From assembly GCF_019884785.1 (NCBI RefSeq), contig NZ_CP082326.1, forward strand, positions 1,853,355-1,917,354: a stretch of DNA of 64,000 bases. The letters run 5' to 3'. Below, piece after piece: positions 1 through 64,000 of this stretch; the first letter of the stretch is position 1, and every line of letters starts with the position of its first letter. The notes under the pieces are model-generated. The model made no database searches, was not told the DNA's origin, and was given only the letters and a program-made list of their open reading frames with translations. Position numbers and translations under genes: made by a program. Source of the DNA: Crassaminicella profunda (GTDB taxonomy: Bacteria; Bacillota; Clostridia; Peptostreptococcales; Thermotaleaceae).

Positions 1-1330
1 CGATTACACCCACTACGGATGAAGATACTAAATACGGTTCAATATCCATATCTACTAATCGTGTAACTGTAGATGCAGTATCGTTCGTATGCATTGTGCT
101 TAAAACTAGATGTCCTGTTATAGCAGCTCGAACTGCAATATGTGCTGTTTCAGCATCTCTTATTTCTCCGATCATAATAATATCAGGATCTTGTCTTAAA
201 ATAGATCTTAACCCACTAGAAAAAGTTAATTTTGCTTTGTTATTAACTTGTACTTGACTAATACCTTCCAAACGATATTCTACCGGATCCTCTATGGTAA
301 TAATATTTCTATTAATTTGGTTTAATTCTTTTAAAATAGCATATAATGTTGTAGTTTTTCCACTTCCCGTAGGACCTGTTACTAAAATGACACCATAGGG
401 ATTTTTTATAATTTTATCAAAACTATTTAAATTTTCTTCTGTAAATCCAAGTTCATTTTTAGAGAACACAAAATTATTTCTATCAAGTAATCTAAGCACA
501 ACTTTTTCCCCATATACTGTAGGTAATATAGAAATACGAATATCAATTTTTTTATCATCTACGACAATTTCAATTCGACCATCTTGTGGAATTCTTTTTT
601 CAGCAATATCCATTTTCCCCAATATCTTTATTCTTGATATGATGGATGCATGAGTTGTTTTTGCAATAGACATGATTTCTTGCAGTTCTCCATCAATACG
701 AAAACGTATGCGCAGTTTTTTTTCTGAAGGTTCAATATGAATATCACTTGCTTTTAATTTTATAGCTTGTTGAATAATAGAATTAACAAGCCTAACTGTA
801 GGTGCATTATGAATATCATTTGCTATCTGATTTTCTATATTTTCTACATTTTCTATTTGAGCTTCTCTTTTTAAATCTTCAATAGCTTTTTCAGCGCTTT
901 CTCTACCATAATACCTATCAATTGCATTTAAAATTTGTTGTTTTGTTGCAATTACTACATTTACATTTAGTCTTGTTGCAATTTTAACATCGTCTATGGC
1001 AAAAATATTTAAAGGATCAGACATAGCAACTGTTAGTTTCTCATGTTCTTTCTTTATGGGTATTAATACATGCCTTTTAGCTATTTTTTCACTGATTAAC
1101 CTAGGAACTTCTGGATCAATATGATATTTTTCTAAATCCATATGCGGAATTCCTAATTGAAATTCTAATATTTCTATCATTTGTTTTTCTTGTATAAAAC
1201 CTTCATCAATTAAGATTTCTCCTAATTTTTTTCCAGAAGATCTTTGGATTTTTAAAGCTTCATTGATCTGTTCTTCTGTGATAAATCCAGCATCAATGAG
1301 TAAATCTCCTAGTCGTTTTTTTGATTGCAT
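1..1330 (-). CDS. pilB: Type IV pilus / type II secretion assembly ATPase PilB (3' end outside window)
   Basis: About 443 codons are visible; the C-terminus lies beyond the left edge. The start ATG at 1330 follows GGTGGAGGAT. The N-terminus reads MQSKKRLGDLLIDAGFITEE and continues as two MshEN-type repeats (about residues 1-150), the domain that in relatives binds cyclic-di-GMP. The secretion ATPase core follows, with Walker A GPTGSGKTTT near residue 320 and the Asp/Walker B stretch DPDIIMIGEIRD near residue 380. Members of this family are cytoplasmic hexameric ATPases that power pilin polymerisation at the membrane. The gene is preceded by a cyclic-di-GMP-II riboswitch with a terminator, so pilus expression is probably tied to cyclic-di-GMP. 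GspE is the alternative name, but pili are far commoner in clostridia. The family assignment is secure. Confidence 0.93.
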   Translation of the reverse strand, partial: MQSKKRLGDLLIDAGFITEEQINEALKIQRSSGKKLGEILIDEGFIQEKQMIEILEFQLGIPHMDLEKYHIDPEVPRLISEKIAKRHVLIPIKKEHEKLTVAMSDPLNIFAIDDVKIATRLNVNVVIATKQQILNAIDRYYGRESAEKAIEDLKREAQIENVENIENQIANDIHNAPTVRLVNSIIQQAIKLKASDIHIEPSEKKLRIRFRIDGELQEIMSIAKTTHASIISRIKILGKMDIAEKRIPQDGRIEIVVDDKKIDIRISILPTVYGEKVVLRLLDRNNFVFSKNELGFTEENLNSFDKIIKNPYGVILVTGPTGSGKTTTLYAILKELNQINRNIITIEDPVEYRLEGISQVQVNNKAKLTFSSGLRSILRQDPDIIMIGEIRDAETAHIAVRAAITGHLVLSTMHTNDTASTVTRLVDMDIEPYLVSSSVVGVI

Positions 1331-1423
1331 AAGTATCCTCCACCTATAATATATAATTTTTTGTATAAAATAATAAATAATTTTAAATTATAAATTATCT
1401 TATCATTTCTATATATGGCTTTC

Positions 1424-1470
1424 AAAAAAATAAAAAGACTAACTATCTATATTATAATATAGCGTTAGTC
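1424..1470 (-). terminator. Riboswitch-controlled intrinsic terminator
   Basis: On the minus strand a stem pairs GACTAAC (1470-1464) with GTTAGTC (1443-1437), extended by CTATAT/ATATAG, and is followed by a T-rich run. The 5' arm of this stem is the same ACTAAC that closes aptamer helix P1. The two structures therefore exclude each other, and ligand binding should prevent termination (an ON switch). Confidence 0.8.
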
Positions 1471-1537
1471 GGTTACGCCACTACATCAACATGGCATAGG
1501 CGTCCAAAGTATAACCATGTATCATTTGTACTAACAT
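1460..1537 (-). promoter_or_regulatory. Cyclic-di-GMP-II riboswitch aptamer upstream of pilB
   Basis: Read on the minus strand, the region has the pattern of the Clostridium acetobutylicum class II aptamer as I remember it. ACAAATGATACATGGTTA near the 5' end matches the ACAAUGAUGAAUGGGUU stretch, and GTAGTGGCGTAACCGAC near the 3' end matches GUAGUGCAACCGAC. Closing helix P1 pairs GTTAGT (1535-1530) with ACTAAC (1469-1464). Internal pairings are GGTT with AACC and ACGCC with GGCGT. It sits about 130 nt upstream of pilB on the same strand. Class II switches are known upstream of type IV pilus genes in C. difficile. Confidence 0.88.
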
Positions 1538-1539
1538 CA

Positions 1540-1926
1540 TATTACTACATATCCCTATTTTAATTTATTATAAATAGTTCAATATAGTTTTTTTAAAATC
1601 CTGCTATAATATTTTAAAAAATGTTTTTTTTTGACGTATTTCATGTCTTATATAGGTGGTTTACAATAAATACTTTATTTTTTATCCTATTAACAAATAT
1701 GTTAAGTTTATTATTTTTATAATTCTTTATATGAAATATATCTTATAAGTTACCATGAATAGTAAAATATCTACTCTTAGAATATTATACCATTTATTTT
1801 TTAATTTTCCAACAAAAAAATTGTTATATATAGTTTTTTATTTGTTTTTATGTTATGGAATTTCCAAGGCAACAGTGTTAAAAATATAAAAATCTACAAT
1901 ATTTTTTATAACCTATAAAAAATAAA
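1540..1926. other. AT-rich intergenic region
   Basis: About 390 nt with no coding potential that I can support. It must hold the promoter for the pilB leader transcript on the minus strand. A TATAAT-like hexamer is present near 1570, but I cannot pair it with a clear -35 box. Confidence 0.5.
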
Positions 1927-1948
1927 ATGCTAGCAAAAATGCTAACAT
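1927..1948 (-). terminator. Intrinsic terminator after sigK
   Basis: The minus strand reads ATGTTAGCA, loop TTTT, TGCTAGCAT and then TTTATTTTTT, immediately after the sigK stop codon. Confidence 0.8.
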
Positions 1949-2262
1949 TTATCCATCCTTTTTATCATCAATATTCTTTTTTGTATTATAATGAAAAGCT
2001 TTACTAAGCTTTTTTATGGCTCTTTTTTCTATTCGGGATACATAAGAACGGGAAATTCCTAATAATTTTGCTATTTCCCTTTGTGTTTTACTTCCATCAT
2101 TAGCTAATCCATATCTTAATTGTAAAATAGTTCTTTCTCTATTTTTCAAAACACTGGACATTTTTTGGTATAATTTTTTTACTTGTATTTTTAGCTCTAC
2201 TTCGTCTAAAACTTCATCCGTTTCCGTTCCTAAAATATCTAAGAGTGATATTTCATTGCCTT
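1949..2262 (-). CDS. sigK: sigK exon 3: sigma-K region 3/4 (C-terminal part)
   Basis: This encodes the C-terminal 101 residues of the mother-cell sigma factor sigma-K, starting at E-I-S-L-L-D-I-L-G immediately after the recombination core. Region 4 ends with the helix-turn-helix TQREIAKLLGISRSYVSRIE and the stop at 1949. The exon has no start codon of its own: upstream of the core at 2252-2262 the frame runs into element DNA and a stop. Joining at the core AAGGCAATGAA to the middle exon (6220-6313) restores DKEGN-EISLL, which matches the continuous sequence of uninterrupted sigma-K proteins as I recall them. A methionine at 2161 opens a 70-residue frame, but that is internal to region 4 and is not a real start. 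Confidence 0.93.
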
Positions 2263-2282
2263 AAATAGCTTATCAACCTATT
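2252..2282. repeat. Left attachment half-site of skin-1
   Basis: The core TTCATTGCCTT (2252-2262, plus strand) is followed by the arm TTATCAACCTATT at 2270-2282. This arm is the inverted partner, with one extra base, of AATAGTTGATAA at 6194-6205 near the right end. In the excised circle the two arms face each other across the core, as expected for a serine-recombinase attP. Confidence 0.8.
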
Positions 2283-2363
2283 AGTTTGTCCGTTATACAC
2301 TTATATTATACAAATTTTAGATTAGTAATTATTTTACATAAAAATTTTTTTTGAAATCATGTA

Positions 2364-2391
2364 ACACATGCCCTACAACCTACATACATTG
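2364..2391 (+). promoter_or_regulatory. Candidate sigma-K promoter of the 43-residue gene
   Basis: AC (2364-2365), 17 nt, then CATACATTG (2383-2391). This matches AC-N17-CATAnnnTA with one mismatch and lies about 55 nt before the start codon. Confidence 0.45.
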
Positions 2392-2446
2392 TATTAGGTC
2401 AAAAGAAAGTAGTCAATATAATGAATATAAAAGGAGGCTTTTCCTT

Positions 2447-2578
2447 ATGGCTGATGCTCAATGTGGTGGAATTGGTGGTATTTTTGATGGTTGTGGTGGT
2501 TGCAGTACCGAATTATTATTATTCTTCTTGTTGTTAGTAGTAATATTCTGTAATTGTGGTGGTTATGGTCGTTGCTAA
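2447..2578 (+). CDS. Small Gly/Cys-rich hydrophobic protein (YjcZ-like sporulation type)
   Basis: 43 residues. The ATG at 2447 is chosen because AAAAGGAGG ends about 10 nt upstream; a longer reading from 2351 lacks a ribosome site. The N-terminal half is Gly/Cys-rich (CGGIGGIFDGCGGC), followed by the membrane-like segment LLLFFLLLVVIFC and a CGGYGRC tail. This layout resembles the tiny YjcZ-type spore proteins, but I do not claim homology. It lies inside skin-1 next to the C-terminal sigK exon, with a possible sigma-K promoter and a good terminator. It may be a spore component carried as cargo. Confidence 0.7.
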   Translation: MADAQCGGIGGIFDGCGGCSTELLLFFLLLVVIFCNCGGYGRC

Positions 2579-2586
2579 TTATTAAA

Positions 2587-2614
2587 AAGAATTGGGGGTT
2601 CATTCCCAATTCTT
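2587..2614 (+). terminator. Intrinsic terminator
   Basis: AAGAATTGGG pairs with CCCAATTCTT eight bases after the stop of the 43-residue gene. The following T-run is weak. Confidence 0.65.
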
Positions 2615-2855
2615 AATACATATTACCCTTTCATAAATCAGCTATTTATTGCAGTGCATTTTTTGATGACCAGGAGCAATCATGGTCTATATATACGATT
2701 TCTTTTCTTTTATTTCTTCTCTAATACTCTTGCAAACATACATATCTCTTATCAACTGTTTTCAACTTCTAGTAATCTATCTTTTACATATGTTTTCCAT
2801 TTACTTTTGGGCAGATTACCACCTCAATCGCTACCAACTATTTATTGTTAATATT
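2615..2855. other. Non-coding stretch within skin-1
   Basis: Overlapping open frames on the plus strand have no ribosome sites, are compositionally random and overlap one another in different frames. I see no gene here. Confidence 0.5.
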
Positions 2856-2887
2856 AAAGATAAGAGAGCTTTCACTCTCTTATCTTT
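2856..2887 (-). terminator. Hairpin terminator overlapping the end of a small gene
   Basis: AAAGATAAGAGAG (2856-2868) pairs perfectly with CTCTCTTATCTTT (2875-2887). It overlaps the stop codon of the 52-residue gene. The T-run is short. Confidence 0.6.
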
Positions 2888-3038
2888 CGTCTTCACTGCC
2901 AAAACCAAATGTTGCATTCACTATATCATTTTTTTCTCTTAAATCTGTTATCTCTTTATATTTACCTTGTGTAAGAGCTTTTTTTACAGAACCTTTTTTA
3001 GGATCTAAAAGCTCTTTTGCATTTTTAATTTGCTTCAT
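2880..3038 (-). CDS. Small hypothetical protein of skin-1 (52 aa)
   Basis: The protein begins MKQIKNAKELLDPKKGSVKK, is charged and has no membrane segment. The ATG at 3038 follows GAGGTGATGAT and overlaps the stop of the upstream small gene (ATGA), so the two are co-translated. I do not recognise the family. Its position among short minus-strand genes, one of which looks like a holin remnant, suggests a leftover phage module. Confidence 0.65.
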   Translation of the reverse strand: MKQIKNAKELLDPKKGSVKKALTQGKYKEITDLREKNDIVNATFGFGSEDER

Positions 3039-3196
3039 ATCATCACCTCACTATTAGTATTTGATGTAGGAAATAATGATATGCAGATATATTTTGCTTC
3101 TTCATTATAAACAGGATAATCGTCGATAACTTTATAAGTCATATATCCGTCTTCTTTCATTTCTTTTAACGACCTATTGTATTCTTCTATTTGCAT
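3035..3196 (-). CDS. Small hypothetical protein of skin-1 (53 aa), possibly truncated
   Basis: Starting at ATG 3196 the protein begins MQIEEYNRSLKEMKEDGYMT; it includes DDYPVYNEEA and ends in SEVMI. No convincing ribosome site precedes this ATG. The open frame runs a further 15 codons upstream to a TAG, so the true N-terminus may be lost. The stop overlaps the next gene's start. I recognise no family. Confidence 0.45.
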   Translation of the reverse strand: MQIEEYNRSLKEMKEDGYMTYKVIDDYPVYNEEAKYICISLFPTSNTNSEVMI

Positions 3197-3234
3197 GTCT
3201 ACTTTATGTTCTGAAACAGCTGCCTCTTTTATAT

Positions 3235-3411
3235 TTAACTATTCTCCATAGAAAGTAAATATACTACAACAATTATTCCTATGTTTCGACAATAAATAAT
3301 CTCTATGTATTAAACACATTTTTTATGTACAACAATCTTTTCATTTTCTTTTTCCCTATTTTCAAGCTTTCTAATGATTTTCTTTATTATTATAATTGTT
3401 TTTTCGTCCAT
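3235..3411 (-). pseudogene. Broken small membrane (holin-like) gene remnant
   Basis: ATG 3411 follows AAAGGGGGTTATAGAG and encodes MDEKTIIIIKKIIRKLE and on to residue 33, where a TAA (3310-3312) stops the frame. The same frame then continues through NIGIIVVVYFL, a membrane-like segment, to a TAA at 3235. A charged N-terminus, one hydrophobic helix and about 58 codons in total suggest a small holin-type or other membrane peptide interrupted by a nonsense codon. It could also be a genuine 33-residue gene. The identification is tentative. Confidence 0.4.
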
Positions 3412-3654
3412 CTCTATAACCCCCTTTACCTACTTAATTCGATAAAAAGAATTATATTCCTACTTAAATCGTTCGACAAAAGGAAATTTTTTACTTTATT
3501 CAACGCTTCTGCTTAATTATCCCTTCTTCTCTTTTATAACTATCATGACTCATGCAATTTTTAGAACGAATAAAAAGATACTTCTTCATTTACTCATAAA
3601 CCTTATATTGAGTGTTTTAAGGTATATATAATCAGAAAGGATGTTTATCTTTTG

Positions 3655-3819
3655 TTAGATATCTTCTCCCTTTTCTCTAAGTTCTTGAATAATCGCCCAT
3701 CCTGCTCTGTGATACTCGTCTAACACCTTTTCTATCTCTTCCTCTGTCATCGGTGGTGGGCCTATAATATGAACAGTAGTGTTGCCAAAATGATAGGTAG
3801 CATCATATTTTTCTTCCAT
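3655..3819 (-). CDS. 54-aa conserved small protein; candidate recombination directionality factor of skin-1
   Basis: MEEKYDATYHFGNTTVHIIG opens the protein, followed by a PPPMTEEEIEKVL motif and EYHRAGWAIIQELREKG. I recall this YDATYHFGN...PP...HRAGWA family as common in clostridial mobile elements near recombinases. The ATG at 3819 follows a strong GGAGGTG. A 13-nt motif, GCATAGTACAAAC, lies 35 nt upstream. The identical motif lies 34 nt upstream of the corresponding minus-strand gene in skin-2 (7077-7250). Serine recombinases excise only with a directionality factor, and in C. difficile that factor is a small skin-encoded protein. This gene is therefore a candidate by position and regulation, not by demonstrated homology. 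Confidence 0.75.
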   Translation of the reverse strand: MEEKYDATYHFGNTTVHIIGPPPMTEEEIEKVLDEYHRAGWAIIQELREKGEDI

Positions 3820-3853
3820 TTCAACACCTCCACTACAAATTATGAATTTACTG

Positions 3854-3866
3854 GTTTGTACTATGC
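3854..3866 (-). promoter_or_regulatory. Shared promoter/operator motif (skin-1 copy)
   Basis: GCATAGTACAAAC on the minus strand, identical to 7284-7296 and at nearly the same distance from the start codon of a small gene. CATAGTAC resembles the -10 of mother-cell sigma factors, but no clear -35 was found. Confidence 0.6.
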
Positions 3867-4046
3867 CTACACTCTATGTTTACCTTTCGTAAATCTATCA
3901 ATATTTTGGTTAAAGTTGTTTAGGTGAATGTTTTTTAGAATGGGAAAACTAAATAGCTTTTGGTAATGTATCTATAAGACTTCCCCAAGTAAAAACTAAA
4001 ACTTTTATCGATTAGTTTACGCTTATGCTAGATGAACATAAAATAA

Positions 4047-4072
4047 AATTCCCCACCCAAAAGTGAGGAATT
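4047..4072 (-). terminator. Terminator of the GYGP-repeat gene
   Basis: The minus strand reads AATTCCTCAC, loop, GTGGGGAATT and then TTATTTTAT, downstream of the gene ending at 4128. Confidence 0.7.
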
Positions 4073-4127
4073 ATTTGTTTGATTTACTTTGTTGTATCAA
4101 TATATATTGCTTTATACATCTTTAATA

Positions 4128-4373
4128 TCAATAGTATCTGCCACCATATCCAAAGAATGGTGCAAGTAGCCATAGCCATGGTGCAAAACCATACCCTGGT
4201 CTATATCCCGGTCCATACCCTGGCCCATACCCCGGGCCATAACCTGGTCCGTATCCTGGACCATACCCCGGTCCATATCCTGGTGGCCTACGTCTTGGTC
4301 TGCGTCTTGGTCTACGTCTTGGATTAGAAGCAGTCTCAGCATCTATTGAGCAATCATATACATTATCATCCAT
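4128..4373 (-). CDS. Arg-rich / GYGP-repeat coat-like protein carried by skin-1 (81 aa)
   Basis: ATG 4373 follows AGGAGGTATTGTTAA. An acidic N-terminus (MDDNVYDCSIDAE) is followed by three PRRR repeats and then about eight PGYG repeats. The protein ends in a hydrophobic aromatic tail, GFAPWLWLLAPFFGYGGRYY. Low-complexity Gly/Tyr/Pro proteins of this build are typical of spore coat or exosporium surface layers; the assignment is by composition only. A sigma-K-type promoter lies 36 nt upstream. The codons are GC-rich relative to their surroundings, as expected for repeats. Plus-strand frames over the same repeats are shadows. Confidence 0.8.
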   Translation of the reverse strand: MDDNVYDCSIDAETASNPRRRPRRRPRRRPPGYGPGYGPGYGPGYGPGYGPGYGPGYRPGYGFAPWLWLLAPFFGYGGRYY

Positions 4374-4408
4374 TTAACAATACCTCCTAACATATTTATG
4401 TCTACTAT

Positions 4409-4435
4409 TAAAATATGATTCGGAGAAATTATTGT
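4409..4435 (-). promoter_or_regulatory. Candidate sigma-K promoter of the GYGP gene
   Basis: On the minus strand AC (4435-4434), 16 nt, CATATTTTA (4417-4409). This is a full match to CATAnnnTA with an acceptable spacer. Confidence 0.6.
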
Positions 4436-4469
4436 TACTTTTTTACTTCTTATTATATTGAGATTTGGG

Positions 4470-4558
4470 GTATTTCTTTATATATCGTTGAAAATTTCAC
4501 TTTAATGCTAATATCTGTGATTACCTATCGAATTCGCACTATTACCTTGGAAATAATT
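4470..4558 (+). promoter_or_regulatory. Conserved upstream region of the skin-1 recombinase gene
   Basis: Three blocks also occur in order upstream of the skin-2 recombinase (7383-7475): TATTTCTTTATATATC (4471-4486), TGCTAATATCT (4506-4516) and CACTATTACCTTGGAAATAA (about 4537-4556). The last is an imperfect dyad, ATTnCC-nn-GGAAAT. Surrounding sequence differs, so the blocks look selected. Confidence 0.6.
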
Positions 4559-4647
4559 AAATATATTTCATTATTTTTTCATTTAATTATAATCATTCTA
4601 GAAAATAATATAATATAAATATAATCATGTAACAGAAAGGTGATCAC

Positions 4648-6183
4648 ATGGAAAGAATATGTATATACCTAAGGAAATCTCGTGCTGATGAAGAAGCAGA
4701 AAAACGTGGTGAAGGTGAAACATTAGCCAAACATAGAAAAACCCTCTTAAAGGTTGCCCAAGAGCAACGACTAAATATAGTTAAAATTCGGGAAGAAATA
4801 GTATCTGGTGAAAGTCTTATGCATAGACCAGAAATGTTAGAACTTCTTAAGGATGTAGAATCAAAACAATATGATGCTGTTCTATGTATGGATGTGGATC
4901 GATTAGGCAGGGGTAATATGCAAGAGCAAGGATTAATATTAGAAACATTTAAGAAGGCAAATACAAAGATTATTACCCCTCGTAAAACTTATGACCTGCA
5001 TGATGAATTCGACGAAGAATACAGCGAATTTGAAGCCTTTATGGCTAGAAAAGAATTAAAGATTATTAATAGACGTTTACAATCTGGAAGAATCCGATCC
5101 ATAGAAGAAGGAAATTATATTTCTCCCCTTCCCCCATATGGATATGAAATACATTATACGGATAAATCAAGAACTTTAAAACCTTATCCTGCGCAGGCTG
5201 ATGTAGTAAAAATGATATTTAATTTATATACAAGTCACAATTTAGGTTGCAGTAAAATTGCTAATAAATTAAATCAATTAGGATACAAAACATATACAAA
5301 TAAAGACTGGTCTAATTCATCTGTTTTGACTATTATAAAAAATCCAGTATATGCAGGTAAAATCACGTGGAAGAAAAAAGAAATTAAGAAATCTTCTAAC
5401 CCTAATAAGGTAAAAGATGCTAGGCAAAGACCAAAAAGTGAATGGATTATTGCAGATGGAAAGCATAAAGCTTTGATATCTATGAAAATGTATCTGAGAG
5501 CCCAGAACATATTAGGAAAAAGATATCATGTCCCATACCAATTAGAAAGTGGCATAACAAACCCATTAGCTGGAATAATTAAATGTAACAAATGTGGAGC
5601 CTCTATGGTACTTCGTCCTTATAAAAAAAAAGATGATCAGCTTATGTGTTATACACATTGTGGAAATAAAAGTAGTAAATTGAAATATGTAGAACAGCAG
5701 CTAATAGCAGCATTAAATGAATGGTTAGAAAAATATAGCGCTCAATATGATACAAGAACACAGACTGAAAAAGATAAAAATAATTCTATATCTCTATATA
5801 AAAAAGTACTAACTCAATTAGAAAAAGAATTGCTTGAATTAGAAAAGCAAAAGGGAACTTTACATGACTTCTTAGAACGTGGAGTCTATGATGTAGACAC
5901 CTATTTAGATAGATCACAAAATCTTATAGACAAAATAAAAAAAACAAAAAAATATATAGTTAAAGCTAAAATTACACTTGAACATGAAGTTAAAAGACAC
6001 GAAGTTAAGAATAATATGATTCCTAAAATAAAAAAAGTGCTAGATGTATATTCACGTACAACTGATCCAGCAAAGAAAAATTGTCTACTTAAAAGTATAC
6101 TTGATTCTGCTGTATATAACAAAGAGAAAAATCAGAGAAATGATCAATTTACATTAGTACTTTATCCTAGACTGCCACATTAA
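4648..6183 (+). CDS. Large serine recombinase of skin-1 (SpoIVCA-type)
   Basis: 511 residues; ATG 4648 follows AGAAAGGTGATCAC. The N-terminal resolvase domain (about 1-150) opens with [13 protein letters not shown], giving the nucleophilic Ser11, and has the arginine motif DVDRLGRG near residue 80. A recombinase domain follows (about 160-270), then a zinc-ribbon-like KCNKCG...CYTHCG segment near 310-340, and a long charged coiled coil (about 370-470) before a short C-terminal tail. The gene runs opposite to sigK and ends 37 nt from the right core. Enzymes of this class cut and religate DNA at two att sites; here the predicted job is to excise skin-1 in the mother cell. It differs clearly from the recombinase of skin-2, so one is not a recent duplicate of the other. 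Confidence 0.93.
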
Positions 6184-6188
6184 AGATT

Positions 6189-6230
6189 CCCTCAATAGTT
6201 GATAAACTGTTGAGGGAAATTCATTGCCTT
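6189..6230. repeat. Right attachment half-site of skin-1 with palindrome
   Basis: Just after the recombinase stop, a 28-nt palindrome (6189-6216) pairs CCCTCAA with TTGAGGG and AGTT with AACT. It contains the arm AATAGTTGATAA (6194-6205). The core TTCATTGCCTT follows at 6220-6230. No T-run follows on either strand, so this is more likely a recombinase-binding arm than a terminator. Confidence 0.75.
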
Positions 6231-6313
6231 CTTTATCTATACCAATAGGGTCTTGTAAGGAGACTTCACTTTTTGTTTTTTTACTAGAACGAATTGTCAT
6301 CAATATTTCATTT
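6220..6313 (-). CDS. sigK: sigK exon 2 (29-codon micro-exon between two elements)
   Basis: Encodes [22 protein letters not shown] and GIDKEGN, the segment that in sigma-K proteins joins region 2.4 to region 3. It is flanked by recombination cores on both sides: CATTT at 6309-6313 (shared with 9226-9230) and TTCATTGCCTT at 6220-6230 (shared with 2252-2262). Alone it is untranslatable in any useful sense: its frame enters from element DNA and runs on into the recombinase tail. After both excisions it links IEN to EIL and EGN to EIS exactly in frame. Confidence 0.92.
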
Positions 6314-6347
6314 GCAATATATACTAAAATGCAATTTTTAAAATAAT

Positions 6348-6608
6348 CTATTCTGTAACTTTTTTTAATATCCAAAATCTTTTGCTTTTTACTTGTTTTG
6401 TTTCAATGCCCTTAATAAAATCTAACATATCTCTGGTTTCTAATGTTCTAAGATCCCTCTGGAAATTTCTTAATGCATGACTTTTATATATATTTTTTTT
6501 CATGAGATATTCTATAACATCCGCTGGAGTTGCTTCTGTTTTGTTATTTGTTTGTAACCATTCTTGTATATAGTTACTTATAAGTTTACTTTTTACTGTT
6601 AATCTCAT
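6348..6608 (-). CDS. 86-aa hypothetical protein at the left edge of skin-2 (winged-helix-like)
   Basis: ATG 6608 follows AGAAAGGGTGACTAC. The sequence begins [20 protein letters not shown]. Its helical, basic content ([26 protein letters not shown]) and a final strand-rich FWILKK suggest a small winged-helix DNA-binding protein; this is inference from composition. It ends about 35 nt from the left core. It could bind the attachment site or regulate the recombinase. A TGTCGAA heptamer lies about 30 nt upstream of its start. I do not recognise the family. Confidence 0.75.
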
Positions 6609-6872
6609 ATGTAGTCACCCTTTCTTACAGACAGTATTCGACACAAAATAGGAAAATCCTACTTATATATGAAATAATTTGTTTTATAAGAATAATTTAC
6701 TTGTATGTGTAATATTTTTTATTAAAGTTAAAGTGTGGTTAAAAGCTTTTTATTCATTGATACTATTCTACTCGGAAGTATTAATTTTTAATTATTTGCG
6801 GTATATTTTGAATAAACCTTTAATATAATCTATTTAAAATAGTAATTTAAAATGATAGAAAGGATTGATAAC

Positions 6873-7049
6873 TTGATTAAGTTTCCTTTATGGATTGCCC
6901 AAAATAAACATAAAATTTTAATTTATGATGCTCAATCTAATCTTATTCGTACATTTCCTTATACCATTACTACTGAAAAACAAATAAAACATTTAGTAAA
7001 TCTTTGTAACCAGCATTATGACTTATCCTTTTTAAATACAATACGATGA
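6873..7049 (+). CDS. Small hypothetical protein of skin-2 (58 aa)
   Basis: The TTG at 6873 is chosen because AGAAAGG lies nine nt upstream; the in-frame ATG at 6852 has no ribosome site. The protein begins (M)IKFPLWIAQNKHKILIYDAQ, includes LIRTFPYTITTEKQIKHLVN and ends FLNTIR. It looks like a compact strand-helix fold. Upstream, 6760-6785 carries ACTATTCTACTCGGAAGTAT, a variant of the dyad found before both recombinase genes. Function unknown. Confidence 0.6.
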   Translation: MIKFPLWIAQNKHKILIYDAQSNLIRTFPYTITTEKQIKHLVNLCNQHYDLSFLNTIR

Positions 7050-7076
7050 CAGTTTAATGAATAGTGATTTCGTCCT

Positions 7077-7250
7077 CTACACCTTTTTTATCTGTAATTT
7101 AACATCTTCCCAAAGTCTATATTTGTCTTCTTCATCTATTGATAACTTATTAATATACTCTTTTATCATATTTACATGTTCCTGTGCTATTCTTTCGCTT
7201 AATAGCTTTTGTTTTTCTAGAGTATGTGGAAAATGTAATCTAATTTTCAT
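7077..7250 (-). CDS. 57-aa small protein; candidate directionality factor of skin-2
   Basis: ATG 7250 follows GAGGTGGTCAT. The protein begins MKIRLHFPHTLEKQKLLSER and continues as a charged helical chain to IKKV. It is unrelated in sequence to the 54-residue protein of skin-1 as far as I can see. However, it occupies the same place (minus strand, upstream of and divergent from the recombinase) and shares the GCATAGTACAAAC motif 34 nt upstream. It is therefore the best positional candidate for the accessory factor of this element. Its function is not shown by sequence. Confidence 0.7.
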   Translation of the reverse strand: MKIRLHFPHTLEKQKLLSERIAQEHVNMIKEYINKLSIDEEDKYRLWEDVKLQIKKV

Positions 7251-7283
7251 ATGACCACCTCAAAACATTCTATGAAAACCTTA

Positions 7284-7296
7284 GTTTGTACTATGC
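7284..7296 (-). promoter_or_regulatory. Shared promoter/operator motif (skin-2 copy)
   Basis: GCATAGTACAAAC on the minus strand, identical to 3854-3866. Confidence 0.6.
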
Positions 7297-7382
7297 TATA
7301 GGTTTTATCAGGGAAGAATCTATTGATCTACTTAAAGGAGCTTTTCTTTTTTTATAATATGGGAATTTGTATTATTTTCAGC

Positions 7383-7475
7383 TGTATTTCCTTATATATC
7401 ACTGGATTTTTTAATAATTATGATGATTCTTGCTAATATCTATCATATTTTCACTATTCCCTCGGAAATAATTTA
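7383..7475 (+). promoter_or_regulatory. Conserved upstream region of the skin-2 recombinase gene
   Basis: TGTATTTCCTTATATATC (7383-7400), TGCTAATATCT (7431-7441) and TCACTATTCCCTCGGAAATA (about 7451-7470). Order and approximate spacing match the skin-1 region at 4470-4558, ending about 80-90 nt before each start codon. Confidence 0.6.
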
Positions 7476-7553
7476 ATAGGCTGTGGAAATGATTTATCAC
7501 TTTTTTTATAACCAACAGTAATATGATAATAAATTTTTTAGAAAGGTGATTCT

Positions 7554-9188
7554 ATGCATATAGCTATTTATTCTAGAAAATCAAAATTTACAGGAAAAGG
7601 TGAATCTACGCAAAATCAAATACAGCTTTGTAAGGAATATGCCCTACAGCATTTTAATCCTATTGAAAAATTTATTACCTATGAAGATGAAGGTTTTTCT
7701 GGTGGTAATATAGATAGACCGGAGTATCAAAAAATGATGAAAGACGCTAGTGAGGGTAAATTTCATATTTTGATGTGCTATAGATTAGATAGGATCTCTA
7801 GAAATATTTCTAACTTTTCAGATATTATAGACATGTTAGAAAGGGAAAACATAGGTTTCATCTCTCTTCGTGAACAGTTTGACACTTCTACACCAATGGG
7901 CCGTGCAATGATGTATATCGCTTCTGTTTTTGCACAACTTGAAAGAGAAACGATTGCGCAGCGTATACAAGATAATATGCTACAGCTTGCAAAGACAGGT
8001 AGATGGCTTGGTGGTACAACACCTACAGGCTTTGAATCTAAAGCAGTTAAAATAATTGATGCTAATGGTAAAGAAAAGAAAAATTATAAACTTTCTCCTA
8101 TCCCAGATGAATTAGAAAAGATTAAAATCCTATTCCATAAATTTTTAGAATTACAATCATTAAGTAAGCTTGAAACATATTGTATTCAAAATAATATTAA
8201 AACCCGAAATAATATAGATTTTTCACGCTTCGCTTTGCGTAATATTCTAATGAATCCTGTATACGCAACTGCTGATGAGTTGCTATATAATTACTTATGT
8301 AAAAATAAATTTATCATCTACACAGATAAAAATGATTTTAACGGTGATCATGGAATCATGGCCTATAATAAAACCATACAAAAAAAACACACCTCCAACA
8401 AAATTAGAGACTATCCTGAATGGATTATTTCCATAGGTGCTCATAAGGGAGTCATTCCTAGTAAGAAATGGATCAAAGTTCAAAAAATCTTATTAAAAAA
8501 CAAATCAAAATCTTTTAGAAAAGTTAAAAATACCCAGTCCCTTTTATCCGGATTATTACGTTGTAAAAAATGTGGCAGTTTTATGCGACCTCGTACAGGT
8601 CGAAAAAATAAAGATGGTGTACAGATCTTTTATTACATGTGTGAATACAAAGAAAAAAGTAAGAAAATGAAATGCAACATAAAAAATATAAATGGGAATC
8701 AACTAGATGCACTAGTATTAGAAGAAATAAAAAAACTATCTAAAAATAACACCCTACTATGTGAAAGCATCTCTAAGAATCACTTAAAAATTGAAAAAAT
8801 TGATAAGACTATTTGCTCTGAAAAGATTATGCTATCATCTCATATTAAAAGCAATGAACGTGCTATTCTGAGCTTAATCAATGCTTTATCAAAAGGACAA
8901 AATTCTACTGCTACAAAATATATCATCAAACAAATTGAAGAATTAGATGAAAAAACAAAAGAACTAAAAAATAGGCTTTCTCATTTTAGTAAAAGTAAGA
9001 ATGAGAATCAATCCACAGAAATAGATATAGAAAATATAAAGAATATACTTACAACCTTTCCTAAAATGGTTGATTCTTTAGACGTATATGGTAAACGTAA
9101 TTTGATTAATCATTTAATAGAAAATATAACTTGGGATGGAGAAAATATTGATATCACCATGTTCGGAGTAAACTATGAAAAAAAATAA
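7554..9188 (+). CDS. Large serine recombinase of skin-2 (SpoIVCA-type)
   Basis: 544 residues; ATG 7554 follows AGAAAGGTGATTCT. The resolvase domain starts [18 protein letters not shown] with the nucleophile Ser10. It contains [14 protein letters not shown] and YRLDRISRN near residue 80. The recombinase domain is at about 160-290. The zinc ribbon is intact ([10 protein letters not shown] then YYMCE and KCN near 340-385). A leucine-rich coiled coil occupies about 400-490. The N-terminus resembles, from memory, the skin recombinase of C. difficile. It ends 38 nt from the right core of skin-2, the same layout as in skin-1. Predicted job: site-specific excision of skin-2. Confidence 0.93.
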
Positions 9189-9230
9189 ACGAAAACATAA
9201 AAATGTTTCCGTTTTGAAAGGATAGCATTT
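9187..9230. repeat. Right attachment half-site of skin-2 with palindrome
   Basis: A 28-nt palindrome (9187-9214) overlaps the recombinase stop: AAACG/CGTTT and AAACAT/ATGTTT around AAAA. The core CATTT follows at 9226-9230. Length and placement copy the palindrome at 6189-6216, though the sequence differs. Confidence 0.7.
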
Positions 9231-9568
9231 TCAATACAACGTGCTGCATAAGTAGCTAACCTTGTGCCTTTGCTTCTATCAAAAGATGTAATAGCTTTTA
9301 TTAATCCAATGGTCCCTATAGAAATTAAATCATCCACATCTCTTCCTGTATTATGATATTTTTTTACAATATGAGCAACTAATCTTAGATTTCTTTCTAC
9401 TAGTATATTTTTGGCATCTTCATCTCCTTGTTCATATAGTGCTAAATAATGGTTTTCTTCTTCAGGTGTTAGTGGTTTAGGGAAAGATGTATTACTAGAA
9501 ATATAAGATACTAACATAAAAATAGGTTTTGCCAAAATAACAGATACGGTTACTACTGTGGTCCACAT
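9226..9568 (-). CDS. sigK: sigK exon 1: pro-sequence and sigma region 2 (N-terminal part)
   Basis: ATG 9568 is chosen: AGGAGGTG ends about 10 nt upstream, whereas a GTG at 9580 would touch the ribosome site. Residues 1-26 ([20 protein letters not shown] and on) form a hydrophobic pro-sequence like that removed from Bacillus pro-sigma-K by the SpoIVFB membrane protease. Region 2 follows: [33 protein letters not shown] and YAARCIEN (residue 114). Without rearrangement the frame reads 17 foreign residues and stops at 9173. After loss of both elements the exons give 114+29+101 = 244 residues. Sigma-K drives late mother-cell genes for coat and spore maturation. Confidence 0.94.
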
Positions 9569-9602
9569 TGAGATGCACACCTCCTAATTATGCGTCATCT
9601 TA

Positions 9603-9630
9603 AATTATATGTATTCATCTAAAGATCTGT
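9603..9630 (-). promoter_or_regulatory. Candidate sigma-E/sigma-K promoter of sigK
   Basis: On the minus strand AC (9630-9629), 17 nt, CATATAATT (9611-9603), 35 nt before the start codon. This fits a mother-cell promoter (CATAnnnT), possibly with autoregulation. Confidence 0.5.
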
Positions 9631-9655
9631 GCATGTCTTGAGAAGAATTTCTTTT

Positions 9656-11335
9656 TTAATTGATTCGTTGTTTAATATTTTTAAAAATTGGTATGGCTGA
9701 TTTTCCTCCTGAAATACCATCTTCAACAACAATCGTTATAACATATTTAGGATCCTTACTAGGAAAAAAACCAGTGAACCATGCATGGACAATATCTTTT
9801 CCTTGTAATTTTGCTTGTGCCGAACCAGTCTTTCCAGATGTTTTACCCAATCCCATATTTCTTGCTGTCCCCATACTTACTACCTTTTCCATCATAGTTT
9901 GAATTCTTTTAGCAGTATGATAGCTTATCACTTTTTGTGGGTTATTTTTATCCTTCTTTTTTATAATTTTTCCATGATCATCAATAATTTCTTTTATTAG
10001 ATATACGCCTTTGTCTACTCCATCATTAGCAATAATTGCTGTAGTCTTTGCGATTTGTAAGGGTGTTACTTCTAATGTGCCCTGTCCTATAGAAATATTT
10101 CCTATTCCTGCTCCTTTCATATATTCTTCAGATGGGAGACTTCCAGATATTTCTTCATACAATCCAATATTTGTTTTTGAACCTAATCCGAATTTTTTTG
10201 CCATAGACAAAATCTTTTCTCCACCTATTTTTTCTCCTAATTGTATGAAAGCAGCATTACAGGATACAGCAAAAGCTTCTTCCAAATTTAATTTTCCATG
10301 CCCTCCCTTGTCAAAACTCCAACATTTAATTCTCGTATCTCCTATCTCTTCATATCCTTTACAAAAGAAATCATCATCATTTATTTTATTTTCAAGAGCT
10401 GCTGCTGTAACAATAATCTTAAAAATAGACCCAGGAGGATAGCCTATTTGAACAGCTCTGTTATAAAGTTCCTTATTATTACTTTTAAGGTATGCTGCCA
10501 CATTATTCTGATCAAAATTAGGTCTGCTCACCATAGCCAATATTTCCCCACTTTGCACATCTAATATCACAACACTTCCATTTTTATGAAGCTTCTCAAA
10601 TTCTTCTTCTGCTATTTTTTGTATATGATAATCTAATGTAGTTACAATATTTTTTCCGTTTTCTCTGAATGATTGATCCTGCTTTTTATAGCCTAAGCCC
10701 GGTATGATTTTCTTTTGCGCATCTACAACAGCTTCTACTTTACAAATTTGATTTTCTTTTAATACTTCATCATACATTTTTTCTATTCCCTTTTCGCCTA
10801 TATTATCGATTTTATTGATATATCCAATCACATGAGCAGCTATCGATTTTTTATTATATCTATCATTATAGTCAACAGGATATACTCCTTTTATAGACAT
10901 AACTTTTTTAATAAGCTCTTCTTTATCATTTTTAATTTCAAGCTTAATTGTTCTACTACTAGTTAATTTACCTTTTTTTAATTTATAAGGAGATATACTT
11001 GTAATATCACTGATCATTTTTATATTTTCGTCTGATTCTATAAAGTATTCAGGGTAAATAACCAAATATCTTTTTTCTTCTTGATTGGTAAGAAGTAACC
11101 TATTTCGATCGTATATCTTTCCTCTTTCTATTCCAACGGGTATCTCTTTAAACCATTGATTTTTTGCACGAGCATAATAATCATTTCCTTTAACAATTTG
11201 TATATAAAAGAGCCTACTCATTAAACCTAAGAGAAATACGGTAAAAATTATGCCTAAGGTATAAATTCTTTTCTGATTGTTTTCGTAGACATTATTTATT
11301 TGTTTTTTTCTTTTTCTATCCACTCTCGATTCCAA
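9656..11335 (-). CDS. Class B penicillin-binding protein (transpeptidase), PbpI/YrrR-like
   Basis: 559 residues from a TTG at 11335, which lies seven nt after AAGGAAGGTG; a longer reading from 11380 has no ribosome site. A short basic N-terminus is followed by one membrane helix (IYTLGIIFTVFLLGLMSRLF), a dimerisation domain, and a transpeptidase domain with all three motifs: PPGSIFK (Ser nucleophile), VSCNA (SxN-type) and GKTGSA. It cross-links peptidoglycan on the outer face of the membrane. In Bacillus a class B PBP sits downstream of udk in the same neighbourhood. A role in sporulation is plausible but not shown. Confidence 0.9.
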   Translation of the reverse strand: MESRVDRKRKKQINNVYENNQKRIYTLGIIFTVFLLGLMSRLFYIQIVKGNDYYARAKNQWFKEIPVGIERGKIYDRNRLLLTNQEEKRYLVIYPEYFIESDENIKMISDITSISPYKLKKGKLTSSRTIKLEIKNDKEELIKKVMSIKGVYPVDYNDRYNKKSIAAHVIGYINKIDNIGEKGIEKMYDEVLKENQICKVEAVVDAQKKIIPGLGYKKQDQSFRENGKNIVTTLDYHIQKIAEEEFEKLHKNGSVVILDVQSGEILAMVSRPNFDQNNVAAYLKSNNKELYNRAVQIGYPPGSIFKIIVTAAALENKINDDDFFCKGYEEIGDTRIKCWSFDKGGHGKLNLEEAFAVSCNAAFIQLGEKIGGEKILSMAKKFGLGSKTNIGLYEEISGSLPSEEYMKGAGIGNISIGQGTLEVTPLQIAKTTAIIANDGVDKGVYLIKEIIDDHGKIIKKKDKNNPQKVISYHTAKRIQTMMEKVVSMGTARNMGLGKTSGKTGSAQAKLQGKDIVHAWFTGFFPSKDPKYVITIVVEDGISGGKSAIPIFKNIKQRIN

Positions 11336-11399
11336 AAAAAACACCTTCCTTAAAAAATTGGCTACGATTAGTATTTCCAATTTTAGGAAGGCGTATACT

Positions 11400-12050
11400 T
11401 TATAATATTTTTAATTCTCTACCATTTTGTTTTTCATAAATAATAGATCTTACTTTTGATACCATAATGTCTATAGCTACTTTATTATACCCACCCTCTG
11501 GAATAATAATATCTGCATATCTTTTACTAGGTTCAATAAACTGAAGGTGAGCTGGTCGAACCGTATTTAAATATTGTTCAATAACTGATTCAAGGGTTCT
11601 TCCTCTTTCATTGATATCTCTTGTAATTCTTCTAATAATTCTTACATCCGCATCTGTATCTACAAATATTTTTATATCCATTAATTCTCTCAAATTTTCA
11701 TCTTCTAAGATCATAATTCCTTCTAATATAATAATATCTTTAGGCTCAACACGAACGGTTTCCTTTCTTCTTGTATGTTTTTCAAAATTATATATAGGCT
11801 TTTCTACAGGTCTATAGTTTAAAAGTTCGTGGAGCTGCTTAAGTAAAAGTTCTGTATCAAAGGCCAATGGATGATCATAATTGGTATGTATTCTTTCTTC
11901 CATTGGCAAATGACTTTGATCTCTATAATAAGAATCCTGTTCTATAATAGCAATATTTTTTTGTGGTAAACTTTCAAAAATAGCTTTTGCAATAGTACTT
12001 TTTCCAGAACCTGTACCCCCAGTAATGCCAATTAAAATTGGTTTACTCAA
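11400..12050 (-). CDS. udk: Uridine kinase
   Basis: 216 residues. The TTG at 12050 gives [19 protein letters not shown] and is preceded by AAAGGATG at a workable distance; an ATG at 12059 abuts its ribosome site. The P-loop GGTGSGKST lies near the N-terminus; [12 protein letters not shown] and [13 protein letters not shown] are typical of the family. It phosphorylates uridine and cytidine in pyrimidine salvage. It overlaps the end of the U32 peptidase gene by a few bases, indicating one operon. Length is normal. Confidence 0.95.
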
Positions 12051-13284
12051 GACAATCATCCTTTCTACATCGTCTTAGAATGTGATATTTTTCTACTGGC
12101 TTTTCCATTTTTATTTTTATCATTTGTTGAGGATGTGGTGCTACATCAAGGGCTTCTCCCTTATCATTCCATAAGTGTTCAATGTTTTGTGTGTAATTTT
12201 TCATACCTGGTCCCATTACTTCAATGGTTTCTCCTTTAAATACTCTATTTCTTTGTTCTACCCTAGCTATGCCCGTTTTTTCATCATAATCTACTACCAA
12301 TCCTACAAAATCATATTCACGTATATACGAACTATTTGCATATAATTGTTCTTCCTCTTTTGGCTTATCTATATAAAATCCAGTTGTAAATTTCCTATGA
12401 CTTGCTTTTTTTATTTCCATCATCCAATTTGGATCATATTTATAAGTTTCTTTATTTTCATAGTATGTATCTATGGCCTTTCTATACACATTAACAATAT
12501 TTGCAACATAGTATGCACTTTTCATTCTTCCTTCTATTTTAAGACTTGAGAGTCCTGATTCGATCAATTCAGGAATATATTCAATCATGCAAAGGTCCTT
12601 TGAATTAAAAAAGTATGTCCCTTTTTCATCTTCAAAAACGGGCATATACTCTCCTGGCCTTTTTTCTTCCATTAAATAATATTGCCATCTACATGGATGG
12701 GCACATGCACCTCTATTGGCATCTCTATTTGCCATATAGTTGCTTAGAAGACATCTTCCTGAATAAGATATACACATAGCTCCATGTACAAATCCTTCTA
12801 ATTCTAAATCATCTGGTATATTTTCTCTTATTTCTTTAATCTCTTTAAAAGACATTTCGCGAGCCAATATCACTCTTTTTATTCCTTGATTGTGCCAAAA
12901 TTTTGCACTCATATAATTCGTATTATTTGCTTGTGTACTTAAATGTACTTCCATATCTGGTGCAAACTCTTTTACATACATAAATGTACCTGGATCTGAT
13001 AAAATAACGGCGTCAATATTTAACTCTTTCAATTCTTTCAAATATCCAGGAAGCTCTTTTAAGTCCTCATTATGCGGAATAATATTTAATGTAACATATA
13101 CTTTTTTTCCTCTTTTGTGGGCAAATTCTATTCCCTTTTTCATATCTTCAAATGAAAAGTTTTTGGCACTGGCCCTTAATCCAAAAACCTGTCCGCCTAT
13201 ATATACAGCATCAGCTCCATATATAATAGCCATTTTTAATTTTTCTAAATCACCAGCAGGTGCTAATAATTCTATTTTTTTCAT
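12043..13284 (-). CDS. U32-family peptidase-like tRNA hydroxylation protein (TrhP/YrrO-like)
   Basis: 413 residues; ATG 13284, the second of two adjacent ATGs, is seven nt after AGGAGG. It starts [20 protein letters not shown] and carries the U32 signature [19 protein letters not shown] with later cysteines in GACAHPCRW. Members of this group, with an iron-sulfur cluster, act in 5-hydroxylation of uridine 34 in tRNA rather than in proteolysis. The next gene upstream is the methyltransferase that acts on that product, so the pair forms one modification pathway. B. subtilis has two such genes in tandem; only one is present here. Confidence 0.88.
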
Positions 13285-13295
13285 CATTTTTCCTC

Positions 13296-13937
13296 CTAAT
13301 TTTTATAGCTTAAGGCTACACCATCACCAATAGGTAATAAGGATGTTGTAAGTTCTGGATGATCCATAATATAATCTAAGTATTTCCTCATCCTTTTTAC
13401 AATAGTTATTTTTCTACGTACTACATATTCATCAGAAGCAATCATCCCTTTATATAATACATTATCAGAAACAAGTACGCCTCCTTTTTTTAAGAGGTCT
13501 ATACTCGAAGAAAGAAATTTCATATATTGTCCTTTTGCAGCATCTAAAAATATTAAATCAAATTTCCCCTTTAATGTTGGTAATATTTCTTCAGCGCAAC
13601 CTTCTATAACTTCTATTTGACCTTTAAGTCCTGCCATTTCTATATTCTTTCTAGCAATTTCAACCATATCGTTTCGTTTCTCTATACTCGTTAACTTCCC
13701 ATCTTCCATAGCCTTCATAAAAATAATAGCAGAATAGCCAATAGCTGTTCCTACTTCTAAGACAGATTTTGTTTGATTAATTTTTGTAATTACTTCTAAA
13801 AGTTTTGCTACTTCTGGTTGTACAATAGGTACATGATTCTTAAAAGCATACTCCTCCATATCTTTTAATAATCCATCTTTTTGTGGCAAAATATTCCTTA
13901 TATATTCTTCCACTAATTCATTAACGATATTACTCAA
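13296..13937 (-). CDS. trmR: tRNA 5-hydroxyuridine O-methyltransferase (TrmR/YrrM family)
   Basis: 213 residues from the TTG at 13937; an upstream TTG at 13946 touches the AAGGAG site. A class I SAM-dependent fold is seen: VLEVGTAIGYSAIIFM (motif I), the acidic SIEKRNDMVE, FDLIFLDAAKGQY and a GVLVSDNVLYKG loop. It belongs to the family-3 O-methyltransferases; TrmR converts 5-hydroxyuridine at position 34 of tRNA to 5-methoxyuridine. Placement directly before the TrhP-like gene supports TrmR over a catechol methyltransferase. Confidence 0.87.
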   Translation of the reverse strand: MSNIVNELVEEYIRNILPQKDGLLKDMEEYAFKNHVPIVQPEVAKLLEVITKINQTKSVLEVGTAIGYSAIIFMKAMEDGKLTSIEKRNDMVEIARKNIEMAGLKGQIEVIEGCAEEILPTLKGKFDLIFLDAAKGQYMKFLSSSIDLLKKGGVLVSDNVLYKGMIASDEYVVRRKITIVKRMRKYLDYIMDHPELTTSLLPIGDGVALSYKN

Positions 13938-14010
13938 TCTATACAACTCCTTTTATTGATCTTTGGCAAAAAGAAGTACGTGAAATGCTTCACGTATTGG
14001 TTTTCCTCTT

Positions 14011-15024
14011 TTAATAAATACCATTCTTCGCCTTTAAATGTTCTTTATATGTTTTACTAAAATGATGCTCTCCATTTTTACTTACAACAAAATATAAGTA
14101 GTCTGTCTCACTAGGATAAAGTGCTGCCTCAATAGAAGCTTTTCCTGGAGACGCAATAGGCTTAGGGGGTAATCCATTATGCTTATACGTATTATACGGT
14201 GAATCAATTTCTGTATCCTTTGTACTTAACCTTGCTTTTCTCTTACCTAACACATATTGAACAGTAGCACAAGATTGCAGTGGCATTTTTATATTCATCC
14301 TATTATAGAAAACACTAGCTACAATAGGTCTCTCTTTATCTACCTTTGCTTCCCTTTCTATAATAGATGCCAGGGTTACAATATCATTTACAGTCATATT
14401 CAATTCTTCTGCTCTTTTACAATAATTATCTACAAAAATATCATCAAAGCGATTTAACATCTTTTTAATGATTTCTTTCTCTGTAGCATTTTTAGAAATC
14501 TCATAGGTATCAGGAAATAAAAAACCTTCAAGCCTATTTTTCTCTTTTGGAATGTGTTTTAAAAATTTATAATCAAAATCTTCACTTTCTGCTATTTCTA
14601 TAAACCTAATCTTATTCACTAATCCTTCATCTTCTAGTCTTTTTGCAATTTGTTTTAATTCAAAGCCTTCAGGAATGGTGACCTTCACAGTATCCTTCAC
14701 AGTATCTCCATTTACGAGGATCTTTATAATTTCATCTGCTGCCATACTCTTTTCAAAGTTATAATTACCTGCTTTCATTTTACCATCAGCTTTTGACAAT
14801 TTGCTTAAAATACGAAAAGTTAAATCACTGTTGATAATATTATTTGTATCTAATATCTTTGCAATTTGTTTTGTAGAAGCCCCTGTTGGAATTTGTACCA
14901 TAATCAAGTCAGTACTATCCACATTTACAGGCCCAATTGAGTTGTTAAAATACATTTTCCCGCCACCCAAAATAAGCATCATAATCAATAAAAATATAAT
15001 TCCCTTAAATTTATGTAATTTCAT
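14011..15024 (-). CDS. mltG: Endolytic murein transglycosylase MltG
   Basis: 337 residues from ATG 15024, six nt after GGAGGG. One N-terminal membrane anchor (GIIFLLIMMLILGGGKMYF), a LysM-like region (about 35-110), then the YceG/MltG catalytic domain. The active glutamate is in LASIIEREAKVDKERP, followed by ASVFYNRMNIKMPLQS, the signature of the family. It cleaves nascent glycan strands at the membrane and so terminates peptidoglycan chain growth. Its place before trmR-U32-udk is the usual Firmicutes arrangement (yrrL-yrrM). Confidence 0.93.
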   Translation of the reverse strand: MKLHKFKGIIFLLIMMLILGGGKMYFNNSIGPVNVDSTDLIMVQIPTGASTKQIAKILDTNNIINSDLTFRILSKLSKADGKMKAGNYNFEKSMAADEIIKILVNGDTVKDTVKVTIPEGFELKQIAKRLEDEGLVNKIRFIEIAESEDFDYKFLKHIPKEKNRLEGFLFPDTYEISKNATEKEIIKKMLNRFDDIFVDNYCKRAEELNMTVNDIVTLASIIEREAKVDKERPIVASVFYNRMNIKMPLQSCATVQYVLGKRKARLSTKDTEIDSPYNTYKHNGLPPKPIASPGKASIEAALYPSETDYLYFVVSKNGEHHFSKTYKEHLKAKNGIY

Positions 15025-15111
15025 CAAATTCCCTCCAACTATAATATTTCCATTATATAATTATACAATCCTCAACAAATATTTACAACATCTTCTCAAA
15101 GGGAATACAAA

Positions 15112-15143
15112 AATAAAATATGCTGCATACGCAGCATATTTTA
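15112..15143 (-). terminator. Terminator after rnj
   Basis: AAAATATGCTGC, loop GTAT, GCAGCATATTTT and then a T-rich tail on the minus strand, directly after the RNase J stop. Confidence 0.8.
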
Positions 15144-16811
15144 TTATACTTCCATAATAATCGGTAAGATCATTGGACTTCTTTTCGTTTTTTCATATAA
15201 GAAACCTTTTAGACTATCTTTAATAGAAGCTTTTAATGCAGCCCATTCTCTTACTCCATTGGCTTGACATATTTGTAATGCATTTCTCACAACAGATCTA
15301 GCTTCATCCATTAAAACTTCTGATTCTCTCACATAGACAAATCCACGAGATATAATATCTGGTCCTGATATGACTTGTCCATCTTCTTTTCTAATGGTTA
15401 CAACTACAACCATCAATCCATCTTCAGACAAGTGCTTTCTATCTCGAAGAACGATATTTCCAACATCTCCAACACCCAATCCATCTACTAATATATTACC
15501 CGCTGGTACATTTCCACAAATTCTTGCATGATCCCTTGAAATCTCTACAACCTGACCATTTTCTATTGTAAATACATTTTCAGTAGGCATGCCTAAACTT
15601 TCAGCAAGTTTACCATGCTGTCTTAAATGTCTATATTCACCATGCACTGGGATAAAATACTTTGGTTTTATTAATGAATGCATTAATTTCAATTCTTCCT
15701 GACAGGCATGTCCTGAAACATGTACATCTGCTAAAGCTTCGTATATAACATTAGCACCTTTCTCAAACAGTTGATTAACAACTCTTGCCACAGTTTTTTC
15801 ATTTCCAGGTATGGGAGTTGCAGAAATAATCACCATGTCTCCTGGTTGTATTTCTAGTTTTCTATGTTCTGCAGATGCCATTCTTGATAAAGCTGACATA
15901 GGCTCTCCTTGACTTCCTGTAGTAATCACAACTACTTCATTGTCTGGGTAATTATTAATATTATTAATATCGATTAACATGTCCTCAGGAACTTTTAAAT
16001 ACCCTAATTCCATAGCAACATTCACTACATTTACCATACTTCTTCCAGATACGGATATTTTTCGATTAAACTTATAAGCTGCATCAATAATTTGCTGTAC
16101 TCTATGAACATTTGAAGCAAAAGTAGCTACGATAATTCTTTGAGTAGCATTTCTAAATATATTTTCAAAAGTTACACCAACAGTTCTCTCAGACATTGTA
16201 TATCCTTGTCTTTCAACATTTGTACTATCTGCTAATAGTAATAATACGCCTTTTTTTCCAAGTTCAGCTAATCTATGAAAATCAATAGGTTCTCCGTCAA
16301 TTGGTGTAAAGTCTATTTTAAAATCCCCTGTATGAACAATTGTTCCCATAGGTGTATGTATAGCCAAGCAAACTGCATCTGCAATAGAATGACTTGTTCT
16401 AATAAACTCTACTTTAAAATCCCCTAATTTAATTACATCCCCTGGCTTTACAATTTCCGTATGTACACTAGAAGATAACTTATGTTCCTTTAATTTATTC
16501 CCCACTAACCCTAATGTTAATTTAGTACCATATATAGGAACATTTAGCTTTTTTAAAACATAAGGCAATGCACCAATATGATCTTCATGTCCATGGGTAA
16601 GAACAATTCCTTTTACTTTATCTTTGTTTTTCATCAAGTAGGTAATGTCTGGAATTACCATATCAATTCCTAGCATTTCATCCTCTGGAAAACTTAATCC
16701 ACAATCAATAATCATAATATCGTCTTTATATTCAAACGCCATCATGTTTTTTCCAATTTCATTTAAGCCCCCAAGAGGAATCACTTTAATTTTTGCTGGT
16801 TTTCTTGCCAC
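15144..16811 (-). CDS. rnj: Ribonuclease J
   Basis: 555 residues; the GTG at 16811 follows AAGGAGTGTGATATT. The metallo-beta-lactamase fold is clear from VLTHGHEDHIGALPY (HxHxDH), HTGDFKID and ADSTNVERQG. The beta-CASP insertion follows, then a C-terminal domain ending SPMILPIIMEV. RNase J is a dual endo- and 5'-3' exoribonuclease important for mRNA decay and rRNA maturation. It has its own sigma-A promoter and terminator. Length is typical. Confidence 0.95.
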   Translation of the reverse strand: MARKPAKIKVIPLGGLNEIGKNMMAFEYKDDIMIIDCGLSFPEDEMLGIDMVIPDITYLMKNKDKVKGIVLTHGHEDHIGALPYVLKKLNVPIYGTKLTLGLVGNKLKEHKLSSSVHTEIVKPGDVIKLGDFKVEFIRTSHSIADAVCLAIHTPMGTIVHTGDFKIDFTPIDGEPIDFHRLAELGKKGVLLLLADSTNVERQGYTMSERTVGVTFENIFRNATQRIIVATFASNVHRVQQIIDAAYKFNRKISVSGRSMVNVVNVAMELGYLKVPEDMLIDINNINNYPDNEVVVITTGSQGEPMSALSRMASAEHRKLEIQPGDMVIISATPIPGNEKTVARVVNQLFEKGANVIYEALADVHVSGHACQEELKLMHSLIKPKYFIPVHGEYRHLRQHGKLAESLGMPTENVFTIENGQVVEISRDHARICGNVPAGNILVDGLGVGDVGNIVLRDRKHLSEDGLMVVVVTIRKEDGQVISGPDIISRGFVYVRESEVLMDEARSVVRNALQICQANGVREWAALKASIKDSLKGFLYEKTKRSPMILPIIMEV

Positions 16812-16894
16812 AATATCACACTCCTTATCTCTACTATCTATCTCCGCTCTGATATTTTATTCAAACAACAAGCCCGGACAATCTCACCTAATTC

Positions 16895-16923
16895 ATTATA
16901 CTTTATTTAGTATCTCTTATCAA
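16895..16923 (-). promoter_or_regulatory. Sigma-A promoter of rnj
   Basis: TTGATA (16923-16918), 17 nt, TATAAT (16900-16895) on the minus strand. The rest of the 240-nt gap to 17030 shows nothing else. Confidence 0.65.
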
Positions 16924-17029
16924 CATAGCACCGTATAAGCAACGATTTACTACTTTTTATATTATTATTGCTTTTTTTTGAGATAACTAAACGAGAAGTT
17001 GAAAATTTTATTAAGATTTATAGATAAAA

Positions 17030-17058
17030 AAATCCTGTAGCTTTAAGATACAGGATTT
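17030..17058 (-). terminator. Terminator of the Fur-family gene
   Basis: AAATCCTGTA pairs with TACAGGATTT, followed by a T-run on the minus strand; the stem overlaps the stop codon. Confidence 0.8.
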
Positions 17059-17491
17059 ACTGACACTTAGAACAATATCCAAAGAATTTCACTTTATGAT
17101 CACTAATTTTAAAATCATAGTTATTTTCAATCTCTTCTTCTAATGTTTCCATTAAATCCACTTCTACTTCAATAACATCCCCACATTTTAAACATATTAA
17201 ATGATGATGTTGATGATCATCCTCATTCGTATTCAATTCATATCTGCTACATCCATCATCAAAGTTTATTTTTGAAATTACATCTAATTCATCAAGAAGC
17301 TGCAAAGTTCTATATACTGTAGCCAAACCAATCTCAGGACAGTTTTCCTTAACCATATCATAAATTTCTTCCGTGCTTAGATGCTTTCCTTGATTTTCAA
17401 TAATGGTATCTAAAGTAGCTCTTCTTTGGGGTGTTAACTTATATCCTTTTTCCTTTAGCTTATCTTTTAAATTTTCCATAATTTCCTTCAC
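17057..17491 (-). CDS. Fur-family metal-responsive repressor
   Basis: 144 residues; GTG 17491 follows GAAGGTGCTAAA, and an ATG at 17479 after GAAGG is an equal alternative. The winged helix (LTPQRRATLDTIIENQGKHL, IGLATVYRTLQLLDEL) is followed by the dimerisation domain with DDHQHHHLICLKCGDVIE and a C-terminal FGYCSKC. The two CxxC pairs form the structural zinc site. The sequence does not decide between Fur, Zur and PerR. It stands alone between rnj and a small zinc-ribbon gene. Confidence 0.88.
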   Translation of the reverse strand: MKEIMENLKDKLKEKGYKLTPQRRATLDTIIENQGKHLSTEEIYDMVKENCPEIGLATVYRTLQLLDELDVISKINFDDGCSRYELNTNEDDHQHHHLICLKCGDVIEVEVDLMETLEEEIENNYDFKISDHKVKFFGYCSKCQ

Positions 17492-17614
17492 TTTAGCACC
17501 TTCTTTTTCAATTAATAATCTCTCTTATATGGAATAGTTTAATTCTAAATCCTATAAAAGTCAAGGAGTTTTTCTATTCTCTGGATATGAATACTGATTT
17601 TTCTAAATATAAAA

Positions 17615-17761
17615 TCACTTGTTGCACTTTTCAAATTTCAAAGTACATCCTTTACAATCTTCACATTTATGCTGCTTTTTTAATAGTGTATAACACCTTG
17701 GACATCGAATACTTTCTGAATCTTTTATGATATTCCCACATGTTTTACAAACAATATGCAT
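17615..17761 (-). CDS. Small zinc-ribbon protein (48 aa)
   Basis: ATG 17761 follows TAGGAGATGATATA. MHIVCKTCGNIIKDSESIRC begins a chain with four paired-cysteine knuckles: CKTC, CPRC, CEDC-KGC and a final C. Two treble-clef or rubredoxin-like zinc sites are likely. Similar tiny zinc ribbons occur near fur and ruvX in clostridia; function is unknown. It is too short for ordinary gene callers, but its ribosome site and cysteine spacing are convincing. Confidence 0.75.
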   Translation of the reverse strand: MHIVCKTCGNIIKDSESIRCPRCYTLLKKQHKCEDCKGCTLKFEKCNK

Positions 17762-17846
17762 TATATCATCTCCTAAAAAACGCAATATTTTTTTAATTGA
17801 TATACTTTTTCAATTACATTTTGTTTTGCATTTATCCATTTCCATA

Positions 17847-17876
17847 AAACAAAACTATGATCTTAATGATCATAGC
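17847..17876 (-). terminator. Terminator of the DUF1292 gene
   Basis: CTATGATC, loop ATTAA, GATCATAG and then TTTTGTTTT on the minus strand. Confidence 0.8.
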
Positions 17877-17878
17877 TT

Positions 17879-18130
17879 CTACTCTTCTTTAAATAATTCT
17901 TCGTAAGCCCCAATCACTTGATTTAATTCTTCTTCATCTTGAATATTTTCAAGAACCTCTTCCCCATCCTCTTCAATTACTTTGAAAATAACTACTCCCT
18001 CATCATCGTTTTCATCTATAGGAGCAAGGATTACATACTCAGTATCTTCAACCTTTAAGCTTGCAATAATTTCAAATTCTGTTTCTTTTCCATTCTCATC
18101 TAAAAGTGTTATGATATTTTCATTTTCCAT
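17879..18130 (-). CDS. DUF1292 protein (YrzB family)
   Basis: 83 residues from ATG 18130, preceded by AAAGAGGTGATTAGA. It reads MENENIITLLDENGKETEFE, with YVILAPIDENDDEGVVIFKV as the conserved core and a very acidic tail. The function is unknown, but the gene is almost always next to ruvX and ireB-alaS in Firmicutes, as here. It overlaps nothing and starts 16 nt after ruvX ends. Confidence 0.9.
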   Translation of the reverse strand: MENENIITLLDENGKETEFEIIASLKVEDTEYVILAPIDENDDEGVVIFKVIEEDGEEVLENIQDEEELNQVIGAYEELFKEE

Positions 18131-18146
18131 TCTAATCACCTCTTTA

Positions 18147-18557
18147 TTATTTTTGAGCATCTAAATAACCTTGTAAAATATATGTTGCTGCAATCATATC
18201 GATTACTTTTTTTCTTTTCTTTCTACTCACATCTCCACTGATCAACATTCTTTCAGCAGCTACTGTTGTTAATCTTTCATCCCATAAAATAATCTCAACT
18301 TTAAATCGTTTTTTTAAATCCTCAACAAATTCTAAAACTTTCTCTCCCTGTGGACCTATACTACCATTCATATTTTTAGGTAGCCCAACAACTATTTTTG
18401 TTATTTCTTTTTCCTCAATAAGTTCTCCAACTCTCCTATAATCAGCCTTTTTATTTGTCCTTCTTATGGTTTCGATTCCCTGAGCTGTCCATCCTAGTGC
18501 ATCACTTGCAGCAACTCCTACTGTCTTATCTCCTACATCTAGTCCCATTATTCTCAT
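18147..18557 (-). CDS. ruvX: Putative pre-16S rRNA nuclease / Holliday junction resolvase (YqgF/RuvX)
   Basis: 136 residues; the second of two adjacent ATGs (18557) is best spaced from GAGGGTGA. The RNase H-like fold shows [19 protein letters not shown] (first catalytic Asp), [14 protein letters not shown] and [16 protein letters not shown]. Homologues process the 5' end of 16S rRNA and were earlier called Holliday junction resolvases. Length is normal for the family. Confidence 0.93.
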
Positions 18558-18572
18558 CATTCACCCTCATCT

Positions 18573-19523
18573 CTATACAATTTTTATACAAAACTGTGGA
18601 CAGTAACTACTACAATACCCACAAAGGACACATTTATCCGTATCTACAACAACTCTTTCATTTACTATATTTAATGCATGGTGTTTGCAGTGTTTCACAC
18701 AACTTCCACATTTTTCACACCAATCATCTATATGTAATCTTCTTGGTTTTTTAGAAATTTTATTTAAAACTTCATCTGGAACTTGTTCTCCACTAAACTT
18801 TAAGACATTGGCAACAACTTCCTCTTTTGTTTGCATGCCAACAGCTATTGAATGCAGTTCGTTAATATTTATGGCATAATCTAAGCTTTCATCTACAGAG
18901 TGAATCAAATTGCCTCCACCAATAGGCTTCATTCCATAGATGCCTTTCCCATTTTTATACGCTTCTTTTATAGCTTTTAACATTTCATCGCGACTTCCAT
19001 CTTGAATCCCTATGCCCTTTATATTAATAATAGGATGAATTACATCTATTTCTTCCATTTTTGCTGCAGCTTCTACTGCTCGAATTGTGTGAGTAGATAT
19101 GCCTACAGCTCTTATTATACCCATCTCTTTCATTTTTAAATAATATTTTAACGCTTCATAATGTCCTCTTAAAGTATGTTCACTTTCCTGTTCATGTAAT
19201 AAAAAAATATCTATTGTATCTCTATTTAATTCTGTCAACGCTTCATCTAAACTTTTCTTAGCTGTTTCTTCATCATAAGCATATGATTTTGAAGCAATAA
19301 CAATATCTTTTTTCTCACAAATTTCTAAAGCTCTTTTTATATAAGGATAAGTTTTATATAACTGAGCTGTATCTATAAAATTTACCCCTCTATTAAAAGC
19401 TTCAGCTATTACCTCTGCACCTACTTCAATTGGTAGATTAGCCTGTAGAGGTCCTACTGTTAGTCCTCCAAAGCACATTCTTGATACTTTTATTCCTGTA
19501 TTCCCTAATACTCTATATTCCAT
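18573..19523 (-). CDS. Aldo/keto reductase with C-terminal 4Fe-4S ferredoxin domain
   Basis: 316 residues. The reductase barrel covers about residues 1-260, with the active Asp and Tyr in NFIDTAQLYKTYPYIKRAL. The C-terminus has two clusters, CEKCGSCVKHC and CVLCGYCSSYC, each typical of a 4Fe-4S centre. Such fusions are common in anaerobes and probably pass electrons between ferredoxin and a carbonyl substrate; the substrate is unknown. It lies nine nt after the 717-residue membrane protein gene, and together they interrupt the usual ireB-ruvX order. Confidence 0.9.
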   Translation of the reverse strand: MEYRVLGNTGIKVSRMCFGGLTVGPLQANLPIEVGAEVIAEAFNRGVNFIDTAQLYKTYPYIKRALEICEKKDIVIASKSYAYDEETAKKSLDEALTELNRDTIDIFLLHEQESEHTLRGHYEALKYYLKMKEMGIIRAVGISTHTIRAVEAAAKMEEIDVIHPIINIKGIGIQDGSRDEMLKAIKEAYKNGKGIYGMKPIGGGNLIHSVDESLDYAININELHSIAVGMQTKEEVVANVLKFSGEQVPDEVLNKISKKPRRLHIDDWCEKCGSCVKHCKHHALNIVNERVVVDTDKCVLCGYCSSYCPQFCIKIV

Positions 19524-19532
19524 AATATACGC

Positions 19533-21686
19533 CTAACTTTCTTCTTTTATCGTAAAAAATGTAAGATATAATATGCTCATGGCTAAAAAGATAATCCCTG
19601 TTGCTGCAGCAACTACCCCTGAATCATTTACAAAAAATGCTACAACACACGCCATGACAATGCCAGACCAACCAATTGATAAATTTGGATATAAATTGGT
19701 TAGCTTATAAAGGGTTCCTACGGGTCTGTAAAATAATGTAGCAAGTATTAAAATAGCCGACATTAATACTTTACTCCATATGGTAACACCAATTAATCTT
19801 AGATTCATTGCAATTTTTCTTTTTAGGATTAAGAATATGGCACTAGGTCCCCCTTGTAGAATTTGTTGCACCGCTCCTGCTAAATGAGATTGACTCTTGA
19901 TTAATTTTATATCTATGAAAGCCATAAATGCTACAACAAATACAATACAGATTCCAATAAGTATGAGTTGTTTTAGCTTTATTTTAACATTATATAATCT
20001 CAAAGATACAAAAGTAAATGCAGCTACAGCAGTCATGGTTCCTCCTACATTTGCTCCTAATTTTGGAAATCCAATAATTAATATGGTTCCACCAAAAATT
20101 AAAATGGACCATAACTTATTTAATTTAAATCTATCCATAATTATTGTAGCACATACTAACGTTGATCCAATTAAAACACCCATATACTCATTTCCTATAC
20201 CATAATATCTTGCACCAATAATAGGATCATACCCTAATAATGAACTTTTCATTAAATTAGCACCCATACAAATATCCAAAAGTAATCCTGTGGTAGTAAT
20301 AAAAGATAATATGAATAAACTATCTAGCGTATGTTTACTAACCTTTTTTGTAATATACGTAATCAAAATAGTTAGTCCGATAGATAAAATATAAGTTAAA
20401 ATAAGATTTTTGACATGAAACAAAGGGAGTATTAATAGGACAAAAGGTACGGCCATAGTACTTAGTAAAATATTTTTAAAGTATCCTACCATTTTATTAT
20501 TGATCTTGCCTTCTAATAAAATCATCATTAGTCCTATAAGAGACACTAATATTTCAAATACTGCAAAGCTAGATAAAACAGGGTATCTATTTTCTGATGT
20601 ACTTACCACCTGATGATTTAACTCCATCAAAAAATTATAATTATCATCTTTGCTATGAAATTGAACAGCTCTTCCACTCATATTTTCATGATCTGTCCCA
20701 AGATATTCTGTAATAGAAGGTGCAATATCTACATTTCCAATGATTCCTATTCTTCTTGTAGTACTTGAAGTTAAAACCCCTTTGCTGATTCCATCACCAT
20801 AAACTATAACAGGTGTTAGCATATTTCCATTTTTTATATCATCATAAGCTGGATAGGGTGTGACCAATACTATTCTCGTATTATTACTATCTATATTTTT
20901 TAGTAACTCACTAATAAAAAGATTCACGTCTTTTAATATCTTTGATTTTTGATTTAAATACATTTCATCAGATAGATTCGGTCTATATCTTTCTAATCTA
21001 CCAATATCAGTAACATCGATTACTGTCAATTGAGATTTTTTATATGTACTTTTAAAAATCTCCAACATGTTTTTATAGTTACTTTTTAATCCAAAAGGAT
21101 ATGTTGCATCTTCCTCCAAAATTTTCTGTCCAATACTACCATAATCTACATACCCCTTATAATCCATTGCAATAGTTGGTGCTAAACGAATAAACTTATC
21201 CTCATAGTCACCATTTCCTATTACAGCTGTTTTCATTCCATGATCATGAAGGGCTTGTCCAAGAGATCCAGGAATTGCTCCATATTGACCTTTTTCATTT
21301 AATTTAATAAGTCTAGTCATATCTAAATTGATAATTCCTGTACTTGGAAGTTCTATGCCTGTCCTTCTTAAATAGATAGATTTGACCTTATCATTCACTT
21401 CAAAAGAACCTACTGAATTGGAAGAAGCTTCTGCTCTTACCCCTGCTCCTATAGTTGCGTAAGCTTTATAAGTATTTGCTTTTGTTGAAGTTCTATTATT
21501 CATTAGAGCAATAGCTCCATCCTCTATTAACTCATTGACAGCACTCATATTATATAATTCTTCATAATTTATCTCATTCATTACGATTAAGACAACCTTT
21601 TTATTGTCCTTTGCATATGAAAAAGAAGTTATCATCATGAATAGGATCATAATAACTATAAATATTCTAGATATCTTTTTTTTCAA
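19533..21686 (-). CDS. Membrane-anchored alkaline-phosphatase-fold protein (717 aa)
   Basis: The TTG at 21686 follows AGGAGAGAGATAAG. A signal peptide (KISRIFIVIMILFMMITSFSYA) leads to an extracytoplasmic domain of about 330 residues. It begins VVLIVMNEINYEELY, has TVIDVTDIGRLERYRP and VLVTPYPAYDD, and ends GNVDIAPSITEYLG, the layout of alkaline-phosphatase/sulfatase-fold proteins without obvious full metal ligands. About nine to ten membrane helices follow (370-717). I infer a cell-envelope enzyme or transporter; the true function is unknown. It is probably in the ireB-AKR-ruvX operon. Confidence 0.75.
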   Translation of the reverse strand: MKKKISRIFIVIMILFMMITSFSYAKDNKKVVLIVMNEINYEELYNMSAVNELIEDGAIALMNNRTSTKANTYKAYATIGAGVRAEASSNSVGSFEVNDKVKSIYLRRTGIELPSTGIINLDMTRLIKLNEKGQYGAIPGSLGQALHDHGMKTAVIGNGDYEDKFIRLAPTIAMDYKGYVDYGSIGQKILEEDATYPFGLKSNYKNMLEIFKSTYKKSQLTVIDVTDIGRLERYRPNLSDEMYLNQKSKILKDVNLFISELLKNIDSNNTRIVLVTPYPAYDDIKNGNMLTPVIVYGDGISKGVLTSSTTRRIGIIGNVDIAPSITEYLGTDHENMSGRAVQFHSKDDNYNFLMELNHQVVSTSENRYPVLSSFAVFEILVSLIGLMMILLEGKINNKMVGYFKNILLSTMAVPFVLLILPLFHVKNLILTYILSIGLTILITYITKKVSKHTLDSLFILSFITTTGLLLDICMGANLMKSSLLGYDPIIGARYYGIGNEYMGVLIGSTLVCATIIMDRFKLNKLWSILIFGGTILIIGFPKLGANVGGTMTAVAAFTFVSLRLYNVKIKLKQLILIGICIVFVVAFMAFIDIKLIKSQSHLAGAVQQILQGGPSAIFLILKRKIAMNLRLIGVTIWSKVLMSAILILATLFYRPVGTLYKLTNLYPNLSIGWSGIVMACVVAFFVNDSGVVAAATGIIFLAMSILYLTFFTIKEES

Positions 21687-21698
21687 CTTATCTCTCTC

Positions 21699-21956
21699 CT
21701 ACTTATTTTCTAAATAACTCTTTAAAATTTCTTCTAATAATTCATCTCTTTCTACTTGTCTGATTAAACTTCTTGCATTATTATAGCTTGTAATATAAGT
21801 AGGATCTCCTGATAAAATATATCCTACTAACTGGTTAATGGGATTGTATCCTTTTTCCTTTAAAGATTTATGGACGCTTTTTAAAATTTCTTCTATTTCA
21901 TTAATCTTTTCTTTATCCACTTTAAATTTCATTGTAAAATTTGATTGATCACTCAT
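21699..21956 (-). CDS. ireB: IreB family regulatory phosphoprotein (YrzL)
   Basis: 85 residues; ATG 21956 follows [35 protein letters not shown] and [16 protein letters not shown] are family hallmarks. In Enterococcus IreB is a substrate of the Ser/Thr kinase IreK and affects envelope stress resistance. It follows alaS as in most Firmicutes. Confidence 0.93.
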
Positions 21957-22070
21957 ATTTTTACACTCCTTTCTTACATCTATATTATATATTCTCTTTA
22001 AATCTACATAATCCTTCTAATTGAATGGACGAAAGTTTGCTTTTAAACCTTCGCCCACTACTTATTATGA

Positions 22071-24710
22071 CTATTTTACTTGTTCTTTTACAAAATTCAT
22101 TACTTGTTCTAGTGCTTCATCAATTTTAGATACATCTTTTGCTCCTGCTTGTGCCATGGTTGGTTTTCCACCACCACCACCACCTGCTATTTTGGCAACT
22201 TGTCTAATCATATTTCCTGCATGAATGCCTTTCTTAACAGCATCCTCCGTTGCCATAGCAATGAAATTACCCTTATTATCTTTTTCAGTTGCTAATACTA
22301 CAATACCTGTTCCTAATTTATCTTTTAGCTGATCTCCTAATTTTCTTAAACTGTCCATATCAAGTCCTGACAACTTATATCTTATCACTTTTATGTTGTT
22401 GATTTCAACTGCTGTTGCTAATATTTCATCTACTGCTCCTTTTGCCAGCTTATTTTTAAGAATTTCTACTTCCTTATGTGCTACTCTTAATTCACTTACT
22501 AAATTTTCTACCTTCGTTACAATCTCATTTGGATTACTCTTTAAAATTTGGGCTATCTCTTTCATTTTTAATTCTTGCTGATTTATATATTCATATGCTT
22601 TATGACCAGTAACTGCCTCAATTCTTCTAATACCAGCAGCAACGCCACCTTCACTAATAATTTTAAATAATCCTACTTGACTTGTATTATTCAAATGAGT
22701 TCCGCCACATAATTCTATACTATAATCCCCCATAGTTACTACACGTACAACCTCTCCATACTTTTCACCAAAAAGGGCAGTTGCACCTTTTTTCTTTGCT
22801 TCCTTAATCCCCATTTCTTCTGCTAAAACAGTTAAGCTTTGAAGAACCTTTTGATTTACAATTTTTTCAATCTTTTCTAATTCATCTTCTGTAAGTCCTT
22901 GGAAATGGGTAAAGTCAAATCTTAGTCTCTCTGGTGTAACTAAAGAACCAGATTGTTCTACATGATTCCCTAACACATTTCTTAAAGCAGCTTGTAATAA
23001 ATGGGTTGCTGTATGATTTCTTGCAGAGCTCATTCTGTTTTCTATATCAATACAAGATTTAACAGTTCCATTAACGAATACCTTTCCTTCTAAAACTTCA
23101 CCTATATGCAATATTTTTTGATTATTTTTTCTACAAGCAGTTATTTTTATTTTACATTCTTCGTTAAATAATACTCCATGATCTCCTACTTGGCCTCCAC
23201 CTTCAGGGTAAAATGGTGTTTCATCTAATATAATCGTAACCTCATCACCCTTTTGAGCAGCCTCTACTATTTCACCTGATTTTACTATTGCTATAACCTT
23301 TGAATCCATTTCGTATTCTTTATACCCTTTAAATTGTGATTTTATATTTTCATCTAACTTTGCATATACATCTTCTTTCCATCCCATATCTTCATTGTTA
23401 CGTCTTGCATTTCTTGCTCTTTCTCTTTGCTTTTCCATTTCAGCTTTGAAGCCTTTTTCATCAGCAGTCATATTTTCTTCTTCTAATATTTCCTTTGTTA
23501 GTTCTAGTGGAAATCCATAAGTATCATATAATCTAAAAGCATTTTCTCCAGATAAAATATTTTTATTTTCTCCTTTTAACTCTTCCATGTAACCTTTTAA
23601 GATTTCGCTACCTTGATCAATTGTCTCTTGGAATCTTTCTTCTTCAATGGTAATTACTTTCTTAATATACTCTTTTCTTTCTAAAAGTTCAGGATACGCA
23701 CCACTTGATACTTCTAGTACACTATCTACTAATTGAGTTAAAAATTCCCCTTTGATGCCAAGCAATTTACCATGTCTTGCAGCTCTTCTTAATAACCTTC
23801 TAAGAACATATCCGCGTCCTTCGTTACTTGGCATAATCCCATCACATACCATAAAAGTAACAGAACGAATATGATCTGTGACAATTCTTATTGAAACATC
23901 TGTTTTTTCATTTCCTTGTCCATATTTTTGTCCAGAAATTTCTAATACTTTATTTAATATATGTTTTATGGTATCTATTTCAAATATAGAATCTACCCCT
24001 TGCATAATACATGCCATTCTTTCTAGGCCCATTCCTGTATCTATATTTGGATTTGGTAGTGGATTATAATTTCCATTCTCATCCTTATCAAATTGTGTGA
24101 ATACATGATTCCAAAATTCTATGTATCGATCGCACTCACATCCTGGTTTGCAATCTGGATTACCACAACCATATTTTTCTCCTCTATCATAATAAATTTC
24201 GGAACATGGTCCACAAGGCCCTACTCCTATTTCCCAGAAGTTATCTTCTTTTCCTAGTCTTACAATTTTTCCAGGATCTATACCAATTTTTTTCTCCCAA
24301 ATTTCATAGGCTTCGTCATCTTTTTCGTATACAGTTACCCATAGTTTTTCAACCGGGAATTTTAAATATTTTGTTACAAACTCCCATCCCCATGCAATAG
24401 ATTCATTTTTAAAGTAATCTCCAAAAGAAAAGTTTCCAAGCATCTCAAAAAATGTAGCATGTCTTGCTGTTTTTCCTACATTTTCAATATCCCCTGTTCG
24501 AATACACTTCTGACAAGTAGACATTCTTTTCTTAGGGGGTATTTCTGTTCCCATAAAGTAATTTTTCAAAGGAGCCATTCCTGCATTTATTAATAATAAA
24601 CTCTTGTCATTTTCAGGAACTAATGAATAACTAGCTCTTACATAATGATCCTTACTCTCAAAAAAGTCTAAAAATTGCTTTCTTATTTCATTCAAACTCA
24701 TCTTTTCCAT
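22071..24710 (-). CDS. alaS: Alanyl-tRNA synthetase
   Basis: 879 residues from ATG 24710, seven nt after GGAGGT; an ATG at 24725 lies upstream of that site. Class II catalytic core with NAGMAPLKNYFMG and HATFFEMLGNFSFGDYF (motif 2 region) at the N-terminus. Editing domain zinc ligands are in NHTATHLLQAAL and ELCGGTHLNN. The C-terminal DHHA1 domain ends AGGGGGGKPTMAQAGA. It charges tRNA-Ala and clears mischarged Ser/Gly. Expression is controlled by the T-box leader immediately upstream. Confidence 0.97.
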   Translation of the reverse strand: MEKMSLNEIRKQFLDFFESKDHYVRASYSLVPENDKSLLLINAGMAPLKNYFMGTEIPPKKRMSTCQKCIRTGDIENVGKTARHATFFEMLGNFSFGDYFKNESIAWGWEFVTKYLKFPVEKLWVTVYEKDDEAYEIWEKKIGIDPGKIVRLGKEDNFWEIGVGPCGPCSEIYYDRGEKYGCGNPDCKPGCECDRYIEFWNHVFTQFDKDENGNYNPLPNPNIDTGMGLERMACIMQGVDSIFEIDTIKHILNKVLEISGQKYGQGNEKTDVSIRIVTDHIRSVTFMVCDGIMPSNEGRGYVLRRLLRRAARHGKLLGIKGEFLTQLVDSVLEVSSGAYPELLERKEYIKKVITIEEERFQETIDQGSEILKGYMEELKGENKNILSGENAFRLYDTYGFPLELTKEILEEENMTADEKGFKAEMEKQRERARNARRNNEDMGWKEDVYAKLDENIKSQFKGYKEYEMDSKVIAIVKSGEIVEAAQKGDEVTIILDETPFYPEGGGQVGDHGVLFNEECKIKITACRKNNQKILHIGEVLEGKVFVNGTVKSCIDIENRMSSARNHTATHLLQAALRNVLGNHVEQSGSLVTPERLRFDFTHFQGLTEDELEKIEKIVNQKVLQSLTVLAEEMGIKEAKKKGATALFGEKYGEVVRVVTMGDYSIELCGGTHLNNTSQVGLFKIISEGGVAAGIRRIEAVTGHKAYEYINQQELKMKEIAQILKSNPNEIVTKVENLVSELRVAHKEVEILKNKLAKGAVDEILATAVEINNIKVIRYKLSGLDMDSLRKLGDQLKDKLGTGIVVLATEKDNKGNFIAMATEDAVKKGIHAGNMIRQVAKIAGGGGGGKPTMAQAGAKDVSKIDEALEQVMNFVKEQVK

Positions 24711-24743
24711 ATGATCAACCTCCATGTTTTTTTATACAAAAAT

Positions 24744-25008
24744 AAGCTCTCATCCCATATAGGGACGAGAGCACTCTCGCGGTACCACCCTACTTACCAA
24801 ATTTCTTTGGTCTCTCTTTCATAATACCCAGCACGATAATGGTTGCAAGCCACTAACCCCTACTTATATTTCAAGGTCAATACTCCGAAGCTGCTTCCAA
24901 AAACTCAAACCAGAAGTCTTTCAGCCAATGGACTTCCTCTCTACAGATTTATTATTTTTGTACTCCTCTTCATCATTGTATTTTTATTTTTTATTTTTTC
25001 ACATTAAC
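24744..25008 (-). promoter_or_regulatory. T-box riboswitch of alaS
   Basis: The conserved T-box AGGGTGGTACCGCG is at 24791-24778 (minus strand). A terminator follows: GCTCTCGTCCC pairs with GGGATGAGAGC (24772-24746), then TTATTTTTG. Upstream, stem I carries an AGTA-type element and a GGAAGCAGCTTCGG hairpin containing alanine triplets GCA/GCT; I cannot fix which triplet is the specifier. Uncharged tRNA-Ala should stabilise the antiterminator and raise alaS expression. Confidence 0.92.
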
Positions 25009-25016
25009 ATTAATTG

Positions 25017-25045
25017 ATTATATAAAAATTAGTACTATTTGTCAA
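25017..25045 (-). promoter_or_regulatory. Sigma-A promoter of the alaS leader
   Basis: TTGACA (25045-25040), 17 nt, TATAAT (25022-25017): a perfect consensus on the minus strand. Confidence 0.85.
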
Positions 25046-25109
25046 TTCTTAAATCTATTATTCCCATATTTTTAATATTACATTACTAAAACTCATCATT
25101 TCATAAAAT

Positions 25110-26330
25110 TTAAATATTTACAATTAAATCTATCATATGTTTTGTAATGATTTTTATACTAGCAGCAATCGGTACAGCAAAAATAAGCCCTATGAGTCCA
25201 AGCCATTCATTTCCTATCAATAAAGCTATAATAACAGTAACAGGATGAAGTCCTACACTTTCTCCAACAATCTTAGGAGTAATAATAGCACTTTCAATTT
25301 GTTGTATAATTGTAAAAGCAATGATTACCCATAAAGCTTTCATAGGTGTATCCAAAAGTGCAATCACTACCCCTGGAACTGCTCCAATAATCGGTCCAAA
25401 GTAAGGTATAATATTTGATATTCCAGCAATAATCCCAATAAGAAATGCAAAATTCACTTTGATCATTAACAATGCGATAATGCTTAATATTCCAACACAA
25501 GTAGCTACAATAAATTGTCCTCGTATAAACTTATTTAACAATATATGTATATCTTTACAAATATTAATTAATTCTTTTCTAACAATTCTTGGTATAATAA
25601 AAACTATTTTCTTTTTAAAATAATCCGCATCTTTTAAAAAATAGAAAGTAAAAATAGGAATGAGTACTAAAGTCACAACTTGAGAAAATATATTGAATAT
25701 GCTATTGGTAACTTGCTTCATAATATCCATAGCATAAATTTCAATTCCTAATAAATGATCTTGTATTGAATCTTTAACAAAAGAAAGCTGAGGTGAAAAA
25801 TTATCTAATTCCTCAATTTTTTTGTATATATGGTTTAAGTATTCATTTGCCTCTTTTGTATATTTAGGCAATATTTCTATTAAATTCCTTGCTTCTTTTG
25901 TAATATTAGGAGTTATGATTGTAACAACCAAAATCATGATAATAATTATGGTAGCATAGACAATGATTACACTCCAAATTCTAGGAACTCCCCTTTCATC
26001 TATTAGATGAACAATTGGATTAAGTAAATATGCAAATATAATAGCCCAAATAACAGGAGCAAATAATTTCCACAAGCTACATCTAAAATGATAAAGCATC
26101 ATTCCCAATAACAATATGATTACAAAAACAAAAAAGTAAAAAAAATATTTTCTTTTCATTTTTAATTCTTTACTATTACTCACATAATGATTTCCTATAT
26201 GAATCAAATAGTATGTTGAACATCCTAAAAACATTAAAATAAGGATATTGATTGCAGCAATAATAATTAAAAATATATAAAATATGGGTTTTGTCTGAAC
26301 AAGATGAAAAATATTGAATCCTGCATTCAT
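25110..26330 (-). CDS. AI-2E family transporter (YrrI-like)
   Basis: 406 residues; ATG 26330 follows AAAAGGATGTGGACGT. Two hydrophobic segments precede the standard domain (residues 1-45 and about 60-85), which then shows the family core: IIFAYLLNPIVHLIDERG, IPIFTFYFLKDADYF, GISNIIPYFGPIIGAVPGV and LHPVTVIIALLIG. About eight to nine membrane helices in all. Members export small molecules or ions; the autoinducer role of the founding member does not carry over safely. The family commonly sits upstream of alaS. Confidence 0.88.
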   Translation of the reverse strand: MNAGFNIFHLVQTKPIFYIFLIIIAAINILILMFLGCSTYYLIHIGNHYVSNSKELKMKRKYFFYFFVFVIILLLGMMLYHFRCSLWKLFAPVIWAIIFAYLLNPIVHLIDERGVPRIWSVIIVYATIIIIMILVVTIITPNITKEARNLIEILPKYTKEANEYLNHIYKKIEELDNFSPQLSFVKDSIQDHLLGIEIYAMDIMKQVTNSIFNIFSQVVTLVLIPIFTFYFLKDADYFKKKIVFIIPRIVRKELINICKDIHILLNKFIRGQFIVATCVGILSIIALLMIKVNFAFLIGIIAGISNIIPYFGPIIGAVPGVVIALLDTPMKALWVIIAFTIIQQIESAIITPKIVGESVGLHPVTVIIALLIGNEWLGLIGLIFAVPIAASIKIITKHMIDLIVNI

Positions 26331-26356
26331 ACGTCCACATCCTTTTAGATTTTATG

Positions 26357-26384
26357 AAAAGCAGCTAAAGAATTAGCTGCTTTT
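26357..26384 (-). terminator. Intrinsic terminator
   Basis: AAAAGCAGCTAA and TTAGCTGCTTTT form a perfect stem between the small membrane protein gene and the exporter gene; usable in both directions. Confidence 0.75.
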
Positions 26385-26389
26385 TCACT

Positions 26390-26572
26390 CTATCTTAATA
26401 AATTTATTGATTGAATCATATCTACCATATTTACTGCACCTTTAACCATTTTTCTTCCTCTTCTCATAACCATTCTTCTCTGTCTAGGACTCATTCTTTT
26501 ATAGGCATACATTCCTGTTGTAGCTCCAATGATTCCACCTGTCAACATGCCTGATACAAATTTATTTCTCAT
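26390..26572 (-). CDS. Small glycine-zipper-type membrane protein (60 aa)
   Basis: ATG 26572 is used because AAAGGAGTG lies at the right distance; a GTG at 26581 overlaps that site. MRNKFVSGMLTGGIIGATTG forms one short membrane segment. A strongly basic stretch follows (RMSPRQRRMVMRRGRKMV). YtxH-like architecture; function unknown. It lies 18 nt after the PRC-barrel gene and is probably co-transcribed with it. Confidence 0.75.
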   Translation of the reverse strand: MRNKFVSGMLTGGIIGATTGMYAYKRMSPRQRRMVMRRGRKMVKGAVNMVDMIQSINLLR

Positions 26573-26590
26573 ACTTTTCACTCCTTTCCT

Positions 26591-27121
26591 TTATTCTAGT
26601 GAAAGTAAATTTTTTAATCCTCCAGTACCTTGTAAAATTGAAGCACTTATACTTGAGGTAATAATAATTGCATCCTGATGAATAGTAAATGATTGTAGAA
26701 AAGGTAAAATGGATCTTCCTTCAACCAAATCATCAAATAATCCCTCTGTTAAAATCAATCCTAAAAGTCTTCCATTTCCAATTTCTATCATAATATCTTG
26801 TACAGTACCTACATGCTTTCCATCATCTGTAATGACTTCGAGTCCTAAAAGTTTTTCTCTTGATTGTAACTGACTCATAGAATATTTGATACGTTTAATA
26901 CTCGTATCATTTTGAATGGTCACTGCATTCTCTCCAATATTTTTTACATGTTCAAAATAAACCACCATAGGTTCATGAAAATATCCTCCCTCATGAACAA
27001 GAAAAGCAGTTACCTTTAAGTTTTGGTTGCAATAAATAATATCTTTAATTTCGAAAGTTTTACATCCTTCATCAAGAGAAATCACTGGCAAGCCTATGAT
27101 GTCACAGCCTCTTTTCATCAT
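26591..27121 (-). CDS. PRC-barrel domain protein
   Basis: 176 residues from ATG 27121, six nt after GTGGTGG. Two PRC-barrel repeats are visible: KRGCDIIGLPVISLDEGCKT at the N-terminus and LLGLEVITDDGKHVGTVQDI near residue 95, each a small beta-barrel. Such proteins occur in RimM and in sporulation proteins of the YlmC/YmxH type. The exact role here is unknown. It is followed closely by the small membrane protein. Confidence 0.8.
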   Translation of the reverse strand: MMKRGCDIIGLPVISLDEGCKTFEIKDIIYCNQNLKVTAFLVHEGGYFHEPMVVYFEHVKNIGENAVTIQNDTSIKRIKYSMSQLQSREKLLGLEVITDDGKHVGTVQDIMIEIGNGRLLGLILTEGLFDDLVEGRSILPFLQSFTIHQDAIIITSSISASILQGTGGLKNLLSLE

Positions 27122-27188
27122 AAAATACCACCACACTTAAAAAACAATTGATTACTATATTTTTATGATTCCACCAAAAAGTAAAAAA

Positions 27189-27210
27189 AATGCACCTTAA
27201 AGTGCACTTC
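27189..27210 (-). terminator. Terminator of mnmA
   Basis: AAGTGCAC, loop TTTAA, GGTGCATT and then a T-run on the minus strand. Confidence 0.7.
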
Positions 27211-27212
27211 AA

Positions 27213-28307
27213 TTATCTTACTTTTTTTGTAATTGTTCCACCACCCATGAGATATTCTCCATCATAAAATACAACAGCTTGTCCTGGTGTTATGGCTCTT
27301 TGTGGATTTTCAAAAACAACACGTACTTTATTTCCTTCTTCTCCATATAGCTTTGCATCTTCTGGTTTTGCATTATATCTAATTTGTGCTTGTACTTTTA
27401 ATCCGTCTTCAATTTTATTCAAATAAAGGAAATTTACATCTTCTGCTAATAATGCATTCCCAAAAACTTCTTCATTTTCCCCTAATACGACTTGATTTTT
27501 TTGAGGAATAATATCTACCACAAACATAGGCTTCCCAAGGGCAATTCCTAGTCCTTTTCTTTGTCCAATAGTATAATATACAATTCCTTTGTGTTTTCCT
27601 AATATTTTCCCATTTTTATCAACAAAATCTCCTGGTACAATTTTCCCAGGCTTTTTATCTGCGATAAATCTTCCATAGTCATCATCTTTCACAAAACAGA
27701 TTTCTTGACTATCTGGTCTAGAAGCATTTATAAAACCAAGCTCTGATGCTATCTTTCTAACCTCATCCTTTGAATCAAATTCACCTAAAGGCATAAGCGT
27801 ATGTTTTAGTTGTTCCTGCGTAAAGTTAAATAATGCATAAGTTTGATCTTTTGCAATTGCATTAGATTTTTTCATCATATATTTATCATTTTTTTCATCA
27901 TATTCGATTTTAGCATAATGTCCTGTTGCCACATAATAGGCACCTAAATTATGAGCACGTCTTAATAATTCATCAAACTTCATAAATTTATTACAGGCAA
28001 TACAAGGATTTGGCGTTCTTCCGCTAATATATTCTTCTACAAAATAATTGATTACCTTTTCTTCAAAGATTTCCTTAAAGTTCATCACATAAAATGGTAT
28101 TTCTAATTCATTTGCAACACGTCTTGCATCATCTACTGCCGATAAACCACAACATCCATCTTCTCTTTCTTCCTCCTCCATGTCTGGCCAAACCTTCATT
28201 GTTACACCAATGACTTCATATCCTTGTTTTTTTAGAACATATGCAGCTACTGAACTATCTACACCACCACTCATACCAACTACTACTTTTTTCTTATCTA
28301 AAGACAT
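27213..28307 (-). CDS. mnmA: tRNA-specific 2-thiouridylase MnmA
   Basis: 364 residues from ATG 28307, nine nt after GAAGGTG. The ATP-pyrophosphatase loop is [20 protein letters not shown]. The two catalytic cysteines are in [13 protein letters not shown] and [14 protein letters not shown]. It puts sulfur on C2 of uridine 34 in tRNA for Lys, Glu and Gln, using persulfide from a cysteine desulfurase. The desulfurase and scaffold genes lie immediately upstream, matching this need. Confidence 0.95.
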
Positions 28308-28366
28308 GATTTTTGTCACCTTCTTTTTAATATTTTTTGTTTTTCCTTATTTTTTATTCAAATATA

Positions 28367-28388
28367 AAGCCCAGGAAATCCTGGGCTT
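28367..28388 (-). terminator. Hairpin between iscU and mnmA
   Basis: AAGCCCAGGA and TCCTGGGCTT form a 10-bp stem followed by TATATTT. It probably attenuates read-through from the isc genes into mnmA. Confidence 0.75.
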
Positions 28389-28827
28389 ATATTTCTTCTT
28401 CCTCATGATGATCATGAGGATCTGCATCTGGATCAAAATCCTCTAATCCTTTTATTTGAATGTTATTTTTCTCTGCATAATCAAGAAGTGCTGCTTTTAC
28501 TGCTTGTTCTGCCAAAATAGAACAATGCACCTTTGGCGCTGGAAGTCCTCCTAAAGCTTCAACTACAGCTTTATTTGTTAGTTCCAAAGCTTCTTGAATA
28601 CTTTTCCCTTTTATCATTTCTGTTGCTATACTTGATGAAGCAATAGCAGAACCACATCCAAAAGTTTTGAATTTTACATCTTCAATGATATCATTTTCAA
28701 CTTTTAAATATATTTTCATGATATCTCCACATTTTGCATTACCAACTTGTCCTACACCACTAGCATCTTCAATTTCACCAACATTTCTTGGATTAGTAAA
28801 ATGATCCATTACTTTTTCTGAGTACAT
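28387..28827 (-). CDS. iscU: Iron-sulfur cluster scaffold protein (IscU/NifU N-terminal type)
   Basis: 146 residues. The three ligand cysteines are in GNAKCGDIMKIYL, FKTFGCGSAIASSS and KVHCSILAEQAV. The tail is unusual in being rich in Asp, His and Glu (DADPHDHHEEEEI), a feature shared by many clostridial homologues and possibly metal-binding. It assembles Fe-S clusters with sulfur from the adjacent desulfurase. Its ATG overlaps the desulfurase stop (TAATG), showing translational coupling. Confidence 0.94.
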   Translation of the reverse strand: MYSEKVMDHFTNPRNVGEIEDASGVGQVGNAKCGDIMKIYLKVENDIIEDVKFKTFGCGSAIASSSIATEMIKGKSIQEALELTNKAVVEALGGLPAPKVHCSILAEQAVKAALLDYAEKNNIQIKGLEDFDPDADPHDHHEEEEI

Positions 28828-30008
28828 TATCTTTGTCCCCCTTTAACATTTTCATACAATGGTGACATTTGTCTTAATCTATCTACAATCTTAGGCAATT
28901 GCTCTAATACATAATCTATATCCTCTTCTGTTGTAAAATCACCAACAGTAAGTCTTAAAGACCCATGAGCAATCTCATGAGGCAATCCAATCGCCATTAG
29001 AACATGGGATGGATCAAGTGATCCTGAAGTACATGCTGATCCACTTGAACCAGCTATTCCAACCATGTCTAGACTAAGTAGCAAAGATTCTCCTTCAATA
29101 AACTCAAACACCATATTTACATTTCCTACAAGTCTCTTTTCTGGATGACCATTCAATCTTACATAGTCAATCCTTTCCATTATACCTTGTATTAGTTTTT
29201 CTCTCAAGATTTTTAAATGATTCATATGTGTATCTATATTTTCCATTGCCATTTCACAGGCTTTTCCGAAACCTACAATTCCTGATACATTTTCAGTTCC
29301 TGCTCTTCTTCTTCTCTCTTGAGCACCACCATGAACAAATGAATGGATTTTCAAACCCTTTCTCATATAAAGAGCACCGATTCCTTTTGGTCCATAAATT
29401 TTATGACTTGACACAGACATTAAATCGATATTTAATTCATTTACATCAATGGCTACATTTCCTAATGCTTGTACTGCATCTGTATGGAATAGTATCCCTT
29501 TTTCTTTGGCTATTTGACCAATCTCTTTTATTGGTTGAATAGTACCTATTTCATTATTTGCAAACATAATTGAAATCAATATAGTTTCATCTGTAATGGC
29601 CTTTTTTAAATCTTCTAAATCAATTAATCCATACTCATCTACATCTAAGTAAGTCACAGAAAAACCATTTTTTTCTAAATATTCACAGACATGTAAAACT
29701 GCATGATGTTCTATTTTTGTTGTAATAATATGATTTCCTTTATCTTTATTGGCATACGCAATTCCCTTTATTGCCCAGTTATCTGCTTCAGATCCACCTG
29801 CCGTAAAATAAACTTCATCTGGTTTTGCACCAATTAATTTTGCTACTTGATCTCTTGCAACATCTACTGCTTTTTTTGCTTCTCTTCCAAATGAATAGAT
29901 GCTAGAAGGATTTCCAAATTTCTCTGTGAAGTAAGGTTGCATTTCTTCTAGTACTTCTTTTTTCATTGGTGTTGTTGCAGAATAATCAAGATAAACTCGT
30001 CTATTCAT
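28827..30008 (-). CDS. iscS: Cysteine desulfurase (IscS/NifS)
   Basis: 393 residues; ATG 30008 follows GGGAGATGATGAA. Class V aminotransferase fold: YLDYSATTPMKKEVLEEM at the N-terminus, the pyridoxal-phosphate lysine in SVSSHKIYGPKGIGALY, and the mobile active-site cysteine in AGSSGSACTSGSLDPSH. It releases sulfur from cysteine as enzyme persulfide for Fe-S assembly and for tRNA thiolation by MnmA. It lies 19 nt downstream of the regulator gene. Confidence 0.96.
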   Translation of the reverse strand: MNRRVYLDYSATTPMKKEVLEEMQPYFTEKFGNPSSIYSFGREAKKAVDVARDQVAKLIGAKPDEVYFTAGGSEADNWAIKGIAYANKDKGNHIITTKIEHHAVLHVCEYLEKNGFSVTYLDVDEYGLIDLEDLKKAITDETILISIMFANNEIGTIQPIKEIGQIAKEKGILFHTDAVQALGNVAIDVNELNIDLMSVSSHKIYGPKGIGALYMRKGLKIHSFVHGGAQERRRRAGTENVSGIVGFGKACEMAMENIDTHMNHLKILREKLIQGIMERIDYVRLNGHPEKRLVGNVNMVFEFIEGESLLLSLDMVGIAGSSGSACTSGSLDPSHVLMAIGLPHEIAHGSLRLTVGDFTTEEDIDYVLEQLPKIVDRLRQMSPLYENVKGGQR

Positions 30009-30027
30009 TTCATCATCTCCCTAAAAA

Positions 30028-30477
30028 TTATATATAATACATATAGGAATCACCATTGGTCATCTTTTTATGATCCTCAAGCATATCTTGTAGTGTTATA
30101 TTATCTACTACATCATTTATACTATCACGTATCTTTTCCCATATGGTTCTTGTGACACAATATTCTGCTTTATAGCATTCTTTTGAATCATCATCCATTA
30201 CACAATCTGCTGGTGCTAAAGGTCCTTCAAGAGTTCTTATAATATCACCAACTGTAATATTTTCAGGTCTTCTTGCAAGCATATATCCACCTTGAGCTCC
30301 TCGAATGCTTTTTACTAAACCTGCTTTTCTAAGACTTGAAAATAGTTGCTCCAAATAATGAACAGAAAGATTTTGCTTTTCAGCAATACTGTTTAAAGCA
30401 ATAGGGCCTTCACCAAAATTAAGGGCTAATTCAAACATAGCTTTTACACCGTATCTTCCCTTGGTTGATAGCTTCAT
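30028..30477 (-). CDS. iscR: Rrf2/IscR-type iron-sulfur cluster regulator
   Basis: 149 residues from ATG 30477, preceded by AAGGGAGTGATAGA; a longer frame upstream has no ribosome site. The winged helix MKLSTKGRYGVKAMFELALN is followed by QGGYMLARRPENITVGDIIR and three cysteines (DCVMDDDSKECYKAEYCVT) spaced to hold a 2Fe-2S cluster. It is likely to sense cluster demand and to regulate its own operon iscR-iscS-iscU(-mnmA). Directly repeated CCCAAGTAAA boxes flank its promoter. Confidence 0.93.
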   Translation of the reverse strand: MKLSTKGRYGVKAMFELALNFGEGPIALNSIAEKQNLSVHYLEQLFSSLRKAGLVKSIRGAQGGYMLARRPENITVGDIIRTLEGPLAPADCVMDDDSKECYKAEYCVTRTIWEKIRDSINDVVDNITLQDMLEDHKKMTNGDSYMYYI

Positions 30478-30527
30478 TCTATCACTCCCTTCGCAATCCC
30501 AAGTAAAGTACTCAGAATTCAATTTAA

Positions 30528-30556
30528 AGTATAGTATACCCAAGTAAATTTGTCAA
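30528..30556 (-). promoter_or_regulatory. Sigma-A promoter of the isc operon with repeat boxes
   Basis: TTGACA (30556-30551), 17 nt, TATACT (30533-30528) on the minus strand. CCCAAGTAAA occurs at 30498-30507 and again at 30538-30547 inside the spacer, a possible regulator site. Confidence 0.8.
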
Positions 30557-30600
30557 GATTCAATAGAATAATTTTTTATAAGCTTCACATGCTCTTAGTA

Positions 30601-30628
30601 ACTTTTAATAATTCTATTACATATAATA
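30601..30628 (+). promoter_or_regulatory. Candidate sigma-K promoter
   Basis: AC (30601-30602), exactly 17 nt, CATATAATA (30620-30628): a full match to AC-N17-CATAnnnTA, 31 nt before the next start codon. Confidence 0.65.
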
Positions 30629-30658
30629 AACTAGCTCAAAGAAAGGAGGATCATTTAA

Positions 30659-30994
30659 ATGTCTAACTGTTGTTGTTTAACTGGCGAATATTCTTTAGCA
30701 TGTAGTGGAGGCACTAATAGTGCTATGCGTATTTTTCTTTCAGAACCTCCCCATGCTCAAGATTTATTGGTTACTATAGAAAATAGTGGGAATTGTCCTG
30801 TAATCATTAGTGTCAACCAAAATCCAATTACTACAGTCCCCCCCCCTCAATGTGAATCTGAACCCTATTATTCTTCTAATAAAAATTCTAAAACATTTTC
30901 TCTTAAAAATGTATATAGTCTAGACATCTCCTGTGGGGATTGCTTTGAAATTGAATCTTGCTGTAAAGGTTCCTATACAATTTGTTTCTTTTAA
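30659..30994 (+). CDS. Cys-rich 111-aa protein, probable spore surface component
   Basis: ATG 30659 follows AAAGGAGGATCATTTAA. The sequence starts MSNCCCLTGEYSLACSGG, has beta-rich middle segments (LLVTIENSGNCPVIISVNQN; TFSLKNVYSLDISCGDCFEI) and ends in CCKGSYTICFF. Nine or more cysteines and a single beta-sandwich-like domain recall cross-linked spore surface or appendage proteins (for example Ena-type), but I cannot prove homology. The likely sigma-K promoter supports late mother-cell expression. A run of nine C residues (30838-30846) codes for three prolines. Confidence 0.75.
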   Translation: MSNCCCLTGEYSLACSGGTNSAMRIFLSEPPHAQDLLVTIENSGNCPVIISVNQNPITTVPPPQCESEPYYSSNKNSKTFSLKNVYSLDISCGDCFEIESCCKGSYTICFF

Positions 30995-31068
30995 ATCATT
31001 AATAAGTTAATGTTTAGAATAGTATACAACAGAAAATATGTTAAATTATTAGCCTATAATTTATTATG

Positions 31069-31108
31069 TTAAAAAGCTCCTAATCGGCAAAATTAGGAGC
31101 TTTTTAAC
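31069..31108. terminator. Bidirectional terminator
   Basis: TTAAAAAGCTCCTAAT and ATTAGGAGCTTTTTAA form a long stem between convergent genes at 30994 and 31133. Confidence 0.85.
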
Positions 31109-31132
31109 ATATGTGATAATCTTATATATCAA

Positions 31133-32068
31133 TTATTTTAGTCTATAATAATGCATATTAGGAACAACATTTCTTTTACTAAATCCAGATGAAAAATTTG
31201 GATAACCTTCTTTTATCTTTTTAATTGCTTCTGATAATAAAATCATATAGGGTAAATAAATTAACTTTACTACTTTTTTATCGTTTATATGATAATAATG
31301 ACATAAATTAAATTCTTTTGGACTTAGTATACAAAATCCTGAAAAATGATAAAATATTAAAGGGTTATTATTTACATAAACTTCTCTATTTCTATGAGAT
31401 ACATTGTATCTTTCAATATTCCATAGAGCTGCATTGGCACCGATGGTATTTACCACATGTACATTTTGGAATAAAGTAGGCCAAACCTCCACATATCTTT
31501 GATCTCCAAAAGTTTTATTGATTACATCCATCTCTACACTGCATTTTTCAATACATTTATTTTTCCACCAGCCTATAGCACTTAAAGCAATATCATCCTT
31601 TTTGCAACCCACAAAACCTGTATTATATCTTCCTGTAAGATTATAGTAATGCATAAATCTATTTGAATTATGATGTTCTGTTATATAAAGGGATGCATTT
31701 GGCGCTTCTTGAAAGATTAACTCGGGATTTGAAAAAAAACAAAGATCTGCATCTAAATGAGCATAATACTGAGCAGTTGGAAAATTGCACATAATATAGT
31801 ATAACACTACTGGTTTTAGTGTCCAACAATATTCATGATAAATTCTATTTGATTTTGCTCTTAATAATTCTTCATCTTCCACCTCATGTAATTGAATGAG
31901 TGTAACATTATGATAATTCATATCTTTTAATATTTTATATGTTTTTTCATCAACACATAGTGCAAAAAGACGAAAATCATTACAGTGATAGGTTAATGTA
32001 TTATACATAACTATAAATTTGAACACATGACTTTGTGAAACAACTGTAGAAAAATGAAACTTATTCAT
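31133..32068 (-). CDS. Glycosyltransferase with DxD motif (nucleotide-sugar transferase type)
   Basis: 311 residues; ATG 32068 follows AAGGAGACCCTAT. The N-terminal half resembles GT-A enzymes: HFSTVVSQSHVFKFIVMYNT, then YYAHLDADLCFFSNPELIF with the metal-binding DAD, and GRYNTGFVGCKKD. The donor and acceptor are unknown. It is the last gene of the operon that begins with the CDP-glucose genes (35094), so it probably adds a sugar to a spore-surface polymer or protein. Confidence 0.82.
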   Translation of the reverse strand: MNKFHFSTVVSQSHVFKFIVMYNTLTYHCNDFRLFALCVDEKTYKILKDMNYHNVTLIQLHEVEDEELLRAKSNRIYHEYCWTLKPVVLYYIMCNFPTAQYYAHLDADLCFFSNPELIFQEAPNASLYITEHHNSNRFMHYYNLTGRYNTGFVGCKKDDIALSAIGWWKNKCIEKCSVEMDVINKTFGDQRYVEVWPTLFQNVHVVNTIGANAALWNIERYNVSHRNREVYVNNNPLIFYHFSGFCILSPKEFNLCHYYHINDKKVVKLIYLPYMILLSEAIKKIKEGYPNFSSGFSKRNVVPNMHYYRLK

Positions 32069-32089
32069 ATAGGGTCTCCTTCCACTACA

Positions 32090-33307
32090 TTATATCCCTA
32101 CATTCATCATATCGATACCATACACATGCTTTATTAACATATAAAAAGTATCAACAAAATGAGATAATCCTAATTCATATAGTTCATTTCCTTGTTTCTT
32201 TATCTTGCAAAAATCTATATGAAGTTTAATTCTTTCATTTTTATTATTTTTAAAACTTTTTTTACTTTTTTGTAGATATTTTTCATAATGTCTTTTGTAT
32301 AAGATCTTTAAAAATTCTATCAATTGATCTATTAACCCTTTATATTGTTCCATCTCTTTTATTTGATTAATATCATTCATAATCTCATTAATCAAATTTG
32401 GATCAATAGAGGTATACATATTTGAACATACAAGCAACATCTCAACAAAATAGGGATTACTATACTTTTCACAAATATAATACAAATTGTGCCATATATC
32501 ATCTTTTGTAAAATTAACTGGATGTTCTTGGTGAATACTGAGTATATCATGTCTTATGATAAATTTACAACCTAACTTATAAAGTCGAATCCCTAAATCA
32601 AAATCTTCAAAGCCATACCGTATGATTTTCTGATCAAATAACCCTACTCTTATAACATTTTGTTTATATACAGAACAATTATTGGTTATAAAAAATTTCC
32701 ATGGAAAATTATAGCCTTTCAACTCCTCTCCATATTTTTCAACATCTAACTTCATTGAAATCATAAGAGGCATATTTAAATCAAAACTAAAATCAATAAA
32801 ACTTTCATCTATAATTTGCTCTTCCGTAATCAATGGAGATTTATTTTTATGATAAGGAATTATATTTAAGTTGTATCTATGTTTTTGATTATCTAAAGTT
32901 TTTATCTGATCACGGCTAAATTTTTTATAATAATAACTATAAATCCTTCTCATACAATTTCCACAAATTACAGTATTTTTGTCTTTATGGGCTTCAATAT
33001 GATTTTTTATAAAATCTTTTGTTGCAATCATATCACTATCATGAAAAATTAATAACTCTCCTACTGATTTTAATATTCCTTTATTTCTTGCGTAAGCTAT
33101 TCCTTTATTATTCTTTAATCTTATGATTGACAAAGGATAATTTGCATTAAATTCTGATAACATATTGGATGTATTATCTATCGATCCATTGTCAATAACA
33201 ATTACTTCAAATTCATTCCTAGGATAATTTTGATGGTTCAATGAAATTAAATTATAATATAATCTTTCACAAGAATTATATGAGGGAATAATTACACTGA
33301 CTTTCAT
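32090..33307 (-). CDS. Family 2 glycosyltransferase
   Basis: 405 residues. The GT-A domain opens MKVSVIIPSYNSCERLYYNL, with EFEVIVIDNGSIDNTSNML, LLIFHDSDMIATKDF (DSD) and the acceptor-side GFEDFDLGIRLYKLGCKF typical of galactosyltransferase-like C-domains. The C-terminal 120 residues are helical and charged. Cytoplasmic. It transfers a sugar from a nucleotide donor; specificity is unknown. It is co-directional with the CDP-sugar genes, 45 nt after the dehydratase gene. Confidence 0.88.
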   Translation of the reverse strand: MKVSVIIPSYNSCERLYYNLISLNHQNYPRNEFEVIVIDNGSIDNTSNMLSEFNANYPLSIIRLKNNKGIAYARNKGILKSVGELLIFHDSDMIATKDFIKNHIEAHKDKNTVICGNCMRRIYSYYYKKFSRDQIKTLDNQKHRYNLNIIPYHKNKSPLITEEQIIDESFIDFSFDLNMPLMISMKLDVEKYGEELKGYNFPWKFFITNNCSVYKQNVIRVGLFDQKIIRYGFEDFDLGIRLYKLGCKFIIRHDILSIHQEHPVNFTKDDIWHNLYYICEKYSNPYFVEMLLVCSNMYTSIDPNLINEIMNDINQIKEMEQYKGLIDQLIEFLKILYKRHYEKYLQKSKKSFKNNKNERIKLHIDFCKIKKQGNELYELGLSHFVDTFYMLIKHVYGIDMMNVGI

Positions 33308-33352
33308 AGTATTTTCACATCCTTATGATTTTCACAAATCAACTTAAAATTG

Positions 33353-34336
33353 CTATTTTAAAAATTTTGTGTACCACTCAATCGTCTTTTTTAGTCCTTC
33401 TTGCATACTATAAATTGGTTTCCATCCTAAAAGATTTCTTGCTTTATTGGCAGAAAGATACTGATGCTTAATTTCATACTTGGCTTCATTTAAAATAATA
33501 GGTTTTAAATCACTGTCCATCATTTTCAATATTTTTTCTACCAATTCAGATACTGTTAGATATAGTTCATTACTAAAGTTAAACGCTTCTCCACTTAAAT
33601 TAAGTGCTTCCATTTTTTCAGCTAATAATAGATATGCATTTACTGCATCTTCAACATAAAAATAATCTCGGATATTAGTTCCATCACTTCTAATAACTGG
33701 TGCCTCCTTATTTAAAATAGTCTGTATCGTTTGAGGAATAATTCTATTAAAATTAAGATCTCCTCCTCCATACAAATTTCCACAGCGTGTAATACATACG
33801 GGCAATTTATAGGTATGATAAAAGGTTTGTGCAATTAAATCTGCACAACTTTTTGATACATCATAAGGATGCTTCCCTCGAAGAGGCATATTCTCATGGT
33901 ATGGCAAATTTTTTTGATCTCCATAAGCCTTATCGCTAGATGCAATAACAATTGCTTTTACTAACGGACTCCTTCTGCATGCTTCTAGTATATTCCATGT
34001 GCCTAATATATTTGATTCAAAAGTAGATATTGGATTCCTATTAGCAATTCCTACAATAGCCTGTGCTGCTAAATGAAAAACTGTATGAATTTCATATTCT
34101 CCTAATACTCGTTCTAATACATTTATATCTTCTAAAGATCCTTTTACAAAGTTCATTTCTTTATGGCAATTCATTTTATACAGGTTAGAATTTGGAACAC
34201 CATCCCTCACTAAAGCTGTAACATTTGCACCTAAACTAATTAATTCCTTTGCTATATAACTTCCTAAAAATCCTGTAGCTCCTGTTATAAAGACATTTCT
34301 ATTCTTCCAATATTTATTGTTCAATATCTTCACCAC
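33353..34336 (-). CDS. rfbG: NAD-dependent sugar 4,6-dehydratase (CDP-glucose 4,6-dehydratase-like)
   Basis: 327 residues; the start is GTG 34336, overlapping the end of the cytidylyltransferase gene by seven nt. Rossmann motif [18 protein letters not shown], active-site [10 protein letters not shown] and [19 protein letters not shown] (the YxxxK pair). Because it is coupled to an rfbF-type gene, the likely reaction is CDP-glucose to CDP-4-keto-6-deoxyglucose, the entry to 3,6-dideoxyhexoses. The later enzymes (dehydrase, reductase) are not in the window. Confidence 0.85.
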
Positions 34337-35094
34337 ACCTTCCAGTAAGCTTTACTATTTTCCCACATTTCGTTTACTTTCAAAAGATCTTTATATGTGT
34401 CCATTGCTACCCAAAACCCTTTATGTTGATAAACTGCCAGTTGACTATCATTTGCTAAATTCATCAATGGTTCTCGCTCAAAAATACAATCCTTCTCATT
34501 TCCGATATATGAAAAAATTTCTTTATTTAATACAAAGAAACCTCCATTGATAATATCATTGGTATTTGGTTTTTCTTCAAAGGAGCTGGCAATATCATTA
34601 TCTACGATTAACGTCCCATACTGGTTTATTTTTTTTATCCCCGTTACAGTTGCTATTCTCCCTTTCTTTTTGTGAAAATCAAGCAAACTATTTATGTCTA
34701 TATCTGCCAATCCATCTCCATAAGTTAACATAAATGTTCCATCACCAATGTACTTTTGAGCTTGTTTGATTCTGCCCCCTGTCATGGTATCAATCCCTGT
34801 ATCAATAAAAGTAATTCTCCATTTTTCCGGAGTTTCCAATAACTTTATATTTTTTTGTTCACTCTCTAATAGAAAATTGTTATTTTTCCAATGGTAATTT
34901 ATAAAATATTCTTTAATCTGCTCTCCTTTATATCCTAGTAATAAAACAAAGTCATTCAACCCATAATACATATATGCTTTCATAATATGCCACAATATCG
35001 GTTTTCCGCCAATCATAGCTAAAGGCTTAGGCACATCATCTGTAATTTCTTTCATTCGTGATCCTTTTCCACCACATAAAATTACGACTTTCAT
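34330..35094 (-). CDS. rfbF: Glucose-1-phosphate cytidylyltransferase
   Basis: 254 residues. The nucleotide-binding start [20 protein letters not shown] is followed by the family stretches [40 protein letters not shown] and [20 protein letters not shown], which together identify RfbF rather than RfbA. It makes CDP-glucose from CTP and glucose 1-phosphate. First gene of a four-gene minus-strand operon, with a candidate sigma-K promoter 117 nt upstream. Confidence 0.92.
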
Positions 35095-35210
35095 ATTCCC
35101 CCTCCTATTTCATGAAAAAGTACTTACAAATAGCACTTTATTAAAATAGCTAGTTCACATTTTTCAATTTCTATTTTAAATATTTATTAATACATTTTAT
35201 CTCTTCATTT

Positions 35211-35238
35211 CACATTATGTTAATACAATAGATTTCGT
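35211..35238 (-). promoter_or_regulatory. Candidate sigma-K promoter of the rfbF operon
   Basis: AC (35238-35237), 17 nt, CATAATGTG (35219-35211) on the minus strand: one mismatch from CATAnnnTA. Confidence 0.45.
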
Positions 35239-35252
35239 TACAAGAAAACCAT

Positions 35253-35298
35253 AAAAAGGTGACAAGTATTATATATTTACAATACTTATCACCTTTTT
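35253..35298. terminator. Bidirectional-type terminator
   Basis: AAAAAGGTGACAAGTATT and AATACTTATCACCTTTTT (one mismatch) follow the GT4 gene ending at 35316. Confidence 0.8.
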
Positions 35299-35315
35299 AT
35301 ACATATATAAAAATA

Positions 35316-36314
35316 TTATTGTTTTATCATGGAAAAATAGATTTTTTTAACTTGTTTAGCTATTTTCATCCAAGTATAGTTTTTCATAATAAAATCCCTA
35401 AATAAATTATTTTTATCTGTTTCAAAAGCTTCTATCGTTTCTTTATATATTGATTCAGTATTATATGGATTACAATATCTTATATAGTCTCCAAAAACTT
35501 CTTTTGTAGAACCTATTTCTGTAGTCACTACATTACATCCCCCAATACCCGCTTCAAGATTGGCAATTCCTGGGTATTCTATCCAGCTAGGTAGCACATG
35601 CACCTTAGCATCTTTATATATTGAATTTAATTCAGATCTTTTAATATTCTCCAATAAAAAAAGTTTTTCTTTTCCTACTTTTAAACATTCTTTAAGATAA
35701 GTCTTATCGTTCACAGTTCCTACTAATACTAAAGGTATTTTCTCTTTCGAAAGGGCTTTTATTAATCCCCACTGATTTTTCTGATAATTAATCCTTCCCA
35801 CGCACAAAATATACTCATCTATTCCATATTTCTTCTTTAGAAAATCTTTCGTCCCCATCAAAAAACTTTCATCTACCCCATAGGAAACTATTTCATATTT
35901 TGAAGAAGTATTGTAATTCTTAATAATTAATTCTGCTTCTCCCATACAATGCGGTAAATAGACATCACAATGATCAAACAAAAACTTTCTCTTTTTTTCA
36001 TTACGATTCCAAGATATTATTTTTTCTAATTGTAGCGCATCTTTGAAGTATTTTCTCAAATCCCAATATATGGGTGTTAATGCTATTTTTTTATGATGCT
36101 TCTTTGCATGCTTCATAAATTGATAGCTTTCTTGCACCCTTATTGTATTAAAAATATGAACAAGATCATATTTACTTAAATTAATTCTATCATCATGATA
36201 CACATCTACCTTTACACCTAGATTTGTTAAATTTTTTCTAAGATTCTGTACAATTATACTGTCTCCTGCCACATTACTTAGATAATCTTTTCTTATTTGG
36301 AACAATACATTCAT
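35316..36314 (-). CDS. Family 4 (GT-B) glycosyltransferase
   Basis: 332 residues. GT-B layout: N-terminal MNVLFQIRKDYLSNVAGDSI, and a C-terminal donor domain with EYILCVGRINYQKNQWGLI, PLVLVGTVNDKTYLKECLK, VHVLPSWIEYPGIANLEAG and the nucleotide-sugar glutamate region. It starts nine nt after the coat-like protein gene, so the two form an operon. Likely role: glycosylation at the spore surface; substrate unknown. Confidence 0.88.
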   Translation of the reverse strand: MNVLFQIRKDYLSNVAGDSIIVQNLRKNLTNLGVKVDVYHDDRINLSKYDLVHIFNTIRVQESYQFMKHAKKHHKKIALTPIYWDLRKYFKDALQLEKIISWNRNEKKRKFLFDHCDVYLPHCMGEAELIIKNYNTSSKYEIVSYGVDESFLMGTKDFLKKKYGIDEYILCVGRINYQKNQWGLIKALSKEKIPLVLVGTVNDKTYLKECLKVGKEKLFLLENIKRSELNSIYKDAKVHVLPSWIEYPGIANLEAGIGGCNVVTTEIGSTKEVFGDYIRYCNPYNTESIYKETIEAFETDKNNLFRDFIMKNYTWMKIAKQVKKIYFSMIKQ

Positions 36315-36323
36315 TTCATCACC

Positions 36324-37079
36324 TTATTTTCTAGGTATTTGTATACTAATATCTGAATCCTGAAATTGAGGAGGGAAAAAATCATCTGGAAATGGTCGAT
36401 TATCAAACTCCTTACGCACTGACTTTTCTGATTCCTCATAATTTTCGGCTTCAGGAGGTTCAAAGGGCTCCGGGTGAACTGGTATTGACAGCTGAATTCT
36501 ACCAACTACTCTAATAACTGATAATACCCCTATTGGAAGTTTAATTTTATTTTCAATCATTTCTGGAGGTGTTAATACTTCTGACCGAGTTTCTATAACA
36601 ATCCTAAAATTAAATTCATCTCTTGCTTCTGGCATATATAAAACAACATCTTTTACGATATCTGGTGTAAATCCATTTACACTTACACACTCTCCAGAAA
36701 CTGTATTTCTCAATCTTATTGTAAATGGAACTTTTAAAACAAATTTCACTCTAGAAAAATTGGGTCTCTTTGGTCCTATTGATGTAACATTCAATGTCCC
36801 TTCAGCTATGTATCCCTCTTTAAAGACTATGCCAATAAATTGAAATGTTTCTCCTTTATTAGGTAAACTCTTTTTAAACTTTGGAAAACAATCTTTTTGT
36901 TGACAATAAGAATACACTTGATCTACTAAAATACATGCTTCTTCTGTTATTTCCCTTGAAATTTTCGAAGATTTTGTATTTACAAATTTATTTATATTTC
37001 TCTCATATGTTGTATATGGAGCTGGTTCAGAAATTTTCCGCTGTACTGATTTATTATAATTTGAGATACTTTTCGTCAT
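36324..37079 (-). CDS. Spore coat/exosporium-like structural protein with FFPPQ tail
   Basis: 251 residues; ATG 37079 follows AAGGAGATGAATA. Tandem beta-rich domains can be seen (FQFIGIVFKEGYIAEGTLNV; VKFVLKVPFTIRLRNTVSGE; LSVIRVVGRIQLSIPVHPEP). The end is Pro/Phe-rich: PFPDDFFPPQFQDSD. The protein at 38662-39483 ends in LPPEFFPPQLDD, so the two belong to one family. They resemble the DUF3794/SipL class of spore morphogenetic proteins only loosely. A CATATGATA -10 box of sigma-K type lies at about 37138-37146. Confidence 0.75.
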   Translation of the reverse strand: MTKSISNYNKSVQRKISEPAPYTTYERNINKFVNTKSSKISREITEEACILVDQVYSYCQQKDCFPKFKKSLPNKGETFQFIGIVFKEGYIAEGTLNVTSIGPKRPNFSRVKFVLKVPFTIRLRNTVSGECVSVNGFTPDIVKDVVLYMPEARDEFNFRIVIETRSEVLTPPEMIENKIKLPIGVLSVIRVVGRIQLSIPVHPEPFEPPEAENYEESEKSVRKEFDNRPFPDDFFPPQFQDSDISIQIPRK

Positions 37080-37281
37080 TATTCATCTCCTTCCTTTTGA
37101 AAAATATGTCATTCATAATAGAGTCCTTTTTGTACTATCATATGATTCAACTTTGCTTTTCATTAATAAATATTTCATACTACAATACATAGTTTTTTAA
37201 CTTTATATCATTTTTTTATTTTTTTATAAATACATTTATATAGGACAAATCTATTGATCCTAAGACTGGAGGTGTCACTAT
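37080..37281. other. Divergent intergenic region
   Basis: On the minus strand CATATGATA (about 37146-37138) is a good sigma-K -10 for the gene at 37079, though the -35 is AT rather than AC. On the plus strand AGGACAA near 37240 resembles a SpoIIID-type site upstream of 37282. No gene was seen. Confidence 0.4.
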
Positions 37282-38601
37282 ATGGAATTCATTTGCAATC
37301 AACAATATATACACTATAGTAAATCTGGATTTATATATTATTTTTATGTTATAAATAAAAAAATATATATGAAAACTTTTCATGATAATAAAATCTATGA
37401 AACAATTAAAATTGCTGAAAATATTGTGGACTATTCCGTAACTATAGACGATTTTGGAAATTTCCATCTCATTAGTATTTGCTCATCAGGAGAATTAAAA
37501 TATAGTATTTATAAGGATAATAAATGGGATTTTCGACTACTTACACAATATGACTCAAAATATTATCAATTTAAAAACTTAAAAATATTTATTGTTCATG
37601 AACATATTCATATTTTAATAGCTGTTTCAAATATTCTGGATTCTAAATTATGGATTCTAAAGCATTACTATTGGAATACACAATCATGGATTAATAAAAA
37701 AGTATGTACCATCATTACAGAAAAATATGACATCCCGTTTCATGTAGATATTGATTCTAATCACAATATCCATATAGTATTTAAGTCATTGTCTAATAAA
37801 AAATATCAAATATATTATTGTAGATATCAAGCTACATATAACTCATGGAGCATACCTACGAGAATCAGTGACCCTGCATATAATCATTTTCACCCTTTCG
37901 TTTTTTGTGACAACATAAAAGGTACACATATCGTTTGGTCACGCTATTACCACAAGAATATGGAGATATTTTACTTATGTCTTTCTAAACTAAACACTTC
38001 TAAAAGCTATTTAGAGCAAGTTCAAAAACTATCAAATGAAAAAACAAACTGTACCCACCCTTATATTTTACAAGTTGGTAATTATATTAAAGTTTTATGG
38101 AAACAAAATAATGAGTACTTTTTCAAGACTTCAAATATATTTGATAATATTTGGAATCCATCTACTAAAGTTCAATTTGATCCTAAGTATAAATTATACA
38201 CATTCTCAGTAATAGGGAATCATTACAAATCTTTAGTAGATGTAAAAATTAGAAATACTTATGGAATGCATATAAATAACAATTTTTTCATCATTGGCAT
38301 AGATCATTCAGATACTATTGATAAACAAACTACAAATCCACTATGTACCTGCAATCCCTTATATAGTAATGACAAAGAAAATATAGATACAGTTCACCTT
38401 TATAATCAAATAAACCTTTTGATAGATATGGTACAAGATATTCAAAAAAAATACGAAAATATAGACCAAGTATTAAATAACTTAAATGATCATCAAAAAC
38501 TAGTAGAGATGAAAGTAGATAAATTAATAAAATATGATGAAATCCTTGCAACTGCTGATCATAATCTATTTGAAAAAATAACTCATTTTTTCAAATCATA
38601 A
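37282..38601 (+). CDS. Beta-propeller-like protein with C-terminal coiled coil (439 aa)
   Basis: ATG 37282 follows GGAGGTGTCACTAT. Repeating motifs of about 50 residues, each a strand pattern with an Asp-containing turn (VDYSVTIDDFGNFHLISICS; PFHVDIDSNHNIHIVFKSLS; HPFVFCDNIKGTHIVWSRYY), suggest a 6-7 bladed propeller over residues 1-330. A short Cys motif (CTCNP) follows, and a coiled coil occupies 365-430. The protein at 39676-41160 has the same plan. No signal peptide; probable spore-surface or glycan-binding role by context. Family not recognised. Confidence 0.75.
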   Translation: MEFICNQQYIHYSKSGFIYYFYVINKKIYMKTFHDNKIYETIKIAENIVDYSVTIDDFGNFHLISICSSGELKYSIYKDNKWDFRLLTQYDSKYYQFKNLKIFIVHEHIHILIAVSNILDSKLWILKHYYWNTQSWINKKVCTIITEKYDIPFHVDIDSNHNIHIVFKSLSNKKYQIYYCRYQATYNSWSIPTRISDPAYNHFHPFVFCDNIKGTHIVWSRYYHKNMEIFYLCLSKLNTSKSYLEQVQKLSNEKTNCTHPYILQVGNYIKVLWKQNNEYFFKTSNIFDNIWNPSTKVQFDPKYKLYTFSVIGNHYKSLVDVKIRNTYGMHINNNFFIIGIDHSDTIDKQTTNPLCTCNPLYSNDKENIDTVHLYNQINLLIDMVQDIQKKYENIDQVLNNLNDHQKLVEMKVDKLIKYDEILATADHNLFEKITHFFKS

Positions 38602-38608
38602 AATACAG

Positions 38609-38655
38609 AAAAATAGAATGATAGTTCTAATATAGAACATATCATCCTATTTTTC
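38609..38655. terminator. Bidirectional terminator
   Basis: AAAATAG...ATGATA...TTCTA pairs with its mirror TAGAA...TATCAT...CTATTTT between convergent genes. Confidence 0.75.
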
Positions 38656-38661
38656 AGTAAA

Positions 38662-39483
38662 TTAGCAATCCATTCCAGGTCCAGTAATAAAATCATCTAA
38701 TTGTGGTGGGAAAAACTCTGGCGGTAATTCTTGATTGAAGATTTCGCAAGGTTCTCCCAATGTTTCACAAGGTGCAGGTGGTGGACAGAATCCAAATGCT
38801 GGAATAACCAATTGTACTATTAACTCACATTTTATAATGTTAAAAATTCCTACAGTAAATACTGCATAGCAAATATCATCATATGGGTCACATGGAGTCT
38901 CACAATCTTCTCTTATGATTTGAGCATCTAATACTCTAGCTACGACCTCTAATTTAATAATTTCATCATCTTCATCTGTTGGTGGTTTCACTGTTCCTGA
39001 TTGATCTACCTTTTGCTCATGAATAAACGATCTAGATTCTGGACAATACAAAGGACCTACCGTTTCACTTCTTCTTAATAATAATTCATTATCTTTAGAT
39101 ATTGTTCCATCATCAAATACTACATCATATAATATTTTTAATTGATATGTGTAAGAAATAAATTTTCTGTTAGGATCACTAGTAAGTGCCTTTTTACTGA
39201 TAACTCTGAATGACCCTGGAACAATGCCTACTACTCTTGGATTCACAATTCCATCTGCACTACAATCAATTCTAACTCGAAGATCTGAATCAAAGAAAAT
39301 TCTATCTTCTGGCTTTGCTTTTTCAGGTTCTCCTACTAAACATAATTTTAACAAACATGAATCATAAACTTTTGGAACTTGAACGCAAACTAATTCACAT
39401 GCATTTCCGAATTGATCTCTCAACTCTTCTGGAATTACACCTGGAGTATACATGCTGGTTCCACAAGATGTTGACTTATACAT
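38662..39483 (-). CDS. Cys-rich spore coat-like protein with FFPPQ tail
   Basis: 273 residues; ATG 39483 follows AAAGGGGGAAAATAT. MYKSTSCGTSMYTPGVIPEE leads into ELVCVQVPKVYDSCLLKLCL, a motif I associate with clostridial spore proteins of the DUF3794-like group. Then come three beta domains, 14 or more cysteines, and the tail CETLGEPCEIF-NQELPPEFFPPQ. It shares the tail with 36324-37079. Its promoter is a textbook sigma-K match. Likely a cross-linked coat or exosporium layer protein. Confidence 0.8.
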   Translation of the reverse strand: MYKSTSCGTSMYTPGVIPEELRDQFGNACELVCVQVPKVYDSCLLKLCLVGEPEKAKPEDRIFFDSDLRVRIDCSADGIVNPRVVGIVPGSFRVISKKALTSDPNRKFISYTYQLKILYDVVFDDGTISKDNELLLRRSETVGPLYCPESRSFIHEQKVDQSGTVKPPTDEDDEIIKLEVVARVLDAQIIREDCETPCDPYDDICYAVFTVGIFNIIKCELIVQLVIPAFGFCPPPAPCETLGEPCEIFNQELPPEFFPPQLDDFITGPGMDC

Positions 39484-39560
39484 ATATTTTCCCCCTTTTC
39501 ATTCATAGAATGAGTGCTATCATAATTTTAAGTAGTTATAAAAGATATCTGTTCTACTTG

Positions 39561-39588
39561 TATATTATGTAGCTCTCTTTATTTTGGT
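39561..39588 (-). promoter_or_regulatory. Sigma-K promoter (full consensus)
   Basis: AC (39588-39587), 17 nt, CATAATATA (39569-39561) on the minus strand, 78 nt before the start at 39483. Confidence 0.7.
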
Positions 39589-39675
39589 GATTAAATATTA
39601 AATATTTTTCTAATAAAAATTATTAACATATTGTGTTTTTATAACTAATATATTTAACTAAGGTAGGTGATGTGA

Positions 39676-41160
39676 ATGACTATTTCTAAAAATACAAATA
39701 TTTTCTTGTATACATTAAAAGAGATTATACATTTTTTCCCCTCAGATTCTGGCATCAGTTATCTATCTCAATCTACAAATGAGGAAATATGTATCTATGA
39801 AAAAAATATACTAAAATTTGATGTGGATATAGATTCTAACGGAAATATAGGTGTAGTTATTTTAGATTGTGAAGGAAAGTTTTTTTACTATTATTATGAT
39901 GGTAAGACATGGACTAGTCATTTATTGTATGAGGTAGACTTTAATATAGAAGAATTTAAACATATCAGCATTAAATTTTCACGCAATTCACCCTATATTC
40001 TATTTTGCTGGCGAGATTTATCCTCACCTAATTTATGGTCTATTATTTCCTATTACCATGAAAATGATTATTGGAAAAAAGAAGTGCTCAATAGAATTTA
40101 TATAAAACAACCTATTAAACCTTATATACTTATTAAAGATATAGACTATAACCTCTATTATATCTCCTTAAAGAATAATAATTTAATCTATGATCTAATA
40201 TTAAGAAACTTACCTTCTCAATCTTATAAATGGTCGAATCTAACATTTTTAAGTAATTGTATATTTTTAAAACATTTTTATCTCGATGCACTTATTGATT
40301 CTGAAGGAATTATTCATGTAAGTTGGATAGATAAATATAAAAAAGAATATTGTATAAAATATATTTCTATTGATATAAAAAATCATAAAGCATCTCATTT
40401 AGAACAATTATTAAAAATGGATGTTCCCTTATTACATCAACAACTACTTTGCCAAAATAAACATATCTTTTGCTATGGAATAACAAAACAACATATTTAT
40501 TTTACAAAAAAGCATACGCATTCAGCATGGAATGATCCTCATATGATAAATTTATCTCTTAATTCTATCCATCTCATAAAGATTATTAAAACCATTGATA
40601 ACCCATTTATAAAGTATACTGCTAATTATATTTTATCTGAAAGTTCATCTACTATAGATCCAATATCTATTACTGAAATACATAGTAACAAAGCAAGTTT
40701 TATTCAATCTAATCATTCAAAAAAAGATACTATTCATGATTCATCCTTAGACACCTATAAAAAACTTGAAATAGAGCTGTATCAGAAAAGCCAAGAATTA
40801 GAAATGAAAAATAATCTTCTGAAAGCATTACAAGGAAATATTTCTTTCTTGAAAAGAGAACTAGACCGCTTAAATACACAAAATAGAAATTATATCAACA
40901 CCCTCTATAGCAATAATGATAAATTTAAAAAATATAAATCTAATACAAATAACCTTGAAAAAAACTATGAAAAAATATTATCTGAATTTGACCTATCTGA
41001 ACAAAAAAATAATGAACTAATGAATGAAATAACTATTTATCAAAATCAGCTAAAAAAAATGAAAGATCACTTAGATACATTAGATAAAGAAAATACATCA
41101 CTAAAAAATGAAATTGCAGAACTTAAAAATGCAAATTTACTAAAACGACTATTTCATTAA
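39676..41160 (+). CDS. Beta-propeller-like protein with long coiled coil (494 aa)
   Basis: ATG 39676 follows AGGTAGGTGATGTGA. Propeller-type repeats occupy residues 20-320 (KFDVDIDSNGNIGVVILDCE; FYLDALIDSEGIIHVSWIDK). A low-complexity linker follows, then a strong heptad coiled coil (about 365-490: ELEMKNNLLKALQGNISFLK; QKNNELMNEITIYQNQLKKM). It is a paralogue of 37282-38601 with a longer stalk. A blade head plus coiled-coil stalk suits a surface fibre or adaptor, but nothing more can be said. Confidence 0.75.
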   Translation: MTISKNTNIFLYTLKEIIHFFPSDSGISYLSQSTNEEICIYEKNILKFDVDIDSNGNIGVVILDCEGKFFYYYYDGKTWTSHLLYEVDFNIEEFKHISIKFSRNSPYILFCWRDLSSPNLWSIISYYHENDYWKKEVLNRIYIKQPIKPYILIKDIDYNLYYISLKNNNLIYDLILRNLPSQSYKWSNLTFLSNCIFLKHFYLDALIDSEGIIHVSWIDKYKKEYCIKYISIDIKNHKASHLEQLLKMDVPLLHQQLLCQNKHIFCYGITKQHIYFTKKHTHSAWNDPHMINLSLNSIHLIKIIKTIDNPFIKYTANYILSESSSTIDPISITEIHSNKASFIQSNHSKKDTIHDSSLDTYKKLEIELYQKSQELEMKNNLLKALQGNISFLKRELDRLNTQNRNYINTLYSNNDKFKKYKSNTNNLEKNYEKILSEFDLSEQKNNELMNEITIYQNQLKKMKDHLDTLDKENTSLKNEIAELKNANLLKRLFH

Positions 41161-41244
41161 TACTAATTGATCATATAAATATTGCAGAATAAATTTCATG
41201 ATTAGCAAGATAGGCCAATCAGTAATCACGAATTAGAAAATTTA

Positions 41245-41272
41245 GAGAATTCTTTTTTTTAAAGAATTCTCG
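41245..41272. terminator. Terminator between convergent genes
   Basis: GAGAATTCTT and AAGAATTCTC around a T-rich loop, between the gene ends at 41160 and 41281. Confidence 0.7.
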
Positions 41273-41280
41273 ATTTTAAT

Positions 41281-42966
41281 TTATATTGTTATATGTGTTA
41301 TATAATCGTCTATATATCCAACAATTTCACATTTTCTCAAAAATTCATCATCTTGTATCTTCCATGAATGTTCATCCCCTGATGCATGTCTTATGCATAT
41401 ATAATTGAATCGATCCGTACAATATAGTAATATACCTTTTTCATTACACTCCTTAAAAAACATAGTATCTTCATTTACAGATTCATGTATAAATCTCACC
41501 TTATTAAAGACTTCTTTTTTTGCAATAAACGCTGATCCACACAAAAAATCCGTATATTGATTTTCCTTATTCGGAAATCTAACTGCTAAAGTTTTACTTC
41601 CTTCTAGATACGCATAATAAGCAAACTTTCCAACTATATCTGCATCCGTATATTCGAAAGCATTCATTAAATCTTCTAAATACTCTGGTGCATAGTAATT
41701 ATCATCATCAAATTTTGCTATATAGTCATAGTTTGCTTGATCCACAGAAAAATTTAAACATTCCCCTAATGATTTTTCCTCATCAATTTGAAATACTTTT
41801 ATATTACTATGAAGATCAGCTTCTTCTTTCCATTGTTGTATATCCATAGAATTGTTATTTAAAATAATAATCAATTCCTTCTTTTTATAATTCTGCCTTT
41901 CAAAATTTGCAAATACATTTTTCATATTATTAGGATGATGGGTACAAGTAATAATAGTTACCTTTCTCTTTTCTTTCTTTTCATAGCACAAGCCCACCTT
42001 TTCTAAAATCGTTTCTAATCTATGTCTATAAGTATGTTTATTAAATACTTCTCTTTGCCCTAAGATAGATAATCGATCTCTTAGTTCTTTGTTATTCAGT
42101 AATATTTCTAGGTGTTTTATTGTATCTTCTTCAGTTTTGCATAATTTCACAATATTAGGTAGCATCTTATCAATTCCTAATGCATAGCCACTAATAACGT
42201 TTATTCCACAAGCTAATAACTCAAATACTCTACAAGCAAACATGGTAGGACTATCTTGTACCGTATTCACATTCAAAAAAACGTCATACTTTTTATAGGT
42301 TGACTCCATTTCTTCATAAGGAATAGATCCTTTAATGTTGGGGCGATATATATCAGGAAATTTACACCAGTCCCATTTAGTAAAATTATACATTCTATCA
42401 TAAATATGCACACCATATTTTAGTGTTGGCTTTACTACATTTTCCATATCTCTTTTTCGATCTTCATGGCCAATATCATACCATGTCCCTGCAAATCCAA
42501 TTTTACCTAATTTTTCTTTGTCTTTATCAATAGGATTATGCTTTTTAAGCTGTGCTCCAAATGGTAGAGTATATACATTTTTATGTTCTACTACTTCTAA
42601 GTATCTTGATATACTATTACAATCTGTTGTAAAAATATAATCAAATAATTTTGCTGCATCAATAAATGCTTTAAAATGATATGGATCTTCAATATTCCAA
42701 AAGACAGTAGGTATATTATGATGCTTACACCAAGTTACTATATCTTTTAGTAAGTTATCTTTTTGGGTATCAATATCCGTAATTTCATGATACCATTGCT
42801 GATCATTTCCATGCCACGCAGATTGAACAAGTAACAAATCTGGTTTTTCTCTTGTTAAAATCTCTCTCCAACTATGAGGATATAATGGAATAAGATTACA
42901 TTCATATTTAAGCCACTCATAACCAAATGTATCTACGATAGAAGCAATTTTTAAAGGGTATGACAC
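41281..42966 (-). CDS. CgeB-like glycosyltransferase fused to a family 2 glycosyltransferase (copy 1)
   Basis: 561 residues from GTG 42966; GGAGAAGGTG sits before it, whereas an ATG at 42984 contains that site. Residues 1-325 are CgeB-like (GT-B): LKIASIVDTFGYEWLKYECN, PTVFWNIEDPYHFKAFIDAA, DVFLNVNTVQDSPTMFACRV-FELLACG. Residues 330-560 are a GT-A domain: VTIITCTHHPNNMKNVFANF, YDYIAKFDDDNYYAPEYLED (DDD) and FLCGSAFIAKKEVF. In Bacillus cgeB is a sigma-K gene affecting the glycan of the spore crust. Probably a two-step glycosylating enzyme. Tandem with a close paralogue. Confidence 0.87.
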   Translation of the reverse strand: MSYPLKIASIVDTFGYEWLKYECNLIPLYPHSWREILTREKPDLLLVQSAWHGNDQQWYHEITDIDTQKDNLLKDIVTWCKHHNIPTVFWNIEDPYHFKAFIDAAKLFDYIFTTDCNSISRYLEVVEHKNVYTLPFGAQLKKHNPIDKDKEKLGKIGFAGTWYDIGHEDRKRDMENVVKPTLKYGVHIYDRMYNFTKWDWCKFPDIYRPNIKGSIPYEEMESTYKKYDVFLNVNTVQDSPTMFACRVFELLACGINVISGYALGIDKMLPNIVKLCKTEEDTIKHLEILLNNKELRDRLSILGQREVFNKHTYRHRLETILEKVGLCYEKKEKRKVTIITCTHHPNNMKNVFANFERQNYKKKELIIILNNNSMDIQQWKEEADLHSNIKVFQIDEEKSLGECLNFSVDQANYDYIAKFDDDNYYAPEYLEDLMNAFEYTDADIVGKFAYYAYLEGSKTLAVRFPNKENQYTDFLCGSAFIAKKEVFNKVRFIHESVNEDTMFFKECNEKGILLYCTDRFNYICIRHASGDEHSWKIQDDEFLRKCEIVGYIDDYITHITI

Positions 42967-42995
42967 TGCTTTCACCTTCTCCATATAAATTTATA

Positions 42996-44714
42996 CTAAA
43001 CTGTAATATGCGGTACATAATTTTTTGTGTACATAACAATGTTACATTTTCTTAAAAATTCATCGTCATCTATTTCGCAAATATATTCATTCATTGAATG
43101 CTGTTTGCTATACACATAGTTAAACCTATCAGTTGAATATAGTCTTATTCCTCTACTCACACAATCTTTAGAAAAAATTGCCATAGTCTTAACTGTTGTA
43201 TCAGTAAATTTTATTTCCTCCCATACCTTCTTTTTCATAATGAAGGCTGAACCACATAAAAAATCAACATATCGATTTTCCAAATTAGGAAATCTTACTA
43301 CCAAAGTATTACTACCTTCTAAATATGCATAGTATGTGTATTTTCCAACAACATCTGCATTTGTATATTTAAAAGCATTCATCAAATCACCTAGAAATTC
43401 TGGTGCGTAGTAATTATCATCATCAAATTTAGATATATATCCATAACTTGTATGTTTTATAGCAAAATTAAGACATTTTCCTAATGATTTTCTTTCATCA
43501 AGTTGAAATACTTTTACATTGTTATATGATTTGGCTTGATTTTCCAATTGTTTTAGATTCATAGAATTATTATTTAAAATAATAATTAGCTCTTTCTTCT
43601 TATAATTTTGTCTTTGAAAATTATTAAATATTTTTTCTATATTATCAATTCTATTGGTACAGGTAATAATAGATATCCCTGGTATTTCTTTCTTTTCATA
43701 GGATAAACCAGCCTTTTCTAAAATTGTTTCTATCCTATGTTCATAGGTATGTTTATAAAATACTTCTCTTTGCCCTATTATTGATAATCGTTCCCTTAAC
43801 TCTTTGTTATTCAGTAAAATATCTAAATATTTATTCACATCTTCTTCACTTTTACAAAGTTTTACAATTCCTGGCAGCATCCTTTCTATTCCTTGACTAT
43901 AACTACTAATTACATTTATTCCTGATGCTAACAATTCAAAAATTCTTCTTGAAAACATAGTTAGACTATTTTTAACTAAATTAACATTTAGAAATACATC
44001 ATATTTTTTGTAAGTTCGAATCATTTGTTCATAGGAAAGACTTCCTTTTATATATGATTGATAAGTAGTTGGAAACTTATAATTATCATCTTTAGTACAG
44101 TGATGCATTCTATCATAAATGTGTAAATTATATTTAAAAGCAGGCTTTAAAATCATTTTCATGTCTTTTATTCTTTCTGGAAACTTTTTATACCATGTTC
44201 CTGCAAAAGCAACCTTTCCTAATGAAATCCTCCCTCTATTAATAGGATTGTGTATTTTAGGCTGTGCTGCAAATGGTAACACATAAATATTGTTATGTCC
44301 TATTATTTTTTTATATTCTTCTATGCACGCTTCTTCTGTTGTAAAAACATAGTCAAACAATTTTGCAGACTCAATGAAATATGAAAAAAACAAAGGATCC
44401 TCTTTGTTCCAAAAAACAGTAGGAATATTATATTTTCTACATGTACACACCAAATTTTCAAGTGTTTTGTCATTTGTCGTATTTATATTAGCAATTTTAT
44501 TTGTCCATTTTCCATTGTTTCCTTCCCATGCTGACTCAACTAAAAGCATTTTAGGTTTTTTACTAATAATTATATTTTCCCAATCATTTATATCCAATGA
44601 AATCAATTGCATTTCATGTTTAAAGCATTCATAGCTAAATTTATCTAAAATCGATGCTACTTTTAACTTATTTCTTTTCATTTTAAAATTTTCATTTTTA
44701 GTACGACTAGACAT
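42996..44714 (-). CDS. CgeB-like glycosyltransferase fused to a family 2 glycosyltransferase (copy 2)
   Basis: 572 residues; ATG 44714 follows AAGAAGGAGGAAGACA. Same two-domain plan and nearly the same motifs as copy 1 (PTVFWNKEDPLFFSYFIESA; YGYISKFDDDNYYAPEFLGD; FLCGSAFIMKKKVW). Differences are spread along the whole length, so the duplication is old. It is the first gene of a two-gene operon. A weak sigma-K-like box (CATATTAGT with AC 17 nt upstream) lies about 100 nt before it. Confidence 0.87.
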   Translation of the reverse strand: MSSRTKNENFKMKRNKLKVASILDKFSYECFKHEMQLISLDINDWENIIISKKPKMLLVESAWEGNNGKWTNKIANINTTNDKTLENLVCTCRKYNIPTVFWNKEDPLFFSYFIESAKLFDYVFTTEEACIEEYKKIIGHNNIYVLPFAAQPKIHNPINRGRISLGKVAFAGTWYKKFPERIKDMKMILKPAFKYNLHIYDRMHHCTKDDNYKFPTTYQSYIKGSLSYEQMIRTYKKYDVFLNVNLVKNSLTMFSRRIFELLASGINVISSYSQGIERMLPGIVKLCKSEEDVNKYLDILLNNKELRERLSIIGQREVFYKHTYEHRIETILEKAGLSYEKKEIPGISIITCTNRIDNIEKIFNNFQRQNYKKKELIIILNNNSMNLKQLENQAKSYNNVKVFQLDERKSLGKCLNFAIKHTSYGYISKFDDDNYYAPEFLGDLMNAFKYTNADVVGKYTYYAYLEGSNTLVVRFPNLENRYVDFLCGSAFIMKKKVWEEIKFTDTTVKTMAIFSKDCVSRGIRLYSTDRFNYVYSKQHSMNEYICEIDDDEFLRKCNIVMYTKNYVPHITV

Positions 44715-44868
44715 TGTCTTCCTCCTTCTTTATAAATTTCAATTTAGAGCATAAAAAAATTATACATTTAATTTTTGAAATCTATTTTCCCTAATATACT
44801 AATATGTTTTCCCTATTTCTGTTGTGAAATATAACATACTAAAAACTAAAATATCATCATACATTGGT

Positions 44869-44896
44869 ACACTTTGTACTATAAATTCATAATATA
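44869..44896 (+). promoter_or_regulatory. Sigma-K promoter (full consensus)
   Basis: AC (44869-44870), 17 nt, CATAATATA (44888-44896), 75 nt before the sugar dehydrogenase gene. Confidence 0.65.
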
Positions 44897-44971
44897 TTTT
44901 AAGAACCTTTAAATAAAATATTATTTATAAGAAAGAAAATGATTCACCCTTTAGAATTGGAGGAATAATCA

Positions 44972-46243
44972 ATGAAAGTATATGTTTTTGGTCTTGGCCA
45001 TATTGGCTTACCTATGACTACTTGGATAGCCTTACAGGATCACCAAGTAACAGGGATTGATATAAATCCCCAAGTTGTTGAAAGTATTAAAAATGGTACT
45101 ATAAATATTCATGAACATTATAATAATATACACATTTCAAAAGTTGCTCAAAATCTAATAACTGAAAAAAAATTATCTGTTCATACAAATTATAATAGAA
45201 CAAATAGTGAACCTTCTGTTTTTATCATCACAGTAGGTATAGCTGCATTAAATAATGGATTCCAGGACATTTCACCCATACAAAATGTTTTAGATACTAT
45301 TCTACCTACCCTTGTAGATGAAGATCTGCTACTTTTTAGAACAACAATGATTCCAGGTACATGTGATAAATTAGTCCTTCCACAACTACAAAAGCTTAAT
45401 AAAAACATCCATCTAGCCTATACACCTGAAACTATTTTAGAAACCCGTGCTTTTGAAGAGTTTCAAAAAAACCAAAGAATTCTTGCTGCAATAGATGATG
45501 AAAGTTATTCTATAGCAGAATCTTTTTTAAAAAGTTTATCCGATACAAAAATCTACAGAGCTTCTACTATCAAAACTGCCGAGATGGTCAAAGTAGTTCA
45601 AAATATCTCTAGAGATGTAGATATTGCTTTTATTAACGAATTAAGTGAAGCAGCATCTTATTTAGGCGTAGATATTTATGAACTTAGAGCATTAGTCAAT
45701 ACCCATCCTCGGGTTGAACTTCTTAAACCTGGTCCTGGTGTTGGTGGATATTGTCTTCCAAATGCGCTCAGATACCTAGAAGAAGCTTTTGAAGATAAAA
45801 CTCAGGTTTCTATATCCTTAATGCAAAAAGCTAGAAGATTAAATGATAACAGGCCTCAAAAAATCGTTGAAATTGTTAAAAGTGCACTAAATGATATAGG
45901 TAAAGATATTGAAGGATCAACAATTGCCATTGTTGGATTAGCCATGAAAGATTATTGTGCTGATTGCAGGTATAGTCCTGCACTAGATATTGCATCCCTA
46001 TTGGTAGATGATAGCGCGAAAGTTCAAGGATATGATCCACTTGTACCACTGACCTATCCTTTCCAAGTAGATTCGTTTTTATCTTGTATCAAGAATGCTG
46101 ATTGTATAGTCATTACAGCAAAACAAGATCATATTGCATTTGATATTGAACAGATTTGTAATAATATGAATAAACTACCAGTAGTCGTAGATACAAGAAA
46201 TGTTTTTCCTAACGACCCACGTATTAAGCTTTATAGATGCTAA
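44972..46243 (+). CDS. UDP-glucose/GDP-mannose dehydrogenase family protein
   Basis: 423 residues; ATG 44972 follows GGAGGAATAATCA. N-terminal NAD domain (KVYVFGLGHIGLPMTTWIAL), central domain with TAEMVKVVQNISRDVDIAFI and the catalytic cysteine in PGPGVGGYCLPNALRYL, C-terminal UDP-binding domain (MKDYCADCRYSPALDIA). It oxidises a nucleotide sugar to the uronic acid; UDP-ManNAc or UDP-GlcNAc is a likelier substrate than UDP-glucose by general resemblance, but this is not settled. It is translated just ahead of the epimerase gene. Confidence 0.88.
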   Translation: MKVYVFGLGHIGLPMTTWIALQDHQVTGIDINPQVVESIKNGTINIHEHYNNIHISKVAQNLITEKKLSVHTNYNRTNSEPSVFIITVGIAALNNGFQDISPIQNVLDTILPTLVDEDLLLFRTTMIPGTCDKLVLPQLQKLNKNIHLAYTPETILETRAFEEFQKNQRILAAIDDESYSIAESFLKSLSDTKIYRASTIKTAEMVKVVQNISRDVDIAFINELSEAASYLGVDIYELRALVNTHPRVELLKPGPGVGGYCLPNALRYLEEAFEDKTQVSISLMQKARRLNDNRPQKIVEIVKSALNDIGKDIEGSTIAIVGLAMKDYCADCRYSPALDIASLLVDDSAKVQGYDPLVPLTYPFQVDSFLSCIKNADCIVITAKQDHIAFDIEQICNNMNKLPVVVDTRNVFPNDPRIKLYRC

Positions 46244-46260
46244 TAAAAGGTTGTGACAAT

Positions 46261-47202
46261 ATGTCCTATAAAAAAGTTGTTGCCATTACTGGAGGTGCTG
46301 GAGTAATTGGTTCCCATTTAGTAGAGTTTCTATTAAATTTACACTATACAGTCATTGTCATAGATAATTTATCTAGTGGAACTACTGCTAATTTGCCCAA
46401 ATCAAAAAATCTTCATTTTTTCAAAAAAGATATAAGGGATGAATCCATTGAAAGTATTTACAAAAAGTATGAACCAAAAACGATTTTTCACTTAGCTGCT
46501 CATTACGCCAATGAATTATCTATTAAAGAACCCATATACGATCTAAATGTTAACACTATTGGTACACTAGTACAATTAGAGCTAGCAAAAAAAATAAATG
46601 TAGATCGATTTGTATATGCTTCGACCTCTTGTGTTTATGCACCTTCAGAAAATCCATTAACAGAAGATTCTCCCCTATCTCCTCATACGCCTTATGGCAT
46701 ATCTAAGTTAGCAGGAGAATATTATTGTAATTATTTTAGAAAAAACTTCAATTTACCAATAACTATACTAAGATATTTCAATTCTTATGGCCCTAAAGAA
46801 GCTAGCAACTTTTATCGAGGGGTTGTCCCTCGCTTTATAGAAAGAGCCCACAAAGGACTTAATATTATTATTACTGGAGATGGAAAAGAAAAACGTGACT
46901 TTACCTATGTAAAAGATACAATTAAAGGAACCTGCCTTGCAGCTTTTCAAAAAAATGGAGAAAACCAAATTCTTAATATTGGAACTGGTCATGCTACAAC
47001 AATTTTAGATCTATCAAAACACATATGTAATCTATCAGAAAAAAATATAAAAATCGAATATACAAATCGCCGTTCATGGGATGAAACAATAACTAGAACA
47101 GCAGATATAAAAAAAGCTAAACATCTTTTAGGCTTTCAAGCAAAATATTCACTTTCTCAAGGATTATCAGAAACATGGAATTGGTATCAAAGCAAAGTAT
47201 AA
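46261..47202 (+). CDS. NAD-dependent nucleotide-sugar epimerase (GalE/WbpP-like)
   Basis: 313 residues from ATG 46261, preceded by AAAAGG; an upstream ATG at 46237 has no ribosome site. Extended SDR: KKVVAITGGAGVIGSHLVEF, HLAAHYANELSIKEPIYDLN, FVYASTSCVYAPS, YGISKLAGEYYCNYFR (YxxxK). C-terminal substrate part: ILNIGTGHATTILDLS. Probably interconverts a 4-epimer pair of the sugar acid made by the preceding enzyme. The two genes form an operon under a sigma-K-type promoter. Confidence 0.88.
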   Translation: MSYKKVVAITGGAGVIGSHLVEFLLNLHYTVIVIDNLSSGTTANLPKSKNLHFFKKDIRDESIESIYKKYEPKTIFHLAAHYANELSIKEPIYDLNVNTIGTLVQLELAKKINVDRFVYASTSCVYAPSENPLTEDSPLSPHTPYGISKLAGEYYCNYFRKNFNLPITILRYFNSYGPKEASNFYRGVVPRFIERAHKGLNIIITGDGKEKRDFTYVKDTIKGTCLAAFQKNGENQILNIGTGHATTILDLSKHICNLSEKNIKIEYTNRRSWDETITRTADIKKAKHLLGFQAKYSLSQGLSETWNWYQSKV

Positions 47203-47254
47203 TCTATCCAAAATATTGTATAAATATTTGATTTTTACAATATAATAATTCATA

Positions 47255-47284
47255 AAATGAGAATCCTAGTTAGGATTCTCATTT
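47255..47284. terminator. Bidirectional terminator
   Basis: AAATGAGAATCCTA and TAGGATTCTCATTT around GT, between convergent genes. Confidence 0.85.
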
Positions 47285-47287
47285 ATT

Positions 47288-49108
47288 TTATAATAATGAT
47301 TTCTGAATAACAGAAGCAGCACCATCAAGTGTACCGTTTCTTAAAGTAGGATGTCGTGCAATAATTCCCATTTTTCCATCCCCATTGAAATCTGCAACAA
47401 ATGGTTGCATCTCACTATCTGCTGCCCAAGGTTGTAATACTCTACCATAAGGACGAAATTGACTTCCTGTACTTAATGCTACTTGCCAATCTCCTCTTGA
47501 GACATCTACAACCAATATATCAGTTTTTCCATCTCCATCAAAATCTCCAACTAAAGGTGTCCAATAATTACCCACAGCCCATGTTCTTAACCAACTTGCT
47601 TTTGGATTAAATTTTGTTCCATCACTTAAAGCTACCTGCCAATCTCCTGTATCAGGATTCCAAACAACTAAATCATCAATCCCATCCCCATTAAAATCTC
47701 CAACTAACGGAACCAAATAGTCACCTACTCCCCATGCCTTTAACCAACTTGCTTTTGGATTAAATTTTGTTCCATCACTTAAAGCTACCTGCCAATCTCC
47801 TGTATTAGGATTCCAAACAACTAAATCATCAATCCCATTCCCATTAAAATCTCCAACTAATGGAACCCAATAGTTACCTACTGCCCATGGTTTTAACCAA
47901 CTTGCCTTTGGATTAAGTCGTAATCCATCATATAAAGCAACCTGCCAATCCCCATTTTGAGGATTCCACGCAACAACATCATCATTTCCATCCCCATTAA
48001 AATCTCCTATTAAAGGCTTCCAATAATCTCCCACAGCCCAGTTAGATACTACCATGTTTGTGGAAAAAATATCATTATTTACTTGTCGTGATGGGAAATT
48101 TTCTACATTTCCTGTTGTATAATACCAAGTTCCTGTATTAGGTTGCCAAATAATTAAACCCATTTTATCTTTGCATTTTCCTACAAAAAAAACATTTTCT
48201 TTTCCTGGGAAAAAATTAGTTATTCTTCCCGATGGTATAAAGCTCACTAAACTCAGCAAAGGAACAAAAGTAAACCCATCTTCTTTGAAACAACGAATAA
48301 GTCTTTTAAGATAAGAGTTATCATCATAAACAATTCCTGCTGGGGTAATCTCAATGAAAGGAAATTCTAAATAAGGATGATAATAAAAGGCAGCAACATC
48401 TTCTTCCGTATAGTTTTTAATTTCTTCACAAATTCTCTCTATATCTACATCTGGATCTGATGCCTTTACATAGGCCAATGGTGTAGGAACATATATGACC
48501 CCTCTATAAAAGGGCATATCCGTATCTCTAATTGAAATCCTTCTAGAAGTAGAATTTAATGGATCTGGTTGAAAAAAGATACCTGACCAGCTTTCTAAAA
48601 TACACCTTTGTATTTCATCAGCACTATAATGTGGTGTAGAATATCCCCAGTCAAGGGTAAGTCCTGAACCTTGATACGCTCTGTATCCTTGAAGCATTCT
48701 GCTTGATGCATATGAATTTAAAAAAGCATCTCGATCAGACAAAGCTTCTGGTGAATCATTAGGAGGACAATTTTGAGAACATGATGAATAATAGAATTCA
48801 TATCCAGCTGCACTCTCTGATCGAAAATATTGATGTGTATATCCATGCATTCCTAATGATGCACCATAACAACTATCTATACATTTTAATGTATTATTAA
48901 ATAGCGTAATATAGGGATCAGAAATTTGTTCAATAGATTTATCATACCAAATAACAGGATTTACAAATCGAGATATTAGAGATATATGAAATGGAACTTT
49001 TTCTGAATTTAAATAGTCTGCCATGGCTTTTAACTTCAATAAACCTTCTTGTGTACTATATGGACCCCCAGGTCCAACATCCTCAAAACGTATAAGGGCC
49101 CTTTTCAT
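47288..49108 (-). CDS. DUF2334-type polysaccharide deacetylase fused to FG-GAP/VCBS repeats
   Basis: 606 residues; ATG 49108 follows AAAAAGGAGTTGTTTTATA. The first 300 residues begin RALIRFEDVGPGGPYSTQEG and contain SLGMHGYTHQYF and AAFYYHPYLEF, pointing to a DUF2334 carbohydrate-esterase fold with metal-binding His/Asp. From about residue 345 there are five repeats of about 51 residues with a calcium-loop motif, GDFNGDGIDDLVVWNP. Such repeats form blades that bind surfaces or glycans. No signal peptide is visible, so delivery to the spore surface from the mother cell is plausible. Confidence 0.82.
   Translation of the reverse strand: MKRALIRFEDVGPGGPYSTQEGLLKLKAMADYLNSEKVPFHISLISRFVNPVIWYDKSIEQISDPYITLFNNTLKCIDSCYGASLGMHGYTHQYFRSESAAGYEFYYSSCSQNCPPNDSPEALSDRDAFLNSYASSRMLQGYRAYQGSGLTLDWGYSTPHYSADEIQRCILESWSGIFFQPDPLNSTSRRISIRDTDMPFYRGVIYVPTPLAYVKASDPDVDIERICEEIKNYTEEDVAAFYYHPYLEFPFIEITPAGIVYDDNSYLKRLIRCFKEDGFTFVPLLSLVSFIPSGRITNFFPGKENVFFVGKCKDKMGLIIWQPNTGTWYYTTGNVENFPSRQVNNDIFSTNMVVSNWAVGDYWKPLIGDFNGDGNDDVVAWNPQNGDWQVALYDGLRLNPKASWLKPWAVGNYWVPLVGDFNGNGIDDLVVWNPNTGDWQVALSDGTKFNPKASWLKAWGVGDYLVPLVGDFNGDGIDDLVVWNPDTGDWQVALSDGTKFNPKASWLRTWAVGNYWTPLVGDFDGDGKTDILVVDVSRGDWQVALSTGSQFRPYGRVLQPWAADSEMQPFVADFNGDGKMGIIARHPTLRNGTLDGAASVIQKSLL
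47560..48030 (-). repeat. Tandem 153-bp coding repeats
   Basis: Units of about 153 bp encode the FG-GAP repeats. The stretches starting near 47588 and 47741 are almost identical (both include AACTTGCTTTTGGATTAAAT), showing recent homogenisation. Unequal crossing-over could change the copy number. Confidence 0.85.
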
Positions 49109-49139
49109 TATAAAACAACTCCTTTTTTGATTTTGTAAT

Positions 49140-49415
49140 TCATTTCAATTGCAATTTTTTATAATCAAACAAACTCCCAATCCTAATAATCTCATATACT
49201 CCCTGTGGAGATATTTTAGACTTTCTCAATAATCTTAAAGCTTTGTCTAAATCCTGTTCCTTTATATAAATAGCAGAATGACATGATTTTGCTATAGCTC
49301 TAGGAGCTTTTCTCAAAGTATTTTTTATTTCACTTCTATTAAATAGCTGTTCAATATAATATCCATGATAATTTGATGAAAAAACAATTAAATATTTTTC
49401 ATGACTATAAACCAT
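49140..49415 (-). CDS. DUF3343 protein (putative Se/S carrier-like)
   Basis: 91 residues from ATG 49415, with GGAG nine nt upstream. The family pattern is visible: KYLIVFSSNYHGYYIEQLFN, RKAPRAIAKSCHSAIYI with the conserved Cys, then KISPQGVYEIIRI. DUF3343 proteins are proposed sulfur or selenium carriers in anaerobes. It may be co-transcribed with the deacetylase gene downstream. Confidence 0.75.
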   Translation of the reverse strand: MVYSHEKYLIVFSSNYHGYYIEQLFNRSEIKNTLRKAPRAIAKSCHSAIYIKEQDLDKALRLLRKSKISPQGVYEIIRIGSLFDYKKLQLK

Positions 49416-49483
49416 TCTCTTCAACTCCATAGTATTTTTGATATATTATATTCTCAGATTCACTATCTTGACTATAAATTCAC

Positions 49484-49511
49484 AAAAAAATAAACCCACA
49501 TCATGTGGGTT
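49484..49511 (-). terminator. Terminator of the ornithine operon
   Basis: AACCCACA, loop TGA, TGTGGGTT and then TATTTTTTTG on the minus strand, overlapping the orr stop. Confidence 0.85.
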
Positions 49512-50574
49512 ATTGAATACTTTTATGAATATATTCTGATGTTATTAATTGAAGTAGAGCACCATATTCAACATTGAATCTTATTTCATCTCCAACCTTT
49601 AAATCCTTTTTAGCATCTGTCACATCAACAATTAAATGATCACTACTTGCTCCAAGAATCTCCATATTTTTATCCATTGGAATTAAATTATCAATAGACA
49701 CATCCTGCCTTCCTACAGCTAGAATAGCTCTTTTTCTAATTCCTTTATCTACAAAGGTTGGGGTATTTCCAAATGCATCCATTCCAATTTCCCCAATAGG
49801 AACAGACGGCTTTTCCTTTAACTCAATAATTTCTGCAATAAAAGTGAATGCATCTTGATAAGTGTCTTTAATATCAGCACCATAAGCTGTTTCTCTTCCT
49901 AATACAATGGCTTCTCCTAGTCTTAAATGATTAATTTTCTTAGGCATTTCTTCCTTTTCTAATAAATAAAGGCTACTTGAATTTCCCCCTGATATAATTT
50001 CTAAGGTAATACCAAATTCTTTTTCTATGGTCTCTGCTAGTTCTGAAAGCAACCCTAAATTTTCATTTGATGGAATAACTCCGCCATAGCAGGTTAAATT
50101 TGTTCCCATTCCTATTAATTTTATCCCTTTAAATTTTAATATTTCTTTTACTGTATGAATTACATCACTTCTCCATACCCCTTCCCTTAAATCACCTAAA
50201 TCTACCATTAATACAATATTATGAACTTTACTTTGCTTAATGGCTTCTTTCGAAAGAGATTCAATAGTTTGCAGTTCTGAATTTAAGCTCATATCTGCAT
50301 ATTTTACTACATCCTCAGCTTGACTAATCATAGGTAATCTTAGAAGCATCTTCGGAATTTTTATATTTTCTAACTTTTTTAGATTTTCTACTCTTGAATC
50401 AGCAAGCATATCTATACTACCGTCTACCATTGCTTTTGCAATTTTAGGAATAGCACAAAATACTTTTGTTACCCCTGCAAGCTTAATATTTTTTTTATCA
50501 CATACTTCTTTCAAAACGGATGTATTGTGTCTTATTTTGCTTAAATTTACTTCTATTCTAGGACAAACGTTCAC
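49510..50574 (-). CDS. orr: Ornithine racemase
   Basis: 354 residues; GTG 50574 follows GGGAGGGGAAAAAT. Alanine-racemase fold type III: CPRIEVNLSKIRHNTSVLKE, the pyridoxal-phosphate lysine in KLAGVTKVFCA, and HLRLGEAIVLGRETAYGADI. It converts L- to D-ornithine, the substrate of the next enzyme, D-ornithine 4,5-aminomutase. Its place as last gene in the ord-ort-ora operon makes the assignment firm. Confidence 0.92.
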   Translation of the reverse strand: MNVCPRIEVNLSKIRHNTSVLKEVCDKKNIKLAGVTKVFCAIPKIAKAMVDGSIDMLADSRVENLKKLENIKIPKMLLRLPMISQAEDVVKYADMSLNSELQTIESLSKEAIKQSKVHNIVLMVDLGDLREGVWRSDVIHTVKEILKFKGIKLIGMGTNLTCYGGVIPSNENLGLLSELAETIEKEFGITLEIISGGNSSSLYLLEKEEMPKKINHLRLGEAIVLGRETAYGADIKDTYQDAFTFIAEIIELKEKPSVPIGEIGMDAFGNTPTFVDKGIRKRAILAVGRQDVSIDNLIPMDKNMEILGASSDHLIVDVTDAKKDLKVGDEIRFNVEYGALLQLITSEYIHKSIQ

Positions 50575-50599
50575 ATTTTTCCCCTCCCTTTAAATAAAT

Positions 50600-50619
50600 A
50601 GCCGGGATTCATCCCGGCT
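50600..50619 (-). terminator. Intercistronic hairpin before orr
   Basis: AGCCGGGAT, TC, ATCCCGGCT: a very GC-rich 9-bp stem with no clean T-run. It probably modulates, rather than stops, transcription into orr. Confidence 0.5.
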
Positions 50620-51986
50620 TAGTCTATTCCTAAACTTTGTTTCATTAATGATAAAGCAGCTTCTGGATATCTTTTTGATAAAACTCCAAGAGATGCCATA
50701 ATATAGTCATTGTCTACTAATATTTCTGCTTCTTTTTTAGGGAATAATTCATCCCCTTTATTATTAAGGGCAATCGTCTTCATAATTTCTACCCGATTCG
50801 GAAGTCTTGTCAAAGCACCTCCAGTTCCTACGATATATTGAACCATAGTTAAGTCTTTACCTTCTGCGATCGTTTTCTTTCCACCCGGTCCATATAAATG
50901 TCTAAATTTTCCTGCATGTCTTCTAACAGCTGTCAACACAGCTTCTTTTGTCAACTCTTCAACAAATCTTTTCTCTATTTCTTCTGTTGGAATAGGTTTA
51001 TGATTCTTTATTAACTCTTCAACTTCTTCTTCAGATATTTCCATTCTTTTACTGATTTCTTCAACCCCTAGCCGCTCAACAATATTTCTCATATTTACAT
51101 ATACACCCAAATCCCCTTCAACAGTTCTTTTTGCAATAGGTTCTGGACTAATCAATATTCTATTGACTTGCTCACTTCCCTCAGTAACTGAATGTAAATC
51201 CGTTGTAGCTCCACCCACATCAATAACTACCAAATCTCCAATTTCTTCTTTCAAAAGCTTTGCTGCTAGCATAACAGCCCCAGGTGTTGGTATAATAGGA
51301 CCATTGACCATCTCTCTTACGCGACTCATTCCTGGAGCATGTATGATATGTTCTTCAAATACCTCTTGAATGACCCTCCTTGTAGGTTCTACATTTAATT
51401 GGTCAATCTTAGGATATACATTTTCTGTCACATATAATTTGTTTGGTTGATCTTTAAAAATTTCAATGATCTCATCTTTATTCTCAATATTCCCTGCATA
51501 GACAATAGGTGTGTCGATACCCATCTCTCCAATTAATTCTGCATTATAGAGAGCCGTATCTCTTTCTCCATAATCTACGCCACCTGCAACTAATATAAGA
51601 TTAGGTTTTACTTCCATAATCTTTTTCAAATCAGTTTTTCTAAGTTTCCCTCCAGTAACTCTATGAATGATGCCTCCAGCCCCTAATGCAGCTTCTTTAG
51701 CAGCACGAACTGTCATATCATAAACAAGTCCGTGAACAGTCATCTTAAGGCCTCCTGCTGCACTACTAGTTGCAATCATCTCATCATAGGTTAAATCATC
51801 AATATTTAAATTTATTTTAAGATTTTCTATTGCTCCTTGTAATCCAATGGTTACATCTCCATCTAATACACTTGTAGGAGCCTGACCTTGCCCTAAAAAT
51901 TTAGGGCGGTCAGTGTGTATGTTTGAAAAAGCATTGATTACTGTCGTAGTACTTCCAATCTCTGCAACTAAAATATCAATTTTCAT
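50619..51986 (-). CDS. GlmL/MutL-family ATPase, reactivase of the aminomutase
   Basis: 455 residues. The actin-like ATPase start is DILVAEIGSTTTVINAFSNI, and GDLVVIDVGGATTDLHSVTE is the second phosphate motif. GlmL-type proteins accompany B12-dependent mutases and are thought to replace damaged cobalamin at the expense of ATP. The gene overlaps oraE by 11 nt, so its partner here is surely ornithine aminomutase. Length is normal. Confidence 0.9.
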   Translation of the reverse strand: MKIDILVAEIGSTTTVINAFSNIHTDRPKFLGQGQAPTSVLDGDVTIGLQGAIENLKINLNIDDLTYDEMIATSSAAGGLKMTVHGLVYDMTVRAAKEAALGAGGIIHRVTGGKLRKTDLKKIMEVKPNLILVAGGVDYGERDTALYNAELIGEMGIDTPIVYAGNIENKDEIIEIFKDQPNKLYVTENVYPKIDQLNVEPTRRVIQEVFEEHIIHAPGMSRVREMVNGPIIPTPGAVMLAAKLLKEEIGDLVVIDVGGATTDLHSVTEGSEQVNRILISPEPIAKRTVEGDLGVYVNMRNIVERLGVEEISKRMEISEEEVEELIKNHKPIPTEEIEKRFVEELTKEAVLTAVRRHAGKFRHLYGPGGKKTIAEGKDLTMVQYIVGTGGALTRLPNRVEIMKTIALNNKGDELFPKKEAEILVDNDYIMASLGVLSKRYPEAALSLMKQSLGID

Positions 51987-54192
51987 TATTCATTTCCCTT
52001 CTTTTATTAACAAAGAATGTAGCCACATGAATTCCTTTAGATCCTCTTCCAAATCCAGCATCTACCCCTTGTTTTACTGCAATTTCAGGTGTAACTTGTG
52101 TTCCTCCACAAGCGATCATAATTTTATCTCTAATCCCTTTTTCTACACATAATTCATGAATTCTTTTCATGTTTTTATAATGAATATCATCATGACTAAT
52201 AATTGTAGAAGCTAAAATTGCATCTGCATTAAGTTCAATAGCAGCATCCACAAGCTTTTCTACTGGACAAGAAGTTCCAAGGTATTCAACTTCTACACCC
52301 CATTTTTCTATACCACCATGTTTAATATCAATAATTTCTCGAAGCCCAACAGAATGCTCATCCTCTCCTACAGTTGCAGCAACAACCTTTAGAGGATTTT
52401 TTTCAAGTTCAGCCCATAGTTCCTCATCACTAAGAACTTCAGGTTCTTCAGGTATTTCTAATTTACTAATATCTACATCAAAATCAACTTTTCCCTTTAC
52501 TTGTATCCTTGTTCCTTCAGATGGATGCATCATTTCTGAATGGATTACCTCAGGATCAGTTAGATTCATTTTTTTAGCAAATTCTAATGCTGCAAATTCA
52601 GCAACTCTTTTACTTGTTGGAAGGAATATTTCAAGTTGAACGGTTCCATCTGCTAACCATTCAACCTCAGGTTTCACAAAATTAGAATTTCTATATTTTT
52701 CACTTTCATCTAAACGCATATATACATTATCATTTTCATCTAATTCATCAATAAAGATAATTTTTTCAGGTTTTTCAAAGGTACAACCATCAATTAATTT
52801 TGCTGGATCATCTACGGCCGTCTCATCATATTGTGCCACATTATTGTATCCATAATGAGCAGTTACAGGTGCGAAATAGTCTTCATCTCTCTCAAAAACA
52901 GTTCCTGCACCAACCCCACCATTCATTTTTCTACCAATACCATCACCATTTCTTTCAGGATACATCCCTGAATCTACAAAGAATCCTTTTTCTACTGCTT
53001 CAAAATATCCACCTGCTTCAATTAATTCTTCTAAGAAAAGTACAGATCTTTCTTTTAATTCTCTCACCTTTTCAGGTAGATATCCTTCTTTTTTAAGTTC
53101 TACCATTTCTAGTAATCCATCAAGTCCCACAAGAGTTTGTTTTGCATTATCACAAGCTTCCATGTTATTAATGTGCCATGGAACGTTTCTTCCTTCATCA
53201 GGAGTAATCGTTGATTGAATATCCGCACTTGTAAGTTTAGATATCATCATATTTAAAACATGAGTTACAGTAGCTTCTCTTGATGAAGAGGTGATATATT
53301 TTGTATTTTGTTGGGCTCTCATTTTATAATCAGATAAGAAATCTCTAAGTGCCACAGCATATGGAAGGTCATATTTTGTACAAGGTACAGGAGATGCTGA
53401 AGGTGGTACTGTTGAAAGACAAATATTTTCTTTCTTCATCCCTACTTTATGTGAGAAAATAGAATTAATAGCATGCTGCACAATTAACTCTGGCATAACT
53501 TTCCAAGCATCTCTAGCAGTTGCATTGGCATTATGTGCACCATCAATTTGAGCTATATCTGCCCATGCCATTACTTTTTTAGACTCTGCAGCATCTATAA
53601 AAGATCTAATCATATTAATATTTCTATAAAGAACATTATACTGTGGATCCTGATGAGCACCATTTACTCCTTCTTCTGCAAACATAACCGCAACTTCTGG
53701 TCCTGCAACCCCACTAACATAAGAATGATAGTTTATAGGTCTTCCTACTTCTTCTTCGATTATATCTACAGCTTTTCTTTGTGCTCTAACTTGCTTTCTT
53801 GTAACAGGAATACCGCCAATTCCCTGTGGTGTCCCTTCAATCAATCCATCAAAATGAGATTGACCAGCTGTTCTGATTACCATTAAATGGTCTGAACCAT
53901 GCCATGCAGCCATTCTCATTCTTCTAATATCATCTTCAAATCGACCTGAAGCAATCTCAGTAGTAATGGTTTCTTGTGGTTGAGGATCTAAATTATCAAA
54001 ATATTGTACTGCAGCAGGAATTCCGATAGAATTTTTTAAAGATTTCGAACAATCATGATATACATGAGGTCCAATTTGAAGTTCATCTACCTTTTCTCTC
54101 CAAACCCATCCTCTTCTTTTTGGTCTATAGTTTTCGAGATCCTTTAAAATTTCTCTAATATCTAATTTTTCATTGATATCTAATTTTTTCAT
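51976..54192 (-). CDS. oraE: D-ornithine 4,5-aminomutase, large subunit
   Basis: 738 residues; ATG 54192 follows GGAGGGGTAGAATA. The N-terminal TIM-barrel region has RRGWVWREKVDELQIGPHVY. The C-terminal cobalamin-binding Rossmann domain carries D-x-H-x-x-G as DEHSVG near residue 611 and a later MIACGGTQVTPEIAVKQG. The pyridoxal-phosphate lysine lies in the same C-terminal region. With OraS it moves the terminal amino group to give 2,4-diaminopentanoate. Its start overlaps the oraS stop (TAATG). Confidence 0.96.
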   Translation of the reverse strand: MKKLDINEKLDIREILKDLENYRPKRRGWVWREKVDELQIGPHVYHDCSKSLKNSIGIPAAVQYFDNLDPQPQETITTEIASGRFEDDIRRMRMAAWHGSDHLMVIRTAGQSHFDGLIEGTPQGIGGIPVTRKQVRAQRKAVDIIEEEVGRPINYHSYVSGVAGPEVAVMFAEEGVNGAHQDPQYNVLYRNINMIRSFIDAAESKKVMAWADIAQIDGAHNANATARDAWKVMPELIVQHAINSIFSHKVGMKKENICLSTVPPSASPVPCTKYDLPYAVALRDFLSDYKMRAQQNTKYITSSSREATVTHVLNMMISKLTSADIQSTITPDEGRNVPWHINNMEACDNAKQTLVGLDGLLEMVELKKEGYLPEKVRELKERSVLFLEELIEAGGYFEAVEKGFFVDSGMYPERNGDGIGRKMNGGVGAGTVFERDEDYFAPVTAHYGYNNVAQYDETAVDDPAKLIDGCTFEKPEKIIFIDELDENDNVYMRLDESEKYRNSNFVKPEVEWLADGTVQLEIFLPTSKRVAEFAALEFAKKMNLTDPEVIHSEMMHPSEGTRIQVKGKVDFDVDISKLEIPEEPEVLSDEELWAELEKNPLKVVAATVGEDEHSVGLREIIDIKHGGIEKWGVEVEYLGTSCPVEKLVDAAIELNADAILASTIISHDDIHYKNMKRIHELCVEKGIRDKIMIACGGTQVTPEIAVKQGVDAGFGRGSKGIHVATFFVNKRREMNNEN

Positions 54193-54569
54193 TATTCTAC
54201 CCCTCCTTTAAAGATTGCTACAGCATCATCCCAATGCTTTCCATCAATCATTTCAAGACCAGCTTGTCTAAGAGGGATATTTTTCTCTTTAGAAATCCTA
54301 TATACAATATGTCCTACGCCTTTTGCAATAAGACCTTGGTCTATTGCTCCTTGTACTAATGGTTTTGCTTCTAAGCTTGAAAAACCCATTCTTAAGAGTA
54401 TTGAACGCTCTATTGATGGTGATGTATTCTTTTTAGCAAGTTCTAATAATGGTTCTACAGCTTTTTCTGCTAATTGCCAAAATCTTGTCTTTAATTCCTC
54501 ATCAGAAAGATTGGCTAAATGTTTTCTTCTATCTTGAAAATCATCTTCTCTCTTTAAATATCCTTTCAA
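54192..54569 (-). CDS. oraS: D-ornithine 4,5-aminomutase, small subunit
   Basis: 125 residues from TTG 54569, which follows GGGGGAAAAGTT. Helical protein: DDFQDRRKHLANLSDEELKT, LRMGFSSLEAKPLVQGAID and GKHWDDAVAIFKGGVE are family features. It is needed for activity of the large subunit and is coupled to it by overlapping stop and start codons. Confidence 0.94.
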   Translation of the reverse strand: MKGYLKREDDFQDRRKHLANLSDEELKTRFWQLAEKAVEPLLELAKKNTSPSIERSILLRMGFSSLEAKPLVQGAIDQGLIAKGVGHIVYRISKEKNIPLRQAGLEMIDGKHWDDAVAIFKGGVE

Positions 54570-54607
54570 AACTTTTCCCCCATTCTTATTGAATTAATAG
54601 AATAAGC

Positions 54608-54650
54608 AAGAGACAATGAAAAATTAAAAATAAATTTTTCATCTTCTCTT
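54608..54650 (-). terminator. Intercistronic hairpin between ortB and oraS
   Basis: AAGAGA...ATGAAAAATT pairs with AATTTTTCAT...TCTCTT. No strong T-run; likely a processing or attenuation hairpin inside the operon. Confidence 0.5.
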
Positions 54651-54660
54651 ACTTTTTTGA

Positions 54661-56085
54661 TTATTCTATCACGCTAACTTCCTTTTCATTTAGAACTTCC
54701 TTTACAAATTCAACACTAGATTTTGTATCTTCCACTAAAAATTCTAAATCAGATTGATTAATTTCTTTTTTGCCATATGTGTCTATGCACTTATTGATAT
54801 ATGATCTTTTTAATTTATTTAGATTAATATCTTTTGCTTTAATCAATCTTGGATGTTCTGGTAATATAATGTTTTTACCTGGAATTTCTTCTTCTGGATT
54901 ACCAAATCTTAGTTCTATGCCATTATCTCTTGCAAAAGATAATTGTGGTTGAATATGTTTTCCTGCTCCTGTATATTCTGTTTCTTGTACAACTACGATT
55001 TTGTCTTCATCTAACTCTTGTGCAATACTAAAAGCAGCAGCTAATGAAGTATTTCCAGCAGGTCCTCTTTCTATCCCTTCAATTTGTGCAAGGGTTTCTG
55101 TCATATAAAATACTTGACCTTGCGTAACGGTTACATATCTGTCTATATATCTAAGAGGACGGGCCGCTGACCTTGGTACATCTGATCTATCTGGCCATGT
55201 AGCAAAGGGTATACCAAATCCTGTATGTCCTGTAGTAAATGATTTTTTATTAAATTGCTCATCACTGGCCATATGTAATCCTGATAAATCCACACTAGCT
55301 CCTACAACTTTTACATGATCAGCACCTGCTTTTAATAAACCACGAGCCGTACCAGTTAAGTTTCCTCCCCCAGCATTTGTACATACAACTACATCTGGAT
55401 CTTTTCCCATTCTTTCCCTAAACTGCATAGCAATCTCATATCCTAATGTTTCAACACCTGCTATTCCAAATGGTGAATAAAGAGACGCATTAAAATATCC
55501 AGTTTCTTCCAATAACTTTAAGAATGTATAAAACAACTCAGGACCTACTGTTAATTGTATAACCTCTGCCCCATAAGCTTCACATTTTCTAGCCTTTTCT
55601 ATAATTTCTGGTTGTCCTTTTCCTTTACTGTCGTAACATTCTTGTACAATGATACACTTTAATCCATGAATTGATGCTTGACTTGCTACCGCAGCACCAT
55701 AATTTCCGCTTGTTGCTGCAATCACACCTTTATAGCCTAATCTTTTCGCATGATATACTGCATTTGCAGCTCTTCTAGCTTTAAAGCTTCCTGATGGATT
55801 AGAAGCTTCATCTTTCACGAAAATTCTAGCACCTTTTCCCTCTGGAGACACTTTTCTTGCAAGAGCAGTTAAATTTTTAAGTTCTAACAATGGAGTATTT
55901 CCAACGCCTGTATCTCCTTGAATCTTTTGCATTTCATCAAGGGTATATCCCGTTTCACGCATCATTTGTTCATAGTCAAAACGAATTTGACCTGATTCAA
56001 AAGTGCTATAATCTATTCCTATGGCCTTTTTCATTATTTCATTATTTCTAGCCATTACAGCTTGGTAACTCATATCCTTACTCAT
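54661..56085 (-). CDS. ortB: 2-Amino-4-ketopentanoate thiolase, beta subunit
   Basis: 474 residues from ATG 56085, six nt after GGGGAGGTG. Threonine-synthase-like pyridoxal-phosphate fold: EASNPSGSFKARRAANAVYH contains the cofactor lysine, and CTNAGGGNLTGTARGL the phosphate-binding glycines. With OrtA it cleaves 2-amino-4-ketopentanoate with CoA to acetyl-CoA and alanine. It overlaps the end of ortA by eight nt. Confidence 0.95.
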   Translation of the reverse strand: MSKDMSYQAVMARNNEIMKKAIGIDYSTFESGQIRFDYEQMMRETGYTLDEMQKIQGDTGVGNTPLLELKNLTALARKVSPEGKGARIFVKDEASNPSGSFKARRAANAVYHAKRLGYKGVIAATSGNYGAAVASQASIHGLKCIIVQECYDSKGKGQPEIIEKARKCEAYGAEVIQLTVGPELFYTFLKLLEETGYFNASLYSPFGIAGVETLGYEIAMQFRERMGKDPDVVVCTNAGGGNLTGTARGLLKAGADHVKVVGASVDLSGLHMASDEQFNKKSFTTGHTGFGIPFATWPDRSDVPRSAARPLRYIDRYVTVTQGQVFYMTETLAQIEGIERGPAGNTSLAAAFSIAQELDEDKIVVVQETEYTGAGKHIQPQLSFARDNGIELRFGNPEEEIPGKNIILPEHPRLIKAKDINLNKLKRSYINKCIDTYGKKEINQSDLEFLVEDTKSSVEFVKEVLNEKEVSVIE

Positions 56086-56386
56086 GAGCTTCACCTCCCC
56101 AAAGAATGTCTCGAAGTTGCATACCTATTTGAAGAAGCTCAGGAACAAAATTTCCATAATTATGTTTATAAGATGAATTCACTTCTATAAGCTTTCCTTT
56201 TTCCATTCTACCGGTCATAGTTTTTACTTCGACTTCATCCCCCATTTGTGCATCTTCTTGCAAAAATCCTTTTACCCACGCTTCTAGTGGAACTTTCTTT
56301 GTATCATCAGGAACTTGTGGAGCTCTTTCTTCTGACGTTAAAACTATATTATGAATTCTTACCCATTCTCCCTTTTTAACTTGCAT
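56078..56386 (-). CDS. ortA: 2-Amino-4-ketopentanoate thiolase, alpha subunit
   Basis: 102 residues; ATG 56386 follows AGGTAGGTAGAAAAA. VKKGEWVRIHNIVLTSEERA, LEAWVKGFLQEDAQMGDEVE and NYGNFVPELLQIGMQLRDIL match the small subunit of the thiolase. It is required with OrtB for CoA-dependent cleavage. Confidence 0.94.
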   Translation of the reverse strand: MQVKKGEWVRIHNIVLTSEERAPQVPDDTKKVPLEAWVKGFLQEDAQMGDEVEVKTMTGRMEKGKLIEVNSSYKHNYGNFVPELLQIGMQLRDILWGGEAHE

Positions 56387-56395
56387 TTTTTCTAC

Positions 56396-57439
56396 CTACC
56401 TTTCTATTAAGTCTCTCATATCTCCCATGATAGCTCTTGGTACTGGTAAATCAATCATTGTCTTAAGACCTGGTCTTGCATTAATAGCATGAGGAATCGT
56501 ATTTACACACATAGCAATTGTTCCTATTCCACCAGGTACCTCTGGATTGATTGCCATACTAATATCTGGAGTTCCTTTAATAATGATATAATCTCCTGTA
56601 TGTACTCCTTCAAGCTCTGGTTCGATTTGTTGTGGATGATCCATTTCTATTTTTAATTCCCCATCAACATATCCATATCCCTTCATAGCACAACCTGCTA
56701 CATCTCCTGCTTGAACCTCTGCATATGGAGATTTTCTATATACGTTTGAAACGATTGGTTCCATAGATTGTTTTACTTGATCACTTAATTTCCATCCTAT
56801 TGCATCAGCAATCATGTTAACAGATTCAGAAAAACCAACATGTCCAGCTAATGTTCCTTCTTCAACACCTTTATTGAAAGCATCTACTGTAATACCAATT
56901 CCTTGTTCTTCCATAACTGCTGGACCAAAAGGAGATAAACTATTTACACGTCTAGCTGTTAAATGTTCTACCTCTTCGCATGCTCCAGTTAAAGCAACTA
57001 CTAGTAAATCCATCATAAGTCCTGGGTTGATTCCTGTACCTACTACGGTAACACCATTTTGTTTTGCAATTTTGTCCATTTCCTTTGCTAATTCTGGTTC
57101 TTGTGCTTGTGGATAAGCCATTTCTTCAGCACTTGATACTACATTGATTTTCTTTTCTAAACAGAATTTTATTTTTTCGAATGCATTTTTTGTGAAAGAA
57201 TCAGTACAAATTAATACTACGTCAGCTGCCTTTTCCGTAATCACTTCATCATATGCTCCCATTACTACATCAGGTCTGTCCCCTCTTTCAACAGACAAAT
57301 AATCATACATACTTGTTCCTATTTTTTTACCTCTACCAACAACCCCTACAATTTCTACACCTTGTTTTTTAAGAAGCATTTCTGCCATTCCGCCACCCAT
57401 TGCACCTAAACCCCAAATAATTACTTTTACATTTTCCAT
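56396..57439 (-). CDS. ord: 2,4-Diaminopentanoate dehydrogenase
   Basis: 347 residues from ATG 57439, six nt after GGAGGTG. Dihydrodipicolinate-reductase-like Rossmann fold: VKVIIWGLGAMGGGMAEMLL, followed by GTGINPGLMMDLLVVALTGA. It deaminates 2,4-diaminopentanoate oxidatively to 2-amino-4-ketopentanoate with NAD(P). First gene of the operon, behind a sigma-54 promoter. Confidence 0.95.
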   Translation of the reverse strand: MENVKVIIWGLGAMGGGMAEMLLKKQGVEIVGVVGRGKKIGTSMYDYLSVERGDRPDVVMGAYDEVITEKAADVVLICTDSFTKNAFEKIKFCLEKKINVVSSAEEMAYPQAQEPELAKEMDKIAKQNGVTVVGTGINPGLMMDLLVVALTGACEEVEHLTARRVNSLSPFGPAVMEEQGIGITVDAFNKGVEEGTLAGHVGFSESVNMIADAIGWKLSDQVKQSMEPIVSNVYRKSPYAEVQAGDVAGCAMKGYGYVDGELKIEMDHPQQIEPELEGVHTGDYIIIKGTPDISMAINPEVPGGIGTIAMCVNTIPHAINARPGLKTMIDLPVPRAIMGDMRDLIER

Positions 57440-57484
57440 TAAAAACACCTCCGAATTTTTTTACATATTTTACATCCTCATATA

Positions 57485-57503
57485 TTTGCAATTTTCATAC
57501 CAA
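57485..57503 (-). promoter_or_regulatory. Sigma-54 promoter of the ornithine operon
   Basis: TTGGTATGAAAATTGCAAA on the minus strand. GG and GC are separated by 10 nt as required for -24/-12. A palindrome, AACGAATCGTT (about 57510-57520), lies just upstream; it could be an activator site but is close to -24. Confidence 0.8.
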
Positions 57504-57636
57504 CATTAAACGATTCGTTAAATATATTTTTTGTAATTTTATAGGGTAGACTGTCGTTTTTTAGTAAATTCAGAATATTTATTCACTATTTTTCGCTATT
57601 TTATCTCTTATTTATTCTATTTTTTTGTATTAAAAA

Positions 57637-57688
57637 AATAAACCGCAAATATATTTGCGTCTGTATGCAAATATATTTGCGGTTTATT
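57637..57688 (-). terminator. Terminator of the sigma-54 activator gene
   Basis: A 22-bp perfect stem (57637-57658 with 57667-57688), containing CGCAAATATATTTGC, followed by a T-run on the minus strand. It overlaps the stop codon of the activator gene. Confidence 0.85.
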
Positions 57689-59078
57689 TTGTGATAATTT
57701 TGTATTTTCTTAATTTATGTTGTAATGTTTGTCTTTTTATACCAAGTTCTAATGCCGCCCTTGAAATATTATTATTACATGATTTCAATACTTTTATAAT
57801 AATGTTTTTTTCAATTTTTTCCAATGTCTCGGGAAGACTTGTTTTTAAGTCAATATGATTTTCATAAGTGAGTGCAAATATTTTTGCATTTGCCTGAGGA
57901 GAAAAATGCTCTTTCTTTAATATACTTTCATTTTCAACAATATTCATTGCTCCTTCAATGATATTTTCTAATTCTCTCACATTCCCTGGCCATTTGTAAT
58001 TCTTAAATGCATTAAGGACGAATAAATCTATACTTTCTATCTTCTTATTTAATTTTTGATTATATTTATCTACAAAATATTTTGCTAATATTTCTATATC
58101 ATCTACTCTTTCTCTAAGAGGAGGTAAATAAATGGGTATTACATTGATCCTATAAAAGAGATCTTTTCTGATTTTTCCTTTTTCAATAGCCTCATAAGGC
58201 TCTTCATTTGTACTTGCTATAATTCTTATATCTATAGGAATATTTTTTAGTCCTCCAACTCTTCTTATGGTTCCCTCTTGTAGCACTCTTAATAATTTTG
58301 ATTGAAGTTGCATGCCCATTGAATTGATTTCGTCTAAAAAAACAGTTCCTCCACTTGCCTGTTCAAATAGTCCTGGTCGATTAATGGCTCCTGTAAACCC
58401 ACCCTTAACAGTTCCAAAGAGAATACCTTCTAATAAAGTTTCTGGAATAGCAGCACAGTTCTGAGCTAAAAAGGGCTTTTTTGCTCTATTGCTTCCATAA
58501 TGAATACTCTGAGCTACTAGCTCTTTTCCTGTTCCAGTTTCTCCATATATTAAGACACTAGATAAAAACTTAGCTGCCTTTTTTGCGTAATCAATAGCTT
58601 GTGTAAATCTTTTATTGCTCCCTATAATACTTGAAAAAGTAAATTTATTTTGAGATAGTTCTTTTTTTCCTGTCTTAGATAGTTCTATTTGAAGTGACAT
58701 TATTTGATCAGATAAATGCTTAATTTTTGTAATATTTTTCGAAATCTCTAATGCACCAATTCTTTTATGATTGCTAAAAATAGGCACGGTCGTATTGATT
58801 GTCGTTACTTCTTTATTATGATTATTCATATAGGTTTGAGGATGATCGATGATCTTTTCTTCTTTATTCAATGCTTTTAACAACGTACTACTAGTTTGAT
58901 CTAAAGTTGGAAACACTTCTAAAAAATCCTTATTTAATACATCCACTTTTTTCATACCCTCAAGTTCAGTCATTGCTCGATTATATAAAATTGTCTTTCT
59001 TTCATTATCTATTACATGTACACCCTCATCAATATATTCTAAAATAGTTTCTAGTATATCCTTTGTATAATCCTTCAT
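57684..59078 (-). CDS. Sigma-54-dependent activator (PAS-AAA-Fis), RocR-like
   Basis: 464 residues. PAS sensor (about 5-120: EYIDEGVHVIDNERKTILYN), AAA+ domain (about 150-385) with VLIYGETGTGKELVAQSIHY, FGTVKGGFTGAINRPG as the sigma-54 contact loop (GGFTGA in place of GAFTGA) and GGTVFLDEINSMGMQLQSKL, then a Fis-type helix-turn-helix at the end (NISRAALELGIKRQTLQHKL). It lies directly upstream of the operon and on the same strand, so it is the natural activator of ord, probably responding to ornithine or a related amino acid. Confidence 0.93.
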   Translation of the reverse strand: MKDYTKDILETILEYIDEGVHVIDNERKTILYNRAMTELEGMKKVDVLNKDFLEVFPTLDQTSSTLLKALNKEEKIIDHPQTYMNNHNKEVTTINTTVPIFSNHKRIGALEISKNITKIKHLSDQIMSLQIELSKTGKKELSQNKFTFSSIIGSNKRFTQAIDYAKKAAKFLSSVLIYGETGTGKELVAQSIHYGSNRAKKPFLAQNCAAIPETLLEGILFGTVKGGFTGAINRPGLFEQASGGTVFLDEINSMGMQLQSKLLRVLQEGTIRRVGGLKNIPIDIRIIASTNEEPYEAIEKGKIRKDLFYRINVIPIYLPPLRERVDDIEILAKYFVDKYNQKLNKKIESIDLFVLNAFKNYKWPGNVRELENIIEGAMNIVENESILKKEHFSPQANAKIFALTYENHIDLKTSLPETLEKIEKNIIIKVLKSCNNNISRAALELGIKRQTLQHKLRKYKIITK

Positions 59079-59096
59079 AAAACCCTTCCTTTCATT

Positions 59097-59128
59097 AAAT
59101 AAAACATGACAAGAGTCATGTTTTATTT
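59097..59128 (-). terminator. Terminator/attenuator between glyA and the activator
   Basis: AAATAAAACATGAC, loop, GTCATGTTTTATTT: a perfect 14-bp stem usable in both directions. A second stem (GATTCAGC/GCTGAATC, about 59145-59182) follows glyA first. Confidence 0.8.
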
Positions 59129-59191
59129 AAGCTGGATGAATCTTTATTAGATTCAGCAAAAAATTACTTTCCGCTGAATCCATTCCTACTT

Positions 59192-60424
59192 TTATTTATA
59201 TAATGGAAATTTTCCACACAGCTTTTCTACTAGCTCTTTTGCCTCATCCACCTTTTCAGGACAATCAATAACCATACGAATAATTTCTGCAATCTCCACC
59301 ATATCTTCTTCCTTCATCCCTCTTGTTGTTACAGCTGGTGTACCTATTCGAATCCCACTTGTTACAAAAGGACTTTGTGGATCATATGGAATCGTATTTT
59401 TATTAACGGTTACACCTGCTTCATCTAACCTTTTTTCAGCTTCTTTACCTGTTATATCTTTATTTCTTAAATCTATTAATATTAAATGATTATCTGTTCC
59501 ACCTGAAACTAATCTAAAATCTCTTTTGATTAATTCTTCAGATAATTTTTTCGCATTTTTTATAATTTGCTCTTGATAAAGATTAAATTCATCTGTTAAG
59601 GCTTCTTTAAAGCTAACAGCTTTTGCAGCAATCACATGCATAAGAGGTCCACCTTGTACTCCTGGAAAAATAGCTTTGTCTATTTTTTTGGCAAATTCTT
59701 CTTTGCAAAGAATTGCGCCTCCCCTTGGTCCTCTTAATGTTTTATGGGTTGTTGTTGTAACAAAATCTGCATATTCACAAGGATTTGGATGCAATTTAGC
59801 AGCTACAAGTCCTGCAATATGTGCCATATCTACCATCAAATAGGCACCCACTTCATCTGCAATTTCTCGAAACTTCTTAAAATCAATGGTTCTTGGATAA
59901 GCACTAGCACCTGCAACAATTAATTTTGGTTTTGTCTCTAACGCTACTTTTCGCACCTCTTCATAATCAATGGTTTCTAATTCTTTGTCAACACCATAGT
60001 CTACAAAATTATAGTATTTTCCTGAAATATTTACAGGACTTCCATGAGTAAGATGTCCTCCATGGGAAAGATTCATCCCTAAAACGGTATCTCCAGGTTT
60101 TAGCATTGCAAAATATACAGCTATATTCGCATTCGCTCCTGAATGAGGTTGTACATTTGCATGTTCTGCAGAAAATAATTTTTTTAATCTTTCTCTTGCT
60201 AAATCTTCTACCACATCAACATGTTCACAGCCACCATAATATCTTTTAGCCGGATATCCTTCTGCATATTTATTGGTTAATTGGCTCCCCATAGCTTCCA
60301 TTACAGCAGGACTAACAAAATTTTCAGATGCAATTAACTCAATCTTATTTTGCTGTCTTTTAATTTCCTTTTGAATGGCTTCAAATACATCCATATCTAC
60401 ACTTTTTAAATTTTCAAAATTCAT
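59192..60424 (-). CDS. glyA: Serine hydroxymethyltransferase
   Basis: 410 residues; ATG 60424 follows [38 protein letters not shown] and the pyridoxal-phosphate lysine in [20 protein letters not shown] are diagnostic. It interconverts serine and glycine with tetrahydrofolate. In an amino-acid fermenter it links serine to glycine metabolism and one-carbon units. Confidence 0.97.
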
Positions 60425-60476
60425 CTTTAAATACCCCTTCCTATGTATTGATTATTTTCAAAATCATTCTACTCTC

Positions 60477-60505
60477 ATTATAATTTTTATAGCCTAAATT
60501 TACAA
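60477..60505 (-). promoter_or_regulatory. Sigma-A promoter of glyA
   Basis: TTGTAA (60505-60500), 17 nt, TATAAT (60482-60477) on the minus strand. Confidence 0.7.
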
Positions 60506-60575
60506 GCTTTGTATTTGATTGAAAATTCAATATTTATTGTTATTATCAGCATTTTTGAAACATACTTATATTATA

Positions 60576-60604
60576 TTGTAACCCTATTCTCATTCTGGTA
60601 TAAT
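60576..60604 (+). promoter_or_regulatory. Sigma-A promoter of the exporter genes
   Basis: TTGTAA (60576-60581), 17 nt, TATAAT (60599-60604), divergent from the glyA promoter. Confidence 0.7.
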
Positions 60605-60636
60605 TAATTTTGTTTTACAAAAAGGAGCGATTTTAA

Positions 60637-61422
60637 ATGCATTCTACAATGAAAAATATTCTTGCTCTTGCAGTTTATGCTGGAGAAATTATGCTTAAAA
60701 ATGGTGCAGAAACTTATCGGGTTGAGGACACAATTATTCGAATCTGCCATGCTTATAATATCCCATGTGTAGAATCATTTGTCACACCTACTGGTATATT
60801 TGTTTCCATAGACCCTCAAGATCATAATAATGATGATAATGTTATTACCTTTATTAAAAGAATACAAATTCGAACGATTGATTTAAATAAGATTTCTCAG
60901 GTAAATAATTTTTCACGTAAACTTACTACATCCTATCTATCCGTTGAAGAAGGTATGGATCTTCTAAAAAAAATTGATACCTTACCAAAATACCCTGGTT
61001 TATTAAAAATCATTGGTGCGGGTATTGCCTCAGCATTTTTTGGCCTTTTATTAGGTTCTACTTATAATGATTTTTTCAGTTCATTTTTTATTGCCATGAT
61101 TATTTATATTGCCGTTTCATTCATTGATAAATTACATTCAAACCTATTTATCCAAAATTTTATTGGTGGTGCTATTGCAGCACTTCTTGCCATTTTTTCA
61201 GTAAATATTGACCTAGGAATGAATATTGATAAAATTATCATTAGCTCCATTATGATTTTAGTTCCTGGCGTGGCCATAACCAATGCTATACGAGATTATA
61301 TTTCAGGTGAATTATTATCAGGAGTTGCAAGATCCGCTGAAGCAATTATTGTTGCTATATCCATTGCAGTAGGAGTAGGTGCTGTTATGAATACTTGGAT
61401 ATATTTTTTGGGAGGGTTGTAA
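60637..61422 (+). CDS. Threonine/serine exporter subunit, ThrE N-terminal type
   Basis: 261 residues; ATG 60637 follows AAAAAGGAGCGATTTTAA. The soluble part opens LAVYAGEIMLKNGAETYRVE, with FVTPTGIFVSIDPQ. About five membrane helices follow (LKIIGAGIASAFFGLLLGST; FIGGAIAALLAIFSVNIDLG). Together with the next gene it makes the two-part form of the ThrE exporter. Opposite strand from glyA, which makes the same amino acids. Confidence 0.88.
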   Translation: MHSTMKNILALAVYAGEIMLKNGAETYRVEDTIIRICHAYNIPCVESFVTPTGIFVSIDPQDHNNDDNVITFIKRIQIRTIDLNKISQVNNFSRKLTTSYLSVEEGMDLLKKIDTLPKYPGLLKIIGAGIASAFFGLLLGSTYNDFFSSFFIAMIIYIAVSFIDKLHSNLFIQNFIGGAIAALLAIFSVNIDLGMNIDKIIISSIMILVPGVAITNAIRDYISGELLSGVARSAEAIIVAISIAVGVGAVMNTWIYFLGGL

Positions 61423-61424
61423 AA

Positions 61425-61880
61425 ATGTTATTACAATTTATTTTTTCTTTTTTATCTACACTAGGCTTTGCAATACTATTTAATATTCCAAAGAAATCTC
61501 TTATCAAAGCCTCTTTTGTCGGAGGAATCGGATGGATTGCTTATGTTTATTCAAATGAAAAATTTCACTCTCTCATTGTTGCTTCTTTCATAGGAGCATG
61601 CATTGTTGCCATCATCAGTGAAATATTTGCTAGAAAGTTTAAAGAAACAGTCACTGTATTTGTTATTCCAGGTATTATTCCACTCGTTCCTGGTGCAGGT
61701 ATGTATTATACCATGCTTGCAGTTATTGAAAAAGATTTTAGTAGATTTGCATCCACTGGTAGCGAAACCATGTTTGTTGCTGGTGGAATTGCTGCAGCAA
61801 TCCTTATTATCTCGTCCCTTACTCGCATGATTTTTCAAGTAAGCAGACGTAAATATAGAAAAAACATAGAGACTCATTAA
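61425..61880 (+). CDS. Threonine/serine exporter subunit, ThrE C-terminal type
   Basis: 151 residues from ATG 61425, eight nt after GGGAGG; an earlier ATG at 61395 is inside the preceding gene. Four to five membrane helices, with TVTVFVIPGIIPLVPGAGMY as the family signature. It starts two nt after the preceding stop, so the subunits are made together. Confidence 0.88.
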   Translation: MLLQFIFSFLSTLGFAILFNIPKKSLIKASFVGGIGWIAYVYSNEKFHSLIVASFIGACIVAIISEIFARKFKETVTVFVIPGIIPLVPGAGMYYTMLAVIEKDFSRFASTGSETMFVAGGIAAAILIISSLTRMIFQVSRRKYRKNIETH

Positions 61881-61897
61881 GGGTCTCTATATTTTTT
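61864..61897 (+). terminator. Terminator of the exporter genes
   Basis: ATAGAGAC, loop TCATTAAGG, GTCTCTAT and then ATTTTTTATT, between convergent genes. Confidence 0.85.
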
Positions 61898-62327
61898 ATT
61901 CCTGCACAATTTTAGATATGCTAGGCATGTACTGTTTATTCTTTTTAAAACTTCCTTCATGTAATCGAATAGTCATATAAGTTATGGCTGTTAACAAGAA
62001 TCCTATGATCATTGCATACATTTCCAAATGCTCTACAACGCCTATTTTTTTTAATAGAAAACTACCTCCACCAACTCCTATAATGAGAGCAATTAGTGGA
62101 ATGACATAAGCAATAAATGCAGCTTTTAAAACATTTTGTGTTTCTAAATTCACTTCAACCTTATCTCCAACTTGCGCCGCTACCTTATTGAACACAACAA
62201 TTTTAAATTCCATATTTTCTTGTCCAAACTGACAAGCTCCACACTCACCTCATGCTGCATTTCTTTGCATTAAAACTCTTGCTCTACGATTATCTAGTAC
62301 TTCAAGAACCTCTCCTACTTCAATCAT
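61896..62327 (-). CDS. SoxR-reducing/RseC family membrane protein with in-frame UGA (putative selenoprotein)
   Basis: Starting at ATG 62327 (after AAAGAGGTGAGTAAA) the frame reads MIEVGEVLEVLDNRRARVLM, then QRNAA, UGA at 62252-62250, then GECGACQFGQENMEFKIVV. It continues without a break through two membrane helices (AAFIAYVIPLIALIIGVGG; YAMIIGFLLTAITYMTI) to the stop at 61896: 143 residues if UGA is read. Family members have CxxCxxC here, so UGA replaces the first Cys and gives U-G-E-C-G-A-C. A bacterial-type SECIS hairpin follows at the right distance. If UGA were a true stop, only a 25-residue peptide would form. Restarting at the ATG near 62213 would lose the redox motif. Confidence 0.75.
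62219..62252 (-). promoter_or_regulatory. UGA codon and SECIS-like hairpin
   Basis: After UGA (62252-62250) come 13 nt, then CTTGTC (62236-62231), loop AGTTTG, GACAAG (62224-62219). The loop opens 19 nt after UGA and has G at its second position, as described for bacterial SECIS elements. Confidence 0.6.
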
Positions 62328-62360
62328 TTTACTCACCTCTTTATTCAACATACTCCATTT

Positions 62361-64000
62361 TTACTTCTCTACTACTGATTGAATATGCAACTCTTCTAAT
62401 TGTTTTTCATCAACTACAGATGGTGCTTCTGTCATAGGCGATGAAGCATTTTGAGTTTTAGGAAAAGCAATGACTTCACGAATACTATTATTTCCTGTAA
62501 GTAGCATCACTAATCGATCTAATCCATAAGCAATACCACCATGTGGAGGTGTACCATATTTAAATGCTTCCAGTAAAAATCCAAATTGTGCCCAAGCTTC
62601 TTCTTCTGTAAATCCTAAAGCTTTAAACATTCTTTTTTGAATATCACTATTATGAATTCTAATACTTCCTCCACCTATTTCAACACCATTTAATACAATA
62701 TCATAAGCTTTCGCACGTGCTTTATGAGGTGCTGTTTCTAAAAGCTCAAGGTCTTCTTCCTTTGGTGAAGTAAATGGATGGTGTTTTGCAACATATCGAT
62801 CATCTTCTTCGTCATATTCAAACAATGGAAAATCTGTTACCCATAAAAGCTTATAGTCGTTTTTATCTAAAATATCTAATTTTTTAGCTATTTCTACCCT
62901 TAAATGACCTAATGCATCATATACTACACTTGATTTATCCGCTACGATTAAAATTAAATCTCCTGTCTTTCCATCCAATCTTTCAATGATACTATTCATT
63001 TCTTCCTCACTGAAGAATTTGGCAATTGGAGAATTTATACCCTCATCTGTAATTCTAATCCAAGCTAATCCCTTTGCACCATAAGTTTTTGCAAAGTCCT
63101 CTAATTTCTTAACACCTTTTTTGCTAAAAGAACCTTCATATCCATTGATATTGATTCCTCGTACATCTCCTCCATTTTTTACTGTATCACTAAATACTTT
63201 AAATCCACTGTTCTTTACAATATCATTTAAAGCTTTTAATTCAAATCCAAATCTAATATCTGGCTTGTCTGAACCGAATCTATCCATTGCTTCACTATAA
63301 GGCATTCTCTTTAGTGGAAGAGTCACATCTACATTTAACATTTCTTTAAACATTTTTTGTATAAGTCTTTCATTGATAGACAATACATCTTCAACATCCA
63401 CAAAAGACATTTCAATATCAATCTGCGTAAATTCAGGCTGCCTATCTGCTCTTAAATCTTCATCTCTGAAGCATTTTACAATTTGGAAATATCTATCCAT
63501 ACCAGAAACCATCAATAATTGCTTAAATAATTGTGGTGATTGAGGAAGTGCATAGAATTTTCCTGGGTTTACACGGCTTGGTACCAAATAATCTCTAGCA
63601 CCTTCTGGAGTAGGTTTTTCAAGCATAGGTGTCTCTATTTCAGCAAATCCATTTTCATCAAGAAAATCTCTTGTAAGCTTTGCTAATTTATGTCTGAACA
63701 TAAGATTTTTTTGCATCTTAGGTTTTCTTAAATCAAGATATCTATATTTTAATCTTAAATTTTCTGAAACTTCATCTTCATCTTCTATGTAAATAGGTGG
63801 GGTTTGCGCTTCAGAGAATACTTTTAATTCACTAGCAAATACTTCAATATCTCCAGTTGGCATATTTTTATTGATAGATTCTCTCATTTTTACAATTCCC
63901 TTAATACCGATTACATATTCTCCTCTAATCTTTTCAGCTTTTGCAAAAGCTTCTTCTGACACATCATTGTCAAATACAATTTGTACAAGCCCTGATCGAT
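62361..64000 (-). CDS. aspS: Aspartyl-tRNA synthetase (N-terminus outside window)
   Basis: About 546 codons are visible; the reading frame is open to the right edge and starts within RSGLVQIVFDNDVSEEAFAK of the anticodon-binding domain, so only roughly the first 45-50 residues are missing. A GTG at 63962 is internal, not the start. Class II motifs: FRDEDLRADRQPEFTQIDIE (motif 2) and GIAYGLDRLVMLLTG (motif 3), with the bacterial GAD insertion between them. It charges tRNA-Asp. Confidence 0.96.
   Translation of the reverse strand, partial: RSGLVQIVFDNDVSEEAFAKAEKIRGEYVIGIKGIVKMRESINKNMPTGDIEVFASELKVFSEAQTPPIYIEDEDEVSENLRLKYRYLDLRKPKMQKNLMFRHKLAKLTRDFLDENGFAEIETPMLEKPTPEGARDYLVPSRVNPGKFYALPQSPQLFKQLLMVSGMDRYFQIVKCFRDEDLRADRQPEFTQIDIEMSFVDVEDVLSINERLIQKMFKEMLNVDVTLPLKRMPYSEAMDRFGSDKPDIRFGFELKALNDIVKNSGFKVFSDTVKNGGDVRGININGYEGSFSKKGVKKLEDFAKTYGAKGLAWIRITDEGINSPIAKFFSEEEMNSIIERLDGKTGDLILIVADKSSVVYDALGHLRVEIAKKLDILDKNDYKLLWVTDFPLFEYDEEDDRYVAKHHPFTSPKEEDLELLETAPHKARAKAYDIVLNGVEIGGGSIRIHNSDIQKRMFKALGFTEEEAWAQFGFLLEAFKYGTPPHGGIAYGLDRLVMLLTGNNSIREVIAFPKTQNASSPMTEAPSVVDEKQLEELHIQSVVEK

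Follow-up and report, generated by a model that had tools for sequence, protein, structure and literature searches.

How can sigma-K be made from a gene that lies in three separate pieces? A sequence-only reading of the 64-kb stretch of DNA analyzed here (the window) had placed an N-terminal, a middle and a C-terminal part of sigK (N, M and C) at 9568-9226, 6313-6220 and 2262-1949, and these coordinates, together with the short repeats at the junctions, were borne out. The pieces are collinear, and all are encoded on the minus strand.

9226-9568, minus strand: sigK piece N, with a pro-sequence-like start and the terminal repeat AAATG at 9230-9226
6220-6313, minus strand: sigK piece M, a micro-exon that contains both repeats
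1949-2262, minus strand: sigK piece C, which opens in the repeat AAGGCAATGAA at 2262-2252 and contains the stop

The second copies of AAATG and AAGGCAATGAA lie at 6313-6309 and 6230-6220, respectively. Joining N, M and C at these short direct repeats yields a single open frame of 244 codons, in which 208 of 239 residues are identical, without gaps, to an intact sigK in a relative (G008), in agreement with the earlier claim that the frame matches sigma-K throughout. With the G008 sigK as a query, tblastn recovered residues 1-117 (E 7e-64), 112-144 (E 5e-13) and 142-239 (E 1e-47) in the window, and these E-values exclude a chance match. The division of sigK into three collinear pieces by two elements is confirmed. 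To an artefact of assembly we give practically no credence, as the genome is a single contig and the same layout is found within single contigs of G015, G042, G585 and Polycladospora.

The intervening DNA had been described as two elements of about 2.9 and 4.0 kb, each with its own recombinase, and the boundaries and Pfam domains found here agree with this description.

6314-9230, unstranded: element A, 2,917 bp
2263-6230, unstranded: element B, 3,968 bp
7554-9188, plus strand: large serine recombinase of A, 544 aa
4648-6183, plus strand: large serine recombinase of B, 511 aa

The Asn codon of ENEILM is the site of element A; 90 bp further along, element B occupies the Asn-Glu codons of GNEISL. 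Both lie inside sigK, split its frame and leave that frame restored when the repeats recombine. They are skin-type elements, a kind already known, and the double split of sigK is a new variation. Resolvase, Recombinase and zinc-ribbon domains were found by Pfam in both recombinase ORFs, each of which is assigned to the integrase family phrog_95, and the recombinases sort into two groups that match sites A and B (100/100 support). No PHROGs match to a structural phage gene was obtained among the seven small ORFs scanned (best E 0.013 or weaker), and elements A and B, judged on these ORFs and the recombinases, are without the prophage-like gene content described for several intervening elements, though not for all of them. 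The centers of the attP arms predict different crossover dinucleotides, AA for A and GA for B, from which the two reactions should be orthogonal and the A and B systems should not cross-recombine, although the arms of A in the window are weak (9 of about 19, tied, with the center one off the consensus) and those of B are strong. The attP symmetry center is constant in 12 of 13 B elements and in 9 of 17 A elements.

An intact sigK elsewhere in the genome, which would have counted against the sequence-only reading, was not found in a sigK profile search of the whole 4.59-Mb genome. The 16 matches comprised the three pieces, weaker matches to other sigma genes and one full-length match above the cut-off, at 2038601, which is a separate gene that we read as sigE. 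Because no other sigK was found in the genome, two excisions are probably needed before a spore can be completed, sigK being a master gene of late sporulation. The dN/dS values relative to G001 were 0.026/0.778 for sigK and 0.016/0.668 for piece M alone, and purifying selection acts on all three pieces; the synonymous distance was saturated and uncomputable for several distant pairs, and the comparisons of G042 with G020 (N out of register) and of the C part of G008 with G011 (G011 is cut there) were left out. This selection on N, M and C, the intact recombinases and the presence in the genome of SpoIIID and other sporulation-type sigma genes make it very unlikely that sigK is dead, with insertions that no longer excise in a strain that is asporogenous or does without sigma-K.

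Each element also carries a small gene that may encode a directionality factor, preceded by a promoter-like motif, and each recombinase gene has a leader.

7077-7250, minus strand: candidate directionality factor of A, 57 aa
3655-3819, minus strand: candidate directionality factor of B, 54 aa
7271-7294, minus strand: promoter-like motif ATAGTACAA-N11-CATA before candidate factor A
3841-3864, minus strand: promoter-like motif ATAGTACAA-N11-CATA before candidate factor B
7366-7472, plus strand: leader of recombinase A, common to recombinase B
4452-4557, plus strand: leader of recombinase B, common to recombinase A

The candidates are different small conserved proteins, unrelated to one another: the A protein falls into one cluster spanning eight A elements, and the B protein has tblastn matches in 16 other loci (E <= 1.5e-4, window copies excluded). 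Neither matched a Pfam family, and PHROGs gave only a weak match for the A protein (E 0.013) and no family of known function. An 86-aa ORF at 6348-6608 was considered as factor A and rejected, since only G001 shares it with the window. Upstream of both candidate genes stands one 24-bp sigma-E/SpoIIID-like motif, and in 29 of 30 matches it lies upstream of such small genes. With its 11-base spacer it occurs at four places in the genome, two of which are the two window genes. It is not universal: 15 of 44 loci lack it, as do 19 of the 20 class-level loci. The leader shared by the unrelated recombinases is found nowhere else in the genome, and a scan of window positions 1-14000 assigned it to no Rfam family at E <= 1. 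The only Rfam match in that interval is a c-di-GMP-II riboswitch downstream of sigK. If only one of the two steps were developmental, the other element would leave constitutively or M would be skipped by joining N to C. The two sites do share AATGAAATAT, and a direct N-C join would keep the frame, but the predicted crossover dinucleotides differ, M is conserved and the same motif serves both candidate genes, and we regard such a course as unlikely.

The reading that we favor, and hold to be very probable, is that sigK is a composite gene whose closure depends on two site-specific excisions, both timed by development. In growing cells, A and B would both be integrated (attL/attR), and production of sigma-K would be impossible. 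Sigma-E, acting with SpoIIID in the mother cell, would activate the two unrelated small proteins, one for each element, and each would switch its resident recombinase from integration to excision. The released DNA would form circles of 2.9 kb (A) and 4.0 kb (B), whichever element left first, and the double excision would rebuild the 244-codon gene for pro-sigma-K, with processing of the pro-sequence, whereas both elements would be kept in the forespore. The net effect of two co-timed mother-cell excisions would be an AND-type lock on sigma-K.

The independence of the two elements, proposed in the sequence-only reading, is seen among relatives, in which sigK carries only A (G001 and G002, where site B is empty), only B, both or neither. 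Empty/occupied pairs exist for site B. A search of other genomes for sigK in three pieces, suggested by that reading, found it in seven more, two of them inferred across contigs; they include Polycladospora coralii (Bacilli), which is an independent case. To the sequence-only reading, a sigK with two elements around a micro-exon was not known to have been described, and the literature searched shows only single elements per sigK, but these seven genomes share the arrangement. In two relatives, the sigK pieces lie in opposite orientations, and by their layout closure would need an inversion in G031 and an inversion plus an excision in G020. From 37 short sigK frames we left out G045 and G307 (contig ends), G229 (apparent frameshift), G111, G146 and G196; in G036, G067, G102 and G202 part of sigK lies outside the stretch examined, as M or C does in several relatives. 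A further 20 short frames were all examined, among which G564, G583, G498, G421, G714, G410 and G688 show the gene start alone within the stretch covered; apparent frameshifts were seen in G572 and G456.

An old question is whether skin elements belong to the circuit that controls sporulation or are parasites, tolerated since the mother cell dies. There is close to an even chance that two selfish elements simply accumulated in a gene that offers two good attB sites and is required only by the dying mother cell. In that case both must still excise, but the double split as such is without regulatory value. Near relatives differ in element B (it is present beside A in G049 but absent from G118, which is of the same genus, has A and carries an almost identical A recombinase), element size varies widely, and G014 retains, next to a complete M-C, the remnant of a B-type element together with another C piece, all of which fits such accretion. 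Against it, both window elements are very small, unrelated factor genes have one motif and unrelated recombinases have one leader; the shared motif and leader argue for common timing, though not for benefit. More tentatively, and with somewhat less than even confidence, the three DNA "exons," two orthogonal recombinases and one promoter type that times them may form a double lock on cell fate, with repeated origins among spore formers (eight genomes) and with variants closed by programmed DNA inversion (G031) or by inversion and excision (G020). If so, bacteria would have a counterpart of programmed genome rearrangement, and two independent locks would multiply the fidelity of sigma-K activation. 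Two unrelated recombinases and two unrelated candidate factors behind one motif make the choice between parasite and circuit testable, and the relatives provide a natural series that runs from neither element through A, B and both to the inverted state, and in which pairs from one genus differ in the presence of B. Sites A and B also offer a recombinase pair, predicted to be orthogonal, that acts 90 bp apart.

Among known systems is gin, an element that lies in gerE of Bacillus cereus ATCC 10987 and is described as having no phage genes and as encoding the serine recombinase GirC and the small factor GirX (PMC5595907). It resembles the elements here in intervening in a gene without phage genes and in pairing a serine recombinase with a small factor (a candidate in our case), but by the same source it spans 28.6 kb, lies in another gene, holds three recombinase genes in one element and makes a single gap (PMC5595907). 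The skin of Bacillus subtilis is described as one large defective prophage that is removed in the mother cell, with the recombinase SpoIVCA and the 64-aa factor Skr, whose gene overlaps spoIVCA (PMC6957869). On that account it is likewise a recombinase-carrying element interrupting sigK. We take site A, by exclusion, to be probably in the same part of sigK as the B. subtilis skin site. In Clostridioides difficile, according to two papers, skinCd is the sole element in sigK and has 19 genes, its recombinase CD1231 works with the directionality factor CD1234 (53 aa, pI 4.9), which sigma-E and SpoIIID control, and sigma-K is without a pro-sequence (PMC5025042, PMC10747680). The likeness is that a large serine recombinase and a small factor, the latter a candidate here, are encoded by an element in sigK, and the difference is that the second element in our genome adds a second gap. 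Two genomes of a genus that looks Clostridioides-like have sigK split at site B, with a recombinase 52% identical to the B recombinase, and site B is probably the same position as the skinCd site. As the sources describe them, the B. subtilis and C. difficile elements occupy different regions of sigK, and in this genome both regions are probably interrupted.

The sequence-only reading had divided sigK in the window into an N-terminal piece (N), a micro-exon (M) and a C-terminal piece (C), and its coordinates for all three were borne out, with the pieces in order on the minus strand:

9568–9226, minus strand: sigK piece N, 338 nt of the joined frame
6313–6220, minus strand: sigK piece M, 83 nt of the joined frame
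2262–1949, minus strand: sigK piece C, 314 nt of the joined frame

Removal of the intervening element A (2,917 bp, between N and M) and element B (3,968 bp, between M and C) does yield the single frame of 244 codons that had been claimed. The repeat at the N/M joint is AAATG (9230–9226 and 6313–6309) and that at the M/C joint is AAGGCAATGAA (6230–6220 and 2262–2252). The joined product is identical to the intact sigK of a relative, G008, at 208 of 239 residues. A sigK profile run over the own genome (one contig, 4,589,101 bases) gave 16 matches, namely N, M and C, one full-length match above the cut-off (at 2038601) and weaker ones to other sigma genes; we infer that the full-length match is sigE and its neighbour sigG. 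Pairwise NG86 comparison of the window with same-genus G001, a relative with element A only, gave dN/dS values of 0.026/0.778 for whole sigK and of 0.015/0.742, 0.016/0.668 and 0.042/0.868 for N, M and C, respectively; for G002, also with element A only, whole sigK gave 0.029/0.590. M (26 codons scored) is under constraint equal to that on the rest of sigK, and this constraint on the pieces, M included, argues against a dead gene.

Each element carries a large serine recombinase gene:

7554–9188, plus strand: recombinase A
4648–6183, plus strand: recombinase B

Element A occupies codon 114 (site A) and element B codons 143–144 (site B), and the elements of relatives at these sites carry recombinases like A and B, respectively. 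In a tree of 41 recombinases picked by hand among the fetched loci (23 from site A, 17 from site B and one other from the own genome), the site-A set and the site-B set each need one change, at 100/100. The site-A row of Polycladospora forms a very long branch; with an enzyme only ~25% identical and a shared repeat displaced by some bases, this is a distinct recombinase occupying almost the same codons. The site-B group was further found in Peribacillus tepidiphilus (L072), Polycladospora coralii (L100) and Pelosinus propionicus (L102). In two relatives, G007 (L026) and G013 (L031), N and M-C are separated by a tandem of two unlike site-A-type recombinase genes, which may represent two elements stacked at the same site.

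Recombinases A and B are ~23% identical, yet ~107 bp upstream is common to both genes:

4452–4557, plus strand: shared leader before recombinase B
7366–7472, plus strand: shared leader before recombinase A

The leader core CACTATTNCCTNGGAAATA (up to one mismatch) occurs twice in the genome, both times at these genes (control pattern, 0). A profile made from the two window leaders and those of G001 and G002 also picked up variants upstream of site-A recombinase genes in G007 and G013, along with a weak match (E 0.07) downstream of sigK in G009.

To locate att centres, element ends were compared with each other for the best centre of inverted symmetry. Within each type one centre prevailed, being best in 12 of the 13 B elements (summed score 164, against 91 for the next centre) and in 9 of the 17 A elements (177 against 110), and the predicted crossovers are the GA of AATGAA for B and the AA of AAT for A. 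The window's own element B has a symmetry of 13 of ~19 (next 10); its element A reaches only 9, tied, with the best centre one off the consensus. Both rebuilt attB sites have AATGAAATAT (Asn-Glu-Ile codons) in common, and the predicted crossovers would lie 90 bp apart. As the predicted dinucleotides differ, exchange between A and B would not be expected. Site B is empty in G118, G523 or G624, and G001 or G002, and occupied in their respective counterparts G049, G585 and the window.

Each element also contains one small conserved gene; the products of the two cluster separately:

7077–7250: candidate directionality factor A, 57 aa, clustering with genes from seven other A elements
3655–3819: candidate directionality factor B, 54 aa, matched by tblastn in 16 further loci (E ≤ 1.5e-4)

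In the 2.2-kb element A of G002, the factor gene is the only one among the listed ORFs to lie clear of the recombinase gene. Both candidate genes are preceded by ATAGTACAA-N11-CATA. When 44 loci were scanned, ATAG[TG]ACAA-N7-12-CATA matched 30 times in 29 of them, every spacer being 11 bases; 29 of these lie upstream of an ORF of 54–82 aa and the remaining one upstream of sigK itself (Polycladospora). The motif was not found in the remaining 15 loci, a set that includes partial ones, and was found in only 1 of 20 class-level loci. The looser TAGTACAA-N8-12-CATA occurs nine times in the own genome versus seven for a control pattern; four of the nine have the 11-base spacer, two being the candidate factor promoters. 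By the consensus, we take CATA to be a sigma-E −10 element and the left part a SpoIIID-type box. SpoIIID is present in the own genome. The sigma-E/SpoIIID reading rests on that consensus and on the control of CD1234 by sigma-E and SpoIIID reported in PMC5025042.

In an order-level survey, a match to N was obtained in 143 of 393 genomes, 37 of them with an open frame below 205 codons. Of these short frames 31 were examined (three were contig ends or a frameshift and three were not fetched), and six have a three-piece sigK: G000, G015 and G042, each on a single contig; G020, on one contig with N inverted; and, probably, G012 and G049, with the pieces spread over two contigs each. Twenty further short frames from a class-level survey of 391 genomes, a draw that overlaps the order-level one, added the one-contig genome G585, and 1 of 80 named loci was three-piece (Polycladospora coralii). 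The total is thus at least eight genomes, a lower bound because later parts of sigK were unreached in several.

The order in G031 (L037 with L045) is PBP gene, N, recombinase, reversed M-C and GspE gene in the usual direction. At N and at M it has att halves of the normal type, but these are turned towards each other, and recombination would be predicted to flip ~2.2 kb and close sigK. G020 (L036 with L041) has the same facing arrangement with element B inside its ~9.4-kb segment, so closure would take both an inversion and an excision. CD1231 has been shown to invert DNA between facing attB and attP in E. coli (PMC5025042). G031 and G020 are both drafts from a single family, so these layouts may reflect misassembly or one shared ancestral flip.

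Other variants were also seen. G014 (L032, L033, L034) has a complete M-C and, ~22 kb further, a second C piece with a canonical att half and a factor gene, both B-type, in front of it; tblastn found no B-type recombinase, and the arrangement looks like an escape from a stuck element. In G011 (L184, ~2136) sigK is open at sites A and B and cut near its end, after GISRSY, next to ParA-like, ParB-like and very long ORFs, which may mark a third position for insertion, taken by a larger element.

Among neighbouring features, a c-di-GMP-II riboswitch (1458–1541, minus strand; 56.3 bits, over the gathering score) sits between C and a GspE/PilB-type ATPase gene (2–1330, minus strand), which suggests a type IV pilus operon under c-di-GMP control. 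Element B holds two ORFs with the look of small spore-coat-type proteins, one Arg/Pro/Gly/Tyr-repeat (4128–4373, minus strand; no Pfam or PHROGs match) and one short and Gly/Cys-rich (2351–2578, plus strand). Elsewhere in the own genome, recombinase genes adjoin shortened-looking genes (L181 9900–10298, L178 6710–8029, L180 7450–7938), and further split genes are possible. One such neighbour is a Hydrolase_2 (SleB/CwlJ-type) gene covering profile positions 5–100; the other two are presumably ORFs of an FAD oxidoreductase-like protein and of a ComM-like one.

Taking anatomy and comparison together, two coordinated excisions are the best explanation of the window's sigK, and a very probable one; the double split may be under selection as a lock or may simply be tolerated. 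The literature searched, mostly open-access and including PMC13141910, PMC10747680 and PMC5595907, describes sigK with single elements only; neither a sigK with two elements nor one with inverted pieces was reported there. According to PMC5025042 and PMC6957869, B. subtilis and C. difficile differ in their skin sites. The window's double split represents skin-type elements in a variant arrangement that is new to the literature searched.
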